The notes under the pieces are model-generated. The model had not been told where the DNA came from. It did not search any database and was given only the letters and a program-made list of their open reading frames with translations. The translations under genes were made by a program, and so were the position numbers. A stretch of 64,000 bases of DNA from Fervidobacterium pennivorans (GTDB taxonomy: Bacteria; Thermotogota; Thermotogae; Thermotogales; Fervidobacteriaceae), in the NCBI RefSeq assembly GCF_001644665.1, contig NZ_CP011393.1, forward strand, positions 704,001 through 768,000, read 5' to 3'. Below, in pieces: positions 1 through 64,000 of this stretch. Numbering within the stretch: position 1 is the first letter of the stretch; each line of letters begins with the position of its first letter.

Positions 1-2886
1 GTAGCAAAACTGCTGGTGCTTAGGGGTATAAAGACCTCTGAAGAGGCTAGAAATTTCTTGTATCCGACAAGAAAGATATTGCGTTCACCATTTCTAATGA
101 AAGACATGGACAAAGCAACGGAGATTTTGCTAAGAGCAAGGGATAACCGTGACAAAGTTGTTGTTCATGGAGATTATGATGTTGACGGTATAACTGGAAC
201 CGCAGTATTATACACTTTCCTTTTGGAAAATGGTTGGGACGTGGATTATTTTATCCCTAAGCGCGCAGATGACGGTTACGGCATCCAGTCACAATTTGTA
301 GAAGAGGCCTATAAAAATGGTGCAAGAGTTCTCTTAACTGTAGATTGTGGAATTACAGCATTCGAAGCTGTTGAAAAAGCCAAAGAATTGGGAATGAAAG
401 TTGTGATTACTGACCACCACCAACCTAAAGAAACCCTTCCAAATGCGGATGCTATTGTTAACCCCAAACGTCATGATGAAGAATATCCATTCAGAGAATT
501 CGCTGGTGTTGGAGTCGCTTATAAACTGGTATCTGCATTGGCTGAAAGGCTTAACATTCATCCGGCGGTCGTTGATGAATTGCTTGACCTCGTGGCGTTG
601 GGAACTGTTGCTGACATGGTGGAATTGCTTGATGAAAACCGTTATATAGTAAAGGAAGGGCTTAGAAGATTAAACAATACCGCAAAGCTTGGTATTGTTC
701 GTTTGGTACAAAAGCTTGGAATATCTATGATAAGCTCACGTGATATCGGCTATAGAATAGCTCCAAAACTCAACGCTGCTGGAAGGCTTGATTCACCTGA
801 CGATGCGTTCAAGCTAATCATAACGAAGGACGAAGCCAGTGCTACCGAACTTGCTGAATTGTTGTTGGGTTACAACGTAACAAGGCAAAGCATTGAAGCA
901 AAGATATACAATGAAGCAGTTCAAATGGTTGAAGAAAAAGGCCTCAGTTCACTTCCAATTATTGTTGCGTACGGTCGCGGATGGCACTTAGGCGTTATTG
1001 GAATAGTCGCTACAAGACTTGTTCATCTGTATAACAAACCAGTTATGGTTATCTCTATTGAAGAAGATGGTGTTGCAAGAGGCTCCGCAAGGAGTGTTCA
1101 AGGAGTAAATATTATAGAGCTTCTCGAAAGGTTCAGAGACATTTTTGAAGATTTTGGTGGTCACACAATGGCATTAGGTTTTAGTCTAAAAGAAGAGAAG
1201 ATACCAGAACTGATAGAGGCAATTAAAACGCATATAACTGAAGGCGATGTAAAAGTTGAGCCTGTTGTTATGATAGATGAGAAAATAACAATTGATGAGA
1301 TTAATGATGGTATTATAAGAGCTATTGAATTACTTGAGCCATATGGACACGGTAACCCAGAACCAGTGTTTCTAATTCAAAACAGTGCTGTTGAAAGATT
1401 TAAAATCTTCGGTGAAACTGGTTACAATGTCCGAGTGACGTTGAAGGGTAACAACAAAAGCATAGAAGGTGTAGGTTTTGGGTTGAAAATTCAACCATCT
1501 GAACTATATGGGTTGCAACCACAATTTCTTAGAATGGATGTCGTTGGCAATCTGAGAATGGGAGAAAGCGGTTTACAATTGAACTTAATAGACTTAAAAG
1601 TGACACATGTTAACGATGAAGACATAGCTGACAGGACGTTTATACATTCGTTTATATCAAACTGGCGACAGCAAAGAGAAGAGGATTATGACCATCAACG
1701 GATAGAAGATGACATATACCAAAGATTGCCGCGCATTGCTGAACTTGCTGAAATTAAGAGGCCGGCATTGATACGTTTCGATATACCGTACAGAAATGCG
1801 TTTTTCTTCCATTTGATGAGAAAGGGAAGAACTCTTATTGTTAATCCTTCAAGCACGGAAGCAATGCATGTCTACGAAAGCCTGCAAAGGCACAATATCC
1901 CAGGACTGACCCTTGCAAATTCTATCAATCGTGTCATAGGAAGACATTTGGTAACGAACGCCGTTTACGCAGAAAAATTTCTAGACCAAATTTCTGATTT
2001 TGATTTTATTGTACTAAATGAAATTCAGTTTTTGAGGAACTTTGACCCGAATCTTTACGAAAAAGTTTTAAGAAGATTTGGGAAAACTGCGTTTTTCACA
2101 ACGCTTTATAAATTTGAAAGTAATCTCCCGATTTATGAAATTGGCGGGAGGAGTGATTTTTCAATCGAAGATAAGAGAAATCAACCAAAATCTTTGAATA
2201 ATTCTAATTCTGCCCTGGTTTATCTATTTTCAACACACAATTCAGTAGAAGTGTTTTTCAATAATTACATAAAGCGTATATCAAGCAGAGATACTGTCTT
2301 CTACTCATCTCAACTCGAACCATTCCAGAGACTGATAATTTCACATTTAGTTAGGAAAAAAAAGGTTAAAAAGCTCATTTCTTCTACGAATAATGATTCA
2401 TTACCTTCGCTTTTCGGAAAAGTTGAAGTTAGGCTTTTTGACTTCCCTTATACGTTGAGCGAGATAATAGACACTGTTAGTGGCGAGGGAAATATATTGT
2501 TGCAGCTAAATTACTCGACTCAGGATGTATCTAAGAAACGCGATTCTCTTAGGAAACTTTTCCCAGCAAAAGAAGAACTGGAGAAAATAGTCGAAGAACT
2601 CAACGTATACCTACCAATGAAACTGGAGGAATTCGAACAATTCCTTACTAATTACAATGTGCCAAAAGGTGTTATCAAGAGTGTTTACAAGGACCTTGCC
2701 GGTATCACAGAAAACCTCGTTCGTGCCGTTGATTTTGAGCCTGAAAAAATAACAAGACTTAAGGAACGGGACATAGAATTGGGATATTTTGAACGCTACA
2801 CCTTGCAAATAGAGTCACTCAACGTCAAAGAAGTATTTAAGCTCATCGATGAAAGGTATCTTTACGATGCAGAATTGATTATCTAA
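1..2886 (+). CDS. recJ: RecJ single-stranded-DNA exonuclease, 5' end outside window
   Basis: RecJ degrades single-stranded DNA 5' to 3' in recombination and mismatch/base repair. The frame is open from base 1, so the true start lies outside the window; 961 residues are visible. DHH-family motifs are clear early on: HGDYDVDG, TVDCGI, ITDHHQP, then LVALGTVADMV and NAAGRLDSPDDA. The DHHA1 part follows, with WHLGVIGIVATR and the FGGHTMALGFS glycine-histidine motif, and then an OB-type segment. About 400 residues follow the nuclease core, which makes the protein longer than the roughly 580-residue E. coli enzyme; I do not recognise a catalytic motif in that extension. The YqgF-like gene begins 26 bases downstream, so the two may be co-transcribed. 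Identity is secure; the role of the C-terminal part is unknown. Confidence 0.95.
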   Translation, partial: VAKLLVLRGIKTSEEARNFLYPTRKILRSPFLMKDMDKATEILLRARDNRDKVVVHGDYDVDGITGTAVLYTFLLENGWDVDYFIPKRADDGYGIQSQFVEEAYKNGARVLLTVDCGITAFEAVEKAKELGMKVVITDHHQPKETLPNADAIVNPKRHDEEYPFREFAGVGVAYKLVSALAERLNIHPAVVDELLDLVALGTVADMVELLDENRYIVKEGLRRLNNTAKLGIVRLVQKLGISMISSRDIGYRIAPKLNAAGRLDSPDDAFKLIITKDEASATELAELLLGYNVTRQSIEAKIYNEAVQMVEEKGLSSLPIIVAYGRGWHLGVIGIVATRLVHLYNKPVMVISIEEDGVARGSARSVQGVNIIELLERFRDIFEDFGGHTMALGFSLKEEKIPELIEAIKTHITEGDVKVEPVVMIDEKITIDEINDGIIRAIELLEPYGHGNPEPVFLIQNSAVERFKIFGETGYNVRVTLKGNNKSIEGVGFGLKIQPSELYGLQPQFLRMDVVGNLRMGESGLQLNLIDLKVTHVNDEDIADRTFIHSFISNWRQQREEDYDHQRIEDDIYQRLPRIAELAEIKRPALIRFDIPYRNAFFFHLMRKGRTLIVNPSSTEAMHVYESLQRHNIPGLTLANSINRVIGRHLVTNAVYAEKFLDQISDFDFIVLNEIQFLRNFDPNLYEKVLRRFGKTAFFTTLYKFESNLPIYEIGGRSDFSIEDKRNQPKSLNNSNSALVYLFSTHNSVEVFFNNYIKRISSRDTVFYSSQLEPFQRLIISHLVRKKKVKKLISSTNNDSLPSLFGKVEVRLFDFPYTLSEIIDTVSGEGNILLQLNYSTQDVSKKRDSLRKLFPAKEELEKIVEELNVYLPMKLEEFEQFLTNYNVPKGVIKSVYKDLAGITENLVRAVDFEPEKITRLKERDIELGYFERYTLQIESLNVKEVFKLIDERYLYDAELII

Positions 2887-2912
2887 GTCTCGAATATAGG
2901 AGCGCTTACAAA

Positions 2913-3578
2913 ATGGCATTGATAGCTATTGATTACGGAAAGAGTAAGTGTGGATATGCGATAGGTAGTGTCTTTGTATCTGAAAGTGGGACGATAAAAA
3001 CCGCAGATTTGGTAAAGAAAATCGGGAGATTTGACACAGTTTTGTTTGGTTTACCTCTTTCTATGAGTGGGAACTACTCGACACAAACATTTGAAGTAAT
3101 CAAGTTTGCTCTGAAAATCAAAAAGCTAGGAAAAAAGGTTTTGTTGCTTGACGAAAGAGTAACCACAAAGATGGCGAAGTCTTTCGAGAAAAGAGACGAT
3201 GATAGATTCAGTGCAGAACAACTGCTCCTTGAGTACATTCAGAATCCAGATAGAGCTGTTGAGTTGAAAGAATATAAAGTGGTAGAGTCACAGCCAGTTT
3301 CTTGTAATTTTGCCGTGTTTGTAGAGGTTCCCTACGATGAATCATTTTCTGTAAAAGAAGGTATCGGATTTTCAAAAGACCCATACATTGCTTATACCCT
3401 TTTTAAACAGGGAATTTTTGTGTACAGGGTTTGGAGAGACTTTCGAGAAGCTACGAAGAATCTTGAAAAAGTTCCGGAATTCGTTATAATGAACATAGAA
3501 AATAGACAGGTTATATCTGAATTAGATATTGAAAATTTGCAAAGGTTAACCCTTTTCTTCAAAGTTGTGGTAAAATAA
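2913..3578 (+). CDS. YqgF/RuvX-like RNase H-fold protein with C-terminal extension
   Basis: The first ~115 residues match the YqgF (RuvX) RNase H-fold family, linked to pre-16S rRNA processing and proposed as a Holliday junction resolvase. Visible motifs are IAIDYGKSKCGYAIG at the N-terminus (first catalytic Asp), LFGLPLSMSG, and LLDERVTTKMA, with a final DRFSAEQLLLEYI helix. RuvX proteins are usually about 140 residues; this one has 221, with about 100 extra C-terminal residues that I do not recognise. The canonical final Asp-containing motif (D-x-x-AA) is replaced by SAEQLL, so activity may differ from typical members. Start ATG at 2913 follows a modest GGAGCG site. It sits right behind recJ and ahead of tRNA-Arg. 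Confidence 0.75.
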   Translation: MALIAIDYGKSKCGYAIGSVFVSESGTIKTADLVKKIGRFDTVLFGLPLSMSGNYSTQTFEVIKFALKIKKLGKKVLLLDERVTTKMAKSFEKRDDDRFSAEQLLLEYIQNPDRAVELKEYKVVESQPVSCNFAVFVEVPYDESFSVKEGIGFSKDPYIAYTLFKQGIFVYRVWRDFREATKNLEKVPEFVIMNIENRQVISELDIENLQRLTLFFKVVVK

Positions 3579-3591
3579 ACTATGTTAGCGC

Positions 3592-3668
3592 GTGCTCGTA
3601 GCTCAATTGGATAGAGCGTCGGACTCCGGATCCGAAGATTGCGGGTTCAAGTCCCGCCGAGCACGCCA
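3592..3668 (+). tRNA. tRNA-Arg, anticodon CCG
   Basis: A full cloverleaf of 77 nt. Acceptor arms GTGCTCG (3592-3598) and CGAGCAC (3658-3664) pair over 7 bp, followed by discriminator G and an encoded CCA (3666-3668). The D stem is GCTC/GAGC, the anticodon stem is TCGGA/TCCGA with loop CTCCGGA, giving anticodon CCG at 3626-3628, which reads the arginine codon CGG. The T stem is GCGGG/CCCGC with loop TTCAAGT. It begins 13 bases after the YqgF-like stop codon. Confidence 0.97.
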
Positions 3669-3720
3669 AAAATCTTGAATAGCTTTAAATTTCGAAATTG
3701 GACACAATGATACTTAAAAT

Positions 3721-3746
3721 GATAGTGTTAACTTGTAGTGATGAAA
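3721..3746. repeat. Left terminal inverted repeat of the IS element
   Basis: Reads GATAGTGTTAAC inward, then TTGTAGTGATGAAA. It matches the inward reading of the right end at 20 of 26 positions and abuts the 8-bp direct repeat CTTAAAAT (3713-3720). Confidence 0.8.
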
Positions 3747-4678
3747 GAGTGTAATTGTGAAAGAATGCGATTGATATTGCCATTGTGCGTTTTCCAAAGA
3801 TTCTTCACTACACAAAATCCTTGAATATATTTCGCTAAGTTCTTCGTATTCTTCAGCCCTCGCTTGAGTCGGAAAAAGTCTTTCAACAATGAAAACTTAG
3901 ATTCACATTGATTGTTTTTACCGAGCGGTACCACTACGTGATTGATATTTCTGAACAACAGCTTTACTGCACTTTCATATGCACCAAGTCCATCAGTAAT
4001 AAGTTCAATGTTTCTAGGTTTTGAATTACCAAAGAACTTCTCGAGCAATACTTTGACTTGTCCCATATCACGATACTTTGAGACATGCCAACAAAGAATT
4101 AAGTTAGTTTCGTGATCAACTAATAGCCAAACATAGTACTTTTGTTCTTTGAACACAAGAACAGTTTCATCAGCATGAACTGAGAAAACATTTTCGATGG
4201 TAAATGTTGGAAAAAGTACAGAGAATAAAGTACACAATTTAATAACCCATTTATATATGGTGACATGAGATACTTTGATATTAAGAGAATGAGCAAGAGA
4301 GCGATAAGACATATTGTGTTTCATATACAAAACGAAAGCTTTTAAGATGAAAAATAGAGGAAAACGGAAATATTTAAATTTCTCAGGAATAAGGGTGACT
4401 GGTTCGGGGAGGTTAAAAGGTACTCTATCTTTGGTACGACAAGCTCTACAACGGAAGACAACGAAAGAGCGACGGACTTTGTAAATTTGCATAGATTTAC
4501 CACAAGAAGTGCATTTGGGATAAGGGAAAGGGAAGTTTTTGCGTTTGTGAGAATGGGAGAGTTTGAAAGAATGATGGCAGAGTTTGCAAAGGAATTGTTG
4601 GTTACCGTATTTGTCATGACCGTTTTTGTATAAGCTGGTGGAACCGCATTTTGGACAAGAGAGCGTTGAGTTGTTCAT
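3728..4678 (-). CDS. DDE transposase with N-terminal zinc ribbons (IS6-like)
   Basis: Transposase of the surrounding insertion sequence, 316 residues. The N-terminus carries two Cys4 ribbons (CPKCGSTSLYKNG...CKLCHHSF and CTSCGKS...CRACR), then a helix-turn-helix-like segment (MSYRSLAHSLNIKVSHVTIY). The RNase H-like core has the DDE set: Asp in VHADETVL, Asp in ITDGLGAYE, and Glu in NNQCESKFSLLKDFFR. The start ATG at 4678 is preceded by AAAGGAGG at 9 bases' spacing; the frame stays open further upstream to 4759, but that would run into the terminal repeat. No frameshift or internal stop, so it may be active. Confidence 0.88.
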   Translation of the reverse strand: MNNSTLSCPKCGSTSLYKNGHDKYGNQQFLCKLCHHSFKLSHSHKRKNFPFPYPKCTSCGKSMQIYKVRRSFVVFRCRACRTKDRVPFNLPEPVTLIPEKFKYFRFPLFFILKAFVLYMKHNMSYRSLAHSLNIKVSHVTIYKWVIKLCTLFSVLFPTFTIENVFSVHADETVLVFKEQKYYVWLLVDHETNLILCWHVSKYRDMGQVKVLLEKFFGNSKPRNIELITDGLGAYESAVKLLFRNINHVVVPLGKNNQCESKFSLLKDFFRLKRGLKNTKNLAKYIQGFCVVKNLWKTHNGNINRILSQLHSFITTS

Positions 4679-4753
4679 ATCGGGATACCTCCTTTGTCGA
4701 GAGTTGGTTGGGGGGTGTCCCCTCTTTATAAGGATAATGCGGTTTTTGGAAAG

Positions 4754-4779
4754 TTTCAATACTTTTAGTTAACATTATC
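4754..4779. repeat. Right terminal inverted repeat of the IS element
   Basis: Read inward (minus strand from 4779) it is GATAATGTTAAC then TAAAAGTATTGAAA. It is followed outside by the second copy of the target duplication CTTAAAAT (4780-4787). The octamer GGATAATG also recurs inside the element at 4732-4739, making a subterminal inverted repeat. Confidence 0.8.
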
Positions 4780-4803
4780 CTTAAAATCAAAGGGGGCCAA
4801 TTT

Positions 4804-5898
4804 ATGAGACCTACAAATTCAAAACTCGAGAAGGTAAAAGCACGTGTTTTTGAAAAAGATGTTGATGCCATCCTTGTCATAAACATCGAAAATTCTAACA
4901 GTGTTACAACTCGATACTTATCCGGGTTCACGGGAAGTTTTTCTGCACTTTTGATTACACCAAGAAGGCACATAATAATAACAGATTCCAGATATTGGGT
5001 ACAGGTTAAAGAAGAAAGCACTTTTGAACTTGTTAAGTATGTTCCGCCGAGGAGCTTTTTGGATACCGTTGTCGAGCTAATAAGAAATTTAGACTTGAGA
5101 AAATTGGCTTTAGAAAAAGAGCGCATCTCTGCAAGTATTTACGATACACTCAAAGAAAAGCTTCCTGATTGTGAATTTGAGGACATATCTTCGTTAATGG
5201 TTGATGTGAGATCTATAAAAGATGAAGATGAGATAGAAAAAATAAAAGTCGCTGTTGAAATCGCACAAGATGCTTTCAAAAAGATGCTAGAAATTGTCAA
5301 ACCTGGAATAAAAGAGAAAGAACTTGCTGCATATCTTGAGTACCAGATGAAACTGTTAGGAGCCGATGATATAGCATTTGATACTATTGTTGCTTCGGGT
5401 TATAGGGGGGCACTCCCACACGGGCGTGCGTCCGATAAAACTATTGAGAAAGGTGAACCTGTGGTCGTTGATTGGGGTGCAAGATACAAGGGATACAACA
5501 GTGATTTAACACGTGTGTTTTGTATCGGGGAACCAAATTCAAAAGTTAAAGAAGTGCACAGGATAGTCTTTGAAGCCCAGCAAAAAGCTTTGGAAGCTAT
5601 AAAGGCTGGCGTTACCGGAAGAGAAATCGATGCTATAGCGAGAAACTATATTCAAGAAGCTGGATACGGAGAATACTTTGGTCATGGCTTAGGTCACGGG
5701 TTGGGACTTGAAGTCCACGAAAATCCAGGTCTTAGTTTCAGATGGGACAAACCTCTGCAACCGGGGCAAGTTGTTACCGTGGAACCGGGCATATATCTCG
5801 AAGGTGAATTCGGTATTAGAATTGAAGAAGATGTTGTTGTTAGGGAGAACGGCTGCGAGGTATTGACAACTCTTACAAGAGAATTGATAATCATCTAA
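4804..5898 (+). CDS. Xaa-Pro aminopeptidase/dipeptidase, M24B family
   Basis: Cytoplasmic metallopeptidase that cleaves peptide bonds before proline. 364 residues: an N-terminal creatinase-like domain (about 1-130) and a pita-bread catalytic domain. The five metal ligands can be placed: two Asp in VVDWGARYKGYNSDLTRVF, His in GHGLGHGLGLEVHE, and two Glu in VTVEPGIY and IRIEEDVVV. The start ATG follows AAAGGGGG. The IS insertion now lies directly upstream, so the native promoter may have been displaced. The ATP synthase operon begins 4 bases downstream, so the two are probably co-transcribed. Whether the substrate is a tripeptide end (pepP) or a dipeptide (pepQ) cannot be told from sequence. 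Confidence 0.92.
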   Translation: MRPTNSKLEKVKARVFEKDVDAILVINIENSNSVTTRYLSGFTGSFSALLITPRRHIIITDSRYWVQVKEESTFELVKYVPPRSFLDTVVELIRNLDLRKLALEKERISASIYDTLKEKLPDCEFEDISSLMVDVRSIKDEDEIEKIKVAVEIAQDAFKKMLEIVKPGIKEKELAAYLEYQMKLLGADDIAFDTIVASGYRGALPHGRASDKTIEKGEPVVVDWGARYKGYNSDLTRVFCIGEPNSKVKEVHRIVFEAQQKALEAIKAGVTGREIDAIARNYIQEAGYGEYFGHGLGHGLGLEVHENPGLSFRWDKPLQPGQVVTVEPGIYLEGEFGIRIEEDVVVRENGCEVLTTLTRELIII

Positions 5899-5902
5899 GG
5901 GA

Positions 5903-6262
5903 ATGAAAATTGTGGTTGACCAACATAGCAAAGGTGAGAAAAAAATACAACAAGGTAAAGGGATCGGTAACGAATTATCAAAACTAAATCTTATATCCAG
6001 TTTAGGATTCACAATTATAGCAAATATCTTAGTTGGTTTCGTTCTTGGTGCCTTTTTAGATAATTTGTTCTCAACTGCAAGGCTTTTTAAAATAATTTTC
6101 ATAATTCTTGGAACCTTATCAGGAGTTTATAACGGAATAAAGTACCTGGTTCAAGAGCTGGAAAGATATGATAAAATAGATAATGTTGATAGTAGAGATG
6201 GTAAAATACCAAACTTGAAGAACCATGAGCATAAGCACAGGGAAGATGGAAAAGATGAGTAA
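5903..6262 (+). CDS. AtpZ/AtpI-family small membrane protein (ATPase gene 1)
   Basis: 119 residues with two membrane segments (about 35-57 and 63-85), in the pattern of the AtpZ/AtpI 'gene 1' family at the head of F-type ATP synthase operons. Known members are thought to help assemble the c ring or to conduct Mg/Ca; neither can be shown here. The C-terminal tail is charged (DKIDNVDSRDGK...HEHKHREDGKDE). It starts 4 bases after the peptidase stop, with a weak ribosome site, suggesting translational coupling. Its last 8 bases overlap the next gene. Confidence 0.75.
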   Translation: MKIVVDQHSKGEKKIQQGKGIGNELSKLNLISSLGFTIIANILVGFVLGAFLDNLFSTARLFKIIFIILGTLSGVYNGIKYLVQELERYDKIDNVDSRDGKIPNLKNHEHKHREDGKDE

Positions 6263-6629
6263 CTCTCCAAGTAATGATGTTGTACGGTTTGTAGTAAAGA
6301 TAGTAATCTATTCTTTCGCGGTTTCTTTCGTAATCTTTCTTTTAGGCGTGTTATTGAGACATTTTAGCTTTGCTTTAGGTGTATTACTTGGTGAGGCTGG
6401 GGTTATGATTGGATTAATATCAAGCGTTACAACAAAGGATCGATTTATCAAATTTGGGAAAGGATACTTTAGGACTGGATACTTTTTAAGATATGTTCTT
6501 TACGCATCGTTATTCTTGTTAGCATCGCTTATTTTGAAAAATCCGACAGAAGGCATATTAGGGGTTTTTGCAGGGTTGATGAGTTTAAAAATAGTGGTAT
6601 TTCTCTTTGCCTGGAGGTGGAAACTTTGA
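6255..6629 (+). CDS. atpI: ATP synthase subunit I-like membrane protein
   Basis: 124 residues with four predicted membrane helices, matching in size, hydrophobicity and position the ATP synthase I family encoded just before subunit a. Members assist c-ring assembly. Start chosen at ATG 6255, which has GGAAG at 6241-6245; the ATG at 6246 and an upstream in-frame codon at 6225 are less well spaced. It overlaps the preceding gene by 8 bases and the following TTG start by 4, which indicates coupled translation. Sequence conservation in this family is low, so the call rests largely on context. Confidence 0.72.
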   Translation: MSNSPSNDVVRFVVKIVIYSFAVSFVIFLLGVLLRHFSFALGVLLGEAGVMIGLISSVTTKDRFIKFGKGYFRTGYFLRYVLYASLFLLASLILKNPTEGILGVFAGLMSLKIVVFLFAWRWKL

Positions 6630-7498
6630 GCAAAAAGAAAATGAGTACAAAAGCAAAAATACAACTAACTGTTTTCCTTATAATTTACACTACAGTTGGG
6701 CTTTTGAATGCTAAACTTATGACGGCTCCTCCATCCGAAGCCCTGAAGAACATAGCCAATCGTTGGATTGTTCAGTTTGGTCCAACAAATGTATGGTATT
6801 ACCGCATCAACCCGATGACAGTAATTATGTCTTTTGTCGTAATTATAGTAATACTTGCTTTTGCAAGGTCTGTTCATAAAGAATTTTCTCTTATACCAAA
6901 TAGAAAGCAAGCTTTTGCCGAATCTTTGATGGATTTCTTGTACGAGATTGTTGAAAGCAGTGTTCCAAATGAGAAATACGCAAGAACTGTTTTCAAAATC
7001 TCTATGACTTTGTTCATATACATTGCAGTCTCGAACCTTATTGGTGGTTTCATTCCCGGAATATCAGCAGATGTTTCGATAGCTGAGAATGGTGCAAGGA
7101 CTGTTAAATTTGTTCTTTTCAGTGATACGTGGTTCCCACCTACAGGTGATTTGAATACCAACCTTACCTATGCAGTTATGGTATTCATAATAAGCCAGTA
7201 TTTTGCGATAAAGACAAAAGGCGTGAAAGGATGGTTAAAAGGTTTTCTTGAGCCTGTTGCATTTATGCTTCCCATGAACATTGTTGGTGAACTTGCTAAA
7301 CCTCTTTCACATGCAATGCGTCTTTTTGGAAATATAACCGGTGGTGGTATACTTGTCTTGGTCATAAGCTATTTAGTCAAGTACATGTTCTTACCACCTT
7401 TCCTATGGGGTTACTTCGGTATATTCTCGGGGTTAATACAAGCATTTGTATTCTCAACATTGGCAATTGCTTACATGTCTTCACAAATTGAAGGATGA
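6626..7498 (+). CDS. atpB: F-type ATP synthase subunit a
   Basis: Membrane subunit that forms the two ion half-channels next to the c ring. 290 residues and about six membrane helices. The essential arginine is seen in LSHAMRLFGNITGG, with the downstream helix GLIQAFVFSTLAIAYM. The start is probably TTG at 6626, because GGAGGTGG lies 5-6 bases ahead; a GTG at 6617 falls inside that ribosome site. TTG overlaps the TGA of the preceding gene. Contains an extended loop with VSIAENGARTVKFVLFSDTW between early helices. Second structural gene of the operon. Confidence 0.94.
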   Translation: MSKKKMSTKAKIQLTVFLIIYTTVGLLNAKLMTAPPSEALKNIANRWIVQFGPTNVWYYRINPMTVIMSFVVIIVILAFARSVHKEFSLIPNRKQAFAESLMDFLYEIVESSVPNEKYARTVFKISMTLFIYIAVSNLIGGFIPGISADVSIAENGARTVKFVLFSDTWFPPTGDLNTNLTYAVMVFIISQYFAIKTKGVKGWLKGFLEPVAFMLPMNIVGELAKPLSHAMRLFGNITGGGILVLVISYLVKYMFLPPFLWGYFGIFSGLIQAFVFSTLAIAYMSSQIEG

Positions 7499-7536
7499 AG
7501 AATTTCAAAAACTTATACTATGAGGAGGGAGTATTT

Positions 7537-7809
7537 ATGGAACAACTCACACCTGAGGTTATTAGGGAACTTGCAAAAGCTATTGCAGTTGCGGGAAAGG
7601 CTATAGGTGCAGGGCTTGCTATGGGTATCGGTGCTATCGGTCCTGGTGTTGGTGAAGGTAATGTTGGAGCACATGCTATGGACGCTATCGCAAGACAACC
7701 AGAATTAACAAACGTAATAACAACGCGTATGATTCTTGCTGACGCTATTGCAGAAACAACAGGTATTTATTCTCTTGTTATCGCGTTCCTGATACTCTTC
7801 GCACTGTGA
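7537..7809 (+). CDS. atpE: F-type ATP synthase subunit c, two-carboxylate ion site
   Basis: 90-residue hairpin proteolipid that forms the rotor ring. Helix 1 has the glycine-rich GAGLAMGIGAIGPGVGEG, the loop has ARQPE, and helix 2 carries the ion-binding carboxylate in AIAETTGIYS (Glu73). Glu40 in GPGVGEG stands where the Ilyobacter sodium rotor has Gln32, and Glu73/Thr74/Thr75/Tyr78 match the sodium-coordinating positions, so sodium rather than proton coupling is likely. The pattern resembles the two-carboxylate rotor described for Fusobacterium nucleatum. Start ATG 7537 follows GAGGAGGGA; the frame opens further upstream at 7495 but without a site. Confidence 0.95.
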   Translation: MEQLTPEVIRELAKAIAVAGKAIGAGLAMGIGAIGPGVGEGNVGAHAMDAIARQPELTNVITTRMILADAIAETTGIYSLVIAFLILFAL

Positions 7810-7819
7810 GGCGGTCCTT

Positions 7820-8305
7820 ATGGATCTTTTTGAAATTAATTTAACAGCTGTTGTTCAGCTCCTCAGCTTTTTATTTTTGCTATGGATGCTGAACAAGCTT
7901 CTCTATAAACCTTTCTTCTCGATAATGGATAAGAGAAGAGAAAAGATAGAAAGCGATTTAGCCGAAGCCGAGCAACTTCGTAAAAGTGCTGATGCAATGA
8001 AAAAACAAGCTGAAGAGGAGCTCAAGGCTGCGCGGCAAAGGGCAGAGCAAGTCATAGCAGCGGCAGAAAGAGAGGCCGAAAAAATAATTGAGGATGCAAA
8101 ACAAAGAGCTCAGAAAGAAGCTGAAAAAATAATTATCAATGCTCAATCAGAAATCGAAAGGCAAAGACAAGAGACGATTTCCCAAGTGCAATCTATAGCA
8201 ACTGAGATTGCCATTAGCCTTGCGATGAAGGTTTTAAAGGATGTTGTAGATGAAAAGGCAAAAAGAGAATACCTTATGAAAATCATAAGGGAGTATGAAA
8301 AATGA
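7820..8305 (+). CDS. atpF: F-type ATP synthase subunit b
   Basis: Peripheral stalk subunit, 161 residues. One N-terminal membrane segment (LTAVVQLLSFLFLLWMLNKLLY), then a long charged helix rich in Ala, Glu, Lys and Arg from about residue 40 to 125 (AEAEQLRKSADAMKKQAEEE...), typical of the right-handed coiled coil of b dimers, and a C-terminal delta-binding part. Only one b-type gene is present, so the stalk is presumably a homodimer. Its stop overlaps the delta gene start by 4 bases. Confidence 0.94.
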   Translation: MDLFEINLTAVVQLLSFLFLLWMLNKLLYKPFFSIMDKRREKIESDLAEAEQLRKSADAMKKQAEEELKAARQRAEQVIAAAEREAEKIIEDAKQRAQKEAEKIIINAQSEIERQRQETISQVQSIATEIAISLAMKVLKDVVDEKAKREYLMKIIREYEK

Positions 8306-8847
8306 TGTACTCGGCTATAGCTAGTAAATACGCAATGGCTTTGTATAATGTGTCAAAAGTTAATAACAAGACAGAGGAATACAAAGACAGACTCAAAGTG
8401 TTGGCACAGATATACGATTATATGTCTATATTTTTGAACAACCAGGCAATAAAGCCTGAAAAGCGTGCTCAGGTTGTTTGTCAATTAATGAACGAGTTAG
8501 GGTTTCCTGCAGACCAACCTTTCAGTCGATTTGTTTATTTATTGATAAGTAACAAAAGACTTAAGTACATCAAACAAATACTTGCGTTCTTTGATTTCAC
8601 TGTTCTTGAAGATAAAGGTCTAATACCTGTTGATATAACTGCAGCCATGGATTTAAGTACCGAGGAAGAAAAACTGTTATCGGAATTTGTTAAGAAACAC
8701 TCAGGGAGAGAACCTGTGTTCAGCATTACTGTAGATGAGAATTTAATAGCAGGTGTCGTCATGGAATTTGCCGGAAAAAGGTTCGATGCAAGTATCAAAG
8801 GTAGACTTGAGAATTTAGCCCGTAACGTGCTGAGAAGAGAGGGGTGA
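8302..8847 (+). CDS. atpH: F-type ATP synthase subunit delta
   Basis: 181 residues, the OSCP/delta subunit that joins the peripheral stalk to the top of the alpha-beta hexamer. N-terminal helical domain begins [16 protein letters not shown]; the C-terminal part has the family motif [28 protein letters not shown]. The start is one of two adjacent ATG codons (8302 or 8305), overlapping the end of atpF. It sits in the standard operon place between b and alpha. Confidence 0.94.
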
Positions 8848-8851
8848 TACC

Positions 8852-10375
8852 TTGAGATTAAACCCTGGAGAGATTGTAAGAGTTTTGGAAAGCAAAATAG
8901 CAGAGTATCAAGAAGAGATAAAGCTTGAAGATGTTGGAAAAGTAATTCAAGTAGGAGATGGTATTGCAAGAGTTTACGGTTTGAATAACGTGATGGCAAA
9001 CGAAATGGTCGAGTTCGTGGAAACCGGAACTAAAGGTTTGGCTTTCAACCTGGAAGAGGATAATGTTGGTATCATAATCCTTGGTGATTACAAAGAGATA
9101 AAAGAAGGTCATACGGTCAGAAGACTAAATAAAATCATGGAAGTTCCTGTCGGAGAGGGGCTTCTAGGGCGTGTTGTGAATCCTCTTGGAGAACCACTTG
9201 ATGGACTTGGACCGATTCAGTACAGTCAAACACGTCCTGTTGAATTTAAAGCACCAGGTGTTATTTACAGAAAACCTGTTGATACGCCGCTCCAGACAGG
9301 ACTTAAGGTTATAGACTCTTTGATACCGATTGGAAGAGGACAAAGGGAGCTAATAATCGGAGATAGACAGACTGGAAAGACAGCGATAGCTATAGACACC
9401 ATTATTAACCAAAAAGGAAAAGGAGTCTACTGTATCTACGTAGCGATTGGCCAGAAAGCATCAGCCGTTGCTCGAATAGTTGAAAAACTCAGGCAGACAG
9501 GTGCAATGGAATACACAATTGTTGTCGTTGCATCATCCTCAGATCCCGCAGCACTACAATACCTTGCACCATATGCTGGTTGTGCAATGGGAGAATACTT
9601 TATGTTTAACGGCAAGGATGCACTTGTAGTCTACGACGACTTATCCAAACACGCGGTTGCTTACAGGCAAATTTCATTGTTACTTAGAAGACCGCCAGGA
9701 AGGGAAGCTTATCCAGGTGATGTGTTCTATCTACATTCAAGATTGTTAGAACGTGCGGCACGCCTTGATGAAAAATACGGAGGAGGTTCTCTCACAGCTC
9801 TTCCGATAATTGAAACACAAGCGAACGATATCTCTGCATATATTCCAACAAACGTTATTTCAATTACTGACGGGCAAATATACCTTGAGCCGAACTTATT
9901 CTACGCAGGGCAAAGACCCGCTGTCAACATAGGTCTTTCCGTTTCACGTGTTGGTGGAGCGGCACAAATAAAGGCAATGAAGCAAGTCGCTGGCTCACTT
10001 AAACTTGATTTAGCCCAATACCGCGAACTTGAAACATTTGCACAGTTTGCTACAGAATTAGACCCAGCGACTCAAGCTCAAATAACAAGAGGGCAGAGAT
10101 TGATGGAACTCATGAAACAACCTCAATACAGTCCTATGGAAGTTGAAGAGCAAGTAGTTGTACTCTTCGCTGGAGTTAACGGATACCTCGATGATTTACC
10201 AGTCTCCGCAGTTCGACCATTTGAAGATGGATTTTTAAAGTTTGTGAAAGAAAAGTACAAAGATGTCCTCGATGAAATAAGAACGAACAAGCAAATATCA
10301 AAAGAACTTGAGGAAAGACTGCACAAGATAATCAAGGAGTTCAAGGAAGAGTTTGTAAAAGTTTATGGGAAGTGA
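8852..10375 (+). CDS. atpA: F-type ATP synthase subunit alpha
   Basis: Non-catalytic nucleotide-binding subunit of F1, 507 residues. P-loop [11 protein letters not shown], the downstream [30 protein letters not shown] region split by the family's signature, and the ATP synthase alpha/beta signature in [17 protein letters not shown] are all present. Start is TTG at 8852, preceded by GAGAGGGGTG, giving [16 protein letters not shown] as expected for the family. Follows atpH by 4 bases. Confidence 0.98.
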
Positions 10376-10381
10376 TATTGA

Positions 10382-11224
10382 ATGAGTCGAGGTAAATTAC
10401 TCCAGATAAAAAGAAAAATCAACGCGACTCAGTCTTTGAAGAAGATAACAAAAGCGATGGAAATGGTTTCAACTGCGCGTATTAAAAAAGTTGAAAAAAG
10501 ATTACAAATGGCACGAGAGTTTCTGAACGAGACGAAGAGGATAACAGCTCGTGTTCATTTTGAAGTAAAACACCCATTTGTGACAGGAGAAGGAAAGAAG
10601 GCACTTGTTGTTATAGGAACAGACATGGGTTTGTGTGGGTCATTTCCAACTGAAATTGCAAAGAAAGCGATATATCTTGATAAAAAGGAGAACTTTGACC
10701 AACTTTACATTGTCGGAGCAAAAATCGCACCTATTTTTAGAAGTAATCCTAAGGTTGTTCGAATATACGAACATGTCTACGAAACTCCTACGTTTGATTT
10801 CACAAAAACTTTGATTAATGACTTACTGGCAAACGGTGTTGGGACGGTAAAGGTTGTGTACGGAAAGTTTAAAAACAAGCTAGCACAAATTCCGGATGTT
10901 TACGTTTTAACACCAATAAAGGTAGAAGAAGGTTCCAAAGAAGAACCTTTTGAAAAAGGTGACAGATACGAATTTGAGCCAACGGAAGAAAGCTTCCAAA
11001 ACGCGTTAGTAGAATTCTATGCCTCAAGTGTTTTATATGCATTGGCTTTTGAAACAAAAATAAGCGAACTTTACGCACGTCAGAATGCAATGAGAAACGC
11101 CACAGAAAATGCAGAAGAAGTTGTTAGACTATTAACTATCGAATACAACAAAGCACGCCAAGCATCTATAACACAAGAACTCATAGAGATAGTGACCGGT
11201 GCAGATGCGTTGAAGGAAGAATAA
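10382..11224 (+). CDS. atpG: F-type ATP synthase subunit gamma
   Basis: Central rotor shaft, 280 residues. The N-terminal helix (LLQIKRKINATQSLKKITKAMEMVS, read in two parts) and the C-terminal helix (ARQNAMRNATENAEEVVRLL...YNKARQASITQELIEIV) that form the coiled coil are conserved; the middle TDMGLCGSFP segment is also typical. Starts 6 bases after atpA. The ribosome site overlaps the atpA stop region. Confidence 0.97.
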   Translation: MSRGKLLQIKRKINATQSLKKITKAMEMVSTARIKKVEKRLQMAREFLNETKRITARVHFEVKHPFVTGEGKKALVVIGTDMGLCGSFPTEIAKKAIYLDKKENFDQLYIVGAKIAPIFRSNPKVVRIYEHVYETPTFDFTKTLINDLLANGVGTVKVVYGKFKNKLAQIPDVYVLTPIKVEEGSKEEPFEKGDRYEFEPTEESFQNALVEFYASSVLYALAFETKISELYARQNAMRNATENAEEVVRLLTIEYNKARQASITQELIEIVTGADALKEE

Positions 11225-11256
11225 GCAATAGAAAAGAGTAACTCTTGAGGTGTTAA

Positions 11257-12696
<1,440 letters not shown>

Positions 12697-12757
12697 TATA
12701 TAGAATTTTGAACTACATGTTCGTTCGAGAAAAAAGCTTGATTAGGAGTTGAGCTCA

Positions 12758-13045
12758 ATGAAAATAAAGATAGTTACTCCATATAAAATTGTCGAGTTTA
12801 ATAATGCAAAGTTGATAGTTTTTAAAACTGTCGAAGGTGAAATGGGTGTTCTCGATAAGAGAGCACCCATTATTACAAAACTAGCAATTTCGGATGTTCG
12901 TATCCAAACTGAAGAAGGAGAAGAAAAGCTAAAGGTAATTGACGGTTTTCTACACTGTGATGGTAATAGTAACGTTGTGATACTTACCGAAGAGGTTGGA
13001 AAGCCGGAAGAATTTGACCCTCACAAGTTTCGAAAGGAGGAATAA
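12758..13045 (+). CDS. atpC: F-type ATP synthase subunit epsilon, short form
   Basis: 95 residues, beginning MKIKIVTPYKIVEF and containing the beta-sandwich motif GEMGVLDKRAPIITKL. Family members usually have ~130 residues, with a C-terminal pair of helices that can inhibit ATP hydrolysis; here the protein stops soon after the beta-sandwich (EEVGKPEEFDPHKFRKEE), so the helical domain is essentially absent. ATG 12758 is preceded by TTAGGAG with 9 bases' spacing; an in-frame TTG at 12749 is too close. Last gene of the ATP synthase operon. Confidence 0.9.
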   Translation: MKIKIVTPYKIVEFNNAKLIVFKTVEGEMGVLDKRAPIITKLAISDVRIQTEEGEEKLKVIDGFLHCDGNSNVVILTEEVGKPEEFDPHKFRKEE

Positions 13046-13130
13046 ATTCAGCATAGAGTTGTCATTTTGGGTATCCGGTCAGATAGTCCACTCAAAATTT
13101 CTAATATCTTTAGCGAAGAGGTGAAGATAT

Positions 13131-13964
13131 CTGAAGATTGCAGTTGTTATAGATAGTACCACGAAGTTAAGGAAAGATTTTCACACAGATATTGAGATAT
13201 ACACCATACCTGTTCGAGTGTTTATAAATGGCGAAGAACTCGATGATTCGGATGATATAACTGACAAGATACTTGGTGCAATTGAGAAAGGAGAAAAAGT
13301 GGAAACTTCTTTGCCACGTGTGGATGTAGTTGAAAAGACTTTTCATGAGCTGCACAAAAAATACGACGTTGTTTATGTTTTATCAATCTCTTCACTGCTT
13401 AGCGGAACATACAATCTTTTCTATACAATAGCGAACAAATACGAGAATGTTTTCGTTTTCGATTCAAAAAGTGTTAGCATACAGAATACTTACATTTTAG
13501 AGAGGATGTTGAAAGACATAGAGCTTGGTAAAAAAATAGGTGAAGATGATATAATATCATATAGAGACGATACGCTTTTTTTAGTAGCGGTCTTCGATGT
13601 AACACAGCTTCAAAAGAGTGGCAGAATTGGAAAGATTACTTCGGTATTTGGTAAAATGCTGCAGATAAAACCTATCCTTACTATTGCTCGAGATGGTGAA
13701 GTTCAGTTAGTGCAAAAAGCTATTGGTGTCAATAAAGTAAAAGAGGTAATCAAAGAAAAAGCAAAGGAATTCGTTGAAAAAGCAAAGAAAAAAGAAAAAG
13801 GAATAAGAATTTACGCAGCAGTTGGAAAAGAAGATTACAAAGATTTTATCTACGAAGTAGCGCAACTGTATGACGTAAAACCTTACTTTGTTGACATTGG
13901 ACCCGCTGTTACAACGCATGTTGGTAAAGAAGGATTCGGAATACTCTTGGGCTTAGATTTTTGA
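13131..13964 (+). CDS. DegV family fatty-acid-binding protein, probable CTG start
   Basis: DegV proteins bind fatty acids (FakB type) and often present them to a kinase. 277 residues if started at CTG 13131: KIAVVIDSTTKLRKDF, then TIPVRVFING, the STS-like TSLPRVDVVE segment, LSISSLLSGTYN, VFDSKSVS, and the C-terminal DIGPAVTTHVGKEGFGILLG. The first in-frame ATG/GTG (GTG 13218) would delete the conserved VIDST strand. A stop at 13122 limits extension, and GAGGTG at 13118-13123 is well spaced for CTG 13131. ATT at 13137 is an alternative. No FakA kinase is visible in the window. Confidence 0.85.
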   Translation: MKIAVVIDSTTKLRKDFHTDIEIYTIPVRVFINGEELDDSDDITDKILGAIEKGEKVETSLPRVDVVEKTFHELHKKYDVVYVLSISSLLSGTYNLFYTIANKYENVFVFDSKSVSIQNTYILERMLKDIELGKKIGEDDIISYRDDTLFLVAVFDVTQLQKSGRIGKITSVFGKMLQIKPILTIARDGEVQLVQKAIGVNKVKEVIKEKAKEFVEKAKKKEKGIRIYAAVGKEDYKDFIYEVAQLYDVKPYFVDIGPAVTTHVGKEGFGILLGLDF

Positions 13965-14004
13965 TTCATGCTATTACTGTTGTGCCCTAAGGAAGGGAGA
14001 ACGT

Positions 14005-14832
14005 ATGAAGAATATATACCTTTTTGACAGTTCTGTAGATTATCAACCTGGTCTTGACTTTGGAGTTCCGACTGATATGTTTCCACTTCGAGTGTATGTA
14101 GATAGTACGGAATACATCGATAAAGTAACAATAACAGATGAGCAATTTTATAATTACTGTCTCTCGGGTGCTAAAGTTTCCACATCGCAGCCGAAACCAG
14201 AAATGATGAGAGAAAAACTGACAAAATACTCAAAAGAGTACGAAAATGTATACGTAGTTACGATATCTCAGAAGCTAAGCGGAACGTACGATACTATATC
14301 ATCTATTGTTAACGATGAAAAGCTGAAAAATGTAACAGTCTTAAACTCCAAAAGTGGAAGCGTAAAAACAACGTACGTGTTGTATCGGGTGATTAATGCG
14401 GCGGAAAATGGCTTGAAGGTTACACAGGAACTTGTCGATACATTTGTGAAAGATAGTTTGTTAGTTTTCTCAGTCTCATCGCTTGAATATCTTGAACGTG
14501 GTGGAAGGATAGGCCATGCGAAGGCACTTCTTGGGAAACTTTTAAAGATTAAGCCAATTCTTACAACAACAGGTGATGGATATACTGCTTCGTTAGGTAT
14601 GGAAAGGACCTACGATGGACTTATAAGACGTATGAGAGAACTTACTAAAGAATTTATGGCAAAACTTGAAAATCCTGTTGTAATTGGTGGATACGGAGTT
14701 TCCTACATGAAAGAACATCTTGACAAACTTCTGGAAGGACTCAATGTTCACTCGATAGCACGAATAGGACCAGCAATCGCTGCACATGTTGGACCAGAGG
14801 TATTTGGACTAGTAGTTGGAAGGGGGTTTTAG
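14005..14832 (+). CDS. DegV family fatty-acid-binding protein, second copy
   Basis: 275 residues, paralogous to the gene 40 bases upstream. Motifs: YLFDSSVDY at the N-terminus, FPLRVYVDSTEY, the ligand-contact TSQPKPE, VTISQKLSGTYD, LNSKSGSVKTTY, GGRIGHAKALLGKLLKIKPIL, and the C-terminal ARIGPAIAAHVGPEVFGLVVG. Start ATG 14005 follows GGAAGGGAG. Two adjacent DegV copies probably differ in the fatty acid bound; that is inference from other bacteria with several FakB proteins. Confidence 0.9.
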   Translation: MKNIYLFDSSVDYQPGLDFGVPTDMFPLRVYVDSTEYIDKVTITDEQFYNYCLSGAKVSTSQPKPEMMREKLTKYSKEYENVYVVTISQKLSGTYDTISSIVNDEKLKNVTVLNSKSGSVKTTYVLYRVINAAENGLKVTQELVDTFVKDSLLVFSVSSLEYLERGGRIGHAKALLGKLLKIKPILTTTGDGYTASLGMERTYDGLIRRMRELTKEFMAKLENPVVIGGYGVSYMKEHLDKLLEGLNVHSIARIGPAIAAHVGPEVFGLVVGRGF

Positions 14833-14835
14833 TTG

Positions 14836-15318
14836 ATGATTAAGGATTATTTAAACAGCGTTATCGAGGAAAAGTCTTCGAAAGATTTCATAGTCTTTTC
14901 GTCTGTGATTTTTTCGTTAGGTTTTGTCTTATCGATAATTTCTAACGCGTTCTTTTTCATTAACCATCCGGTAGTAAAAGTTTTCATTGGAATTTCGAAT
15001 ACGGTTTTCTTTATTGGTGTTGTGGGTATCAGTGTTGTTCTTTCAAAATGGTTCAAAAATACCGACGAAAAGCTCTACGCTCTTGCAAATTTATACCTTA
15101 CCTTCACATTAGTCTTTGCTTTTATGTCCTACTTTGTACCGTTCCTTTTCCTAGTAACTGTTGCACTTATCTTAGCATTGATCACCACTGCAAAAAAATT
15201 TATTCTTGGTGAAGAACAATTGTTTGTTGGTAAACTGGTCTCTTATTTCCTTATCACTCTGTCTTTCTACACGATGGAGCTTGTGACCGAGTTGAACGAA
15301 CAAATCATACGGAGGTGA
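14836..15318 (+). CDS. Small integral membrane protein of unknown function
   Basis: 160 residues with four clear hydrophobic segments (about 20-42, 50-72, 85-107 and 108-130) and charged ends. I recognise no family. ATG 14836 is preceded by AGGGGG at about 9 bases; an in-frame TTG at 14833 abuts the DegV stop. It lies directly between the second degV gene and the ribosome hibernation factor with gaps of a few bases, so it is probably in the same transcript. Confidence 0.7.
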   Translation: MIKDYLNSVIEEKSSKDFIVFSSVIFSLGFVLSIISNAFFFINHPVVKVFIGISNTVFFIGVVGISVVLSKWFKNTDEKLYALANLYLTFTLVFAFMSYFVPFLFLVTVALILALITTAKKFILGEEQLFVGKLVSYFLITLSFYTMELVTELNEQIIRR

Positions 15319-15322
15319 TTTT

Positions 15323-15877
15323 ATGGAAGTCAAGACATTTGCTCGCGGCTTTGAACTATCAGAAGCTATCGAAAGTTACCTCAACAAAAGGTTAGAAAAA
15401 GTCAAAAGGGCGTTAGGAACTTTTGTTTCGCGGGATGATGTGAACATCGAAGCACGTTTTGACAAGGATGGACCGTACTACACTCTAAGATTGATGACGC
15501 ACATCGATGGTAAAGATATCGTTGTTCAGGAAAAAGCAAATGATATTTATGGTGTTATTGACGCTGCAAGTGAAGCTTTTGAAAAATCAGTCAAGCGAGA
15601 AAGGGAACTGCACAAATCCTATCACAAATCCAATGTTAAAGGACTAACTGAAGCAATGACTGAAGAACTTGCTCCAAGATATGAAATCGAAGACGAAGAA
15701 GACAAAATAGATACGGTTAAAAGGGTTTATCTCATGCAAGCAACGTTGGAAGAGGCAATCGCTCAGATGGAAGTTATGGGACATCAGTTCTTTGTCTTCA
15801 GGAATGTCGATACTGGCGAGCTCAACATGATTTATAGAAAGAACGGAAAATACGGGTTGATAGAATTTCAGGAATAA
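15323..15877 (+). CDS. hpf: Ribosome hibernation promoting factor, long form
   Basis: 184 residues. The N-terminal S30AE domain (about 1-105: EVKTFARGFELSEAIESYL, KRLEKVKRAL, VQEKANDIYGVIDAASEAFEKSVKRE) binds the ribosomal A/P-site region; the C-terminal domain (about 125-184: VKRVYLMQATLEEAIAQME...GHQFFVFRNVDTGELNMIYRK) mediates ribosome dimerisation in long-form HPF. It therefore should form 100S ribosomes alone. The gene follows a GGAGGTG site and is closed by a strong hairpin at 15897. Confidence 0.94.
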   Translation: MEVKTFARGFELSEAIESYLNKRLEKVKRALGTFVSRDDVNIEARFDKDGPYYTLRLMTHIDGKDIVVQEKANDIYGVIDAASEAFEKSVKRERELHKSYHKSNVKGLTEAMTEELAPRYEIEDEEDKIDTVKRVYLMQATLEEAIAQMEVMGHQFFVFRNVDTGELNMIYRKNGKYGLIEFQE

Positions 15878-15896
15878 TGTAAATAAAATTATAAAG

Positions 15897-15925
15897 CAAA
15901 GTGCCCCAAAACGGGGCACTTTGTT
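15897..15925. terminator. Bidirectional intrinsic terminator between hpf and thiDN
   Basis: Stem CAAAGTGCCCC (15897-15907) pairs with GGGGCACTTTG (15913-15923), 11 bp, loop AAAAC. It lies between two converging genes (hpf on plus, thiDN on minus), with short T-rich flanks on the plus strand and A-rich sequence upstream serving the minus strand. Confidence 0.85.
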
Positions 15926-15940
15926 AAGATGTTAGCAATT

Positions 15941-17170
15941 TCATATAATTCCTATAATCTTTTTAATCTTTTCCATCACCTCTTTCGGGTTTCTTCCAAA
16001 GATTCTAATCATTGCCTCTTTTCCCCAGAATCCTTCATCATATATTACATCTGGTATCCTTCCAAATTCTTTGTATGCTTGTTGAATCATCCATTCCATA
16101 GATTTTCCATCAACATTTTTAACATCTTCCGGTTCAGAATTTCTATCGTACTTGAACACAGTTAAACCGGACCTGACCGCGTTATCAACATACTCGGGAC
16201 AATACCTAATATTTGTCACACACCTTACGTGTGGTGAGATAGATTTTGCAACAAGTGCCATTCTTGCAGTGTGCGAATAATCAGCAAATGACGCATCGGA
16301 AACGAAAACGGGTTTCCCTTCTTTTAGTCTGATCCTTCCCGGAAATTTAGCAACTTCAAATTCATCTTTTGACCATGGCAACGCATATGAGACGTTTTGT
16401 CCAACCTCTGGAACAGTTTTTTCTCCAACTGACAATAGCACTCCCTTTACACCGTTCAACGAATCGAGCACGTCAAATTTCATCCAATCTCTTGCAAGTA
16501 TTTCTGGTTGCACTTGCTCATGGCTCCTCACAAGGACTTTTTGCAATATCTCTATAGAAGCCCTTATCGCTTCTTCTGGAGAATAACCAAGGGACAAATG
16601 GCCTGCAAATAAGCTAGAAAATGCACATCCAGTTCCATGGTATCTTCCTGATAACCGAGGCGTTTCAAAAGTAATGCGACCATACTTTACAATGATTTTG
16701 TCAACTTCTTTTCCATGACCTCCCGTTACGATAATTCTGTCTGAGGGTTCTAACCCTAATATACCTGCCTCTTCGTTGTTTAGAAGTATGAAATCAGCGT
16801 GTGCTAAATTTTCCATGACAATTTCAGGTGGTTCGAAATCATAGCCAGAGCTTGAACGTAGAATTATGTTCCAAACGATGGTTGCTGACGGGTATTTTTC
16901 CCTTATAAGTTTAATCATTTCTGGAAATATTAAGCCTACTTTTATAACTTCAGGCTTAGGCAGAACTGATAATTCCTGATCTATTTCTTCCCATTTTCGA
17001 AATCTCGCAAGGAAAACCTTGTGTGTGTTTTGGATAGTATACGCACTAACAACCCCCATGGCACTAATTCCCAAAAGAGACAAGGACTTTATATCTTGTA
17101 AAATCCCAGCACCAGCCGATGGGTCAAATCCTGAAATTACCATTACTCTTTTCTCAGCTGCACCATTCAT
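15941..17170 (-). CDS. thiDN: Bifunctional HMP-P kinase and thiamine-phosphate synthase (ThiD-ThiN)
   Basis: 409 residues. The first ~245 are a ThiD kinase, which phosphorylates hydroxymethylpyrimidine (phosphate): MVISGFDPSAGAGILQDIKS, later IIVTGGHG and the ribokinase-type GTGCAFSSLFAGHL. The rest matches ThiN, the archaeal-type thiamine-phosphate synthase that replaces ThiE: PGRIRLKEGKPVF, VRCVTNIRYCPEYVDNAVRSG, KSMEWMIQQAYKEFGRIPDVIYDEG. So one chain makes both the pyrimidine diphosphate and the coupled product. ATG 17170 has GGAGGTG 8 bases ahead and overlaps the stop of the upstream gene by a base. Last gene of the thiamine operon, under TPP riboswitch control. Confidence 0.93.
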   Translation of the reverse strand: MNGAAEKRVMVISGFDPSAGAGILQDIKSLSLLGISAMGVVSAYTIQNTHKVFLARFRKWEEIDQELSVLPKPEVIKVGLIFPEMIKLIREKYPSATIVWNIILRSSSGYDFEPPEIVMENLAHADFILLNNEEAGILGLEPSDRIIVTGGHGKEVDKIIVKYGRITFETPRLSGRYHGTGCAFSSLFAGHLSLGYSPEEAIRASIEILQKVLVRSHEQVQPEILARDWMKFDVLDSLNGVKGVLLSVGEKTVPEVGQNVSYALPWSKDEFEVAKFPGRIRLKEGKPVFVSDASFADYSHTARMALVAKSISPHVRCVTNIRYCPEYVDNAVRSGLTVFKYDRNSEPEDVKNVDGKSMEWMIQQAYKEFGRIPDVIYDEGFWGKEAMIRIFGRNPKEVMEKIKKIIGII

Positions 17171-17958
17171 CAAAGCATCACCTCCAAGAATTTTATTAGC
17201 CTTGACAACAAGTTAGGACAATCATTAGAAGGTTCTGCAACAAAATCCACATTTTCAAATCCTTTTATTACCTCTAGAACTCTTCTAAAGTTGAGTGAAT
17301 CCCCCCACGGCGCATGGTGACATTCTTCATATGTTTTTAGGTCAGCATAGTAAATGTGGAATTCAGTTATAAAATCCTGCAATTTTTCAATAAAAGAAAC
17401 TGGGTCAAAAGCGTAAATCTCTGAGTCAATCAATAAATGTCCTATGTCTAAACACATTGTGCAACCAGTCTCCTTAAGAACAAATAAATAGTCATCTGCG
17501 GAATGGAAATAATCATTCATATAAACGTTTTCCAGCCTAGTTTCAATAATTCTGTTTAATTCATAAAAGTGTTCAAGACTTTCTATAACAATATCGTAAA
17601 CGTCCTTCCACGCTTCTTTTTGTTTTGCATTTGGGAAATGAGCAACAACATACTCTGCACCAAAACTTTTGGCAAATCTTGCGCTTTCGATATTAACTGT
17701 GTATGTATCGTTTCTTAAAGTTCTGTCTAAAGAAGTTGGATTTGGATGAACTGATGCATATCTAAAAACAAATGGTAGATGTATACCAAATGGTTTACCA
17801 CGTTTCTCAAGAAATTCTTTCAATTTATCCAGGTCTTGCTTTTGAAAAAACGTTAATTCATACAGTTCTGCTAAAGGAAGTTCGTCTATCCTTAGTATAT
17901 TTGCTCGAATGGTGCTTGTGGAAAACCCTTTTCTCCTTTTTCTGTGATAACCCTTCAT
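17170..17958 (-). CDS. TIM-barrel (sugar isomerase/endonuclease IV-like) protein in thiamine operon
   Basis: 262 residues with the pattern of xylose isomerase-like TIM barrels: IHLPFVFRYASVHPN, AEYVVAHFPNA, MCLDIGHLL, FHIYYADLKTYEECHHAPWGDSLNFRRVLE and FVAEPSND. His, Asp and Glu at these strand ends would suit a divalent-metal site. Its function is unknown, but it lies between thiC and thiDN and behind the same riboswitch, so a role in thiamine precursor synthesis or salvage is likely (inference). ATG 17958 has GGAGG 12 bases before; the upstream TTG (17979) is less likely. It begins 5 bases after the thiC stop. Confidence 0.75.
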   Translation of the reverse strand: MKGYHRKRRKGFSTSTIRANILRIDELPLAELYELTFFQKQDLDKLKEFLEKRGKPFGIHLPFVFRYASVHPNPTSLDRTLRNDTYTVNIESARFAKSFGAEYVVAHFPNAKQKEAWKDVYDIVIESLEHFYELNRIIETRLENVYMNDYFHSADDYLFVLKETGCTMCLDIGHLLIDSEIYAFDPVSFIEKLQDFITEFHIYYADLKTYEECHHAPWGDSLNFRRVLEVIKGFENVDFVAEPSNDCPNLLSRLIKFLEVML

Positions 17959-17962
17959 TTGT

Positions 17963-19246
17963 CTATTTTTCCTCCGCAAAATCTTTAGTTATTTTTATCG
18001 CACAGAAAGGTCCACACATAGAACAGCCGTCCTCTGTATACTTCATCTTCTCAAATTTCTTTTGTGCCCTTTCCGCGTGTATGGCAAGTTTGAACATTTT
18101 ATCCCAATCAAAATCCCTTCTTGCTCTTGCCATTTCTTCTTCCAATTTCATTGCTCTCTGGTTACCGCGTGCCACATCTGCAACAATTGCCGCTATCCTT
18201 GCAGCAATCACTCCTTCTTTTACTTCCTCAGCATCTGGTAACCCAACATGTTCTGCTGGGGTTACGTAACATAGAAAATCACACCCATAATAACCTGCTA
18301 ATGCCCCCCCAATCGCGCTAACAATGTGGTCATAACCAACACCTCTGTCTGTTGGGAGTGGTCCTAGAAGAAATATAGGTCTCCCCAATCCTATCTTTTT
18401 CATAAGCTTTACATTTAGTTCAATTTCATTCAAAGGCACATGCCCAGGACCTTCCAACATAACTTGTATACCAGCATCGTAAGCTTTCAAAACGAGTTCT
18501 TGCATAAAAAAGAGTTCTTCGAGTTGCTGAGGATCCGTGGAATCTGCAATAGCACCAGGTCTCATCCCGTCACCTAAGCTTAGTGTAATGTCATACTCTC
18601 TAGCAATTTGAAGAATCTCATCAAAATGCTCATAAAATGGATTTTCCTTGTTGTTCTTAATCATCCAACCAGCAATAATAGACCCCCCACGGCTGACAAT
18701 TTTCAGAATTCTCCGTGAGTTTTTCAGTTTCTCCAATACTCGTTTTGTTATCCCAACATGAATTGTCATAAAATCAATACCATCTTCAGCATGTTGAAGA
18801 ACCATGTTAATAAAATCCTTTTCAGAAAAATCTACTACATTTCTTTTTTCTGTATAAGCCTTCACAGCGGAATCATAGATAGGAACGGACCCAACCGGGA
18901 CTGGACTTCTTTTGACAATTTCCTTTCGCATTTCTGATAAATTACCCCAAGTAGATAAGACCATCACAGCATCAGCACCAGTATTCAACGCGGCTTCTAA
19001 CTTTTCCAATTCCTCTTTCAAGGAGGAATATCCGACGGATGTGCCTATATTGGCGTTCACTTTTACCGTCATCTGTTCTCCTATTGCTGCTGGCCTTTTT
19101 AAATTGTGTAATTTATTTCTTGGAATAACGACTTTTCCTTCGGCAACTAATTTTCGGAGTTTTTCGAGCTCAATACCTTCAAATTCAGCACAATACTTCA
19201 TTTCTTTTGTGATAAGCCCTGCACGTGCTGATTCAAGTTGCGTCAT
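17963..19246 (-). CDS. thiC: Phosphomethylpyrimidine synthase ThiC
   Basis: Radical SAM enzyme that rearranges aminoimidazole ribotide to hydroxymethylpyrimidine phosphate. 427 residues. Family motifs: [65 protein letters not shown], and the C-terminal iron-sulfur site [13 protein letters not shown]. It lacks the long N-terminal extension of many proteobacterial ThiC proteins, as expected for Thermotogota and Firmicutes. Start ATG overlaps the Thi4 stop by 4 bases (ATGA). Confidence 0.97.
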
Positions 19247-20070
19247 ATTTTCATCTCCTTGTCAATTGTTACTACTTCTCTTTCTAAACCATCTTCAATC
19301 AGTTCCGCTGCTCTAAGACCTGACAAAATCATACCGCCAAAGATAGGTCCCATTCTGGGACCTCCGCCAACACTGACCGCAGCCATACCCATTACAAACA
19401 GTCCAGGATATATTTCTCTTGTCCCTTCTACAACAAACCTTTCACCATTTTCCGCATCCATCGGGAACTCATATTCAACACTTCCGCAACTGCAGAGATT
19501 CTCCGTGGAACCAGTAACAGATGCCAGAATTCCACGTTTAGAAAGCAATCTTACAAGGTTAGCAGGATGTCCTGTACCATCGACTGTAAATTTTGCAATA
19601 ACGCTTATTGGGTCAACGTGCAATCTTTCCCTAATTGTTGGCATCCAATTTATTACAACTCCAGAAACCCTTTTATCGTACATTACAAGGTCTTCAACAA
19701 AAACATTGTTAAACACTAATGTTCCTGCTTTTGTGGTGTGATACAATAATGCCGATGCGAAGTGTACAGAGTCAACAACCAAAAACTCCCCAAATTCTTT
19801 GTAGTTAACACCAAGTTCTTCCACATAGCCTTTCAATTCTCTTTCAAGTACCAACTCATTGAACATCATTCCTCCACCCCAAATGCCTCCACCTGGTTCG
19901 TTCTTCGCTTCAAAAATTGCGACCTTGTACCCTTTCTTAGAAAGTGCAAGAGAAAGTGCAAGAGCGCTAGGACCACATCCTGCGATAGCTACGTCAACTT
20001 CCAAACCTTTGTTCAACTTTTCAAAAAAACTTTCGACTATCAGTTTCGAGATAATCAAATCTTTCTTCAT
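19243..20070 (-). CDS. thi4: Thi4-type thiazole synthase, sulfide-dependent (His) type
   Basis: 275 residues. It makes the thiazole phosphate from NAD, glycine and sulfur. FAD/NAD-binding [38 protein letters not shown], and the C-terminal [25 protein letters not shown] are typical. The position that in yeast Thi4 is the sacrificed cysteine (in a CMDP-like motif) is histidine here (LHVDP, His151), as in the Methanocaldococcus enzyme, so it should use free sulfide catalytically. This fits an anaerobe and the absence of thiG/thiS here. ATG 20070 follows GGAGG. First gene of the operon, just behind the riboswitch. Confidence 0.93.
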
Positions 20071-20094
20071 CCTTTTACACCTCCATGCTAAAAC

Positions 20095-20136
20095 TTTTTT
20101 TAAAAAACAAAGTCCCTCCGAATTTCTCGGAGGGAC
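20095..20136 (-). terminator. Riboswitch-controlled intrinsic terminator of the thiamine operon
   Basis: Read on the minus strand: GTCCCTCCGA (20136-20127), loop GAAAT, TCGGAGGGAC (20121-20112), then TTTGTTTTTT. A 10-bp GC-rich stem plus T-run ahead of thi4. The aptamer contains CGGAGGGAC (20193-20185), which can pair with the first arm of this stem instead, giving an antiterminator. Confidence 0.9.
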
Positions 20137-20178
20137 ATTTCAGTTAGAAGCACATTATTAAATCTGTAGTTTTGCGTT

Positions 20179-20276
20179 GCCCATGTCCCTCCGCCGGTAT
20201 TACCCGGATCAGGTTCAAAGGGTCGAAGGGTTGCCCCCTTCCTCTCAGCCCCGCAGTATGGAGCTCCCCTCTGGGC
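20179..20276 (-). promoter_or_regulatory. TPP riboswitch (THI box)
   Basis: Minus-strand leader of the thi operon. Conserved THI-box parts are seen: GGGGAGCTCC near the 5' side, CTGAGA (20248-20243), ACCCTTTGAACCTGATC ending near 20207, GGGTAATACCGGCG and AGGGAC. P1 is closed by GCCCA (near 20276) with TGGGC (20183-20179). Binding of thiamine pyrophosphate should fold the aptamer and let the downstream terminator form, shutting off thi4-thiC-TIM-thiDN. Confidence 0.95.
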
Positions 20277-20296
20277 TATTGAATTTTTTCACTTAA

Positions 20297-20325
20297 AATA
20301 TACCACTTCAAGATAGATACGTCAA
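20297..20325 (-). promoter_or_regulatory. Sigma-70-type promoter of the thiamine operon
   Basis: Minus strand: -35 TTGACG (20325-20320), 17-base spacer, -10 TATATT (20302-20297). It lies about 20 bases upstream of the TPP aptamer, so the transcript would start at the aptamer's 5' side. Confidence 0.85.
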
Positions 20326-20431
20326 GCTTAGAACGAAAAAACAAAACAACGCTTTATGGATTTCATTTAGAAAAATCTTAAATTTTCGCGAAAAAATAAG
20401 AATTTGTAAACAAGACAAAATAAAATGTTAG

Positions 20432-20460
20432 TTGACAAAAAAGAATAGACTTAGTATAAT
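20432..20460 (+). promoter_or_regulatory. Consensus promoter of the NADH oxidase gene
   Basis: TTGACA (20432-20437), spacer of exactly 17 bases, TATAAT (20455-20460): a perfect match to the vegetative consensus, 86 bases before the start codon. This predicts strong constitutive transcription unless a repressor acts. Confidence 0.9.
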
Positions 20461-20546
20461 CTAAGTGTATATAAGTGAATTTACTCACAAAAAGGGGTTT
20501 AAAAAAACAAAACACAATTTCTTCAATATGAAAGGAGGAAAAGTTA

Positions 20547-21920
20547 ATGAAGGTGGTTGTTATCGGTTGTACGCACGCAGGAACGGCTTTCATCACAACA
20601 GCAAAGAGGCTTTATGGTGAGAAAATCCAAATAACAACATATGAAAGAAACGACACTGTTTCATTTCTTTCTTGTGGGATTGCTTTACATGTTGGTGGAG
20701 TAGTAAAAGACCCTATGAAGCTCTTTTATTCCTCGCCCAAGTTTCTCTCAGATTTGGGAGCAAAGATGATGATGAGACATGAAGTGATAGATGTTAACCT
20801 TGAAGAAAAGTTTGTTCTTGTCAGGAATCTCGAAAATGGAGAAACATTCAAAGATGCCTTTGACAAGCTTGTAATAACTACTGGTTCATGGCCCATAATT
20901 CCAAATGTCCCTGGTGTTGATATGAAAGGTATAATGCTTTCAAAGAACTTCTACCATGCGCAGGATATTGTACAGCATTCAAAGAATGCTGATAAAATTA
21001 CTATAGTCGGAGCTGGTTATATAGGTGTTGAACTTGCAGAAGCTTTTAGACATAACAATAAAGAAGTGGTTCTGATAGATATAGCGGATAGAATCTTGGC
21101 CAAGTATTTGGACAAAGAATTTACCGATATACTTGAAAACGAGCTCACTGTAAATGGAATCAAGTTAGCGCTGGGGCAAAAAGTCGTGAAGTTTGAAGGG
21201 GAAAACGGTTTTGTGAAGAAAGTTATAACAGATAAGGACACTTTCGATACCGACATGGTTGTGCTAGCTACAGGTTTCAGACCAAACACAGATCTGTTCA
21301 AAGGCAAATTGGAAATGTTGACCAATGGCGCATTAATTGTTGATTCTTATCTGCACACGTCTCACCCTGATGTTTTTGCAGCAGGTGATAGTGCAGCGGT
21401 TTGGTATACTCCCACTAACAGTTACGAATACATCCCGCTTGCTACAAATGCTGTAAGAATGGGAACTATAGTTGCGTACAATATATTTGAAGACAAACTT
21501 AAATATCCTGGGACTCAAGGAACATCAGGTGTAAAGGTATTTTCTTATAACGTTGCCACTTCCGGCCTAAATGAATTGCTTGCTCAAGAAAAAGGTATAA
21601 ACTATGGAACAATTTACGGTATAGAAAACAACAGACCTGAATTTATGCCAGAGTATGAACCTGTTTATGTTAAGCTCCTTTACAGAAAAGATGACCATAC
21701 AATAGTTGGTGGACAAGTTATGTCAAAAGCGGATGTTACAGAAAGTGCGAACACGTTATCAATTGTTATAAAAAACAAGATGACAGTCAAAGACTTGGCA
21801 TTTGCAGATTTCTTCTTCCAGCCATATTTCAACAAGCCTTGGAACTTCTTGAATACTGTTGCATTGAAAGCTCTTGAGGGATTAGTTGAAGTTTCCGAAT
21901 CTCTCGAAAAGATAAGCTGA
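20547..21920 (+). CDS. nox: FAD-dependent NADH oxidase / CoA-disulfide reductase family
   Basis: 457 residues of the pyridine nucleotide-disulfide oxidoreductase fold. FAD motif VVVIGCTHAGTAF at the N-terminus, single redox cysteine in FLSCGIAL (Cys43, as in NADH oxidase and CoA-disulfide reductase), NAD motif ITIVGAGYIGVELAEAF, FAD motif DVFAAGDSAAVWY, and a dimerisation domain to the end. It probably reduces oxygen to water or peroxide with NADH, protecting an anaerobe; CoA-disulfide reduction is the alternative. ATG follows AAAGGAGG. Flanked by a perfect consensus promoter and a terminator, so it is a single-gene unit. Confidence 0.9.
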   Translation: MKVVVIGCTHAGTAFITTAKRLYGEKIQITTYERNDTVSFLSCGIALHVGGVVKDPMKLFYSSPKFLSDLGAKMMMRHEVIDVNLEEKFVLVRNLENGETFKDAFDKLVITTGSWPIIPNVPGVDMKGIMLSKNFYHAQDIVQHSKNADKITIVGAGYIGVELAEAFRHNNKEVVLIDIADRILAKYLDKEFTDILENELTVNGIKLALGQKVVKFEGENGFVKKVITDKDTFDTDMVVLATGFRPNTDLFKGKLEMLTNGALIVDSYLHTSHPDVFAAGDSAAVWYTPTNSYEYIPLATNAVRMGTIVAYNIFEDKLKYPGTQGTSGVKVFSYNVATSGLNELLAQEKGINYGTIYGIENNRPEFMPEYEPVYVKLLYRKDDHTIVGGQVMSKADVTESANTLSIVIKNKMTVKDLAFADFFFQPYFNKPWNFLNTVALKALEGLVEVSESLEKIS

Positions 21921-21957
21921 CTTGTTGTTTAAAGATACATGAAAGGTCAATTTTGCA

Positions 21958-21990
21958 GACCCGGGGACGTTGTCTTCCGGGTCTTTATTT
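21958..21990 (+). terminator. Intrinsic terminator after NADH oxidase gene
   Basis: GACCCGGGGAC (21958-21968) pairs with GTCTTCCGGGTC (21972-21983, with G-T pairs), followed by TTTATTTTG. Located 38 bases after the stop codon. Confidence 0.85.
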
Positions 21991-22021
21991 TGTATTGCTT
22001 GGGCAAAAGCTATCCAGGTAT

Positions 22022-22049
22022 TTGAAACTAAATTGCGTGGGTGTATAAT
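22022..22049 (+). promoter_or_regulatory. Putative promoter of nitroreductase/DUF4438 genes
   Basis: -35 TTGAAA (22022-22027), 16-base spacer, -10 TATAAT (22044-22049), downstream of a terminator and 79 bases before the next start codon. Confidence 0.65.
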
Positions 22050-22127
22050 TGTATCAGAAAAGTTTGTAATACGAACAAAAGATGTATGCAAACATAGCTC
22101 AAATACTAGGAGGTTGGGGGTGACGAA

Positions 22128-22646
22128 ATGGAATTAAAAGATGTCATCTTAAAACGGAGAAGTATAAGAAGGTTCAAAGATAAGGAAGTCTCACCAGAAA
22201 CTCTTTTAGAAATTGCAAGGTATGCTTTGTTGGCTCCGAGTGGGAGGAACTCAAAACCTGTCGATTTGATTATAGTGACTGAAAAAGACAAAATCGAGCG
22301 TATAATGAAAGCAAGAGAAGGAGCGTTTTCGTTCCTAAAAACCGCACCTGCATGTATAGTTGTTACTGCAAGTGAAGCCAGTTCAACCTGGATGTCAGAT
22401 GCCTCTATAGTGGCAACGTATATACAACTTCTGTGTGTTGATTACGGTCTTGGAAGCTGCTGGGGCCATGCACATGATCGTTTCCAAGATGGAGTGTCAG
22501 TTGAAGGGAAGATTAAAGAGCTTGTTGGTATTCCAGATGGTTACAGGGTACTTTGCGTAATAGGAATTGGATATCCGGACGAAGAAAAAAATGCGCATAC
22601 GTTAAAAGATGTTGATAATAACAAAATTCATATTGAGAAATGGTAG
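22128..22646 (+). CDS. Nitroreductase family FMN protein
   Basis: 172 residues, an FMN-dependent NAD(P)H oxidoreductase of the nitroreductase fold. N-terminal LKRRSIRRFKDKEVSPE and APSGRNSKPVDL (FMN phosphate contacts), middle DASIVATYIQLLCVDYGLGSCW, and the C-terminal LCVIGIGYPDEEK are typical. The real substrate is unknown; these proteins reduce quinones, flavins, nitro groups or enones. ATG follows AGGAGG. The DUF4438 gene starts 42 bases on, probably in the same transcript. Confidence 0.88.
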   Translation: MELKDVILKRRSIRRFKDKEVSPETLLEIARYALLAPSGRNSKPVDLIIVTEKDKIERIMKAREGAFSFLKTAPACIVVTASEASSTWMSDASIVATYIQLLCVDYGLGSCWGHAHDRFQDGVSVEGKIKELVGIPDGYRVLCVIGIGYPDEEKNAHTLKDVDNNKIHIEKW

Positions 22647-22687
22647 GTTCTTTTATATCATAACAATTGTAATGGAGGGAAAGAACG

Positions 22688-23575
22688 ATGAAAGAAGTTA
22701 ACAAGAAGAAACAAAACAGTTCTATCAAAACAAACAAAGACCAAGTTGTTCAGCTTTCAATATTGGTAGAAATAGCACACCCGGTTGTCCGTATGCCAGT
22801 TGTTGATGGTAATGGCAATTCGTTTTACATTCCCGGTGTTGGAGGTATCACATACAACTTCGGGCTTGGTGACAATGCATTCAAGATGCACGGTGACCAT
22901 ATCGAACCTGATGTTAGCGCCAAAAACAAAGACAAGGACTTAAATCCCACTTGTATGGCTCTTGCATGTATTGGGAACGAAGCAGCAGTAATATCCGGAG
23001 ATGCGAAAGGCATGAAAGGATACGTAATAGGAAAGCATGGAGGAATAGACCATATATTAATCTGGTTTCCAGAGAAAGAAAAATTAGCAGTTGGAGATAA
23101 GATACAGATTAAAGCCTGGGGACAAGGGCTTGAAATTGTTAACTATCCAGAAGTCAAAGTCATGAATATAGATCCAGATTTGTTTGAGAAGATACCGATA
23201 AAAATTAAGAATAGTAAATTGCAAGTTCCAGTTACTGCTATCGTTCCTGCACACCTAACGGGTTCTGGAATCGGAGCTGGTAATCCATCAGCTACTGACT
23301 ATGATATGAATACTTTGGATAAAGAAGAAATTAAGAAGTTCAAACTCGATAAAGTAAGGATAGGAGATTTAGTTGCAATATCAGACCACTACAACGGTTA
23401 CGGAGCCGGAGGTTACAAAGAAGGTGCCGTTTCGATAGGTGTTGTCGTTCATTCGAATTGCTACAAAACAGGACACGGTCCAGGGATGGTGATAATAATG
23501 ACCTCAAAAGAAGGAGACATAGTGCCAGTTCTCGATAAAGATAGTAATATAAAAAACTACCTCAATATACGTTGA
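22688..23575 (+). CDS. DUF4438 domain protein (TM1086-like)
   Basis: 295 residues. The whole chain from about residue 20 matches, as far as I recognise it, the DUF4438 family whose Thermotoga member TM1086 was a structural-genomics target; biochemical function is unknown. Glycine-rich conserved pieces include IPGVGGITYNFGLGDNAF, GDHIEPDVSA, GKHGGIDHI and GAGGYKEGAVSIGVVVHSNC. The first 20 residues are a basic, disordered-looking tail (KEVNKKKQNSSIKTNKDQ). ATG follows GGAGGG. Closed by a strong terminator. Confidence 0.75.
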   Translation: MKEVNKKKQNSSIKTNKDQVVQLSILVEIAHPVVRMPVVDGNGNSFYIPGVGGITYNFGLGDNAFKMHGDHIEPDVSAKNKDKDLNPTCMALACIGNEAAVISGDAKGMKGYVIGKHGGIDHILIWFPEKEKLAVGDKIQIKAWGQGLEIVNYPEVKVMNIDPDLFEKIPIKIKNSKLQVPVTAIVPAHLTGSGIGAGNPSATDYDMNTLDKEEIKKFKLDKVRIGDLVAISDHYNGYGAGGYKEGAVSIGVVVHSNCYKTGHGPGMVIIMTSKEGDIVPVLDKDSNIKNYLNIR

Positions 23576-23600
23576 CTAAAAACTTTTTGAAAACTACAAC

Positions 23601-23630
23601 ATCCCACCCGGCAACGGGTGGGATTTCTAT
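23601..23630 (+). terminator. Intrinsic terminator after DUF4438 gene
   Basis: ATCCCACCCG (23601-23610), loop GCAA, CGGGTGGGAT (23615-23624), then TTCTATT. A perfect 10-bp stem with a tetraloop. Confidence 0.88.
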
Positions 23631-23769
23631 TCTCAGTTGTAAAAGTCAGAATATTTAAGAAAATATGCAATATTGAGAAAATATTTCAAATATTACTGAT
23701 TTCCCAGAACAATCGTGGATACATTTCCGAATTTCCATATATCTTTCATAATGTTACAAGTGCTATAAT

Positions 23770-23808
23770 CTGAAAGGTGATTCATATAAAATATAATATA
23801 TGATTCAT
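23770..23808 (+). promoter_or_regulatory. Putative promoter with overlapping repeat operator
   Basis: -35 CTGAAA (23770-23775), 16-base spacer, -10 TATAAT (23792-23797). Two copies of TGATTCAT (23778-23785 and 23801-23808) flank the -10 box, and ATTCATATA/TATATGATT form an imperfect inverted repeat around it. A good candidate for control by the TetR-type regulator encoded one gene downstream, but the link is inference. Confidence 0.5.
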
Positions 23809-23863
23809 CTTTTAACAAGTCGTTATTGAAACCCACTTTGAATATACGAGGAGGTTTACTAAG

Positions 23864-24847
23864 ATGAAGTACGCAAAGATTATTTCCTCTGGGATGTACG
23901 TTCCTAAAAAAGTGATGACGAACGCGGAGTTTGAAAAGTTAACGATGTTTACTATTGACCCATATTTCTCAGATGCGATTGGTATCAATCACAGACATAT
24001 TTCAGAAGATTGGGAAACTCCTACTTATATGGCTGCAGAAGCTGCGAAGAAGGCACTCGCGCGAATTGGTATGAAACCGGAAGAAATTGATTTGATTATC
24101 GTTGGTACAGATACTCCGGAAGCGGTATCCCCACCAGATGCTCCAAGGGTTCAGTACCTCATAGGTGCCCACAAAGCAGAACCACTCGCTTTCAATGTAA
24201 ACGCATCATGTGCAAATGGAGCGTTAATGCTTGATATCGCAGCAAGGTATATAGCCATGGGGGATTACAAAAATGTCCTCGTTATAGGTACATATGCGAT
24301 GACTAAGTTCCTAAGTTGGAAATATTCATGGGAAGCTCTTTTTAGTGATGGCGCAGGTGCATTGATACTTACAGCATCAGATGAACCAGGGTTTATAGGT
24401 AGTGTGGCGCGTGCAGACGGTAGTTGGTGGCAAAACTGGGGAATATACATGGGAGCAGGCACCATGAATTTGGCAGGTTTTGAAAGAGGACTTCACAAAT
24501 TGGACCTTAGAGCTGCTTATCCATCTACAGTCAATGAGGAAGGATGGCCTATGTTGATTAATAAACTTATGGAAAAATACAACATCACAAAAGACGAAAT
24601 TGGTATGATATTCTTTACGCAAGTAAGGAAAAAGACTATTGAAAAAGTTATGGAAACACTTGGACTGCCAATAGAAAGAGCACATATGATTATGCATAAG
24701 TACGGCTACACTGGTTCTGCATGTGTCTATATGGCTTACGATGACGCATTTGACGAAGGAAAGATAGAGCAACTAGAAGGCAAGGTAGTTATCTTCTTGA
24801 CATCCGGTGTTGGGTATCAGCAAGTTGCTACTGCTTTTAGAATGTGA
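23864..24847 (+). CDS. Ketoacyl synthase III-like protein lacking the usual His and Asn
   Basis: 327 residues with the thiolase fold of FabH. The nucleophile is kept in NASCANGA (Cys116), and the C-terminal glycine-rich end resembles FabH. However, the catalytic His of the usual HQAN motif is Thr252 (FFTQVRKK), and the catalytic Asn of YGNTSA is Tyr282 (KYGYTGSA). It may still form an acyl-enzyme, but standard decarboxylating condensation is doubtful; acyl transfer or a thiolysis-like reaction are options. It is not next to other fatty-acid genes. Instead it opens a cluster with a TetR-type regulator, a CoA-transferase and an ABC importer. ATG follows CGAGGAGG. Confidence 0.8.
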   Translation: MKYAKIISSGMYVPKKVMTNAEFEKLTMFTIDPYFSDAIGINHRHISEDWETPTYMAAEAAKKALARIGMKPEEIDLIIVGTDTPEAVSPPDAPRVQYLIGAHKAEPLAFNVNASCANGALMLDIAARYIAMGDYKNVLVIGTYAMTKFLSWKYSWEALFSDGAGALILTASDEPGFIGSVARADGSWWQNWGIYMGAGTMNLAGFERGLHKLDLRAAYPSTVNEEGWPMLINKLMEKYNITKDEIGMIFFTQVRKKTIEKVMETLGLPIERAHMIMHKYGYTGSACVYMAYDDAFDEGKIEQLEGKVVIFLTSGVGYQQVATAFRM

Positions 24848-24914
24848 TGTTTAGACCTTTGTTGATTATTTACCACTTTTTTCGAATTAATTGAAGGTGT
24901 GGAGGTAATATAGA

Positions 24915-26156
24915 GTGAAGAAGAGAGAAATGCCTCAGAAAAATGTAAAAATTACTAGAAATAAAAAAGCAAAAAGGATACCTCAACGTGCTGATGGTAT
25001 AGAATCTAAGAATAAACTAAAGAAGGCTGCCATAGGACTTCTTAGTAAAAACAGCTTTTCCAACGTGTCCATTTCACAAATTACTAAGCATGCTGGCTTG
25101 AGCACTGCTGCCTTTTATCAATACTACATTAACAAGGATGAGTTGTTTCGAGAGATTGTTGACGATTTCATAAGAGACCTCAAACATTCATTGGAAGGAG
25201 AGTCTATAACAGATGTCGCACTAAAATACTTTGAATACTGCAAGAGAAATAAGAACTTAATCCAAGCCATACACCTCAACGAATATCATTTCGAATGGTT
25301 GAGGAACGAATTTGAAGATGTAATACAATCTATCTCAGAAAAGCATGGCTTAACTGATGTTGGGCTCTTCTACTTCTGGTCACCAATAAGGTTTGTAATT
25401 AACTTCGGGGAGTTGTTGGGTGTAAAGGTAGAACCTAATGTTCTTTTATCGCTCATTGTAAACGGTATTCAGAAAGAAAAGAAGGAGTTGCAAAATCTTC
25501 CGAAAGAGGTATTTACATTCACACCCGAAAAACATGTTCTCGAAGTTGATGAAAAACGAGAATTAATACTTGCAAATGCAGAAAGCTTGTTTGGAACTTA
25601 TGGTTACCAAAAAACGCAGATATATGACATCGCAAAGGCATCAGGAATCGGGGTTGGGACTATATATCTATACTTTGAAAATAAAAAGGAAATCTTACGT
25701 GAATTAGTACGATGGATAAATAAGGGGCTAAGATACAACGTTAGAAAAGCCATGGAAAATGTTAAACAGTATCCAAGGTTAGTTCAGGAAATAGCCGGGT
25801 TGTACGCCTTTGTCCAGTTCTTCAAAAGTCACGCAAACATGTATAAAATCGTCAGAGAAAGCCAGTCATTAGATTTAGAGATTGCGAAAGATTATTACAC
25901 ATCAATATTTATTCCTTACTGCAAAGCTTTAGAAAACTCATTTAATGACGGGAAACTCCAACTAAATTCGGAAAAATTCGGGACTATCGACACAAAAAGC
26001 ATTTTGCAATATATTGCTATGCTATTAATGGGAATTGGTCATTACTTGGGTGAACGATATATTCTTGCAGGCAAAGTTTCTGATACAGAAAAGTTGGAAC
26101 GTTTTTTGGAAGATATCTACGTTTACCTCTCCAAAAGCTTGGGGGTGGCAATGTGA
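24915..26156 (+). CDS. Tandem double-TetR transcriptional regulator
   Basis: 413 residues, about twice a normal TetR protein. Two separate TetR DNA-binding domains are visible: about 33-80 (KNKLKKAAIGLLSKNSFSNV, ITKHAGLSTAAFYQYYINKDELF) and about 213-262 (KRELILANAESLFGTYGYQK, IAKASGIGVGTIYLYFENKKEIL). Each is followed by a helical segment of 120-150 residues that would be its ligand domain. The first 30 residues are very basic. One chain could act as an intramolecular dimer. Start GTG 24915 has GGAGG 10 bases ahead. Its stop overlaps the CoA-transferase start by 4 bases. Confidence 0.88.
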   Translation: MKKREMPQKNVKITRNKKAKRIPQRADGIESKNKLKKAAIGLLSKNSFSNVSISQITKHAGLSTAAFYQYYINKDELFREIVDDFIRDLKHSLEGESITDVALKYFEYCKRNKNLIQAIHLNEYHFEWLRNEFEDVIQSISEKHGLTDVGLFYFWSPIRFVINFGELLGVKVEPNVLLSLIVNGIQKEKKELQNLPKEVFTFTPEKHVLEVDEKRELILANAESLFGTYGYQKTQIYDIAKASGIGVGTIYLYFENKKEILRELVRWINKGLRYNVRKAMENVKQYPRLVQEIAGLYAFVQFFKSHANMYKIVRESQSLDLEIAKDYYTSIFIPYCKALENSFNDGKLQLNSEKFGTIDTKSILQYIAMLLMGIGHYLGERYILAGKVSDTEKLERFLEDIYVYLSKSLGVAM

Positions 26157-27436
26157 ATCTAAGAGAGGAATATGAAAAGAAACTTACTGATATTGACAAG
26201 GTGTTGTCAATCCTTCAAGATAACTGGACAATCGTTGTTGGGATGACTCCCATGGAGCCGAAAGTTTTCCTGAGAAACTTGCATCGAACGCAAGCTAGTG
26301 GCCTTGAAATCTACACATGTTTAAACACAGAGCCTTATGAATTTTGTTCAAACGAAGAATATTTCAATAGATTTTACAACTATTCTTGGTTTTTCGGACC
26401 TTACAACCGAAAGCTTTCAAAAAACACATATTATGTTCCAAACAATCTGCACCAAGCTGGTATGAACCTTATACAATCTACTAAGATAAACGTTTTTGTT
26501 GGGGTAGCCTCTCCTATGGATGAAAAAGGGTTCTTCACATTGTCGGCAAGTGTTGTCTACGAGAAGGATGTGCTTGAGAATGCAGATATAGTTGTCCTCG
26601 AAGTAAATCCAAACGCTCCAAGAACTCATGGTGATACTCACGTCCACATTTCCGAAGTTGATTACATAGTGGAGGTAGACTATCCTTTGCCACAAGCAGA
26701 GCTTCTCGAACCAGCCGAAGTTGAGAAAAAGATAGCAGAACATATTGTGGAACTTATAGAAGATGGTGCGACTATTCAACTTGGAATTGGCGGGATACCA
26801 AATGCTGTTGCGAAGTTCTTAGTTGACAAAAAAGATTTAGGTATACACACAGAGATGTTCACGGAGAGTATGATAGACCTCTTTGAAGCAGGAGTTATCA
26901 CGAATAAGAAAAAAACTCTTTGGAACGGAAAGTTCGTATGTACTTTTGCTTATGGCAGCCAGAGAATGTATAAGTTCATCGATGATAATCCATCAGTGCT
27001 ATTTTTGAGAGGCAGGTATGTGAACGACCCCTACATCATAGCCCAAAACGACAAAATGGTCAGTATAAACACTGCACTCATGGTTGATTTGACAGGAAAT
27101 GTTTGCTCCGAAGCAATTGGAACAAGTCATTACAGTGGTACAGGCGGTCAACTGGACACTCATAGGGGAGCTGTAAAGAGCAAAGGAGGCAAGGGCATTA
27201 TAGCAATGAGGTCTACTGCAAAAGATGGTCAGGTCTCCACGATAGTTCCGTTACTTCCACAAGGGTCACCCATCACGGTTCCACGGCAAGAACTGGATTA
27301 CGTTGTGACAGAGTGGGGTGCGGTAAGACTTAGAGGATTACCAACAAGGAAACGTGCACTTGCGTTAATATCAATAGCGCATCCAGATTTTCGTGATTAC
27401 TTAACAAAAGAGGCTCAAAAACTGGGATTAATCTGA
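26153..27436 (+). CDS. Acetyl-CoA hydrolase/4-hydroxybutyrate CoA-transferase family
   Basis: 427 residues of the class I CoA-transferase family. QLGIGGIPNAVAKFL forms the CoA-binding loop; LGIHTEMFTESMIDLFEAG includes the segment expected to hold the catalytic Glu; GTSHYSGTGGQLD, GSPITVPRQELDYVVTEWG and LRGLPTRKRALALISIAHPDFR are conserved in this family. It moves CoA between acetyl-CoA and another carboxylate, so it would activate an imported acid or recover CoA. Start GTG 26153 overlaps the regulator stop (GTGA) and is preceded by GGGGGTGG. Confidence 0.88.
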   Translation: MNLREEYEKKLTDIDKVLSILQDNWTIVVGMTPMEPKVFLRNLHRTQASGLEIYTCLNTEPYEFCSNEEYFNRFYNYSWFFGPYNRKLSKNTYYVPNNLHQAGMNLIQSTKINVFVGVASPMDEKGFFTLSASVVYEKDVLENADIVVLEVNPNAPRTHGDTHVHISEVDYIVEVDYPLPQAELLEPAEVEKKIAEHIVELIEDGATIQLGIGGIPNAVAKFLVDKKDLGIHTEMFTESMIDLFEAGVITNKKKTLWNGKFVCTFAYGSQRMYKFIDDNPSVLFLRGRYVNDPYIIAQNDKMVSINTALMVDLTGNVCSEAIGTSHYSGTGGQLDTHRGAVKSKGGKGIIAMRSTAKDGQVSTIVPLLPQGSPITVPRQELDYVVTEWGAVRLRGLPTRKRALALISIAHPDFRDYLTKEAQKLGLI

Positions 27437-27491
27437 GTGTGTAGAGCTCATTTTTGCTACCATTTTCATTCCATCATAGGAGGTGGGTTGT

Positions 27492-28652
27492 ATGAAAAAG
27501 TTGTTAAGTGTTATTCTTATGCTCGTCTTTTTGGTAAGCTTGTTTGCTGAAGTTGGGGTTTATAACGACAAAGTTGTTATTGGAACATTCCAAGCGTTGT
27601 CCGGTCCTTATGCAATCATCGGGCAAGAGATGAGCAAAGGAATGAAAGCGTACTTCAACTGGATTAACAGCAGAGGTGGTATCCATGGGAGAAAAATAGA
27701 ACTAATAATCGCTGATGACCAACTCAACCCAGCAAAGACTGTTGTTGAGGTCAAGAGGCTAGTTGAGCAAGACAAAGTCTTTGCAATTGTCGGTGGACTC
27801 GGAACTTATGGCTGTTTGGCAGTTATGGATTACCTCGAACAGAACAAAGTTCCATTTGTGTATCAGGGTGCGGGAACATCAAAACTCGTTATTCCTCCGA
27901 AAAAATACATCTTCGGTGTACAACCAGACTACACTCTTGAAGGAACACTTATCGGTAAGTACGTAGGAGAGATTGCGAAATTCAAAAATCCAGCAATCGT
28001 TTACATGAACAACGATATTGGTTTAGAAGGTTATGCTGCTTTTAAAGCTAAGCTTGAAGACTACAAAATGAAACCAGTTGTTGAGATTTCCTACAACCCA
28101 GCTGATACAGATTACAGCGGACTTGTTGTAAAGCTTGTTGAGAAGAATCCAGACGTTATTGTTATCTATGGACTTATTACAGACACAATAAGATGGGTTA
28201 AAACAATTCGCGACTATGGTCTTGATAGCAAGATAATCACCATCTATCCGAATGCTGACCCATCTTTCATCAAATTAGCTGGTAAATACGCTGAAGGTGT
28301 TATTTTTACAGGATGGGTGCCACTCGCGACTCCTGATAGGCCAGAATTTGTTAGAGATTATCAAAGAGCCATATCTATTTATCAACAAACATACCCGAAA
28401 GAAATAATGTCCTCATATGCAGTTGCCGGGTTTATTGCAGCAGAGGTATTCACAGAAGGCTTGATTAGGACTGGAAAGAACTTGACAAGGGAAGGTCTTG
28501 TGAAGGCTCTTGAAAGTTTCAAAAACTGGAATGGTATACTTGCAAAAGATATTACGTGGGGTCCAAACCTGAGACGCGGTAAGTCCTCAATGTATTTCAT
28601 GGTTGTTAAGAACGGTCAATTTGTGCCTCTCACCGACTTAATTAGACCATGA
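27492..28652 (+). CDS. ABC transporter substrate-binding protein, branched-chain amino acid type
   Basis: 386 residues. An N-terminal signal peptide (KKLLSVILMLVFLVSLFA, no lipobox cysteine evident) precedes a type I periplasmic fold: VVIGTFQALSGPYAIIGQEM, INSRGGIHGRKIELIIADDQ, AIVGGLGTYGCLAV. This is the LivK/HAAT family, whose members bind branched-chain amino acids, amides, urea or organic and aromatic acids. The specific ligand cannot be read here; the CoA-transferase next door hints at a carboxylate. Start ATG 27492 follows AGGAGGTG; the upstream GTG lies within that site. A strong hairpin separates it from the transporter genes. Confidence 0.9.
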   Translation: MKKLLSVILMLVFLVSLFAEVGVYNDKVVIGTFQALSGPYAIIGQEMSKGMKAYFNWINSRGGIHGRKIELIIADDQLNPAKTVVEVKRLVEQDKVFAIVGGLGTYGCLAVMDYLEQNKVPFVYQGAGTSKLVIPPKKYIFGVQPDYTLEGTLIGKYVGEIAKFKNPAIVYMNNDIGLEGYAAFKAKLEDYKMKPVVEISYNPADTDYSGLVVKLVEKNPDVIVIYGLITDTIRWVKTIRDYGLDSKIITIYPNADPSFIKLAGKYAEGVIFTGWVPLATPDRPEFVRDYQRAISIYQQTYPKEIMSSYAVAGFIAAEVFTEGLIRTGKNLTREGLVKALESFKNWNGILAKDITWGPNLRRGKSSMYFMVVKNGQFVPLTDLIRP

Positions 28653-28727
28653 GAAATTAAAACGGTTTTTTGAAAAAGAATATTTCAGCGGTAATCGCAA
28701 AGTATTTTGTTTGCTGAAAACTTGTGT

Positions 28728-28784
28728 GCCGCGGGCGATAGTTAAGGTGAATTAAAACTCTCCCGATAAAAGCCCGCGGCTTTT
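28728..28784 (+). terminator. Large hairpin between binding-protein and transporter genes
   Basis: GCCGCGGGC (28728-28736) pairs with GCCCGCGGC (28772-28780), followed by TTTTGT; the 35-base loop is A/T-rich. A smaller inverted repeat TTTCAGC/GCTGAAA (28683-28689, 28713-28719) precedes it. Probably a partial terminator or mRNA stabiliser giving more binding protein than permease. Confidence 0.7.
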
Positions 28785-28846
28785 GTAAGTAAGGTAAGAA
28801 TGAAGTCGAACAACGGCAACATTAAAAAAACGGGAGTTGAGAAGTG

Positions 28847-29611
28847 ATGCTAAAGCTTGAGAATATAACGGTTAGGTTTTCTGGACTTGTGGCAGTTGAC
28901 AACCTTTCGATGGAAGTCAAGGAAAAAACCATACATTCCCTGATAGGACCCAACGGTGCTGGCAAAACCACTGTTTTTAACGCCATATCTGGATTGGTTA
29001 AACACGATGGGAGTATTATCCTTGATGGCAAGGATATCACTCACGTGCCGGTTCACAAAAGAGTTTATCATGGTCTTGGAAGAAGTTTCCAGAACATCAT
29101 TATCTTCAAATATATGACCGTATTACAGAATTTAATGCTTGGGTATCACTCGAAATTGGATTACAATCATTTCGATGAAGTTATGTATACGAGTAGATTC
29201 TCATTGGAGGAACGAAAGGCAAGATTGAAAGCTATAGAAGTAGCTGATTTACTTGGTATAAAGAGCATACTGGGAGTTTACGCTGGAACACTTCCATACG
29301 GTTTCCAAAAACTCATCGACGTCGGAAGAGCGCTTATGACTGAGCCAAAAATACTCCTTCTTGACGAACCTGCTGCAGGTTTGACCGAGAAGGAATCAGA
29401 TATTCTCAAAGAGAGAATCATTAAGATAAAAGATAGGGGGATTACTGTTTTTCTCATTGAACACGATATGCGCATGGTGCTCGATATATCGGACAGAATA
29501 ACTGTAATTAATTTTGGAAAAAAGATTGCGGAAGGTACAGCTCAAGATGTTATCAATAACGAAGAAGTTATAAAAGCGTACCTTGGTTCAGGTACAGCAA
29601 CAACCCAATAA
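28847..29611 (+). CDS. ABC transporter ATPase, LivG family
   Basis: 254 residues, one of the two cytoplasmic ATPases of a branched-chain-type importer. Walker A GPNGAGKTT, LivG-type GRSFQNIIIF, signature region YGFQKLIDVGRAL (Phe in place of the usual Gln), Walker B ILLLDEPAAGLTEKE, and H-loop FLIEHDMRMV. ATG 28847 follows CGGGAG. Next gene begins 21 bases on. Confidence 0.9.
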   Translation: MLKLENITVRFSGLVAVDNLSMEVKEKTIHSLIGPNGAGKTTVFNAISGLVKHDGSIILDGKDITHVPVHKRVYHGLGRSFQNIIIFKYMTVLQNLMLGYHSKLDYNHFDEVMYTSRFSLEERKARLKAIEVADLLGIKSILGVYAGTLPYGFQKLIDVGRALMTEPKILLLDEPAAGLTEKESDILKERIIKIKDRGITVFLIEHDMRMVLDISDRITVINFGKKIAEGTAQDVINNEEVIKAYLGSGTATTQ

Positions 29612-29632
29612 TGGTTCAGAGAGGTGAAAACA

Positions 29633-30361
29633 ATGAAGTTTTTTCAACGAACAGACACTAAGGACATTTTAGTCAAGGGGCTTAATGTCTGGTATGGACC
29701 TGTTCATGCTGTAAAAGGTATAGACCTAAACATTCCAGCTGGAAGCGTAACGGCCATACTTGGTGCCAATGGAGCGGGCAAAAGTTCAACATTAAAAGCT
29801 ATTGTTGGAAGTGTCAAATACAATGGAACAATAATCCTTGGAAATGAATCTATAGATGCTCTACCTGTTCACGAAAGAGTAAAAAAGGGAGTTGTGTTGT
29901 GTCCAGAAGGTAGAGGGATATTTTACCAAATGACTGTAAAAGAAAACCTCTTGGCAGGGGCTTATACAAACAAGACCCCAAACTTCGACTTCGTTTTTGA
30001 TATCTTTCCATTCTTAAAAGAACGGCTCAACCAAATAGCAGGTACTTTATCAGGTGGAGAACAACAAATGTTAGCAATTGCAAGAGCCCTGATGGCAAAT
30101 CCTAAATACTTGCTCCTCGATGAGCCTTCGCTTGGATTGGCTCCTATCGTTATTGAGAAGATTGTAGAAGTAATAAAACATGTCAACGAGTCTTTGAAAA
30201 TTACTGTTGTACTTGTGGAACAAAACACATCCGTAGCTCTCGGCATTGCACATTATGGTTATGTTTTAGAAAACGGAAGAGTGGCACTTTCTGGCAATGC
30301 GGAAGAGCTTAAAGATAACCCAGTTGTTCGCGAGAAATATCTTGGGGGTGTTAGAAAGTGA
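29633..30361 (+). CDS. ABC transporter ATPase, LivF family
   Basis: 242 residues, second ATPase of the importer. Walker A GANGAGKSST, CPEGRGIFYQMTVKENL, signature LSGGEQQMLAIARAL, Walker B YLLLDEPSLGLAP, and VVLVEQNTSVAL are typical of LivF. Start ATG 29633 has GAGGTG 7 bases ahead; the GTG at 29624 falls in the ribosome site. Its stop overlaps the LivH start by 4 bases (GTGA). Confidence 0.92.
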   Translation: MKFFQRTDTKDILVKGLNVWYGPVHAVKGIDLNIPAGSVTAILGANGAGKSSTLKAIVGSVKYNGTIILGNESIDALPVHERVKKGVVLCPEGRGIFYQMTVKENLLAGAYTNKTPNFDFVFDIFPFLKERLNQIAGTLSGGEQQMLAIARALMANPKYLLLDEPSLGLAPIVIEKIVEVIKHVNESLKITVVLVEQNTSVALGIAHYGYVLENGRVALSGNAEELKDNPVVREKYLGGVRK

Positions 30362-31236
30362 TAAACCAAATACTTCTTGGCCTTTCAACAGGTGCTATGT
30401 ATTCATTAGTCGCTATAGGGCTTGTCATGATGTATAAAGTGAGTGGTGTTATGAACTTCGCTTACGGAAATATGGGGATGTTCATGACTTATGTAATTTG
30501 GTGGTTGAGTTCTTCAATTGGGCTCAATATATTTGTTTCCATAGCATTAGGAATAATATTTGCTGCTCTCATAGGTATTTTAGTAGAACGATACGGCTTG
30601 AGACCAATAAGACATCTTTCTCACGGTTCGATGCTTATCGTTACGTTTGGAATACTCATGATTTTGGAAGGGTTGGCTGTCCAACTCTGGGGGACTGAAT
30701 ATAAATCATTCCCTGAGCTTATAACGGGTGCTCCATATGTGATAAAGGGAGATTTTGGAATAATGGTTATTCGTAGGCAAGATATATTGGTCTTTTCAAT
30801 ACTTGCAGTGGTTTCAATTGCCATCGCTCTGTTTACTAAGTTTACCAAGTTTGGTATCGCCGTTCGTGCAGTTTCAGAGAATGAGGAAATTGCAAGCTAT
30901 ATGGGTATAAATGTGGGGTCTGTTCTAGCATTTTCTTGGGCTTTTGGAACGGCTATGGCTGCACTGGTAGGAGTAATTGCCGCACCTAAAGTTTTCGTCT
31001 CACCAACAATGCTTACATTCTATCAAATACAAGGTTTCACAGCTGCTGTCTTGGGCGGATTTGAAACATTTACTGGAGCAGTTTTCGGTGGCTTGCTGTT
31101 AGGTGTCATAGAGAAAATCGTGGGTAATTACATTTCTGAAGGTTTTAAGGCATCGATTTCGTTGGTTATCATAGTGATGGTCTTGGTCTTTTTCCCGAAT
31201 GGCTTGTTTGGAAGAAGAGTAAGGAGGCGAGCTTGA
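30358..31236 (+). CDS. ABC transporter permease, LivH family
   Basis: 292 residues, about eight membrane helices. Family motifs: GLSTGAMYSLVAIGLVMMYK, GVMNFAYGNMGMFMTY, AVSENEEIASYMGINV (cytoplasmic coupling loop), AAVLGGFETFTGAVFGGLLLG. Start GTG 30358 overlaps the LivF stop. Its own TGA overlaps the ATG of the next gene by one base, so translation of the two permeases is coupled. Confidence 0.92.
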   Translation: MINQILLGLSTGAMYSLVAIGLVMMYKVSGVMNFAYGNMGMFMTYVIWWLSSSIGLNIFVSIALGIIFAALIGILVERYGLRPIRHLSHGSMLIVTFGILMILEGLAVQLWGTEYKSFPELITGAPYVIKGDFGIMVIRRQDILVFSILAVVSIAIALFTKFTKFGIAVRAVSENEEIASYMGINVGSVLAFSWAFGTAMAALVGVIAAPKVFVSPTMLTFYQIQGFTAAVLGGFETFTGAVFGGLLLGVIEKIVGNYISEGFKASISLVIIVMVLVFFPNGLFGRRVRRRA

Positions 31237-32951
31237 TGCTTTGGATTTGGTTGATACTAGCGTTGTTGCCATTTTTGCTACTAAAAAGTGCTTTCATAAT
31301 TACCATACTTAGCCTTGTAGGAATTTACGCGCTCGCCACATTAGGTTTAAACTTGATTATGGGATATTCAGGGCAAATATCAATAGGTCACGCAGCCTTT
31401 ATGAGCATAGGTGCTTACACTTCCACTTTGCTTGTTATGCAGTACAACATTCCTGTTGTGTTTGGAATAATATTGGGTGGAATAACAGCTTTTATCTTTG
31501 GTATTTTAATAGGTTTCCCTGCACTGAGATTGTCAGGCTTTTACCTTGCCATCGCAACAATGGGGTTTGTTGTTGCTATTGAACAACTCTTCAGTTACCT
31601 TGAACACATTACAGGCGGGCATGCAGGGATAAGGAACATACCTTTTCCCTTCTTATGGAATTCCGACGTAGAAAAGTATCTGTTAGTATTTGCTTTCTTA
31701 TTCGTCGCTTACGTTGTTGCTGATAGGCTAATAAACTCCAAAACCGGACGTGCTTGGATGGCAGTTAGGGAGAACGAAATTGCAGCATCTGTGATGGGTG
31801 TAAATATTGCATGGTACAAAGTCCTTGCTTTTGCAATTGGTTCCATGTTCGCTGGTATAGCTGGTGCACTTTATGCACATGTTATCGGTTACATAGCGCC
31901 AAGTGATTTTGGAATAGCAAAATCTCTCGACTTATTGGCTATATCTGTTATAGGTGGTATGGCATCAATAGATGGTCCTTTCTACGGGGCGCTCATTTAT
32001 GTTGCTATGCCATTTTTGTTTAGTAGGTCAAACTTCTCTCTCTCAATCATTTTTGGAGCTTTGCTTATCTTCGTTGTTCTCTTTATGCCATTAGGGATAA
32101 GTTTCTACGTAAAAATATTCAGAATGAACTATTTCAACGCTCTTATAGCGTATCTAAAAAAATCCAGGAGACCATTTGGGATGTTTGTTCAAACTCCCGT
32201 TGGGCGAATACACTATATTAAACATGGAAGCGGAAATATCCCGGTTGTATTAGTCCATGGTAACTTCGCTTCTTCCAGATTTTTTGAGCCATTGATAAAA
32301 AAAATTCCAGAACACCAATTCACGGTTTATGCACTCGATCTGCCAAATTTTGGTTTCTCGGATGAACTCCCAGGGGATGTAAGTATTGAAAAATACGTTG
32401 ATGCGTTGGAAAGCTTTGTGAAAACGCTCGGGATAAACAATTTCATATTGCTTGGTCATTCTTTAGGTGGAGCAGTTGCCATGGGATACGCCATAAGACA
32501 TTCCAAAAACTTAGCTAAATTGGTATTGGTTGACCCTGCACCGATTTTTGGCATGCCACGTTACGATGAATCGGCTTACAAAATTATAGATGTTTATAGG
32601 AAAAATCCAGATATGATTAAGCGGGCCTTGATGATGAACGCTCCGAATTACGATGATGAGGAGTTCTTTGACAGAATAACATCAGATGCCCTAAGAATGG
32701 CAAAGAAAGCGTTCATAGGTAATGCAAAAGCCCTAGCTGATTATAACTACATAGATAAAGCAGTGTTATTAGAAGTGCCTGTTGTAGTAATTTACGGTGA
32801 TAAAGATGTTATACTTGATTATGAAAGCATGAAGAAAACAGCGGAAGCCTTTCCAAAAGGTAAGTTGATAGTGCTGAAAGATATCGGGCATAGTCCGGTT
32901 ATAGAAGCACCAGAAAAGGTTATAAAACATCTCACAGATATAGTAACATAA
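31236..32951 (+). CDS. LivM permease fused to a C-terminal alpha/beta hydrolase
   Basis: 571 residues. Residues 1-~300 are a LivM permease: LNLIMGYSGQISIGHAAFMSIGA in its first half, FYLAIATMGFVVAIEQLF, AVRENEIAASVMGVN, ISVIGGMASIDGPFYGAL. From about 314 a complete alpha/beta hydrolase follows, with oxyanion loop VHGNFAS, nucleophile in GHSLGG (Ser409), acid in YGDKDVIL (Asp524) and IGHSPVIEAP (His552). The linker is basic (KIFRMN...YLKKSRR), so the hydrolase should face the cytoplasm. An internal ATG at 32181 has AGGAG 10 bases before it and could also give a free hydrolase. Such a fusion is unusual for this transporter family. The hydrolase may act on the imported compound (inference). Confidence 0.92.
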   Translation: MLWIWLILALLPFLLLKSAFIITILSLVGIYALATLGLNLIMGYSGQISIGHAAFMSIGAYTSTLLVMQYNIPVVFGIILGGITAFIFGILIGFPALRLSGFYLAIATMGFVVAIEQLFSYLEHITGGHAGIRNIPFPFLWNSDVEKYLLVFAFLFVAYVVADRLINSKTGRAWMAVRENEIAASVMGVNIAWYKVLAFAIGSMFAGIAGALYAHVIGYIAPSDFGIAKSLDLLAISVIGGMASIDGPFYGALIYVAMPFLFSRSNFSLSIIFGALLIFVVLFMPLGISFYVKIFRMNYFNALIAYLKKSRRPFGMFVQTPVGRIHYIKHGSGNIPVVLVHGNFASSRFFEPLIKKIPEHQFTVYALDLPNFGFSDELPGDVSIEKYVDALESFVKTLGINNFILLGHSLGGAVAMGYAIRHSKNLAKLVLVDPAPIFGMPRYDESAYKIIDVYRKNPDMIKRALMMNAPNYDDEEFFDRITSDALRMAKKAFIGNAKALADYNYIDKAVLLEVPVVVIYGDKDVILDYESMKKTAEAFPKGKLIVLKDIGHSPVIEAPEKVIKHLTDIVT

Positions 32952-33065
32952 TGTTCATAAAAATTTTTAAACGATTTTGATAATAAAAAGGTCAAAACTA
33001 TTGGGAACAAGTGATAGGTTTCAAACAGTTGTATTTTTCCAAATCACGAAAGGGAGGGAACCATG

Positions 33066-33530
33066 ATGAGAAAGTTGTTACTGATGGCTGTTTTGGTGAT
33101 GGGAGCGGTAGGATTCTCGTTCATAGGTGTTCAGGCTGAAAACCTGCAAGATCAGGTCTATGCTTTGTATGGAAGATTTGATGCAGGGATACTCACTCTG
33201 ATGTATCCAGTCGGCTGGTATGATTTTGAAACTCAAGAATTTAGTATGGTATCGCAATTCGATGTGAATGATCTGATGTTCGGTTTGAATCTGAAGCTGC
33301 CACTTGGACTTGTATACTTGCGTGGTGCTGCTTATACGACTGTTGGTGATGTGATGAACTTCTCCGAAAACGGAACACTTGGCATCTACGGTAGGTTTGG
33401 CGCAGGTCTCAATGTTTTGTTCTTAACAGCTGAAGCTGGAGTAAGGCTCTTTTATTTGTACGGAGACCCAGAATTCCAATTCAACTTATCACCTCAGTCT
33501 TTCTACATCGCTTTGGGTCTTTCTTTCTAA
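33066..33530 (+). CDS. Small secreted protein, possible outer-membrane beta-barrel
   Basis: 154 residues. Signal peptide RKLLLMAVLVMGAVGFSFIGVQA with cleavage probably before AENLQD. The mature part is rich in alternating hydrophobic/aromatic strands (LYGRFDAGILTLMYPVGWY, FGLNLKLPLGLVYLRGAAY, LGIYGRFGAGLNVLFLTAEAG) and ends in Phe (YIALGLSF), a pattern seen in small outer-membrane barrels. I recognise no named family. Start is the second of two ATG codons; GGGAGGGAA precedes. It stands alone, closed by a terminator. Confidence 0.7.
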   Translation: MRKLLLMAVLVMGAVGFSFIGVQAENLQDQVYALYGRFDAGILTLMYPVGWYDFETQEFSMVSQFDVNDLMFGLNLKLPLGLVYLRGAAYTTVGDVMNFSENGTLGIYGRFGAGLNVLFLTAEAGVRLFYLYGDPEFQFNLSPQSFYIALGLSF

Positions 33531-33600
33531 TACCTCATTTAACTGAATTTTGAGCCTTGCTTATTACTTGGTAAAACAAAGATATCTTTATAAAAATCAG

Positions 33601-33653
33601 AAAACGGTTTGCCTGTTTATCCAAAGTTTGGGTTAAGGCAAACCGTTTTTTTG
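33601..33653. terminator. Bidirectional intrinsic terminator
   Basis: AAAACGGTTTGCC (33601-33613) pairs with GGCAAACCGTTTT (33637-33649), loop of 23 bases, T-run on the plus strand (and A-rich start giving T's on the minus strand). Lies between converging genes. Confidence 0.85.
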
Positions 33654-33656
33654 TAG

Positions 33657-34829
33657 TCAAAGGGAGATTTCTATCAGTTTTTTCAAGATAAATTCCGTAG
33701 CCCTTACGTCGTCCTCGTTGTAGGTAAGTATCTCCTGGAGTATCCTCTCGTCTCCAGTTGCCAAGTATTCAGCATAAGAGTGGACCACAAGCTGACCGTT
33801 TAACTGCGTGCGCCAATTAAAACCAAAGTACCTTGCTATACTTTTGAGTGAATAAGAGGGAACTGGCAGGGCTACGTGGTCAATATACAGCTTGTATACA
33901 TCTACAAATCTATTGAAAAAGCTCTTAGATAGTTCAACATTGTATTTTCGAGCCAGCTTTTTAAATCTGTTTATCTCGTAGTTATGAAAATGGTAAACTG
34001 GCTTGTTTGTTTTGGAGATATACTTGACAACTTCTTTAAAGACATTGGACTCTGAACTTGGATCTGAAGCCAAAAATGGAATGTAAACACCATCATCCAG
34101 AATTCCGAAAAGATAATCAAAGTTTATTGGAGTATAACTTTCAATATCAAGGTATAACCCTTCAGAAATCTTTGGGACAGGTCTAATAAGTATAGGTCTA
34201 TTTTCTAAGATACTCTGTGCTTGAACAATAAGCCGTTTTGTTTTTTCCTTACCAATCAGTTGCTCAACTATTGGGCTCATATTTATTACATCTTTTAGTG
34301 TGTTAATACCATACGAATTCAACTTTTCTAAGGTTTTTCCTTTTACACCGTGTAAAAATGTTAGACTTTCTGAATTGACAATTTCTTTGAAACATTCAGA
34401 AGAAAATGGGCACGTTCGGCACAAGTGAGTTTTCATTACCCTGAATTCATCTGTTTCACAGAAGCTGCCTATCATAGAAAGCATTCTACTAACGTAAGGT
34501 TTCCAGTTAACAGAAACACTATAATAGGGGCTCTCAATTATTATCGTGTCCAACTTTTTTCCATTGCTCTCAATGACATATCCAACGAACGCACTTTCAA
34601 GCATATGGTATTCAGAAAGCTTTTTTCCAGTTTTTAGTATCCTCACGATAAATGGGGTTTCAGAAACGATTTCGTCTACTTCTGCAATAAGTATGCAACC
34701 AAAAGCGTCTGTTTGATAGGTAGCAACAGACAATAGAAACTTTTTGTTTTTTTCCCTGTTTCTTATTTCAAACTTTGCCTTTCTTGGACAAAAATATATG
34801 GTTTTCACATCTTTACTTGAGATTACCAT
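33657..34829 (-). CDS. TM0106-type RecB-like putative nuclease
   Basis: 390 residues. The N-terminal ~150 resemble Cas4/RecB-like PD-(D/E)XK proteins with a four-cysteine set that could hold an iron-sulfur cluster: Cys14 (YFCPRK), then Cys137, Cys140 and Cys146 (HLCRTCPFSSECF). A helix-hairpin-helix-like stretch follows (LHGVKGKTLEKLNSYGI), and then an RNase H/exonuclease-like domain: GLYLDIES (Asp228/Glu230), YHFHNYEINRF and TYNEDDVRATEF. The usual acidic-x-Lys of the N-terminal nuclease site appears changed (RILKTG), so activity may lie in the C-terminal part. Start ATG has AGGTG 6 bases ahead. Cellular role is not established. Confidence 0.8.
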   Translation of the reverse strand: MVISSKDVKTIYFCPRKAKFEIRNREKNKKFLLSVATYQTDAFGCILIAEVDEIVSETPFIVRILKTGKKLSEYHMLESAFVGYVIESNGKKLDTIIIESPYYSVSVNWKPYVSRMLSMIGSFCETDEFRVMKTHLCRTCPFSSECFKEIVNSESLTFLHGVKGKTLEKLNSYGINTLKDVINMSPIVEQLIGKEKTKRLIVQAQSILENRPILIRPVPKISEGLYLDIESYTPINFDYLFGILDDGVYIPFLASDPSSESNVFKEVVKYISKTNKPVYHFHNYEINRFKKLARKYNVELSKSFFNRFVDVYKLYIDHVALPVPSYSLKSIARYFGFNWRTQLNGQLVVHSYAEYLATGDERILQEILTYNEDDVRATEFILKKLIEISL

Positions 34830-34862
34830 TTTTCACACCTTTGAGATTCAAGGATTTTTACA

Positions 34863-35633
34863 TTAAAAATACTTAGCCAAGAACTCTGCTATAAACTTAT
34901 CACCGAAAAACTTTCTGACGAAATAGTAAGTCATCTTGTTACCAAAGCCTGGGATGTATAAGGGCTTACCACTTTCGAATGCCTTTAGTGCACCAGCTAC
35001 TACCTGCTCAGGGGTCATTAACTTACCCTTAGTTTCCATCTTTGCCCTTTCGAAAAACTTCGTCTCAGTGGGACCTGGTGCAACACACAAAACGTGAACA
35101 TTTTTCACTTTCAGCTCAGCCCACAAGCTCATTGAAAGGTTGTAAACATAAGCTTTTGTTGCACCATAAACTGCCAGATGAGGAATAGGGAAGAAACCCG
35201 CAACAGATGCGACATTTATTATCCCACCGCTTTCTCTTTTTGCCATTTCGGCACCGTAGTAACGAGTTAATTTTGTTAACGCAGAGATATTTAACTCTAT
35301 CATCTGGATATAATCATCCAGACTATTACTAAAGAAATCACCGTAAAGCCCAAATCCTGCGTTATTTACGAGCAAATCAATGCTAAACCGTGAAGTGTTA
35401 TCAAGAACCATATCTAAATCTTTTGTAAGGTCTGCTTGTAAAATAACAACACTTGAATCCGAGATTTTGTGAATCTCATCTGCCACTTCTGTTAGTGCTG
35501 TCAAATTTCTTCCAATAAGTATCAAGTTAAGTCCTCTTTTGGCAAGTTGAAAAGCGAATTCTCTGCCAATTCCAGAGGAAGCGCCCGTAACAAGTGCCCA
35601 ACGATATATTCCAAGGTCGTATCTTTTTGTCAT
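34863..35633 (-). CDS. Short-chain dehydrogenase/reductase
   Basis: 256 residues, classical SDR with Rossmann motif LVTGASSGIGREFA, LLVNNAGFGLYG, catalytic Ser in NVASVAGF and YxxxK in VYGATKAYV. The C-terminal segment (RKFFGDKFIAEFLAKYF) looks like a membrane-associated or helical tail, as in DltE/YqjQ-like members. Substrate unknown. Start ATG 35633 follows GAGGAGGTG. It lies 33 bases upstream of the nuclease gene and may be co-transcribed with it; it diverges from the MATE gene. Confidence 0.9.
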   Translation of the reverse strand: MTKRYDLGIYRWALVTGASSGIGREFAFQLAKRGLNLILIGRNLTALTEVADEIHKISDSSVVILQADLTKDLDMVLDNTSRFSIDLLVNNAGFGLYGDFFSNSLDDYIQMIELNISALTKLTRYYGAEMAKRESGGIINVASVAGFFPIPHLAVYGATKAYVYNLSMSLWAELKVKNVHVLCVAPGPTETKFFERAKMETKGKLMTPEQVVAGALKAFESGKPLYIPGFGNKMTYYFVRKFFGDKFIAEFLAKYF

Positions 35634-35781
35634 TCCCAGCTCACCTCCTCACATTGAATTATACACTCTTTATGGTAGAATAGGAAGTGATAACTTCGGT
35701 TTTCGAACAAAATGGGAGAACTCGTGAGGGGAACATTCCAGCATTGCAAAATCTATACATTCAGAGGTGAAACAAAAGTAT

Positions 35782-37152
35782 ATGAGTAACATCGTTAAAG
35801 ACATTCTTAGAATAGCTATTCCGGTATCTGTGGAAAATCTTATTGCAAACACAGGCACTTTTATCCTTACTATCTTCTTATCCCAAATGGGTGAAAACCA
35901 AGTTACCATAAACGGAATTGCAAATCAAGGTTCTTTTCTTGTCATACTTTTCCTATTCGGCTTGAACACAGGGGGAGCCATCTTCGTCTCTCAGTACTGG
36001 GGTAAAAAGGATAAAGAAGGTATAAGACGTGCTTCAACGCTAATGATTTACTCATCTTTAATAATAGCACTCGCATTCTTCGTTTTTACCTTTTTCTTTC
36101 CCGAATTCTTTTCCGCTATTTTCACGAAGGATAAGTTCGTCATACAAAACTCTGTTCCGTTTCTTAGAATTATTTCTCTGTCATATTTTGGTTTAGCTTT
36201 AGAAACTGCATTCAGAACACTTCTTCGAGGAATAGAGCTTGCTTTGATACCTATGGAATCTTACATTTTTGGCACAGCGTTACAAATTTTCCTTGCCTAT
36301 ACGCTTATCAATGGTTTACTTGGTTTTCCAAAACTTGGATTACTGGGTATAGCAATTGCAACAACCGTTGCAAGATTTTTTATTCCAACGTATCAGATAA
36401 TACGTGCCACCTTTTTAAGAGTTCCATATGGCTTTTCATTTTCGCATATTGACAGAAACTTTGTAAAGAAATTTTTCCAGTTTGCAACACCTACAACTTT
36501 GAATGAAATATCCTGGTCTCTGGGTATGACCACATATGGGATTATCTTTGGACGTATGGGAGTTCGAGTCTATGCTGCAAGAAACATTCTCTCTTCCTTT
36601 GAAAACTACGTCTGGACAATAACGTTTGGTTTGGTTATAGCATCATCCGTGATGGTTGGAAAGATGATTGGAAGGCTGGAATATGATAAGGTTCACAAAT
36701 TCAGCAGAAGGATGCTAATTATTAACTCGGTAATGGGGTTGGCATCCGCGCTTATAATTATTGGAGTATACTACTTATTACTTCCAACTTTTAAGATAGA
36801 CCCTGTGACAAGAGAGATGCTTACTACAACCATGTGGGTTATGGTCATCGGTGCACCGATAAAGTCTTTCAATGGTGCTGGTGTTGTTGGTATATTGAGA
36901 GCTGGCGGCGATGCGAAATTTGCATTCGTTCTCGAAACACTCACACTGTGGGCTATAGGTATTCCACTTACACTACTTGGTGCGTTTGTATTGAAGCTCT
37001 CGCTTCCGTGGGTCTACTTCCTAACTTTGTCTGATGAAATCGTGAAAGCTATTATCGTTCTTTTCAGAATAAAAAGCGAAAAATGGATAAAAAATGTCAC
37101 AATAGAAAACGTCGAGCTGACGATTCCCGAGATTAATGAAGAACACTTGTGA
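35782..37152 (+). CDS. MATE family cation-coupled efflux transporter
   Basis: 456 residues with about twelve membrane helices in two halves. Family features: N-terminal RIAIPVSVENLIANTGTF, QVTINGIANQ, and the mid-protein QFATPTTLNEISWSLGM starting the second half. It would expel organic cations or toxins using sodium or protons. ATG 35782 has GAGGTG about 12 bases before; GTG 35767 is inside that site. Possibly followed in the same transcript by the fumarase genes (26-base gap). Confidence 0.88.
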   Translation: MSNIVKDILRIAIPVSVENLIANTGTFILTIFLSQMGENQVTINGIANQGSFLVILFLFGLNTGGAIFVSQYWGKKDKEGIRRASTLMIYSSLIIALAFFVFTFFFPEFFSAIFTKDKFVIQNSVPFLRIISLSYFGLALETAFRTLLRGIELALIPMESYIFGTALQIFLAYTLINGLLGFPKLGLLGIAIATTVARFFIPTYQIIRATFLRVPYGFSFSHIDRNFVKKFFQFATPTTLNEISWSLGMTTYGIIFGRMGVRVYAARNILSSFENYVWTITFGLVIASSVMVGKMIGRLEYDKVHKFSRRMLIINSVMGLASALIIIGVYYLLLPTFKIDPVTREMLTTTMWVMVIGAPIKSFNGAGVVGILRAGGDAKFAFVLETLTLWAIGIPLTLLGAFVLKLSLPWVYFLTLSDEIVKAIIVLFRIKSEKWIKNVTIENVELTIPEINEEHL

Positions 37153-37178
37153 TATGGAAGTTTCAGGAGGCATAATTT

Positions 37179-38012
37179 ATGAAAATCATCAGAAGCCGAA
37201 CAGTATACGAAGAAGTTCAGGAAAAACTAGAAGAAATCAACACAAATCTCAACTCAAAAATCCAACAGCTTTTTGAAAATTACACCGGACCATTTGCAAA
37301 TGAAATCAGAGAAAACACAAAAACTGCGAGGGAAAAGAAGCTACCACTCTGTCAAGACACCGGAATTGTTGAGTTCTTTGTCTTTAAGCCGTATGACCTG
37401 TCATTCGAAGAACCACTACATAGGACTTTGTATAGAGTTGTTAAAGATACCTATGAAAAGAACGGTTATCGAAAAAGCACCGTTCTGAACCCGCTTTACT
37501 CAAGAATCAACAAAATGGATAATCTCCCGGCGATAATCCACGAGTTTGAAATCGAAACTTCTGATGAATTAGAAATTTGGATGATAGCCAAAGGTGGAGG
37601 AAGCGAAAACTTATCTGCACTTTACATGATACCACCATCATCTACTGAAGATGATGTAATCAACATCGTGGTCCAGCATATTTTAAAGAACGGACCGAAT
37701 GCTTGTCCTCCAATCAACGTTGGTATAGGTATCGGTGGGACAGCTGATATGGCAATACTCATTTCAAGACTTGCCTTATTTACGGATGAATATTTTCCAA
37801 AATTGCCGTATCTTGAAAGCTACGATGATTTAGCGAAAAAGCTACATTTGCTCATAAACGAACTCCGCATAGGTGTTCAAGCACTTGGCTTTGGACCCAC
37901 TTGTCAAAGCGTTAAGGTATACGCTTACCCAACTCACATAGCAACACTTCCCATCGCAATCAGTGTCGACTGTTACCTCTCACGCACTGGGAGAGTGATT
38001 ATAAATGGATAA
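37179..38012 (+). CDS. Class I fumarate hydratase, alpha subunit
   Basis: 277 residues, the iron-sulfur half of a two-subunit class I fumarase/tartrate dehydratase. Cluster cysteines: LCQDTGIVEFF, NACPPINVGIGIGG, and TCQSVKVYAYPTHIATLPIAI. Substrate could be fumarate or tartrate; fumarate is more usual in this group. ATG follows AGGAGG. It overlaps the beta-subunit gene by 8 bases. Confidence 0.92.
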   Translation: MKIIRSRTVYEEVQEKLEEINTNLNSKIQQLFENYTGPFANEIRENTKTAREKKLPLCQDTGIVEFFVFKPYDLSFEEPLHRTLYRVVKDTYEKNGYRKSTVLNPLYSRINKMDNLPAIIHEFEIETSDELEIWMIAKGGGSENLSALYMIPPSSTEDDVINIVVQHILKNGPNACPPINVGIGIGGTADMAILISRLALFTDEYFPKLPYLESYDDLAKKLHLLINELRIGVQALGFGPTCQSVKVYAYPTHIATLPIAISVDCYLSRTGRVIING

Positions 38013-38502
38013 AATTGCTCTCTGTAATTTAAAGGTGGGAGAATCGTTTTACTATTCCGGAACTCTTTTAGTAATGCGTGATGCTGCACACAAAAGGATT
38101 ATCGAAAAAGAAAGAGAAACGGGCAGATTGCCGATATCTCTATATGGTAGGATTATCTTCTACGCAGGTCCTACATTCTCTAATGGCAGGATGGTAATAG
38201 GTCCAACGACGTCAAAAAGGATGGATAAATTCTTAGAATACACTCTTTCGAAGGGTGTTATTGCAACTATTGGTAAAGGAGAAAGAACACAAGAAGCAAT
38301 AGAGGCTATAAAAAAATACAAAGTACCATATTTAGTTGCACCAAGTGGTTGCGCTGCATACTTATCGGAAAAAATTTTGGAATGGAAAATCGTTGCATTT
38401 CAAGAACTCGGACCAGAAGCAATCTATGAAATCAACGTAAAAGATTTCCCATTAATTGTAGCTATAGATTGTAATGGGAATACGATTAGACAGAATGGTT
38501 AA
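38005..38502 (+). CDS. Class I fumarate hydratase, beta subunit
   Basis: 165 residues. Beta-subunit motifs: MRDAAHKRI, IFYAGPTF, VIGPTTSKRMD (substrate anion contacts), IGKGERTQ, APSGCAAYLSEKI, and QELGPEAIYEINVKDFPLIVAID. Together with the preceding alpha subunit it forms the oxygen-sensitive heterodimeric enzyme. ATG overlaps the alpha gene, so the two are translationally coupled. Converges with the flavodoxin gene, leaving only 9 bases. Confidence 0.92.
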   Translation: MDKIALCNLKVGESFYYSGTLLVMRDAAHKRIIEKERETGRLPISLYGRIIFYAGPTFSNGRMVIGPTTSKRMDKFLEYTLSKGVIATIGKGERTQEAIEAIKKYKVPYLVAPSGCAAYLSEKILEWKIVAFQELGPEAIYEINVKDFPLIVAIDCNGNTIRQNG

Positions 38503-38511
38503 CTCAAAACT

Positions 38512-39009
38512 CTACCCTAAGTTTACATACTGGCCCCACTCTCGTATCTTTTTGAGGATTTCATCTTTGTTCTCTTTTGATGGATTAACAAAGTATAGAG
38601 GTTCCAAGAACTCATTTTTTGGCAGTACTTTTTTTATCTGTTTCAGACACCTTTTTATACTTCCACCACCGTTTGTGATAAGTATACCTACCTTTTTTCC
38701 TTGAAGCCTCGGTTCATTACACATGATAGATAGCAACGTATTAATTGGAGAAGAGCAATTTCCTGCCCACACAGGTGTGCCGATTACTACCAAGTCATAT
38801 TCATGTAGATTTGGAATTTTAGTTTTCAGTTCAGGTTTTTCTTTAAAGACCGAGGATTTCCCACACCAAAAGTATTTCTTGAAACCTTTCGTTGGAAAAG
38901 GTTTTACCAATTCAAGTTCAACCAAATCCGCCTTTAATTCCTGTGCTAATAACTCGGCAACAAACTTCGTATGACCATCAAGAGAATAGAAGATAACAAT
39001 GCTCTTCAT
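38512..39009 (-). CDS. Flavodoxin family protein
   Basis: 165 residues with a flavodoxin-like fold. The FMN phosphate loop appears as FYSLDGHTKFVAELLA, followed by DLVVIGTPVWAGNCSSPIN and VGILITNGGGSIKRCLKQI. The T/S-rich loop is of the T-x-[ST]-G-N-T variant type (SLDGHTK), as in flavodoxin-domain reductases. Electron partner unknown. ATG follows GAAAGGGGTG. It lies 14 bases from the cysteine-cluster gene, which is upstream on the same strand. Confidence 0.85.
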   Translation of the reverse strand: MKSIVIFYSLDGHTKFVAELLAQELKADLVELELVKPFPTKGFKKYFWCGKSSVFKEKPELKTKIPNLHEYDLVVIGTPVWAGNCSSPINTLLSIMCNEPRLQGKKVGILITNGGGSIKRCLKQIKKVLPKNEFLEPLYFVNPSKENKDEILKKIREWGQYVNLG

Positions 39010-39023
39010 ACCCTACACCCCTT

Positions 39024-39479
39024 TCAAAAGTTGGAATTTTCTACATCAATAGCTACATCAATCAAGATATCATAGTATTCCTTCCAACGCTGTGCCACCA
39101 CAGCTCGGGTATAGCCCTGAGAATCACACCTCTCATCAATTTTTGGGATAAGCATCCTGCAACTTTCGGGTCGGTTTTCAAATGAAAGTTTACAGCCAGT
39201 TTGTGTCAAAAACGTGCATTCACCTGTATATCTATGATCAAAAACACTACCCTCAAATCCTTTAACGGCAGGCCGGACAAAATATAGTCCCTCTTCTTGC
39301 TTTACCCAATCAACAGTCCACCTACCTGAAGATAAGGCTTTAAACAGATTTTTTTTGAGTTTTTCGATGTCCGGTGCCCCAAAATCTTCAGGTGTTGCAA
39401 GCCCAGGGTATGTTTTACAACACTTTCCACCACAGACCTTACAAACTTCAGGATTTTCAACCCCGATAGGTCTATTCAT
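39024..39479 (-). CDS. YkgJ-type cysteine-cluster protein
   Basis: 151 residues. The N-terminal CKVCGGKCCKTYPG and the later FLTQTGCKLSFENRPESCRMLIPK give the CxxC...CC...C...RPxxC pattern of YkgJ/UPF0153 zinc- or iron-binding proteins of unknown function. ATG 39479 has AGGAGG 9 bases ahead; the frame continues upstream to 39644 but without site or conservation, and would overlap the divergent gene. Probably co-transcribed with the flavodoxin gene. Confidence 0.82.
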   Translation of the reverse strand: MNRPIGVENPEVCKVCGGKCCKTYPGLATPEDFGAPDIEKLKKNLFKALSSGRWTVDWVKQEEGLYFVRPAVKGFEGSVFDHRYTGECTFLTQTGCKLSFENRPESCRMLIPKIDERCDSQGYTRAVVAQRWKEYYDILIDVAIDVENSNF

Positions 39480-39600
39480 AAGATATACCTCCTGATACGG
39501 TGTATTAACTTTAGCTAAACTTTGTGATATTATATGAACCAAAGAAACCATACATTTGCTCTGCGTATATTTTACCATCAAACAATTGGAGGTGGTTGAA

Positions 39601-40161
39601 CTGCAAATTTTTATCCCCGAAAAGTACCAATATATGCCTTCCAAAAAAATCTTTCTTGCACGTGCGGGTGTGATTTATGCAAAGGTTATAGATGATGAAA
39701 AGTCATTGGAGATTGCCAACAGGATATATCTAAAAGGATTAGAAGTAGTAAGACCGTTTGTTTACTGGAATATATTCAAAAAAGACCAACTCCCAGAAAA
39801 CGCAATACCTGGGAAATTTAAGCAGTACGATACATTCCTTCTTTTTATTTCCACACTTGGAGAAACACTTGACGAAGAAATCGAAAAACTCTCACAGATT
39901 TCAACACTTGAGGCTATGCTACTTGACGCGTGGGGCTCTGAAGCTATCGAAAAGCTCAATGACACTTTTGAACAGGTTTTCAAAAATCAAAACAACTGTG
40001 AACTAACAATGAGATTTTCGCCAGGATATGGTGATTTGCACATAATCGTGAATAAGATTTACGCTGAGCTACTTGGTGTTACAGACAAAATCACAGTGCT
40101 TGATACAGGACTTATGATTCCAAGAAAAACAACGACTTGTATTGCGGGAATTGTAAAATAG
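39601..40161 (+). CDS. MetH reactivation-domain-like protein, probable CTG start
   Basis: 186 residues. It resembles the AdoMet-binding activation domain of cobalamin-dependent methionine synthase (as in stand-alone TM0269 of Thermotoga): LFISTLGETLDEEIEKL, LLDAWGSEAIEKLND, LTMRFSPGYGDLHI, LDTGLMIPRKTTTCIAGI. It would reductively methylate inactive cob(II)alamin on a separately encoded MetH. No ATG/GTG/TTG is well placed: GGAGGTGG at 39588-39595 is followed after 5 bases by CTG 39601. GTG 39592 lies inside the site, and TTG 39556 would add 15 residues without a site. Confidence 0.8.
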   Translation: MQIFIPEKYQYMPSKKIFLARAGVIYAKVIDDEKSLEIANRIYLKGLEVVRPFVYWNIFKKDQLPENAIPGKFKQYDTFLLFISTLGETLDEEIEKLSQISTLEAMLLDAWGSEAIEKLNDTFEQVFKNQNNCELTMRFSPGYGDLHIIVNKIYAELLGVTDKITVLDTGLMIPRKTTTCIAGIVK

Positions 40162-40173
40162 GCTCTTTTTTTT

Positions 40174-40206
40174 AAAAAACCCATCCCCTGTTGGGATGGT
40201 TTTTTC
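40174..40206. terminator. Intrinsic terminator after MetH-reactivation-like gene
   Basis: AAAAAAC then CCATCCC (40181-40187), loop CCTGT-T, GGGATGG (40193-40199), then TTTTTT. Works for plus-strand transcription; A-run on the other side may allow minus-strand use too. Confidence 0.85.
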
Positions 40207-40210
40207 AATA

Positions 40211-40619
40211 ACTTATCATAGATAACATCTCTACCCGCTAATACCACCACTTGAGAAAGGAGGTTTGGCAAGGGGGGCAATATACTCTTCAAGTCTGCGT
40301 TTTTCCAACACAAAAGGATACCCATGTCAAGCCAAAAAATCTTTCTCTTTGGGTTCCCGGCGTTCCCCTGTGCCTTAAGTTTATCCTACGTTCCTCCAAT
40401 CAGAGCAAATCCATTTGTGACACATTAAGAAGGCAGTCCCTAATTAGTACTACAATCTATTAGACCTAAGAAGAGTAAAAAACGTTCAAAAATTTTTGCT
40501 AGACTTAACATGAGTTTAAAAACTCATAAATTTACCTGATGTTCTCGTAAACCGCTCTTAAGATCTATTTTATGTCCTTGTGATTAGATGTGAAACCATA
40601 CCTTCCCGTATCCTGAAGA
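40211..40619. other. Unexplained intergenic region
   Basis: About 400 bases with no convincing gene. It holds a good Shine-Dalgarno-like AAAGGAGG (40257-40264) without a usable frame after it, a relatively GC-rich patch at 40258-40400, an inverted repeat TGCCTT (40371-40376)/AAGGCA (40430-40435), and a near-perfect palindrome ATGAGTTTAAAAACTCAT (40510-40527). It could be a decayed gene or an unrecognised RNA; I cannot identify either. Confidence 0.5.
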
Positions 40620-40657
40620 ATAATAAAAAAGCCCTCCGACCAAAACGGAGGGCTTTT
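40620..40657 (-). terminator. Intrinsic terminator of the pilin gene
   Basis: On the minus strand AAAAGCCCTCCG (40657-40646), loop TTTTGGT, CGGAGGGCTTTT (40638-40627), then TTATTATT. It lies 38 bases past the pilin stop codon. Confidence 0.88.
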
Positions 40658-40694
40658 GCCCATTAACCTTGTTAATTAAGTTTGATACATAAAA

Positions 40695-41102
40695 TTACCA
40701 ATACTTTCTCAAATCAATAACTATACCAGGTTTGCCACTTACTTCTGTAGCTTCTGGTAAGTTCTTGTTAACGAGGTCTGCGGTTACATCAGTTTTGTTG
40801 TAATATACATATATTTTAGCAAGTCCATCACTAAGATCATTATCCGAGGGGTTCAGCTCATAATCTGATTTGGCAAAATTACTACTAAGATACGAGGTAA
40901 CGCTATCAATTGAAGTGGGAACTTCCTTCTCTGTGTAAAAATAGGTTTCAACTGCTGTTTTTAACGCCCTCAGGTTCTGTGCCACCTGGCTTGCCTTTGC
41001 GTTTTTAACAGCGTTAAGTGCAAGTGGTGTTGCAACTGCCATAAGCGCCGCAATAACCGCAAGCACTATCAAAAGTTCAATCAACGTAAAACCTTTTCTC
41101 AT
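40695..41102 (-). CDS. Type IV pilin-like protein
   Basis: 135 residues. The N-terminus MRKGFTLIELLIVLAVIAAL is a class III signal: cleavage by prepilin peptidase after Gly4, N-methylated Phe5, Glu at +5 of the mature chain, then the long hydrophobic helix. The C-terminal part is a small globular domain with no disulfide cysteines. ATG 41102 has AAAGGAGG 8 bases ahead. No assembly genes are adjacent. It may be a pilus or a pseudopilus subunit for secretion or competence. A related frameshifted copy lies directly upstream on the same strand. Confidence 0.9.
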   Translation of the reverse strand: MRKGFTLIELLIVLAVIAALMAVATPLALNAVKNAKASQVAQNLRALKTAVETYFYTEKEVPTSIDSVTSYLSSNFAKSDYELNPSDNDLSDGLAKIYVYYNKTDVTADLVNKNLPEATEVSGKPGIVIDLRKYW

Positions 41103-41276
41103 ACTATCAACCTCCTTTTTTAGGATTTGAATTTGTTTTTTCAAATCTTCTATTAATATTATCGCACAAGCTTTTTGTTTTTGGATAGTTTTGGGTTAAA
41201 CGGTTAGCATCTCGGGATAAAATGCAAGCAAATCATTATGAAGTGCATTAATTTTAGGATGAAATTTTTACAACAA

Positions 41277-41695
41277 CTACCAAGATTTTTGTATACTAAA
41301 CGAGTAAACCAACTGTTTTTCTGTTCCTTCAGTTTTTTCTCGAACATCTGGAAGAATTTCTAAAACTTTCTTGAGGTCAATATTCGATTTTGAATAAATT
41401 ATCTGAACAATGTACTCGCCATTTTCATCGGCATTTTCGAAATTAATTGAAAAGCCATCGGGTGAAAATGAAAGATAATTCTTCTCAACAAGTTCTTCCA
41501 TGCTCACTGGTTTGTGTTTTTCGATTTTTATGTAACTCTCCACTACCGTTCTTATTGCTCTAAAATTTTGCGCAACCTGATTTGCTTTGATATGTGAATT
41601 GTGCTTGCAGGTGTTAGATATATCGTCACTGCTATCAAAATGGCGATAATTATTATAACAATGAGCAGTTCGATTAGAGTGAAACCTGTTTTCAT
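41277..41695 (-). pseudogene. Frameshifted type IV pilin-like gene
   Basis: From ATG 41695 the frame gives MKTGFTLIELLIVIIIIAIL, a normal pilin start, but stops after 47 codons. From about 41610 the next frame continues as HNSHIKANQVAQNFRAIRTV and VESYIKIEKHKPVSMEEL to the stop at 41277, matching the neighbouring pilin (AKASQVAQNLRALKTAVE). A single frameshift near 41600-41615 therefore splits the gene. It could be a true pseudogene or a sequencing error; the rest of the domain is intact, so decay would be recent. Confidence 0.85.
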
Positions 41696-41834
41696 ACTGC
41701 TCACCACTTTTTGAAAGATGTCGAAAATATTTTACACCGTTCTTTTTGTCGTTTCGTTACAAAAACACAAAAGGCTACTTTTTTGAGATGAATAGCTTTC
41801 TCTAACTAATGAACTGCAAAAATACTGGTGTAAA

Positions 41835-41872
41835 GACAAAAAAACACCGCGGTTTATATTCCGCGGTGTTTT
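41835..41872 (-). terminator. Intrinsic terminator after tsf
   Basis: Minus strand AAAACACCGCGG (41872-41861), loop AATATAAA, CCGCGGTGTTTT (41852-41841), followed by TTTGTCTTT. 12-bp stem, 26 bases past the tsf stop. Confidence 0.88.
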
Positions 41873-41898
41873 GTTATGGCTTTTCTTTTTTTTGTTTA

Positions 41899-42492
41899 TT
41901 ATTCTCCAACTTGCATTCTGACAAATCTGGAAACCTGGATGTTTTCTCCTATCTTTGCAATTGCTTGTTGTATCATATCTTTGATTGTAATTGTTTGGTC
42001 AAGTGCGTATTTTTGCTCAAGTAAGCAGTTGTCTTGATAGAAACTTTCAAGTTTTCCCTCAATTATCTTTTCGATAACCTGAGCAGGTTTACCAGAATCT
42101 TTCAGTTGTTCTCTGTATATTTCTTTTTCCTTTTCGATAACATCCGCTGGGACGTCTTCTCTTTTGACCCATCTTGGAGCCATAGCTGCAATGTGCATTG
42201 CAATTTTGTTTCCAAGTTCTTTGAATTCATCTGTTCTTGCAACGAAGTCTGTTTCACAGTTGAGTTCAAGAAGGACACCTATTTTTCCGTTGTGGTGAAC
42301 GTAAGAGATGATAAGTCCTTCTTTCGTTTCTCTTCCAGCCTTTTTCGCAGCTTTTGCAAGACCCTTCTTTCTGAGTATTTCTATAGCCTTTTCCATATCG
42401 CCGTTTGCTTCAGCAAGCGCAGCTTTACAATCCATCATACCAGCACCTGTTCTTTCACGAAGTTCTTTAACCATCTGAGCGCTAATTTCCAT
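41899..42492 (-). CDS. tsf: Translation elongation factor Ts
   Basis: 197 residues, the GDP-exchange factor of EF-Tu. N-terminal UBA-like domain ([31 protein letters not shown]), [19 protein letters not shown], and core motif [21 protein letters not shown]. It is the short form (one core subdomain), as in Thermus and other thermophiles, unlike E. coli's 283 residues. ATG 42492 has GGAGG 9 bases before. Unusually, rpsB is not next to it; the upstream neighbours are a PHP phosphoesterase and pyrG. Confidence 0.96.
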
Positions 42493-42554
42493 AATGTCCA
42501 ACCTCCTCTACGTATTTTTGTGATGTATCCAATTATTTACTCTATTAAATTCTT

Positions 42555-43286
42555 TTAAATCCTTACCTCTCGCCATTCAGCATCGAACACTAAGATATAA
42601 TTGTAACCTAATTCTCTGAGTATTTCAATACCTCTCTCAATTCCTCTTCCTATCTGTTCCAACGAGTGTGCATCAGAACCAATTGTTATGTTCCTGCCTC
42701 CAAGAGACTTGTAAAGCCTCAGAAGTTCAATGGAAGGGTTCGGTTCTCCGTAAATTTCAATAGCCGCAGTGTTTACCTCGAGCATTTTGCCATTTTTGAT
42801 AAGTATCTTCATTATCTCACTGATAATATCGTACAGTTCCACAGAAAATGGTTCCTTATTTTTTTGATATCTTCTTGGAAAATCAAGGTGCGCAAGTGCG
42901 TGATACTCATCAAATCTTTTCATTATATCTAACAAACGAAGAAGGTAATTTTTGTAACTTTCCTGAGTAATCGGTTCTTCTACCTGGTGGTGTGAAAGTA
43001 AAACGTAGTCAAATTTCTTTGTGTCCACGTTTAATTCTTTTACTCCATCCCAACCGAGCTCAACTCCAACTGGAAGTGAGTATTTTTCCATCTCAGAACG
43101 ATAAGTATCAACGTCTATGACATTCGCATGTTCATCAGCCAGTTCATAATGGTCAGTGATTATTATGTGATTTATTCCTTTTTCCCGAGAAGTCTCAATG
43201 ATGTCTTCGATTTCCGACTGTGAGTCCGGCGAGTATCTACTATGAATATGGTAATCTGCAATCAGGGTTTTAATTTTTGCGCTCAC
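42555..43286 (-). CDS. PHP-family phosphoesterase (histidinol-phosphatase-like)
   Basis: 243 residues of the PHP fold with a trinuclear metal site: DYHIHSRYSPDSQS, IIITDHYELADEHAN, PVGVELGW, VLLSHHQVEE, ALAHLDFPRRY, LEVNTAAI and ITIGSDAHSLEQIG. It resembles HisK-type histidinol phosphatases but could act on another phosphate ester; no other histidine genes are nearby. Start GTG 43286 has GAGGAGG 6 bases ahead and overlaps the pyrG stop by 4 bases, so the two are translationally coupled. Confidence 0.86.
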   Translation of the reverse strand: MSAKIKTLIADYHIHSRYSPDSQSEIEDIIETSREKGINHIIITDHYELADEHANVIDVDTYRSEMEKYSLPVGVELGWDGVKELNVDTKKFDYVLLSHHQVEEPITQESYKNYLLRLLDIMKRFDEYHALAHLDFPRRYQKNKEPFSVELYDIISEIMKILIKNGKMLEVNTAAIEIYGEPNPSIELLRLYKSLGGRNITIGSDAHSLEQIGRGIERGIEILRELGYNYILVFDAEWREVRI

Positions 43287-44860
43287 CTGTTGACCTCCTC
43301 TATTGCTTTTATTAAAGCGGTAAAGAGTGGATGCGGTGCCCCAACTTTTGATTTGTATTCAGGATGATACTGGATACCAACAAAGAATGGGTGGTCATCT
43401 AATTCGATAGCTTCAAGAAATTCAGACTTTCCGGATATCGTTAGTTTGTAACCCTCTTCCCCTGGGAGTTTGTACATGAACCCAAAGTTAACGGTATCTG
43501 CTTCATATCGATGCCTATGTCTTTCGTAAACCTCTTCTTGTCCATAAACGCTATATAGCTTTGTCCCTTTAAGAACCTGCATCTTTTGGGCACCGAGCCT
43601 CATTGTGCCACCGAGGTTCATAATTTTCTTTTGCTCTTCCATCATATTTACAACAGGATAAGGAGTTTCAACATCAAATTCTGTTGAATTCGCACCTTTT
43701 AAATTAAAGACATTTCTTGCAAATTCTATAACCATAAGTTGCATTCCAAGGCATATACCAAGGATAGGTTTTTTGTTTTCTCTCGCATATTTTATTGCTT
43801 TTATCTTCCCTTCAATTCCACGCCTGCCAAATCCACCAGGGATTATTAGTGCATCGAAATTAGAGAGCTTTTGTGCAACACCTTCATCGTCCAGTTCTTC
43901 AAGTTCCTGAGCATCTATAACGATAGGTTTTTGGACGCCGGAAAGGAAAATAGATTCGATGATACTCTTGTAAGCATCGTCTGTTCCAAGATATTTACCA
44001 ATGAGTGCGATTCTGTATGGCTTAAACGACTTTGGGTATGTCCAACCGAGCGGTTTTTCTTCAATTTGAATGTTGAGTCGATTGGCAACGAGTTTATGAA
44101 CGCCAGCTTCGTAGAGTGTTTCTGGAATTTGGTAGACATTTCCAACATCTGGTAGATTTATGACCATATCTCTTGGAACTCCACTGAAAAGTGCTATTTT
44201 GTAAAGGCTTTGAGAATCTATTGGCATCTCACTTCTAACAACAATAACATCTGGCTGAATTCCTATTTTTCTCAGTAACTGAACAGATTGTTGTGTTGGT
44301 TTTGTCTTGAATTCGTTAGTAACTCTTAAGTACGGAACATACGTAACATGTATAAACAGAAAATCGTTTCTGTTCTTTTCAAAAGCGAGCTCTCTAACTG
44401 CTTCGAGAAATACTTCGCCTTCTATGTCCCCGACAGTTCCTCCTATTTCGATTGAAAGTACTTTGCCCGGCATCGATGTAATTCGGTCTTTTATCTCAGA
44501 AGTAACATGTGGAACGACTTGAACAGTAGAGCCAAGATATTTTCCCTCGCGTTCACGTTGGATTATTGTCGAATATATCTGCCCAGCTGTAATGTTATTC
44601 TTTCGCGACATACTAACACCTAAGAATCTTTCGTAATGCCCAAGGTCGAGATCTGCTTCGTAACCATCGTCGGTGACAAAAACTTCTCCATGTTGATTCG
44701 GATTCATCGTTCCTGCATCAACATTTAGATACGGGTCTATTTTTAACACATTTATATCAACTCCAACTTCTTTTAGAAGTCTTGCAAGAGAGGCGGAGAA
44801 TATTCCCTTTCCAATACCGCTCAAAACACCACCAGTCACTACTATGTACTTCTCAGGCAT
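43283..44860 (-). CDS. pyrG: CTP synthase
   Basis: 525 residues. The N-terminal synthetase domain starts YIVVTGGVLSGIGKGIFSAS and has LKIDPYLNVDAGTMNP, GGTVGDIEG and SEMPIDSQSLYKIALF. The C-terminal glutamine amidotransferase has the nucleophile in GICLGMQLMVIEFARN and the His/Glu pair in GIQYHPEYKSK. Converts UTP to CTP with glutamine. First gene of a likely pyrG-PHP-tsf unit on the minus strand, divergent from uvrC across 200 bases. Confidence 0.97.
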   Translation of the reverse strand: MPEKYIVVTGGVLSGIGKGIFSASLARLLKEVGVDINVLKIDPYLNVDAGTMNPNQHGEVFVTDDGYEADLDLGHYERFLGVSMSRKNNITAGQIYSTIIQREREGKYLGSTVQVVPHVTSEIKDRITSMPGKVLSIEIGGTVGDIEGEVFLEAVRELAFEKNRNDFLFIHVTYVPYLRVTNEFKTKPTQQSVQLLRKIGIQPDVIVVRSEMPIDSQSLYKIALFSGVPRDMVINLPDVGNVYQIPETLYEAGVHKLVANRLNIQIEEKPLGWTYPKSFKPYRIALIGKYLGTDDAYKSIIESIFLSGVQKPIVIDAQELEELDDEGVAQKLSNFDALIIPGGFGRRGIEGKIKAIKYARENKKPILGICLGMQLMVIEFARNVFNLKGANSTEFDVETPYPVVNMMEEQKKIMNLGGTMRLGAQKMQVLKGTKLYSVYGQEEVYERHRHRYEADTVNFGFMYKLPGEEGYKLTISGKSEFLEAIELDDHPFFVGIQYHPEYKSKVGAPHPLFTALIKAIEEVNR

Positions 44861-45060
44861 TATTACACCCCCACGAAAAAACGTATAGCCGTTTTGCTAA
44901 TTCATGTTAAGTTTACTCTCAAATAGTTTTTTCTTCAACGAAAAACTCATTAACTTTAGTTAACTTTTGCGTTGAATGTGAAAACCAGTGCAAAAAGCAG
45001 CGTAAGGTAGTATAATATAACCAAAAGACGATTGATTTAAACAGGGGTGCGAAACTGGTC

Positions 45061-46752
45061 ATGGTTAATCCAGATATTCTCAATGACATTCCTCACAAAG
45101 CAGGGGTGTATTTATTTAAAAAAGGCACTGATTATATCTACATTGGCAAGGCAAAGGACTTAAAGAAAAGATTAACATCACATTTTAGGGCAACTTCTGG
45201 GAAGAGTAAGCTAATAGTAGAAGAAGCGGATGATTTGGAAATTATACTGGTTTCAAACGAAAAGGAAGCACTCATCTTGGAAGCCAATCTAATTTTTGAA
45301 CACAAACCAAAATACAACGCTATGCTCAAAGACACACAAGTGTATCCTTACATACGTATAAGTGACGACGAAGTCCCATATTTAGAGATTGTCCGTTCAC
45401 GAAAGGGAACCGGAAGTTTTTACGGTCCCTACACAAATGTTAGTTTTACTCGGAAACTTTTCGAAGTGCTTAGAAAAGTTTACAAATTTCGAACATGTAA
45501 GAAAGACTTAACATCGATAAAGAAACCTTGTATGGATTACCACCTTGGACTTTGTTCCGGAGTATGCGTAGGTGAGGAAAGTGTTGAAGAATATAAAAAA
45601 AGGTTGAAGAAGCTAGAAACAGTGCTTAGCGGAAACTTCTCTGATGTTGTTGCATATGTCAAAACCAAAATGGAGCAACACGCGAAACTGTTAGATTTTG
45701 AAAACGCAGCCAAGTATAGAGATATATTGATGAATTTCAGCAAAGTTATGGAAGCGCAAGGTGTAGTCTTGCCTGACCAAGTTAATTTAGATGTCATAGT
45801 TGGTAAGAGCAATACCTATTTGGTCTTGAGAATCCGTTCAGGTTATCTGATTGGTAAGTTACTTTACGAATTTGAAGGCACGCTTGAAGATTTTGTAGAA
45901 CAGTTTTATGTATCGAGGGGGGCCGAACTGCCAAAGATTGTTTTAGTTGAACAAAAAAGCAGAGGGCTAACAAAACTAGCCAAAGTGCTCGGAATAGAAT
46001 TCATAGTTCCATCACCTAAAGCCGAACTCTATTCCGAACTACTTGACAAGGCTATTGAAAACCTCAATTACGAAATAGGGTTGATACTTTCCAACAAGGC
46101 TATTCTTAGGCAGATGAAGGAATTGTTAGGCTTGAGTAGAGTACCTTATCGGATGGAAGGAATTGACATATCTCACACCTCCGGCAAAAATACGGTCGCT
46201 TCGCTTATAGTTTTCGAAAACGGGGAAGTCAAAAGGGAAGAGTATAGAAGATACAAATTGGGTGATATTTTAGATGACTACGCAAGTATAAGGATGCTTA
46301 TAAAAAGAAGATACACTAAACATGAATTACCTGACCTCATTTTTGTTGATGGGGGCATCGGACAGGTTAATGCAGTGTACGAAGCGTTAGAAGCTATAGG
46401 TAAAAAGTGCGATGTTATTGGATTAGCCAAGGAAGAAGAGGTGATTGTAACCAAGCATGGGGCTGTGAGCTTAAGTTATGACCATCCTGTTTTGAGATTG
46501 TTAGTAAAACTCAGAGATGAAACACACAGAGTTGCAAATACGTTTGCAAGACAGCTGGCAACTAAGAGGTCCTTGAGAACTTTCTTAGATGAGATAAAAT
46601 GGATAGGTCCTAAAAGAAAAAGAATATTACTTGAGCGTTACTCCTCGGTTGAAGAATTGAAAAAAGCGTCAAGGGAAGAAATTGAACGATTAATAGGGAA
46701 AAAGGCTACAGAAAGTTTATTAAACGAACTATCTTACCTGAAAGACATTTAA
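45061..46752 (+). CDS. uvrC: Excinuclease ABC subunit C
   Basis: 563 residues. GIY-YIG nuclease domain (AGVYLFKKGTDYIYIGKAKDLK), cysteines in FRTCKKDL...PCMDYHLGLCSGVC, UVR motif (MEQHAKLLDFENAAKYRDIL), RNase H-like second nuclease (MEGIDISHTSGKNTVASLIV, FVDGGIGQVNA), and C-terminal helix-hairpin-helix (IKWIGPKRKRILLERYSSVE). Makes both incisions in nucleotide excision repair with UvrB. ATG 45061 with GGGGTG upstream. A TATAAT at 45011-45016 may be its -10 box. Confidence 0.97.
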   Translation: MVNPDILNDIPHKAGVYLFKKGTDYIYIGKAKDLKKRLTSHFRATSGKSKLIVEEADDLEIILVSNEKEALILEANLIFEHKPKYNAMLKDTQVYPYIRISDDEVPYLEIVRSRKGTGSFYGPYTNVSFTRKLFEVLRKVYKFRTCKKDLTSIKKPCMDYHLGLCSGVCVGEESVEEYKKRLKKLETVLSGNFSDVVAYVKTKMEQHAKLLDFENAAKYRDILMNFSKVMEAQGVVLPDQVNLDVIVGKSNTYLVLRIRSGYLIGKLLYEFEGTLEDFVEQFYVSRGAELPKIVLVEQKSRGLTKLAKVLGIEFIVPSPKAELYSELLDKAIENLNYEIGLILSNKAILRQMKELLGLSRVPYRMEGIDISHTSGKNTVASLIVFENGEVKREEYRRYKLGDILDDYASIRMLIKRRYTKHELPDLIFVDGGIGQVNAVYEALEAIGKKCDVIGLAKEEEVIVTKHGAVSLSYDHPVLRLLVKLRDETHRVANTFARQLATKRSLRTFLDEIKWIGPKRKRILLERYSSVEELKKASREEIERLIGKKATESLLNELSYLKDI

Positions 46753-46882
46753 ATTCTTGTTAAGTAAGTTGATAAAAAGTTCACGGGTGTTATAATTTAA
46801 GCATGGGAAGAGTCAAAATTTTTCTGTGAGTTAATAAAGGAAAATCGGCATGTCAATATATTTCTCCAGGAGGTGGATGTAG

Positions 46883-47920
46883 TTGACAACGTTTATTATC
46901 AGAAGGTTACTCCTGTTACCACTCATCGTGTTGGGTGTGTCGCTGATTATCTTCTCGCTCTTCCAGATACTGGGTCCAGATAAGCTTCTTGCTTCATACG
47001 TTAACCCAAACGTATTTGATAAGTTGACCCCAGCTGAGCTGGATGCTTTGAAGGAGAAGTACGGTTTGAACAAACCTTTTGTTGAAAGGTACGGTAAATG
47101 GTTATTTAATGCACTCAAAGGTGACCTTGGTTGGTCACAGGTTGGAAAAGAACCTGTTTTGAAAGCGATTTGGAGTAGGTTCCCGTACACACTTGAACTT
47201 GCTCTGTATGCATTATTCCCAGTTGTTGGCGTAGGTATTTGGCTTGGTGTTACTGCAGCAGTTAAACGCGATAAGTTCTTAGACCACTTCATTAGGATTA
47301 TCGCAATCATTGGATGGTCTTTCCCGGACTTTGTTTTTGGATTGCTCGTGCTTATGGTCTTTTATTCAGTGCTTGGTTGGTTCCCTCCGGGAAACCTTTC
47401 ACAATGGGCTGAAGAAATTGTCAAGTCACCCCAGTACTTAAAGGTCACACACCTTCTTACAATTGATGCTCTTATTAACGGAAGACTTGATATTTTCTGG
47501 GATGCACTCAGGCACATAATAGGACCAGTCATAACTCTTTCATTCCTTTGGTGGGCGTATTTGTTAAGAATTACAAGGTCAAGTATGCTTGAAGTTCTTT
47601 CTAAAGAATATGTGAGGACTGCAAGAGCAAAAGGAGTTCCTGAAAAAGATGTTATACATAAGCACGCAAAGAGAAATGCTATGATTCCGGTTGTAACAGT
47701 TGCAGGTGCCATGGTAATAGGCTTGCTCTCGGGTACGGTTATAATCGAGGTTATATTTAACAGAACAGGTATAGGAAGATTAGCTGCTGAAGCTTCTGTT
47801 CAACTTGATTACGCTACAGTGTTAGGAACTACTCTGTTCTATTCGATAATCTTAGTGCTCGGTAACCTCATCATTGATATACTATACGCAGTATTCGACC
47901 CACGTGTCAGACTTGGTTAA
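46883..47920 (+). CDS. oppB: Oligopeptide-type ABC transporter permease OppB
   Basis: 345 residues with six membrane helices. Starts TTFIIRRLLLLPLIVLGVSL; the N-terminal extracytoplasmic loop has ALKEKYGLNKPF, and the coupling loop is LRITRSSMLEVLSKEYVRTA. TTG 46883 is the likely start, with AGGAGGTG 8-9 bases before it. First gene of oppBCDF. In Thermotogota such systems often carry oligosaccharides as well as peptides, so the substrate is open. Confidence 0.92.
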   Translation: MTTFIIRRLLLLPLIVLGVSLIIFSLFQILGPDKLLASYVNPNVFDKLTPAELDALKEKYGLNKPFVERYGKWLFNALKGDLGWSQVGKEPVLKAIWSRFPYTLELALYALFPVVGVGIWLGVTAAVKRDKFLDHFIRIIAIIGWSFPDFVFGLLVLMVFYSVLGWFPPGNLSQWAEEIVKSPQYLKVTHLLTIDALINGRLDIFWDALRHIIGPVITLSFLWWAYLLRITRSSMLEVLSKEYVRTARAKGVPEKDVIHKHAKRNAMIPVVTVAGAMVIGLLSGTVIIEVIFNRTGIGRLAAEASVQLDYATVLGTTLFYSIILVLGNLIIDILYAVFDPRVRLG

Positions 47921-47934
47921 GGAGGTGCCAGAAG

Positions 47935-48876
47935 ATGAGTGAAGGTGTAACAACAACAAAAATGAACACGGAATTCAGACGAGTTTTGAGAAAGATATTT
48001 AGAAATCCTTCTGCTATTCTTGGTTTTTCGCTTCTTATATTTTTCATCCTCGTGGCTATATTCGCACCAGTCATCGCAAAACCATTGAATCCGATGATGC
48101 TCGATGAGGAAGGTAAACCAATGAAGTTAGATAATCCCTACATAATGCCAATTATTACTTGGAGTTCAGAACCTGTTCCTCCATCACGTGAACATCCGTT
48201 TGGTATGATACAGGGAAGAGACATATTTTACGGAGTTGTGTGGGGCACAAGGACTGCGTTTTATATAGGGTTGACCGTTACTATACTTTCTACGATTTTC
48301 GGTATTATAATTGGTTCAATTGCTGGTTACTATGGTGGATGGATTGATGAAATACTTATGAGAATCACAGATACCTTTATGTCCATCCCGTTCCTTTTGG
48401 CTGCAATGGTTTTAACCACAATCTTAGGTAACGGTCTTGACAAGGTTATGATTGCAATGACTGTCTTTGGTTGGATGGGTGCTGCAAGGCTTATCAGGGC
48501 TAATATTCTTCAAGTCAAAGAAGAGCAATTCGTTTTAGCTGCCAAGGCACTTGGAGTTAAGGACTTCTTCATTATAATAAGACATATCCTGCCAAACACT
48601 ATATTCCCAGTTCTTATTCAAGCATCGATGCGTATGGGGTCTCTTGTCATCACTGCAGCAGGTCTTTCGTTCTTGGGACTTGGTGCGCCTCTGGGATATG
48701 CCGACTGGGGTTCAATGCTCAATTTCACAAGGAACTGGATACTTGGGACAAGTGGTTCAGCATTTACGTATTGGTATGCGGTCTTTTATCCAGGTATGGC
48801 TATGGTTTTGTTTGTGCTTGCCTGGAACCTCGTCGGTGATGCTTTGAGAGACGTATTTGACCCAAGACTGAAATAA
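47935..48876 (+). CDS. oppC: Oligopeptide-type ABC transporter permease OppC
   Basis: 313 residues, six membrane helices. An N-terminal cytoplasmic tail, then PSAILGFSLLIFFILVAIFAP, the EHPFGMIQGRDIFYGVVWGT loop, and the coupling loop AARLIRANILQVKEEQFVLA. It pairs with OppB. ATG 47935 follows GGAGGTG; 14 bases after oppB. Confidence 0.92.
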   Translation: MSEGVTTTKMNTEFRRVLRKIFRNPSAILGFSLLIFFILVAIFAPVIAKPLNPMMLDEEGKPMKLDNPYIMPIITWSSEPVPPSREHPFGMIQGRDIFYGVVWGTRTAFYIGLTVTILSTIFGIIIGSIAGYYGGWIDEILMRITDTFMSIPFLLAAMVLTTILGNGLDKVMIAMTVFGWMGAARLIRANILQVKEEQFVLAAKALGVKDFFIIIRHILPNTIFPVLIQASMRMGSLVITAAGLSFLGLGAPLGYADWGSMLNFTRNWILGTSGSAFTYWYAVFYPGMAMVLFVLAWNLVGDALRDVFDPRLK

Positions 48877-48903
48877 CGGTTGAAATGGCTGGAGGTGAAT
48901 AAA

Positions 48904-49923
48904 TTGGAAAAAAAGCAACCACTTTTGAGTGTAAGAAATTTAAGGACGTATTTCTATACAGAAGACGGAGTCGTCAAAGCAGTTGATGGTGTTGACTTTG
49001 ACGTTTACGAGGGTGAAACTCTTGGAATCGTTGGTGAATCTGGAAGTGGTAAGAGTGTTACCTCCCTTGCCATAATGAGACTACTCGACCCAAAGGGACG
49101 AATAGAAGAAGGCAGCCAGATAATATTTAACGGTAAGAACTTATTAGAACTCAGCGAAGATGAAATGAGAAAAATCAGAGGTAACGATATTGCTATGATA
49201 TTCCAAGAACCAATGGTAGCATTGAACCCAGTGTTTACAATAGGCGAACAGATTATGGAAGCTATTTTACTTCACCAGGATGTTGATAAGAAAACAGCAA
49301 GACAGATGGCAATAGAAATGCTAAGAAAAGTTGGAATTCCCGAACCGGAAAAACGAGTGGATGAATATCCGCATGAATTATCAGGTGGTATGAGGCAGAG
49401 GGCAATGATTGCCATGGCTCTTTCTTGTAGGCCAAAGCTCTTGATAGCGGACGAACCAACAACAGCTTTAGACGTTACCATCCAAGCTCAAATACTTGAG
49501 CTTATGAAAGAACTTCAAGAAGAATATGGCATGGCAATTATACTCATTACTCACGATGTCGGTGTGATTGCTGAAAATGCTGACAGAGTTGTCGTTATGT
49601 ACGGTGGAAAAGTCATGGAAACCACCGATGTGAAGACGCTCTTTAAGAAACCCAAGCATCCATACACATGGGGACTTTTGAATTCCATTCCGAGGCTCGA
49701 TGTTGAGCAGGAAAGACTTTACAGTATACCAGGAATGGTTCCAGACCCATTGCACTTCCCACCGGGTTGCCGATTCAGCAACAGGTGTGACTTTAAGGAA
49801 GAAAGATGTACAATTGAAATGCCAGAGCTTGTAGAGGTTGAACCAGGGCATTATTCAAGGTGTTTCTTCTACCATAAGTTAGAAGAAGCACAGAAGATAC
49901 TTAAGGCTGGTGAAGGCGCATGA
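48904..49923 (+). CDS. oppD: Oligopeptide-type ABC transporter ATPase OppD
   Basis: 339 residues. Walker [20 protein letters not shown], signature [15 protein letters not shown], Walker [15 protein letters not shown]-loop LITHDVGV, and the C-terminal Opp-type cysteine region [17 protein letters not shown]. Start TTG 48904 has GGAGGTG 6 bases ahead; the frame opens at 48880 but that codon is before the ribosome site. Overlaps oppF by 4 bases. Confidence 0.92.
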
Positions 49924-51107
49924 TGGAAAACAGACAGGCTGTCACTCAAACGAACAATAGTCCTGCTAAATCTGAGCGAGAAGTTCTCCTGCGTATAGAC
50001 AACCTTGTCAAACACTTCCCAATTCGAGCAGGGGTTTTCAAACGCATCGTAGCGTGGGTCAAGGCCGTAGATGGAGTGAGCTTTGAAGTATACAAGGGTG
50101 AAACTGTCGGTCTTGTTGGTGAATCCGGATGTGGAAAAACCACCGTTGGTATGACGCTTTTGAGACTATATGAGCCAACGTCAGGAAGAATAATTGTAGA
50201 AGGCGAAGATACTACGCATTACTTCCTTCCAGCATGGAAGGCTAAGAAATACGTTAGGAAGACGTATATAGAAAGATTCAAAGAATCTGGCTTTGTCCCA
50301 AAGGACGACATTGATAAAAAATACTACGACATATTCACAAAGAAAGGTGAACAAGGTCTTATCGAATACTTAACTGGAGACTTGCAAGCCAAGCGATTAG
50401 CCTTTAGACGAGAGATTCAAATAGTTTTCCAGGACCCGTACAGCTCCTTGAACCCAAGGATGAGGATTAAGAATATACTTGCAGAAGGTCCTCTCGCTCA
50501 CAAGATGATTACGAAAGAACAGGTAATTGATACCGTCGGAAAGGCTCTACAAGAAGTTGGAATACATCCAACTCACATGTACAGATTCCCACACGAATTT
50601 TCCGGTGGGCAAAGGCAGAGAATAGGTATCGCAAGAGCACTTTTGATGAACCCGAAGCTCATAATTGCAGATGAAGCAGTCGCGGCTCTTGATGTTTCTA
50701 TCAGGTCGCAGGTTATAAACCTCATGATGGACCTGCAAAAAGAACATGATCTGACATACTTATTCATTTCACACGATTTGTCACTTATTAAATACATTTC
50801 AAGTAGGGTTGTTGTTATGTATTTAGGTAAAGTTGTTGAAACTGCTCCAAAAAAAGAGTTATTTGATGAGCCACTGCATCCTTACACAAAAGCATTAATG
50901 AGTGCGATTCCAGTACCAAATCCAGAGTACAAAAAGCAAAGGATAATTCTCCAAGGTGATGTTCCAAGCCCGGTAAATCCACCAAGTGGTTGTCCGTTCC
51001 ACCCGAGATGTCCAGTAGCAAAACCAATTTGTTCAAAGGAAAAACCAGAACTAAGAGAGGTTAAGCCTGAACACTTCGTTGCGTGTCACTTCCCTGGAAG
51101 CCTATAA
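49920..51107 (+). CDS. oppF: Oligopeptide-type ABC transporter ATPase OppF, with insertion
   Basis: 395 residues. Walker [24 protein letters not shown], signature [15 protein letters not shown], Walker [15 protein letters not shown]-terminal [14 protein letters not shown]. Compared with OppD it carries a ~60-residue insertion between Walker A and the Q-loop (from [12 protein letters not shown] to LTGDLQAKR), rich in charged residues. The Walker B motif ends DEAVAALD rather than DEPTAALD. Two adjacent ATG codons compete as start. Last gene of the operon; a terminator follows. Confidence 0.92.
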
Positions 51108-51112
51108 TAATT

Positions 51113-51150
51113 AAAAAACCGACCGTCTTTATTTGACGGTCGGTTTTTTT
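51113..51150. terminator. Bidirectional intrinsic terminator after oppF
   Basis: AAAAAACCGACCGTC (51113-51127), loop TTTATTT, GACGGTCGGTTTTTT (51135-51149). 15-bp stem including the A/T runs; serves oppF and the converging ABC-2 permease gene. Confidence 0.92.
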
Positions 51151-51171
51151 ACTTGTTATATTATTTTCCGT

Positions 51172-51966
51172 TTAAGCATATATATCCTTTCTTTCATAAT
51201 ATAGAACCGAGAAAATAGTGCACGCAAGGTATAAAAGAATAATGAAGACAAAAGCTTTATAGTTGAACGAATTAGTCTTAATTATATCTGCAGGGTCAAA
51301 TATGCCAAACGGGGTTAGTTTCTTAATATATGAATATTTCTCATACACTCTTGCTATTAATCCAAGAATATAGAAAAAACCAAGTAAGAAGAGTGTTACT
51401 GTATCAGCCGTATTCCTTTTTCTGAAAATAGTTGATGTGATTATTCCAATTAAAGCCGTAAATACATGTACAGCAACAAAAGAAAGAACGATATACCAAA
51501 ATTGCACGATATCAAACGGCTTGATTTTGTATTTGTCAAACATATACAAAAGCGAAAGTGCAATTACTCCATCATAAATAACAAGGTTAATACTCACAAG
51601 GAGAATCTTCTCAAAGACATATCTTCTCCTCGAAATTGGTTTACTTAACACAAAATCTACAGTTCTTTCGTTTTCTTCTTTCACGATAATTGAAGAAGAT
51701 AAACGCATAACATAGAACGTTGCAAACAAGAATATCCAAATCTGTCCTTGCATGGCAAAGAAGTGGAGGATATTGCTGAAATCAATTTCCTGAATACCAA
51801 ATATCTTTAAAAACCCCTTAGGAAGTAGCTGAATTTTTGTACTAAATAATTCCCCAGCAAAACTTTGAAAGAGGGAAGAATACATGAATTGAATACCAAC
51901 GATAAAAACGAGCCATATTATTAAGGGCCTCAGGTTCCTTCTGAACTCCCATCTAAAGACCTTCAT
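51172..51966 (-). CDS. ABC-2 type transporter permease
   Basis: 264 residues with about six membrane helices (LIIWLVFIVGIQFMYSSLF, IWIFLFATFYVMRLSSSIIV, and so on). The cytoplasmic loop EENERTVDFVLSKPISRRRY is the hallmark of ABC-2 permeases working with a separate ATPase. The ATPase gene lies 13 bases upstream. Cargo unknown. ATG 51966. Confidence 0.85.
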   Translation of the reverse strand: MKVFRWEFRRNLRPLIIWLVFIVGIQFMYSSLFQSFAGELFSTKIQLLPKGFLKIFGIQEIDFSNILHFFAMQGQIWIFLFATFYVMRLSSSIIVKEENERTVDFVLSKPISRRRYVFEKILLVSINLVIYDGVIALSLLYMFDKYKIKPFDIVQFWYIVLSFVAVHVFTALIGIITSTIFRKRNTADTVTLFLLGFFYILGLIARVYEKYSYIKKLTPFGIFDPADIIKTNSFNYKAFVFIILLYLACTIFSVLYYERKDIYA

Positions 51967-51979
51967 CTATATCACCCCA

Positions 51980-52888
51980 TCAAAAAGTATCATCAACTAC
52001 TTTAATAGTTGGTTGATATAACTCTTCAAATATATCTTCAATTGATAAATCTTCTATCGTTATATCCTCGAAATTTATATTTTGAATGAATTTTTTGAAT
52101 CTTTCCGTATTCCATTTCATATAAAGAATCAATCCATCGTCTATTTGGTGCAAATCTGTGATTTCTGGAAAGTCGTTTAAAAGCCATTTTATCACTTCAA
52201 CAGCGTTATCGGCAACTTTGAGGATTATCTTTTTCATGTTAGGTTCAAACCTCTTTGGTTCCACAATATGTCCTTCTTTGATAAATATAACTCTATCACA
52301 AAGTCTTTGTACCTCGCTAAGAATATGGGAAGAAAGTAAAATACCAACGCCTTTGTCCCTTAACTCTTCCAAAGTAGTGTACAATAATCTTTGTACAAAC
52401 GGATCGAGTCCGTTGGTCGGTTCATCCATTATTATCAACTTTGGTTTGTGAGCTAATGATTGTATAATAGCTACCTTCTTCTTATTACCACTTGACAGCT
52501 CTTCAAATTTTTTCCTTAACGGAAGGTCAAACTTTCGGCATAATTCTTCGCAGTATTCATCATCAAAATTGCTATAGAAACTTTTGTAGAATCTCAAAAT
52601 TGTTTCCACTCTTTCGTCATCGTAGTAGTTAACTTCTCCAGGTACATATCCAATATTTTTGACAATATCTTTAAAATTCCTTTTGGTTACTCGCTGACCA
52701 AATATCTCAATAAGTCCATCATTTGGATTTAAGAATCCCATTATTGTACGTATTGTAGTTGTTTTCCCAGCACCGTTTGGTCCAACAAAACCTACGATCT
52801 CACCTTCGGATACTGAAAAACTGATATTCTCTATTGCCAATTTCTTGCCGTAATACTTAGTTAATCCAACAGTTTTCAATAGCAACAT
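51980..52888 (-). CDS. ABC transporter ATPase (ABC-2 exporter type)
   Basis: 302 residues. Walker A GPNGAGKTTTIRTIMG, signature LSSGNKKKVAIIQSLA (Ser in place of Gly in LSGG), Walker B LIIMDEPTNGLDP, H-loop LLSSHILSE, then a ~75-residue C-terminal extension typical of drug or bacitracin exporters. Works with the permease gene downstream. ATG 52888 with GAGGTGG upstream. Confidence 0.9.
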   Translation of the reverse strand: MLLLKTVGLTKYYGKKLAIENISFSVSEGEIVGFVGPNGAGKTTTIRTIMGFLNPNDGLIEIFGQRVTKRNFKDIVKNIGYVPGEVNYYDDERVETILRFYKSFYSNFDDEYCEELCRKFDLPLRKKFEELSSGNKKKVAIIQSLAHKPKLIIMDEPTNGLDPFVQRLLYTTLEELRDKGVGILLSSHILSEVQRLCDRVIFIKEGHIVEPKRFEPNMKKIILKVADNAVEVIKWLLNDFPEITDLHQIDDGLILYMKWNTERFKKFIQNINFEDITIEDLSIEDIFEELYQPTIKVVDDTF

Positions 52889-52916
52889 AGAAACACAACC
52901 ACCTCTTTGTTATATT

Positions 52917-52949
52917 AAAACGAATCCCCCTCTTGCGAGGGGGGATTCG
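52917..52949 (-). terminator. Intrinsic terminator of the binding-protein gene
   Basis: Minus strand CGAATCCCCCCTC (52949-52937), loop GCAA, GAGGGGGATTCG (52932-52921), then TTTTAATAT; one bulged base. It separates the binding-protein gene from the ABC-2 pair. Confidence 0.85.
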
Positions 52950-52969
52950 GAATCACCCACAATGCCAGA

Positions 52970-54229
52970 TTATTTGTATTCTTCAGCTAAGTATTTCTTA
53001 ATCTCCGTGTCGGCCTTCTTTATAGCTGTTTCCATATCGACTTTTCCATTAATGAAGTCGTTAAACATTGTGCTTACAACGTTTCTGATTTCGGTCCAGA
53101 CAGAAAGTTGTGGATCCATTTTTGCGTTGTCAATCTGCTGCAATGGTATTTCGATGAGTGGGTCGGCTTTTGCCGCTTGTTTCCAAATGGTTGTCTGGAG
53201 TGCGGATCTTCTAACTGGCAAGTAACCTGTGTTCACAGCCCAGTAAGCCGTGACTTCTGGAGAAATAAGGTATTTCATGAATTCCCAGGCAGCACGTTTT
53301 TCATCTTCTTTAGCAGTGGAGAACATAATTATGTCTGTACCAGCAAATGGAACGTTTCTTGTCTTCCAAACTGGTACTGGCGCCCAGGCCCACTGGAATT
53401 TACCTTTGGTTGATTGTTCAACGTAAGTTCTTCCAGCTATTGTGTCTATATACATGAGAACGGTGCCTTGACCAAAGATATCGTTGAGATAACCGCCTTG
53501 AGCAAACGCAACTTTGTCGTCAAGCAGTTTTTTGAAGAACGAGAGTACTTCTCTTGTCTCTGGGGAATCAATTGCTGATACGTATTTGCCACTCTTGTCC
53601 TTCTTGACGATTTCTCCACCTCGCATCATGAGGAAAATCTGGAATGTATCAACTGTGGTTCTAAATGCAAAACCATAGACATCTGGTTTTCCGTCTTTAT
53701 TTTTGTCTTTCGTAAGAGCTTTAGCAGCATAGAGAAGTTCGTTAATTGTTTTCGGTACACCTATACCTGCTGCAGAAAGTGCTGTTGCGTTGTAGTACAT
53801 GATGTAAAGACTCTTGTTGAATGGAACAGCGTATACTGTGTTGCCCCATGTACAGTTGTCCCTGAACGCTTTGAAAACGTCTTCCCATTCTTCTTTCGTT
53901 ATTCCTATCTTTGGATCGTTCATGTATTTGTTAAGCGGTTCTACAATCTTGCTTTGTAGCAACTTTGCTGTCCAGTTTGCGTATGCTTGAGATATTGTTG
54001 GGAGTTGACCTGCTTGTGCTCCAGCGAGAAGTTTCTGTTGAAGTGCGTTGTAGTTTCCAATGTAAATAGCCTCAACAACGATATCCGGGTGAGACTCGTT
54101 GAAGGCTTTAACAATCTGGTTCAGTGTTTCGCCTTGCGCACCACCCATAGCATGCCAGAAAACAACCTTAGTTGCAGCAAAGAAAGTCACTGAGAGAACT
54201 AATAAGAGTGTCAAAAAAATCTTCCTCAT
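52970..54229 (-). CDS. Orphan sugar-type ABC substrate-binding protein (UgpB/MalE family)
   Basis: 419 residues. Signal peptide RKIFLTLLLVLSVTFFAA, then a family 1 solute-binding fold: VVFWHAMGGAQGETLNQIVKAFN, GNYNALQQKLLAGAQAGQ, YAVPFNKSLYIMYYNATAL, and EDEKRAAWEFMKYLISPE. Resembles glycerol-phosphate or oligosaccharide binding proteins. No cognate permease or ATPase is adjacent: the neighbours are an exporter and DUF1858, so its partners must be elsewhere. ATG follows AGGAGGTG. A TATAAT-like box (minus strand 54306-54301) may be the -10 element. Confidence 0.9.
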   Translation of the reverse strand: MRKIFLTLLLVLSVTFFAATKVVFWHAMGGAQGETLNQIVKAFNESHPDIVVEAIYIGNYNALQQKLLAGAQAGQLPTISQAYANWTAKLLQSKIVEPLNKYMNDPKIGITKEEWEDVFKAFRDNCTWGNTVYAVPFNKSLYIMYYNATALSAAGIGVPKTINELLYAAKALTKDKNKDGKPDVYGFAFRTTVDTFQIFLMMRGGEIVKKDKSGKYVSAIDSPETREVLSFFKKLLDDKVAFAQGGYLNDIFGQGTVLMYIDTIAGRTYVEQSTKGKFQWAWAPVPVWKTRNVPFAGTDIIMFSTAKEDEKRAAWEFMKYLISPEVTAYWAVNTGYLPVRRSALQTTIWKQAAKADPLIEIPLQQIDNAKMDPQLSVWTEIRNVVSTMFNDFINGKVDMETAIKKADTEIKKYLAEEYK

Positions 54230-54337
54230 ACCCTACACCTCCTACTGTGTGATTAGTAAAATCTTAAAAGAATTCATAAACCTCTGCGCCATAGCAGTAT
54301 ATTATACCACTAAAATTTCAAAGATTCATTAACTTTT

Positions 54338-54598
54338 TTAGATGTCCAATTTGAAAGAGCGAACAGGTCCTCCTTGTTTCCGAGCAATTTCGTTCAATTC
54401 ACTTAAAATTTCTTCTTTTTTCAAGCCTAATTTCTCTAATTCTTCACCTATTGTTCCCCATTTCACATCACCGCACACAATAACCTTGATACCTTTTTCA
54501 AGTAAAGGCTGTATTAAGTATGGAAAATGTTCCGCAATTTCTTCGAAACTTGTATTTTCGGTTATGTATACCTCTTGATTGTTTTGAATGTTATCCAT
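54338..54598 (-). CDS. DUF1858 domain protein
   Basis: 86 residues; the DUF1858 pattern is ITENTSFEEIAEHFPYLIQPLLEKGIKVIVCGDVKWGTIGEELEKLG with its single cysteine. Small proteins of this type occur in anaerobes, often near hybrid-cluster or redox genes; the function is unknown. ATG 54598 has AGGAGG 8 bases ahead. It is probably the last gene of the comF-containing run. Confidence 0.82.
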   Translation of the reverse strand: MDNIQNNQEVYITENTSFEEIAEHFPYLIQPLLEKGIKVIVCGDVKWGTIGEELEKLGLKKEEILSELNEIARKQGGPVRSFKLDI

Positions 54599-54630
54599 AA
54601 ACTCTGCCTCCTACTCCATGCAAAACTTTA

Positions 54631-55314
54631 TCAACCTTTGTTTAAAGCTATCACGCAACAACTTATATTATCAGGTTTTGCGCTCTTAAGTATTCTTACA
54701 GCCTCTAACATGGTATTACCAGTTGTCAAAACGTCATCGATTAGAATTATTTTCTTACCTTCTAAAAGTTTTGCTTCTTTTCTTAAGACGAACTTCCCTT
54801 TAACAGCCTCTGCCCTGTCTTTTGTTAGTAGTTGGTCTGTTTCACGAACGGCTTTCAGTGCATCTACCATTGGTATTCGTAACTTTTTTGAAAGTTCAAT
54901 AGCAATAAGTCTCATATGGTCGTATCCACGTTTTTTCTTGGCACTTTTTGTCGCTGGAACGTATGTTATGAGTTCAACTGGTATGTTATTTACTACAACC
55001 GTTTTGTATAACATTTCACCAAAACTTTTTGCAAGCGAATGATGGTTTTTGAATTTATAAGCTAAGATGAATTCCCTAAGCTTATCTTCGTAAAATCCAA
55101 AATAATGGACTTCGTGGGGACCTACTTTTTGTGTTGTTATTGCAGGAGGACCATTGATTACCAAAGCACAATCTTTGCAAAGTCTTTTACCAAAACTTTG
55201 CGAACCACACACCACACATTCTGTGTCAGTCGTTAGGTTCAATACATTTTCAAATGTGTCCTCAAAATATCTAAACAGTTTTGATAAGTCGCTGTTAAAT
55301 TTCAATGATTTCAT
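54631..55314 (-). CDS. comF: ComF-family phosphoribosyltransferase-like protein
   Basis: 227 residues. A short zinc-ribbon-like start (CVVCGSQSFGKRLCKDC) and a type I PRTase C-terminus with the PRPP motif IILIDDVLTTGNTMLEA. VPATKSAKKKRGYDHMRLIA is the ComF-typical loop. Involved in DNA uptake in naturally competent bacteria, where it assists entry of single strands. ATG 55314 or the GTG two codons earlier could be the start; neither has a strong site. It overlaps the phosphodiesterase gene upstream by 20-26 bases, implying coupled translation. Confidence 0.88.
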   Translation of the reverse strand: MKSLKFNSDLSKLFRYFEDTFENVLNLTTDTECVVCGSQSFGKRLCKDCALVINGPPAITTQKVGPHEVHYFGFYEDKLREFILAYKFKNHHSLAKSFGEMLYKTVVVNNIPVELITYVPATKSAKKKRGYDHMRLIAIELSKKLRIPMVDALKAVRETDQLLTKDRAEAVKGKFVLRKEAKLLEGKKIILIDDVLTTGNTMLEAVRILKSAKPDNISCCVIALNKG

Positions 55315-55813
55315 ACTCACGTGTTTCGGGGTTAAGAATCACAGCTGTAGCTTTCCCCGTGAGATAACCGCAAGATTCGCCTGGATTGATTACCAATGTG
55401 CGACCTTCTTTCCTAATATCAATTTGATGTGTATGACCGTAAAAGACGAAATCGTAAAGCTGGGATTTTATAGCAGGTATTAGTGCATAAGGTTCGTGCA
55501 TCAGAAAGATTCTAAAACCGGACTCTTCCATTTCATATGGTTGGTTATGAAGTTTGTTTTGAAATTTCTGCATTAAGAACAATTTTTCGCCATCGTTATT
55601 ACCAAATATACCTATGAACTTAACCCCTTCCAAAAGAAAATACGGAGCCATAAAAGGTGAAACTATATCCCCTAAATGAAATACATGTGTTATTTCTCTC
55701 TGCTTAGCAACTTCTATGAATTTCCTGATTTTAGGTATGTTGTCATGCGAATCACTTATTATCATCCACAGTTGACTGTGCTTGCTCGTTTTCTTGTTCG
55801 ATTCCGTCGACAT
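55295..55813 (-). CDS. YfcE-type metallophosphoesterase
   Basis: 172 residues of the calcineurin-like MJ0936/YfcE family: IISDSHDNIPKI, FHLGDIVSPF, GIFGNNDGE, FLMHEP, FYGHTHQID and LVINPGESCGYL supply the two-metal ligands. It hydrolyses phosphodiesters in vitro in known members; physiological substrate unknown. ATG 55813 has AGGAGG 6 bases ahead. Its first 62 bases overlap the end of the membrane-protein gene in another frame. Confidence 0.88.
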   Translation of the reverse strand: MSTESNKKTSKHSQLWMIISDSHDNIPKIRKFIEVAKQREITHVFHLGDIVSPFMAPYFLLEGVKFIGIFGNNDGEKLFLMQKFQNKLHNQPYEMEESGFRIFLMHEPYALIPAIKSQLYDFVFYGHTHQIDIRKEGRTLVINPGESCGYLTGKATAVILNPETREYEIIEI

Positions 55814-56816
55814 GCGAAACCTCCTCTCTGAACCCTGCAAATTTCCACATCAATAATATTCCAAGTAAAACAATAAGATAGTATGTTACAAGCCTAAACA
55901 CAAATACCCCAGTCATAACAGCTTTTGGTTCATAAATGTGGGAGAAAACTAATTGGTAAAACCCTTCAACACCACCGCTTGAACCTGGAGTAGGGATATA
56001 AAAGACAATTGTATTGAGCATATTGACTACACCCCAGACAACATATAATGGAACGTTTCTGGCACTCACAGCTTCAATTGCGTACTTAATCATGAAAGAT
56101 GGAATTAAAGATGTTAGTATGCCCAGGATGAAATCAACAATCAAGGTCCAGTAGTTCTTGCGGAACAGCTCTCTTGTCGATTTTGTCATCATATCGAGCC
56201 ATTCTAAAGCCTTTCTTTCCCTTTCTTCAAGTTTTTTTGATTTTGTTACTCTCGAAAAGAATTTAAAGATAGCGAAAAGCAAGTCTCTGTTGGTGAACGT
56301 TAAAAGACCAGCTATTGTTATTCCAAATGTAACAAAGAACCCTACCATTATCAATGACAAACCGAGAGTGCCCTTAAGAACCCTGAGTATAATTTTCAGC
56401 ATCATGATGTCTATCGTAAAGGTTATAAAGACGCTTTCAAACATTCTTGTTAGTGATATATTTGTAGCTTCGTGAGAGGGAATTCCTAACTTTGTAAGAT
56501 GGTATATCTGAAAAGGCTGACCACCTATCGACATAGGAGTCACAAGAGAAAAGAACACTGTAAGGAAGAAATTTTCGAGTGATTGAAAAAAGGTTATTTT
56601 GTAACCTAAACTGCGCACAATAATCATTGTTCGGATAGCTTGAGAGCTGTAATCTGAAGCCATTAGTAAGATTAGAACAACTATAGCTTTGAATGGGTAG
56701 TTTTTAAGCGCACTTATAGGGTCTTGTTTTGCAAAGAAGATACCTATAATATTCACTATAGCTAAACCTATTACTAAAGCTATTAGCACGTTTTTTAGAA
56801 TCTTCTTCACATCCAA
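55752..56816 (-). CDS. Flippase-like/lysylphosphatidylglycerol synthase TM-region protein (UPF0104)
   Basis: 354 residues with about eight membrane helices. MSIGGQPFQIYHLTKLG and IPTPGSSGGVEGFYQLVF are the two hallmark motifs of the YbhN/UPF0104 family, which is related to the membrane half of MprF and to lipid flippases. No lysyl-transferase domain is present. It could move lipids or lipid-linked precursors. The C-terminal 25 residues are acidic and overlap the next gene. ATG 56816 with GGAGGAG upstream. Confidence 0.85.
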   Translation of the reverse strand: MDVKKILKNVLIALVIGLAIVNIIGIFFAKQDPISALKNYPFKAIVVLILLMASDYSSQAIRTMIIVRSLGYKITFFQSLENFFLTVFFSLVTPMSIGGQPFQIYHLTKLGIPSHEATNISLTRMFESVFITFTIDIMMLKIILRVLKGTLGLSLIMVGFFVTFGITIAGLLTFTNRDLLFAIFKFFSRVTKSKKLEERERKALEWLDMMTKSTRELFRKNYWTLIVDFILGILTSLIPSFMIKYAIEAVSARNVPLYVVWGVVNMLNTIVFYIPTPGSSGGVEGFYQLVFSHIYEPKAVMTGVFVFRLVTYYLIVLLGILLMWKFAGFREEVSHVDGIEQENEQAQSTVDDNK

Positions 56817-56852
56817 GGAAATCTCCTCCTGGGAATAATATTATAATTTACC

Positions 56853-61826
<4,974 letters not shown>

Positions 61827-61968
61827 AAAAATTTCCCTCCTTTATTGTCTTCTTCGCTAATCTACTGTCAATTATATCATACCTAAGCGGCGTTGAATCT
61901 CATAAAACTTTAAATACCAAACGACGATTAATTACTGAACGACCAGGATTTTTCCTACCAGAACACTT

Positions 61969-61997
61969 TTGACTATGTTTCTTTTAGATGATAGACT
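61969..61997 (+). promoter_or_regulatory. Putative promoter of the gate-domain protein gene
   Basis: -35 TTGACT (61969-61974), 17-base spacer, -10 TAGACT (61992-61997), about 46 bases before the GTG start. Reasonable but not perfect boxes. Confidence 0.5.
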
Positions 61998-62043
61998 TCC
62001 AGTAGAGCTTGGACAAAATTAAAAAAGTCAGGGAGGTATACGT

Positions 62044-63180
62044 GTGCAAAAGAAACACATCTTTTCACTAGAGAGCTTTGTCTTTTTGACTGTAGTAATT
62101 ATCTTTTTCTGGGTATTTATATCTGTGATGGGTAGTGCCAACTTTTTTAAAACTCTTATGGCAACCGCTCATGACCTTTTGCTGAATACTGTCTTTTTTA
62201 TAATGGCTGTGGCAGTATTAACAGGAGCTTTTGCTAGTTTGCTTTACGAGTTTGGAATTGTTCATTGGATTCACTTACTACTTGATAGACTTATGCGTCC
62301 ATTGTATGGTCTTCCAGGTATCGCGGCAATGGGCATAATTTCTACATACTTTTCGGATAACCCAGCGATAATAGCGCTTGCCAAAGATAAATCCTTCATA
62401 TCACATTTTGAAAAATGGCAGGAACCTTTACTTTGTAATCTTGGAACATCATTTGGAATGGGAATGATAGTGTCAACTTTCTTTATTGCCCAAGGTGGCA
62501 AAGTTGGTGTTAATCTACTACCAGCTGTTATTATAGGAAACGTAGGAACAGTGATTGGAAGCATTGTGAGCGTTAGATTATTTTCGATATCGACCAAAAA
62601 ACGTTTGGGAAGCGTTCACAAAGAAGTGGAAAAAAGAGTGTCTCATTTCAGAGATATTCGAGAAGGTAATGCATTCGAAAGGTTTTTAGAAGCTATGCTT
62701 GACGGTGGCAAGACAGGAGTTGACATAGGTCTTGGCATAATCCCAGGAGTACTAGTGATAAGTACCTTAGTCATGATGCTAACATTTGGACCAAAAGACC
62801 CTTCCATGGGCTACCAGGGGCTTGCGTATGAAGGTATCGCTTTGTTTGATAAACTTGGAAAACTCATATACTGGCCCATCAAGTTCCTCTTTGGGTTTGA
62901 TAATCCTCAACTCATTGCATTTCCAATAACTTGTCTCGGTTCAACAGGAGCGGCACTTGCCTTGGTTCCAAAGTTTCTCGAGCATGGGCTTATCAAGCCA
63001 AGTGATATCGCTGTTTTTACAGCAGTTGGTATGACTTGGAGTGGATACCTTAGTACGCATGTTGGCATGATGGATGCTCTGGGTTATCGTTATCTTACAA
63101 GCAAAGCTATTCTTTCGCACACAATTGCAGGGTTAGTTGCTGGATTTTCGGCGAACATTCTCTACAGAATGTTCTTTTAA
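62044..63180 (+). CDS. Nucleoside-recognition (gate) domain membrane protein
   Basis: 378 residues, about nine membrane helices. The arrangement LLNTVFFIMAVAVLTGAF, then LDRLMRPLYGLPG and a second set CLGSTGAALALVPKF resembles gate-domain proteins related to concentrative nucleoside transporters and SpmA/SpmB. Substrate unknown. Start GTG 62044 has GGGAGG 6-7 bases ahead. The MBL-fold gene starts 29 bases on and is probably co-transcribed. Confidence 0.7.
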   Translation: MQKKHIFSLESFVFLTVVIIFFWVFISVMGSANFFKTLMATAHDLLLNTVFFIMAVAVLTGAFASLLYEFGIVHWIHLLLDRLMRPLYGLPGIAAMGIISTYFSDNPAIIALAKDKSFISHFEKWQEPLLCNLGTSFGMGMIVSTFFIAQGGKVGVNLLPAVIIGNVGTVIGSIVSVRLFSISTKKRLGSVHKEVEKRVSHFRDIREGNAFERFLEAMLDGGKTGVDIGLGIIPGVLVISTLVMMLTFGPKDPSMGYQGLAYEGIALFDKLGKLIYWPIKFLFGFDNPQLIAFPITCLGSTGAALALVPKFLEHGLIKPSDIAVFTAVGMTWSGYLSTHVGMMDALGYRYLTSKAILSHTIAGLVAGFSANILYRMFF

Positions 63181-63209
63181 GAAAGTTCTTTCAAAAAAGG
63201 GGGGATTCA

Positions 63210-63827
63210 ATGAACCGTGCAAAGCTTAGCGTTTCGCAGATTGAAGTACTTAAGACATCCGGAGAGTTCGAAACTAACACGTATAAATTCAATTTAGATG
63301 GCATAACTTACCTTGTAGACCCTGGGTTTGGTGTAGGCGAAAAAGTTAATAAAGATAGACAAGTTGACGTTATCATTACACATGGTCATTATGACCACAT
63401 TAGTGGGTTACCTGAAATTGATTTTGACAGAATATACATTTCTCCAGAAGACAGCATCGCGCTCACGGATCCAACATCGAACCTATCGGTATTTTTCACA
63501 GAACCTTTCGCTTTCGAGGTGGAGTGGTATAATATAGACGAATATTTCCAAACACTTGTTGCGCCTGGTCATACACCTGGCTCAAGGATAATAATCTTCG
63601 AAGGAGTCATTTTCACAGGTGATGTTGTGTTTTCCAATTCGATTGGCAGAGTCGACTTGTATGTGGATAAATCAGAACAAGTGCAAATGAGAAAACAAAT
63701 GACAGCAACGATAAAAAGACTGAGAGAACTTTTCAAAACGCTCCCACAAGATTGGTTTATCTGTCCAGGACACGGAGAGGTAGTGACTATAAAAAGATTG
63801 TTCGAAATAAATCCGTTCTTCAAATAA
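63210..63827 (+). CDS. Metallo-beta-lactamase-fold hydrolase
   Basis: 205 residues of the glyoxalase II-like MBL fold. Metal ligands: THGHYDHISG (HxHxDH), VAPGHTPGSR, FTGDVVFSNSIGRVD and CPGHGEV. Likely a thioesterase-like hydrolase; the true substrate cannot be told. ATG 63210 follows AAAGGGGGG. The next gene begins 18 bases downstream. Confidence 0.88.
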   Translation: MNRAKLSVSQIEVLKTSGEFETNTYKFNLDGITYLVDPGFGVGEKVNKDRQVDVIITHGHYDHISGLPEIDFDRIYISPEDSIALTDPTSNLSVFFTEPFAFEVEWYNIDEYFQTLVAPGHTPGSRIIIFEGVIFTGDVVFSNSIGRVDLYVDKSEQVQMRKQMTATIKRLRELFKTLPQDWFICPGHGEVVTIKRLFEINPFFK

Positions 63828-63845
63828 AATCCAGGAAGTGGTAGT

Positions 63846-64000
63846 TTGTCAAAAGTTTTTCGGAACGTGGATATATATGACCAAGCTTACTTGGAGCGAT
63901 TACGAAGCCTAGAAATCAAAAGAAAGGTTATTGTGGATATTTTGAAGAATTACAAGAACTTGGACAAAGCAAAGCTTGAAGTGCTTACAAAAAATTTGGA
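63846..64000 (+). CDS. Unidentified protein, cut by right window edge
   Basis: The frame from TTG 63846 is open to the window end: it reads SKVFRNVDIYDQAYLERLRS then LEIKRKVIVDILKNYKNLDK and so on, a charged, helical start. CCAGGAAGTGG lies a few bases ahead as a ribosome site. About 51 residues are visible, too few to name a family. Confidence 0.6.
   Translation, partial: MSKVFRNVDIYDQAYLERLRSLEIKRKVIVDILKNYKNLDKAKLEVLTKNL

Follow-up and report, generated by a model that had tools for sequence, protein, structure and literature searches.

A candidate regulon for the uptake and fermentation of short-chain 3-hydroxyalkanoates in Fervidobacterium pennivorans

The question raised by this locus is what a KASIII-like protein, a double TetR regulator, a CoA-transferase and a Liv-type importer with a fused hydrolase do together behind one promoter. 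The window, i.e., the whole stretch of 64,000 nucleotides that was analysed (positions 704,001 to 768,000 of contig NZ_CP011393.1), carries these genes at 23778-32951 as eight ORFs on the plus strand, with one promoter/operator in front. The KASIII-like protein (KAS3, 23864..24847) is followed by the double TetR regulator (24915..26156), a class I CoA-transferase (26153..27436), a Liv-type substrate-binding protein (27483..28652), a LivG-like ATPase (28844..29611), a LivF-like ATPase (29624..30361), a LivH-like permease (30358..31236), and a LivM-like permease (approximately residues 1-300) fused to an alpha/beta hydrolase (approximately residues 325-572; 31233..32951). All the domains of the eight ORFs were confirmed with Pfam and NCBIfam. 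The ORFs, three gene overlaps of 4 bp (at 26153, 30358 and 31233) and a conserved promoter repeat bear out the eight co-directional, partly overlapping genes behind an operator-like promoter that the preliminary description reported. A terminator-like hairpin (23601..23624, plus strand; 10-pair stem with 7 GC pairs) lies 3' of the preceding DUF4438 gene and, by its sequence, appears to be the upstream boundary of the cluster, setting that gene apart.

The promoter has a -10 element, TATAAT with a TG extension (TGCTATAAT; 23764..23769, plus strand), that is kept 5' of the KASIII gene in 11 aligned genomes. A first operator unit, TAATCTGAAAGGTGATTCA (23766..23784, plus strand), overlaps this element, and a second unit, with the core TGATTCA (23801..23807, plus strand), follows as a direct repeat 23 bp downstream; its left half is degenerate in the window genome and complete in G075 and G076. 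The promoter element (23778-23808) consists of two TGATTCA copies in direct repeat, spaced by 23 bp. It is found a single time in the window and in none of the shuffles, and it is kept 5' of the KASIII gene in 10 of the 11 aligned genomes, within flanking DNA that has diverged. Only two perfect sites for TAATNTGANAGGTGATTCA were found in the window genome, i.e., the first operator unit and a site at the promoter of a distant pair of genes (G000:C1, about 247930-249944) that encode a thiolase and a FabG/PhaB-like reductase; a second perfect match is expected by chance 0.0008 times. Across the family genomes there are 31 matches with at most one mismatch, versus none in reversed controls; 29 of them are located at genes for KASIII, a thiolase or hydrolase-KAS3b. 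The seven family genomes devoid of a KASIII-like match have no operator match. The tetR promoters of the f2 operons show AATGTGA-type sites that end in GATTCA in 7/9 cases. A one-mismatch match at a flagellar rod gene, overlapping the ribosome-binding site of that gene, and a two-mismatch match 5' of a peroxiredoxin-like gene were taken as chance.

The thiolase and the reductase are encoded inside the operon itself in three genomes of other families (G086, G088 and G057), and the f2 operons include a FabG/PhaB-like reductase; the reductase matches both FabG and acetoacetyl-CoA reductase models, with no decisive winner. We consider it reasonably probable that the cluster and the distant pair constitute one regulon. 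This second operon, under the same operator and found by the genome operator search, lies outside the window and had been overlooked; the cluster content given before stands, and the metabolic set extends beyond it. Likewise, the preliminary description proposed a module for import, hydrolysis and CoA activation, which agrees with the conserved gene content and with a binding protein devoid of the Glu that binds amino acids, but which was incomplete without the second operon.

Orthologues of the KASIII-like protein are present in 26 other Thermotogota genomes at 67-98% identity, and in all 27 genomes (the window genome included) they adjoin Liv genes, mostly with the LivM::hydrolase fusion; some of these contigs are incomplete and the gene-order calls are in part partial. 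The gene order is kept beyond this strain in Thermotogota, as the first reading of the locus presupposed, and the gene content more loosely in Bacillota. The KASIII-like protein is part of this module.

As the best explanation, held with some reserve, the regulon would ferment external short-chain 3-hydroxyalkanoates, most likely 3-hydroxybutyrate (3HB) and its short ester oligomers from a PHB-type polyester, a natural bioplastic. The binding protein and the Liv importer would take up the acid or the oligomer, and the permease-fused hydrolase, predicted to be cytoplasmic, would cut ester bonds as the substrate emerges. The CoA-transferase would then convert 3HB to 3HB-CoA with acetyl-CoA as the donor, the FabG/PhaB-type reductase would oxidize 3HB-CoA to acetoacetyl-CoA, and the thiolase would give two acetyl-CoA, from which acetate and ATP would be obtained. 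We infer the substrate, the direction and all the enzyme activities from what was computed, i.e., the gene set, its conservation, the shared operator, the fusion, the residue changes and the PHA depolymerase association in relatives. The clusters of G071-G073 have no CoA-transferase, which counts against this explanation. Also against it, no report that Fervidobacterium grows on 3HB or PHB was found in the literature searched, nor anything direct on this genus with hydroxybutyrate or on this gene set; in the AW-1 keratin paper, TetR and transporters come up in general terms only. If right, the proposal would describe a route of polyester-oligomer transport and activation in thermophilic and anaerobic bacteria, for which the literature searched says little on how the breakdown products of PHB are taken up.

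The last ORF combines BPD_transp_2 and Abhydrolase in one chain, and its hydrolase keeps the Ser-Asp-His triad motifs GHSLGG (408), GDKD (522) and GHS (552); the triad (GHSLGGA, GDKD, GHS), as in NF050089, is also present in the fused orthologues. If the proposal is right, the permease with an intact hydrolase would be a simple model of how import can be coupled to degradation. The best solved-structure match of the hydrolase domain is the intracellular PHB depolymerase 8ynv, and its best curated model is NF050089 (intracellular scl-PHA depolymerase), with 132.4 bits, below the membership cut-off of 300. In homologous Bacillota clusters six hydrolases exceed this cut-off (312-462 bits), and 18 of 20 Bacillota genomes with an NF050089 depolymerase have a KASIII protein of the PRK06840 type, which was the one counted there instead of the window type (p=4e-19; neighbours in 15). 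These matches reveal a link to short-chain PHA depolymerases that had passed unnoticed.

The class I assignment of the CoA-transferase holds and is refined here to the 4-hydroxybutyrate/butyryl-CoA type: both AcetylCoA_hydro domains (N and C) are over cut-off and the nearest PDB chains are 4-hydroxybutyrate CoA-transferases; with TIGR03948, the butyryl-CoA:acetate CoA-transferase equivalog, it scores 307 bits, under the cut-off of 674.8. This closeness to 4-hydroxybutyrate CoA-transferases also suits the same architecture acting on another substrate. This could be a short carboxylate, a hydroxy acid, a lactone or an ester (4-hydroxybutyrate, butyrolactone, branched or 3-oxo acids) that, after uptake and ring opening or de-esterification, would be activated with CoA and split to acetyl-CoA. 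The extra hydrolases of relatives, closest to 3-oxoadipate enol-lactonase models, and the promiscuity of the thiolase and alpha/beta hydrolase families fit such a substrate as well. However, short-chain PHA depolymerases are the strongest external association, a FabG/PhaB-type reductase suits a 3-hydroxyacyl-CoA, and the Thermotogota clusters examined contain no mutase, dehydratase or ring-processing gene; another substrate is possible, but we regard it as unlikely.

Since the transporter subunits fall in Liv families, the importer could be an ordinary one for branched-chain amino acids with unrelated lipid genes nearby. In LivJ, Glu226 contacts the amino group of the bound amino acid. In a low-identity alignment, the window binding protein has T, G, L and Y where LivJ has the ligand residues S79, T102, Y202 and E226, and the Tyr at the position of Glu226 is shared by 13 aligned close orthologues; furthermore, gene order and operator link the importer to the CoA-transferase, the thiolase and the reductase. 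The binding-site residues, together with the regulon, led us to rule out a plain leucine/isoleucine/valine importer, and this reading is very improbable; as the first reading of the locus required, the protein, to judge from a sequence devoid of a Glu226 equivalent, is not a binder of these amino acids.

The KASIII-like protein keeps the catalytic Cys (Cys116) of the FabH Cys-His-Asn triad; the His and the Asn are replaced by Thr (Thr252) and Tyr (Tyr282) in all its orthologues, a loss that the preliminary description missed. Given Thr and Tyr at these positions, the protein is presumably not an ordinary ketosynthase. It scores 188 bits with the FabH-type subfamily model (cut-off 249) and 117.6 bits with PRK06840 (NF005308, cut-off 315), below the cut-off in both cases; the f2 KAS3b protein reaches 484 bits with the latter. 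In the genome, fabF, fabZ, fabK-like, fabD and fabG genes lie at G000:C1 530-535 kb, and this protein is the only KASIII-like match; both would fit a cluster for fatty-acid or lipid synthesis in which this protein is the missing FabH. Nevertheless, besides the lost residues, KASIII is wholly absent from a number of relatives, G077-G083 and G089-G099 among them, and where present it goes together with a thiolase and an importer. A FabH replacement is highly improbable, given the altered active site and the patchy distribution. A bolder and rather doubtful extension of the hydroxyalkanoate proposal is that the permease carries its own depolymerase in an import-coupled polyester-oligomer system, and that KAS3 (with its partner KAS3b where present) represents a new Cys-dependent acyl-CoA catalytic class, not a ketosynthase, performing for instance the CoA-dependent cleavage of 3-hydroxyacyl esters directly to 3-hydroxyacyl-CoA. 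Nothing direct on PRK06840 was found in the literature; if the hydroxyalkanoate proposal is right, two KASIII-like families that are widespread but unassigned, the Thr/Tyr family and PRK06840, would gain a testable metabolic setting.

It is scarcely credible that the module runs biosynthetically, making 3-hydroxyacids that are then exported or stored: PHB synthesis also begins with a thiolase and a reductase, but a PhaC_N profile search of the window genome found none (class III synthases might escape this model), binding-protein-dependent Liv systems are importers, and breakdown suits the CoA-transferase and the hydrolase. As neither PhaC_N nor a crotonase over cut-off was found in the window genome, storage-PHB recycling and butyrate formation are both disfavoured.

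With regard to control, the regulator contains two TetR_N domains in one chain (the first near residues 35-80, the second at 218-264), which makes it a double TetR, as Mce3R is. The nearest folds of its AF2 model (pTM 0.79; a prediction only) are Mce3R and acyl-CoA-binding FadRs, the top match being 9b7y over 412 columns (TM 0.56-0.59, rmsd 7.4). The protein may fold as one asymmetric unit; it would act as a repressor that covers the -10 element by occupying the operator at each of the two promoters, and that leaves the DNA when it binds an acyl-CoA arising in the pathway. These folds favour the acyl-type switch suggested earlier, when the Mce3R precedent was overlooked.

Compared with known systems, the window importer has the subunit set and folds of LivJ/LivKHMGF of E. 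coli; however, its binding-site residues are changed and its LivM bears a hydrolase. That hydrolase resembles the NF050089/8ynv depolymerases in best model, best structure and Ser-Asp-His motifs, but is below cut-off (132 versus 300 bits) and fused to LivM. FabH/KASIII and PRK06840 (NF005308) share fold and catalytic Cys with the KASIII-like protein, which differs from FabH/KASIII in the two substitutions. The described PHA degradation route (PMC7830162) proceeds through PhaZ/PhaY, 3HB oxidation and CoA activation, and thiolase; likewise, a PhaZ-fold ester hydrolase, a CoA-transferase, a thiolase and a 3-hydroxyacyl oxidoreductase are found here in one putative regulon. In contrast to that route, the window system has a dedicated Liv-type importer, a permease-fused hydrolase and a KASIII-like protein, no PHA synthase was found, and hydroxyacyl-CoA would be formed before oxidation. 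Finally, the double TetR repressor Mce3R (PMC11667970, PDB 9b7y) is likewise a single chain of ~410 residues with two TetR units that are not identical, and is the top full-length fold match, with ~14% identity in the structural alignment; its operator is non-palindromic, and the candidate site here is conserved and asymmetric. Mce3R belongs to another phylum and has other target genes, and the candidate operator in Fervidobacterium is a direct repeat; if right, our proposal would extend the double TetR regulators to a second phylum, and the direct-repeat operator defined here would allow the single-chain model to be put to a direct test.

A check of the open reading frames bore out the preliminary description of the eight genes at 23778-32951 of the window (positions 704001-768000 of the 2.06-Mb genome): their strand directions agree, and at three junctions neighbouring genes overlap by 4 bp. 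Domain searches detected ACP_syn_III and its C-terminal domain in the KASIII-like protein, two TetR_N domains in the regulator ORF, the N and C domains of AcetylCoA_hydro in the CoA-transferase, Peripla_BP_6 in the binding protein, and two ABC ATPases and two BPD_transp_2 permeases in the transporter; the second permease ORF also contains an Abhydrolase domain (LivM::hydrolase). A gene for a DUF4438 protein (22688-23575) lies directly upstream and adjoins the cluster across the genus too; a terminator-like hairpin is present between them.

Clear orthologues of the KASIII-like protein (67-98% identity) were found in 26 other genomes when 103 Thermotogota were searched, and the Liv genes adjoin KASIII in 27 of 27 genomes. 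The gene order in Fervidobacterium and the sister genus is KASIII, TetR, CoA-transferase, binding protein, LivG, LivF, LivH and LivM::hydrolase; in genomes outside these two genera, LivM::hydrolase precedes KASIII. The fusion was found at 22 fetched loci and in the window, and the fused hydrolases retain the Ser, Asp and His motifs wherever the sequence covers them; every Bacillota LivM protein examined lacks a hydrolase. In G057 (L088:12068-14273) the LivM::hydrolase ORF is broken between its two domains, with the adjacent genes intact, and in G061 (L068:6199-16908) KASIII is followed immediately by two more divergent Liv importer clusters. The operon includes a thiolase and a FabG/PhaB-type reductase in three genomes (G086, G088 and G057). 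In one group of related Thermotogota, f2, it includes a reductase and an additional KASIII (KAS3b), in most cases together with another Liv importer. In the window genome the thiolase and reductase are paired 480 kb from the cluster, this reductase being 71% identical to that of G086.

These dispersed genes share an operator. In the aligned KASIII upstream regions of eleven genomes, from the genus and the sister genus, TATAAT-N-TGANAG-N-TGATTCA is conserved amid flanking sequence that has diverged, and a second TGATTCA occurs 23 bp further in 10 of the 11 regions. The window genome contains only two perfect matches to TAATNTGANAGGTGATTCA, against 0.0008 expected from base composition: one at the KASIII promoter, the other preceding the thiolase by approx. 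50-65 bp. A search of 20 genomes in the family, allowing no more than one mismatch, yielded 31 sites, 29 of which are at KASIII, thiolase or hydrolase-KAS3b genes; a reversed control pattern gave 0 sites in the same genomes. The one-mismatch site at G070:C1:744453 (L144) has no known regulon member adjoining. In f2, a related site was found in 7 of 9 tetR upstream regions and a [TC]GAATCA core in 9 of 9 KAS3b upstream regions, the background being 0.05 TGAWTCA sites per 150 bp. Two genomes of sister genera without the window-type cluster (G084 and G085; L132, L133, L143) retain hydrolase-KAS3b under operator-like sites, accompanied in G085 by a TetR2-like gene; these loci are possibly a reduced version of the module.

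The double TetR, which probably binds the operator sites, accounts for two of the three TetR_N domains in the whole window genome. Its AlphaFold2 model is confident (pLDDT 82.7, pTM 0.79), and the closest solved structure over the full length is DNA-bound Mce3R, followed by SaFadR and Bacillus FadR. Since both FadR structures were solved with acyl-CoA ligands, the model makes an acyl-CoA a plausible ligand; the double TetR would repress, and acyl-CoA would release it.

The window KASIII models as a FabH fold. Its Cys116 is invariant, and the catalytic His/Asn are replaced by Thr252/Tyr282 in 27/27 Thermotogota and 6/6 Bacillota members; Ser115, Tyr144, Asn224, Trp228, Cys287 and Ser314 are also invariant, and are not found in the FabH proteins compared. 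The active site of KAS3b is altered differently. Both look like acyl-CoA-handling enzymes, not ordinary decarboxylating ketosynthases. Elsewhere in the window genome, fabF, fabZ, fabK-like, fabD and fabG are grouped without fabH (G000:C1 530002-534709, L120), and at the search threshold applied the genome gave no other KASIII-like match.

Regarding the substrate, the closest solved structure to the window hydrolase is the PHB depolymerase 8ynv, and its top hydrolase model is NF050089 (intracellular short-chain-length PHA depolymerases), with a score under the cut-off. In LivJ, a Glu holds the amino group of the amino acid and the other positions compared are ligand contacts; at the position of this Glu, the window binding protein and its close orthologues have Tyr, and Thr, Gly and Leu occupy other contact positions. 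The linker after the last hydrophobic stretch of LivM is positively charged (6 K/R, no D/E), and therefore the hydrolase domain would be expected on the cytoplasmic side.

As an independent test of the PHA depolymerase link, PRK06840, the family of KAS3b, was searched in 399 Bacillota genomes and was present in 37. Most of the 20 neighbourhoods examined include a CoA-transferase, a Liv importer and hydrolases, often a reductase, and in some cases a MaoC-type hydratase or 3-hydroxybutyryl-CoA dehydrogenase; a window-type KASIII (33-42% identity) occurs in six of the 20, and six hydrolases score over the NF050089 cut-off. NF050089 itself is present in 20 of the 399 genomes, 18 of which also have PRK06840 (Fisher p=4e-19, a value that overstates independence because genomes share descent). 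Physical linkage is clear, given that both lie within ~7 kb on the same contig in 15 genomes. These Bacillota clusters (L184-L203) often encode what are, judging by sequence, PAS-type or ~1075-aa regulator-like proteins, not a double TetR. On balance, 3-hydroxyalkanoate esters are the likeliest of several substrate classes, and the module would work in the catabolic direction.

The module and its regulon are well supported. A double TetR has been described before in Mce3R, one asymmetric unit with a non-palindromic operator (PMC11667970). The open-licence papers searched appear to contain no description of the gene combination, of the fusion between permease and hydrolase or of the regulon defined by the operator; the parts from which these are built belong to known families.

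Follow-up and report, generated by a model that had tools for sequence, protein, structure and literature searches.

The window analysed here, a stretch of 64,000 nucleotides from Fervidobacterium pennivorans (genome of 2.06 Mb, one contig), encodes a KASIII-like protein in which the nucleophilic cysteine of FabH is kept, while the other two residues of the Cys-His-Asn triad are replaced by threonine and tyrosine, a combination found in 27 of 27 orthologs. The gene of this protein, hereafter C/T/Y KASIII, belongs to an uncharacterised and probably catabolic operon, together with a CoA-transferase and a Liv-type importer. The best reading of these data, to which we give an even chance of being correct, is that C/T/Y KASIII is an acyl-transfer enzyme working through an acyl-cysteine in the breakdown of a small hydroxy acid or ester that the cell imports, without malonyl-decarboxylating Claisen condensation.

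The KASIII fold and its active site

The ATG of the ORF is preceded by a strong Shine-Dalgarno sequence (GAGGAGG), and the product carries the Pfam domains PF08545 (ACP_syn_III) and PF08541 (ACP_syn_III_C), which identify a KASIII fold. In the AF2 model (pLDDT 86.4, pTM 0.89; residues 195-212 are unreliable) the best fold matches in the PDB were FabHs, with TM 0.89-0.95 and about 30% sequence identity; the protein is probably a homodimer. The sequence-only reading had proposed that Cys116 is retained in an otherwise intact fold and that His and Asn have become Thr252 and Tyr282, and the model and the alignments confirmed both points. In a MAFFT alignment that included further FabHs, Cys112, His244 and Asn274 of the E. 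coli enzyme correspond to Cys116, Thr252 and Tyr282, the last two being 30 residues apart in both proteins, and HMMER alignments to solved FabHs gave the same placement. All the FabH comparators in the alignment retain the three canonical residues.

Other positions are changed as well. Asn247 and Pro243 of FabH are replaced by Arg and Phe, and Arg36 and Arg151, which hold CoA in FabH, correspond in the C/T/Y family to a variable position and to an invariant Tyr, respectively. Asp83, in the GTDTPE motif, shows no variation within the family; it shares a column with the GTES/ATES Glu that is catalytic in HMG-CoA synthases, a site at which the FabHs are variable. Thus, of the Glu-Cys-His set of HMG-CoA synthase, the protein has an Asp in the Glu column and the Cys, and lacks the His. 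The GHxGxxDQ motif and Cys-His-Asp triad of the CerJ/ChlB3 type are also absent, the corresponding segment reading GYTGSAC. The invariant Asp83 and the loss of the two arginines were not part of the sequence-only reading, nor were the LivM-hydrolase fusion and the second altered KASIII family, PRK06840, found in the same operon type and described below.

The protein scored under the cut-offs of the curated FabH models (188.5 vs 249 bits for NF006829 and 167.5 vs 292.1 bits for TIGR00747), of the PRK06840 model NF005308 (117.6 bits, cut-off 315) and of the HMG-CoA synthase model TIGR01835 (27.9 bits, cut-off 360.35).

Conservation and operon context

Close orthologs, with at least 67% identity to the query, were found in 27 of the 103 Thermotogota genomes searched; the 27 proteins come from as many genomes in five family groups, and their pairwise identity is 65-99%. 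The closest named relatives belong to a Thermotogota MAG (89% identity) and to Fervidobacterium MAGs (83-84%). The motifs GTDTPE, NASCANGA, FTQVR(K/R) and GYTGSACVYMA are present in all 27, and dN/dS was 0.02-0.04 in the five computable pairs out of ten tried, four others having saturated synonymous sites and one (L051-L052) being out of register. The invariant residues and motifs, together with the low dN/dS, indicate that the replacement has been fixed and maintained, and rule out decay. With the intact fold and a context other than fatty-acid synthesis, they argue for a changed reaction, as had been suggested earlier, the putative nature of which is treated in the next section.

In a scan of genome contigs, matches above 35% identity were confined to Thermotogota, except for a short partial stretch (L024, 42%), the scan being insensitive enough to miss known orthologs. 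A degenerate DNA motif for the family had no hit in any of 399 genomes belonging to one other phylum, nor in any of 10 others, in a non-exhaustive sampling. Our literature search returned no paper on C/T/Y KASIII or its gene combination, and the passages retrieved from a multi-omics study on keratin in F. islandicum make no mention of the operon.

In the window the genes follow the order nitroreductase, DUF4438, hairpin, KASIII, double-TetR, CoA-transferase, LivK, LivG, LivF, LivH and LivM-hydrolase (Table 1). The partners are therefore, as had been noted earlier, a CoA-transferase and an importer and not those of fatty-acid synthesis, and they are conserved. The CoA-transferase is nearest to the 4-hydroxybutyrate CoA-transferases. 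Other families have the arrangement double-TetR, CoA-transferase, thiolase, FabG-like reductase, LivKG(F)H, LivM-hydrolase and KASIII, at times followed by a second hydrolase; the operon of these relatives thus adds FabG-like and PhaA-like (thiolase) genes, whose orthologs (74% identity) lie as a pair elsewhere in the F. pennivorans genome. A direct repeat seen by eye upstream of the KASIII ORF, TGATTCAT (23778-23808, 23 bases apart), overlaps the promoter-like site and is a possible TetR operator.

Table 1. Coordinates of the features discussed, in the window unless a contig handle (L) is given
Feature	Position	Strand	Basis and remarks
Nitroreductase-family protein	22128..22646	+	family scan; neighbour only in Fervidobacterium-type layout
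DUF4438 protein	22688..23575	+	family scan; neighbour only in Fervidobacterium-type layout
Terminator-like hairpin, 10 bp	23601..23624	+	between DUF4438 gene and KASIII operon; consensus scan only
Promoter-like site CTGAAA-16-TATAAT	23770..23797	+	upstream of KASIII ORF; the region has no more of such sites than shuffles do
C/T/Y-family KASIII-like protein	23864..24847	+	ORF of 327 aa; alignment, family scan, structure model
Asp83 codon	24110..24112	+	GTDTPE motif, column of HMG-CoA synthase catalytic Glu; arithmetic from ORF start, alignment
Cys116 codon	24209..24211	+	nucleophile position, NASCANGA motif; arithmetic, alignment
Thr252 codon	24617..24619	+	in place of FabH His244; arithmetic, alignment
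Tyr282 codon	24707..24709	+	in place of FabH Asn274; arithmetic, alignment
Protein with two TetR DNA-binding domains in one polypeptide	24915..26156	+	family scan; conserved with operon
4-hydroxybutyrate-type CoA-transferase	26153..27436	+	family scan, closest-relative comparison
LivK-type periplasmic binding protein	27483..28652	+	family scan
LivG-type ATPase	28844..29611	+	translation and conserved order
LivF-type ATPase	29624..30361	+	translation and conserved order
LivH-type permease	30358..31236	+	translation and conserved order
LivM permease with fused C-terminal alpha/beta-hydrolase	31233..32951	+	family scan, structure match, alignment
Thermotogota PRK06840 examples with ChlB3-type Cys-His-Asp motif	L060:4025-5092; L109:5417-6430; L110:8713-9759		

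The LivM-hydrolase gene encodes an ABC importer component bearing its own hydrolase domain. The closest solved structure to this domain is a poly(3-hydroxybutyrate) depolymerase (E 3e-24), at a score under the NCBIfam PHA-depolymerase cut-off (132 vs 300 bits), and the motifs of the nucleophile-elbow Ser, the Asp and the His are present in the eight fusions aligned. Strong matches to the fusion (E 1e-90 or better), part of which are partial and at contig ends, were found in 53 of the 103 Thermotogota genomes. C/T/Y KASIII or PRK06840 occurs in all 53 of these, four of them or of the other carriers (G033, G041, G072 and G073) being scored for PRK06840 from fragments and two of the four having a C/T/Y protein too, vs 18 of the 50 genomes without the fusion, the remaining 32 having neither (Fisher p 4e-14, a value that ignores relatedness).

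PRK06840 (NF005308) occupies the same operon type in other Thermotogota families and in one family shares a single cluster with C/T/Y KASIII. It keeps the Cys, whereas the His of the triad is replaced by Leu and the Asn by a His, the latter inside a GH(M/L/I)GQNDQ motif that aligns with GHLGASDQ of ChlB3. CerJ and ChlB3 have the KASIII fold and a Cys-His-Asp triad and act as acyltransferases (PMC9573744); because of this motif, the NCBIfam label of PRK06840, 3-oxoacyl-ACP synthase, is probably misleading. The two families share 21-26% identity. In a tree rooted with HMG-CoA synthases they are sisters (93/89), but long branches are joined, so that this relationship is only suggestive; in a tree without them C/T/Y KASIII, PRK06840 and FabH form three separate clades. 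A single clade of the C/T/Y family with Thermotogota FabHs was rejected by the AU test (p 5e-5).

Candidate functions

In both FabH and PqsBC the Cys is loaded first with the acyl group, and His and Asn serve the decarboxylation of the second substrate (malonyl in FabH); removal of the His of PqsC barely slows the acylation of its Cys (77 vs 87 per s) (PMC4807248). A KASIII with the Cys only could thus still load an acyl group, but should decarboxylate malonyl poorly, and such a site, considered with the operon partners, favours acyl transfer in hydroxy acid or ester catabolism. We infer from this the formation of acyl-Cys, the acyl transfer, the direction of the pathway and the class of substrate. 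A small hydroxy acid or ester would be imported via LivKGFH-LivM, the LivM-fused esterase-like domain would hydrolyse an imported ester, and the CoA-transferase would activate the hydroxy acid, with FabG-like oxidation and PhaA-like thiolysis to follow; C/T/Y KASIII would form an acyl-Cys116 intermediate and transfer the acyl group by a ping-pong mechanism, with a thioester or ester as donor and a thiol, a hydroxyl or water as acceptor. This reading is supported by the invariant C/T/Y and Asp83 and the low dN/dS, by the existence of KASIII-fold acyltransferases, by the replacement of Arg36 and Arg151, by PRK06840, with its ChlB3-like motif, in the same operon type, by the CoA-transferase, the Liv importer, the LivM-hydrolase and the FabG and thiolase of the relatives, by the orthologs of the latter two elsewhere in the genome, and by the co-occurrence in 53 of 53 fusion-bearing genomes. 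On the other hand, the Cys-His-Asp triad of CerJ and ChlB3 is missing, FabG, thiolase and CoA-transferase would by themselves be enough for 3-hydroxybutyrate breakdown, the fused hydrolase falls short of the PHA-depolymerase cut-off, and the co-occurrence value ignores relatedness.

Moreover, Asp83 could serve C-C chemistry instead. The main rival, which we regard as rather unlikely, is indeed an enzyme like HMG-CoA synthase or thiolase, in which Asp83 would act as acid/base on acyl-Cys116 for an aldol or Claisen reaction, or the reverse, with no decarboxylation. The conservation of this residue in the catalytic Glu column, variable in FabHs, and the beta-keto acid enzymes in the operon of the relatives agree with it, but HMG-CoA synthase also requires an active-site His, here Thr, and the profile score lies far under the cut-off of that family. 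A bolder reading, unlikely in our opinion, would see in Cys116, Asp83 and Tyr282, with neither His nor Asn, an active-site arrangement new to the thiolase fold, catabolic and conserving bond energy, for example by using CoA for the thiolysis of hydroxyacyl esters brought in by the importer (the ester formation of CerJ reversed), beside a hydrolase-bearing ABC importer. It is quite doubtful that the protein is a thioesterase or quality-control hydrolase, releasing the acyl group of Cys116 to water and clearing stalled acyl-CoAs: both condensation residues are lost, and ChlB3 also freed acyl groups from SNAC substrates (PMC9573744), but the operon already has one alpha/beta-hydrolase domain and, in some relatives, a second. 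A non-catalytic binding or regulatory protein retaining the fold would fit the absence of two of the three catalytic residues and has a precedent in PqsB, in which the KASIII fold persists without any triad residue (PMC4807248); yet, in contrast to PqsB, all 27 orthologs keep Cys116 and the NASCANGA motif unchanged, and the genome offers no other KASIII as catalytic partner, which makes this explanation decidedly unlikely. The single PF08545 match also rules out, in this genome, a PqsBC-like heterodimer with another KASIII.

That C/T/Y KASIII is an ordinary FabH with a relaxed active site, starting fatty-acid synthesis, appears very improbable. The overall fold, the identity of about 30% and its being the only KASIII of the genome, in which one FabF-type synthase is also present, are in line with this possibility; however, both decarboxylation residues are missing, the curated FabH cut-offs are not reached and there are no neighbours for fatty-acid synthesis. 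Furthermore, a control search of Thermotoga maritima with PF08545 gave no match, and 21 of the 103 Thermotogota genomes had no match to the C/T/Y protein at E 0.001, which indicates that fatty-acid synthesis in the phylum is independent of it. In other Thermotogota, FabH-like proteins with Cys, His and Asn retained lie in differently composed loci, with gene sizes of the fatty-acid synthesis type and some FabG-like reductases; by family scan this make-up was confirmed only for two loci, both carrying Phe in place of the nucleophilic Cys. FabH-like proteins of the latter kind, with His and Asn kept, were observed at L103:5364-6281, L105:4555-5412, L106:4796-5890 and L107:5105-5986, and may be starter enzymes of fatty-acid synthesis that act by decarboxylation. 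The order in L107 is FabF, DegV-like, FabZ-like, Phe-type FabH-like, FabK-like and FabD-like, and the L105 protein has FabF-, FabK- and FabD-like neighbours.

By family score C/T/Y KASIII would be called 3-oxoacyl-ACP synthase, as PRK06840 already is, and such labels probably misstate the roles of both families and how fatty-acid synthesis begins in these bacteria. Should the acyl-transfer reading be right, an active site without His or Asn would be added to the KASIII fold, and this fold would be tied to nutrient import in a deep-branching phylum of thermophiles. A testable question is raised on the role of an acyl-Cys KASIII after the evolutionary loss of both decarboxylation residues.

Comparison with known systems

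C/T/Y KASIII resembles FabH in fold, length, position of the nucleophilic Cys and overall identity, and differs from it at His244, Asn274, Asn247, Arg36 and Arg151, and in its operon. With HMG-CoA synthase it has in common the thiolase fold, the Cys and an acidic residue in the catalytic Glu column, but it has no His and scores far under the cut-off. CerJ and ChlB3 share with it the KASIII fold, the retained Cys and an altered canonical triad, and their ping-pong acyl transfer is the reaction that we propose; however, theirs is a Cys-His-Asp triad, and Tyr282 and Cys287 stand where ChlB3 has the His and Asp of its motif. PRK06840 is similar in its Thermotogota operon type and in its sister position in the HMG-CoA synthase-rooted tree, and differs in that Leu and His take the places of the Thr and Tyr of C/T/Y KASIII. 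Finally, PqsBC is also KASIII-like with an altered triad and a Cys whose acylation needs no His, but it is a heterodimer in which PqsC keeps its His, whereas C/T/Y KASIII has none at this site and is the single KASIII of its genome.
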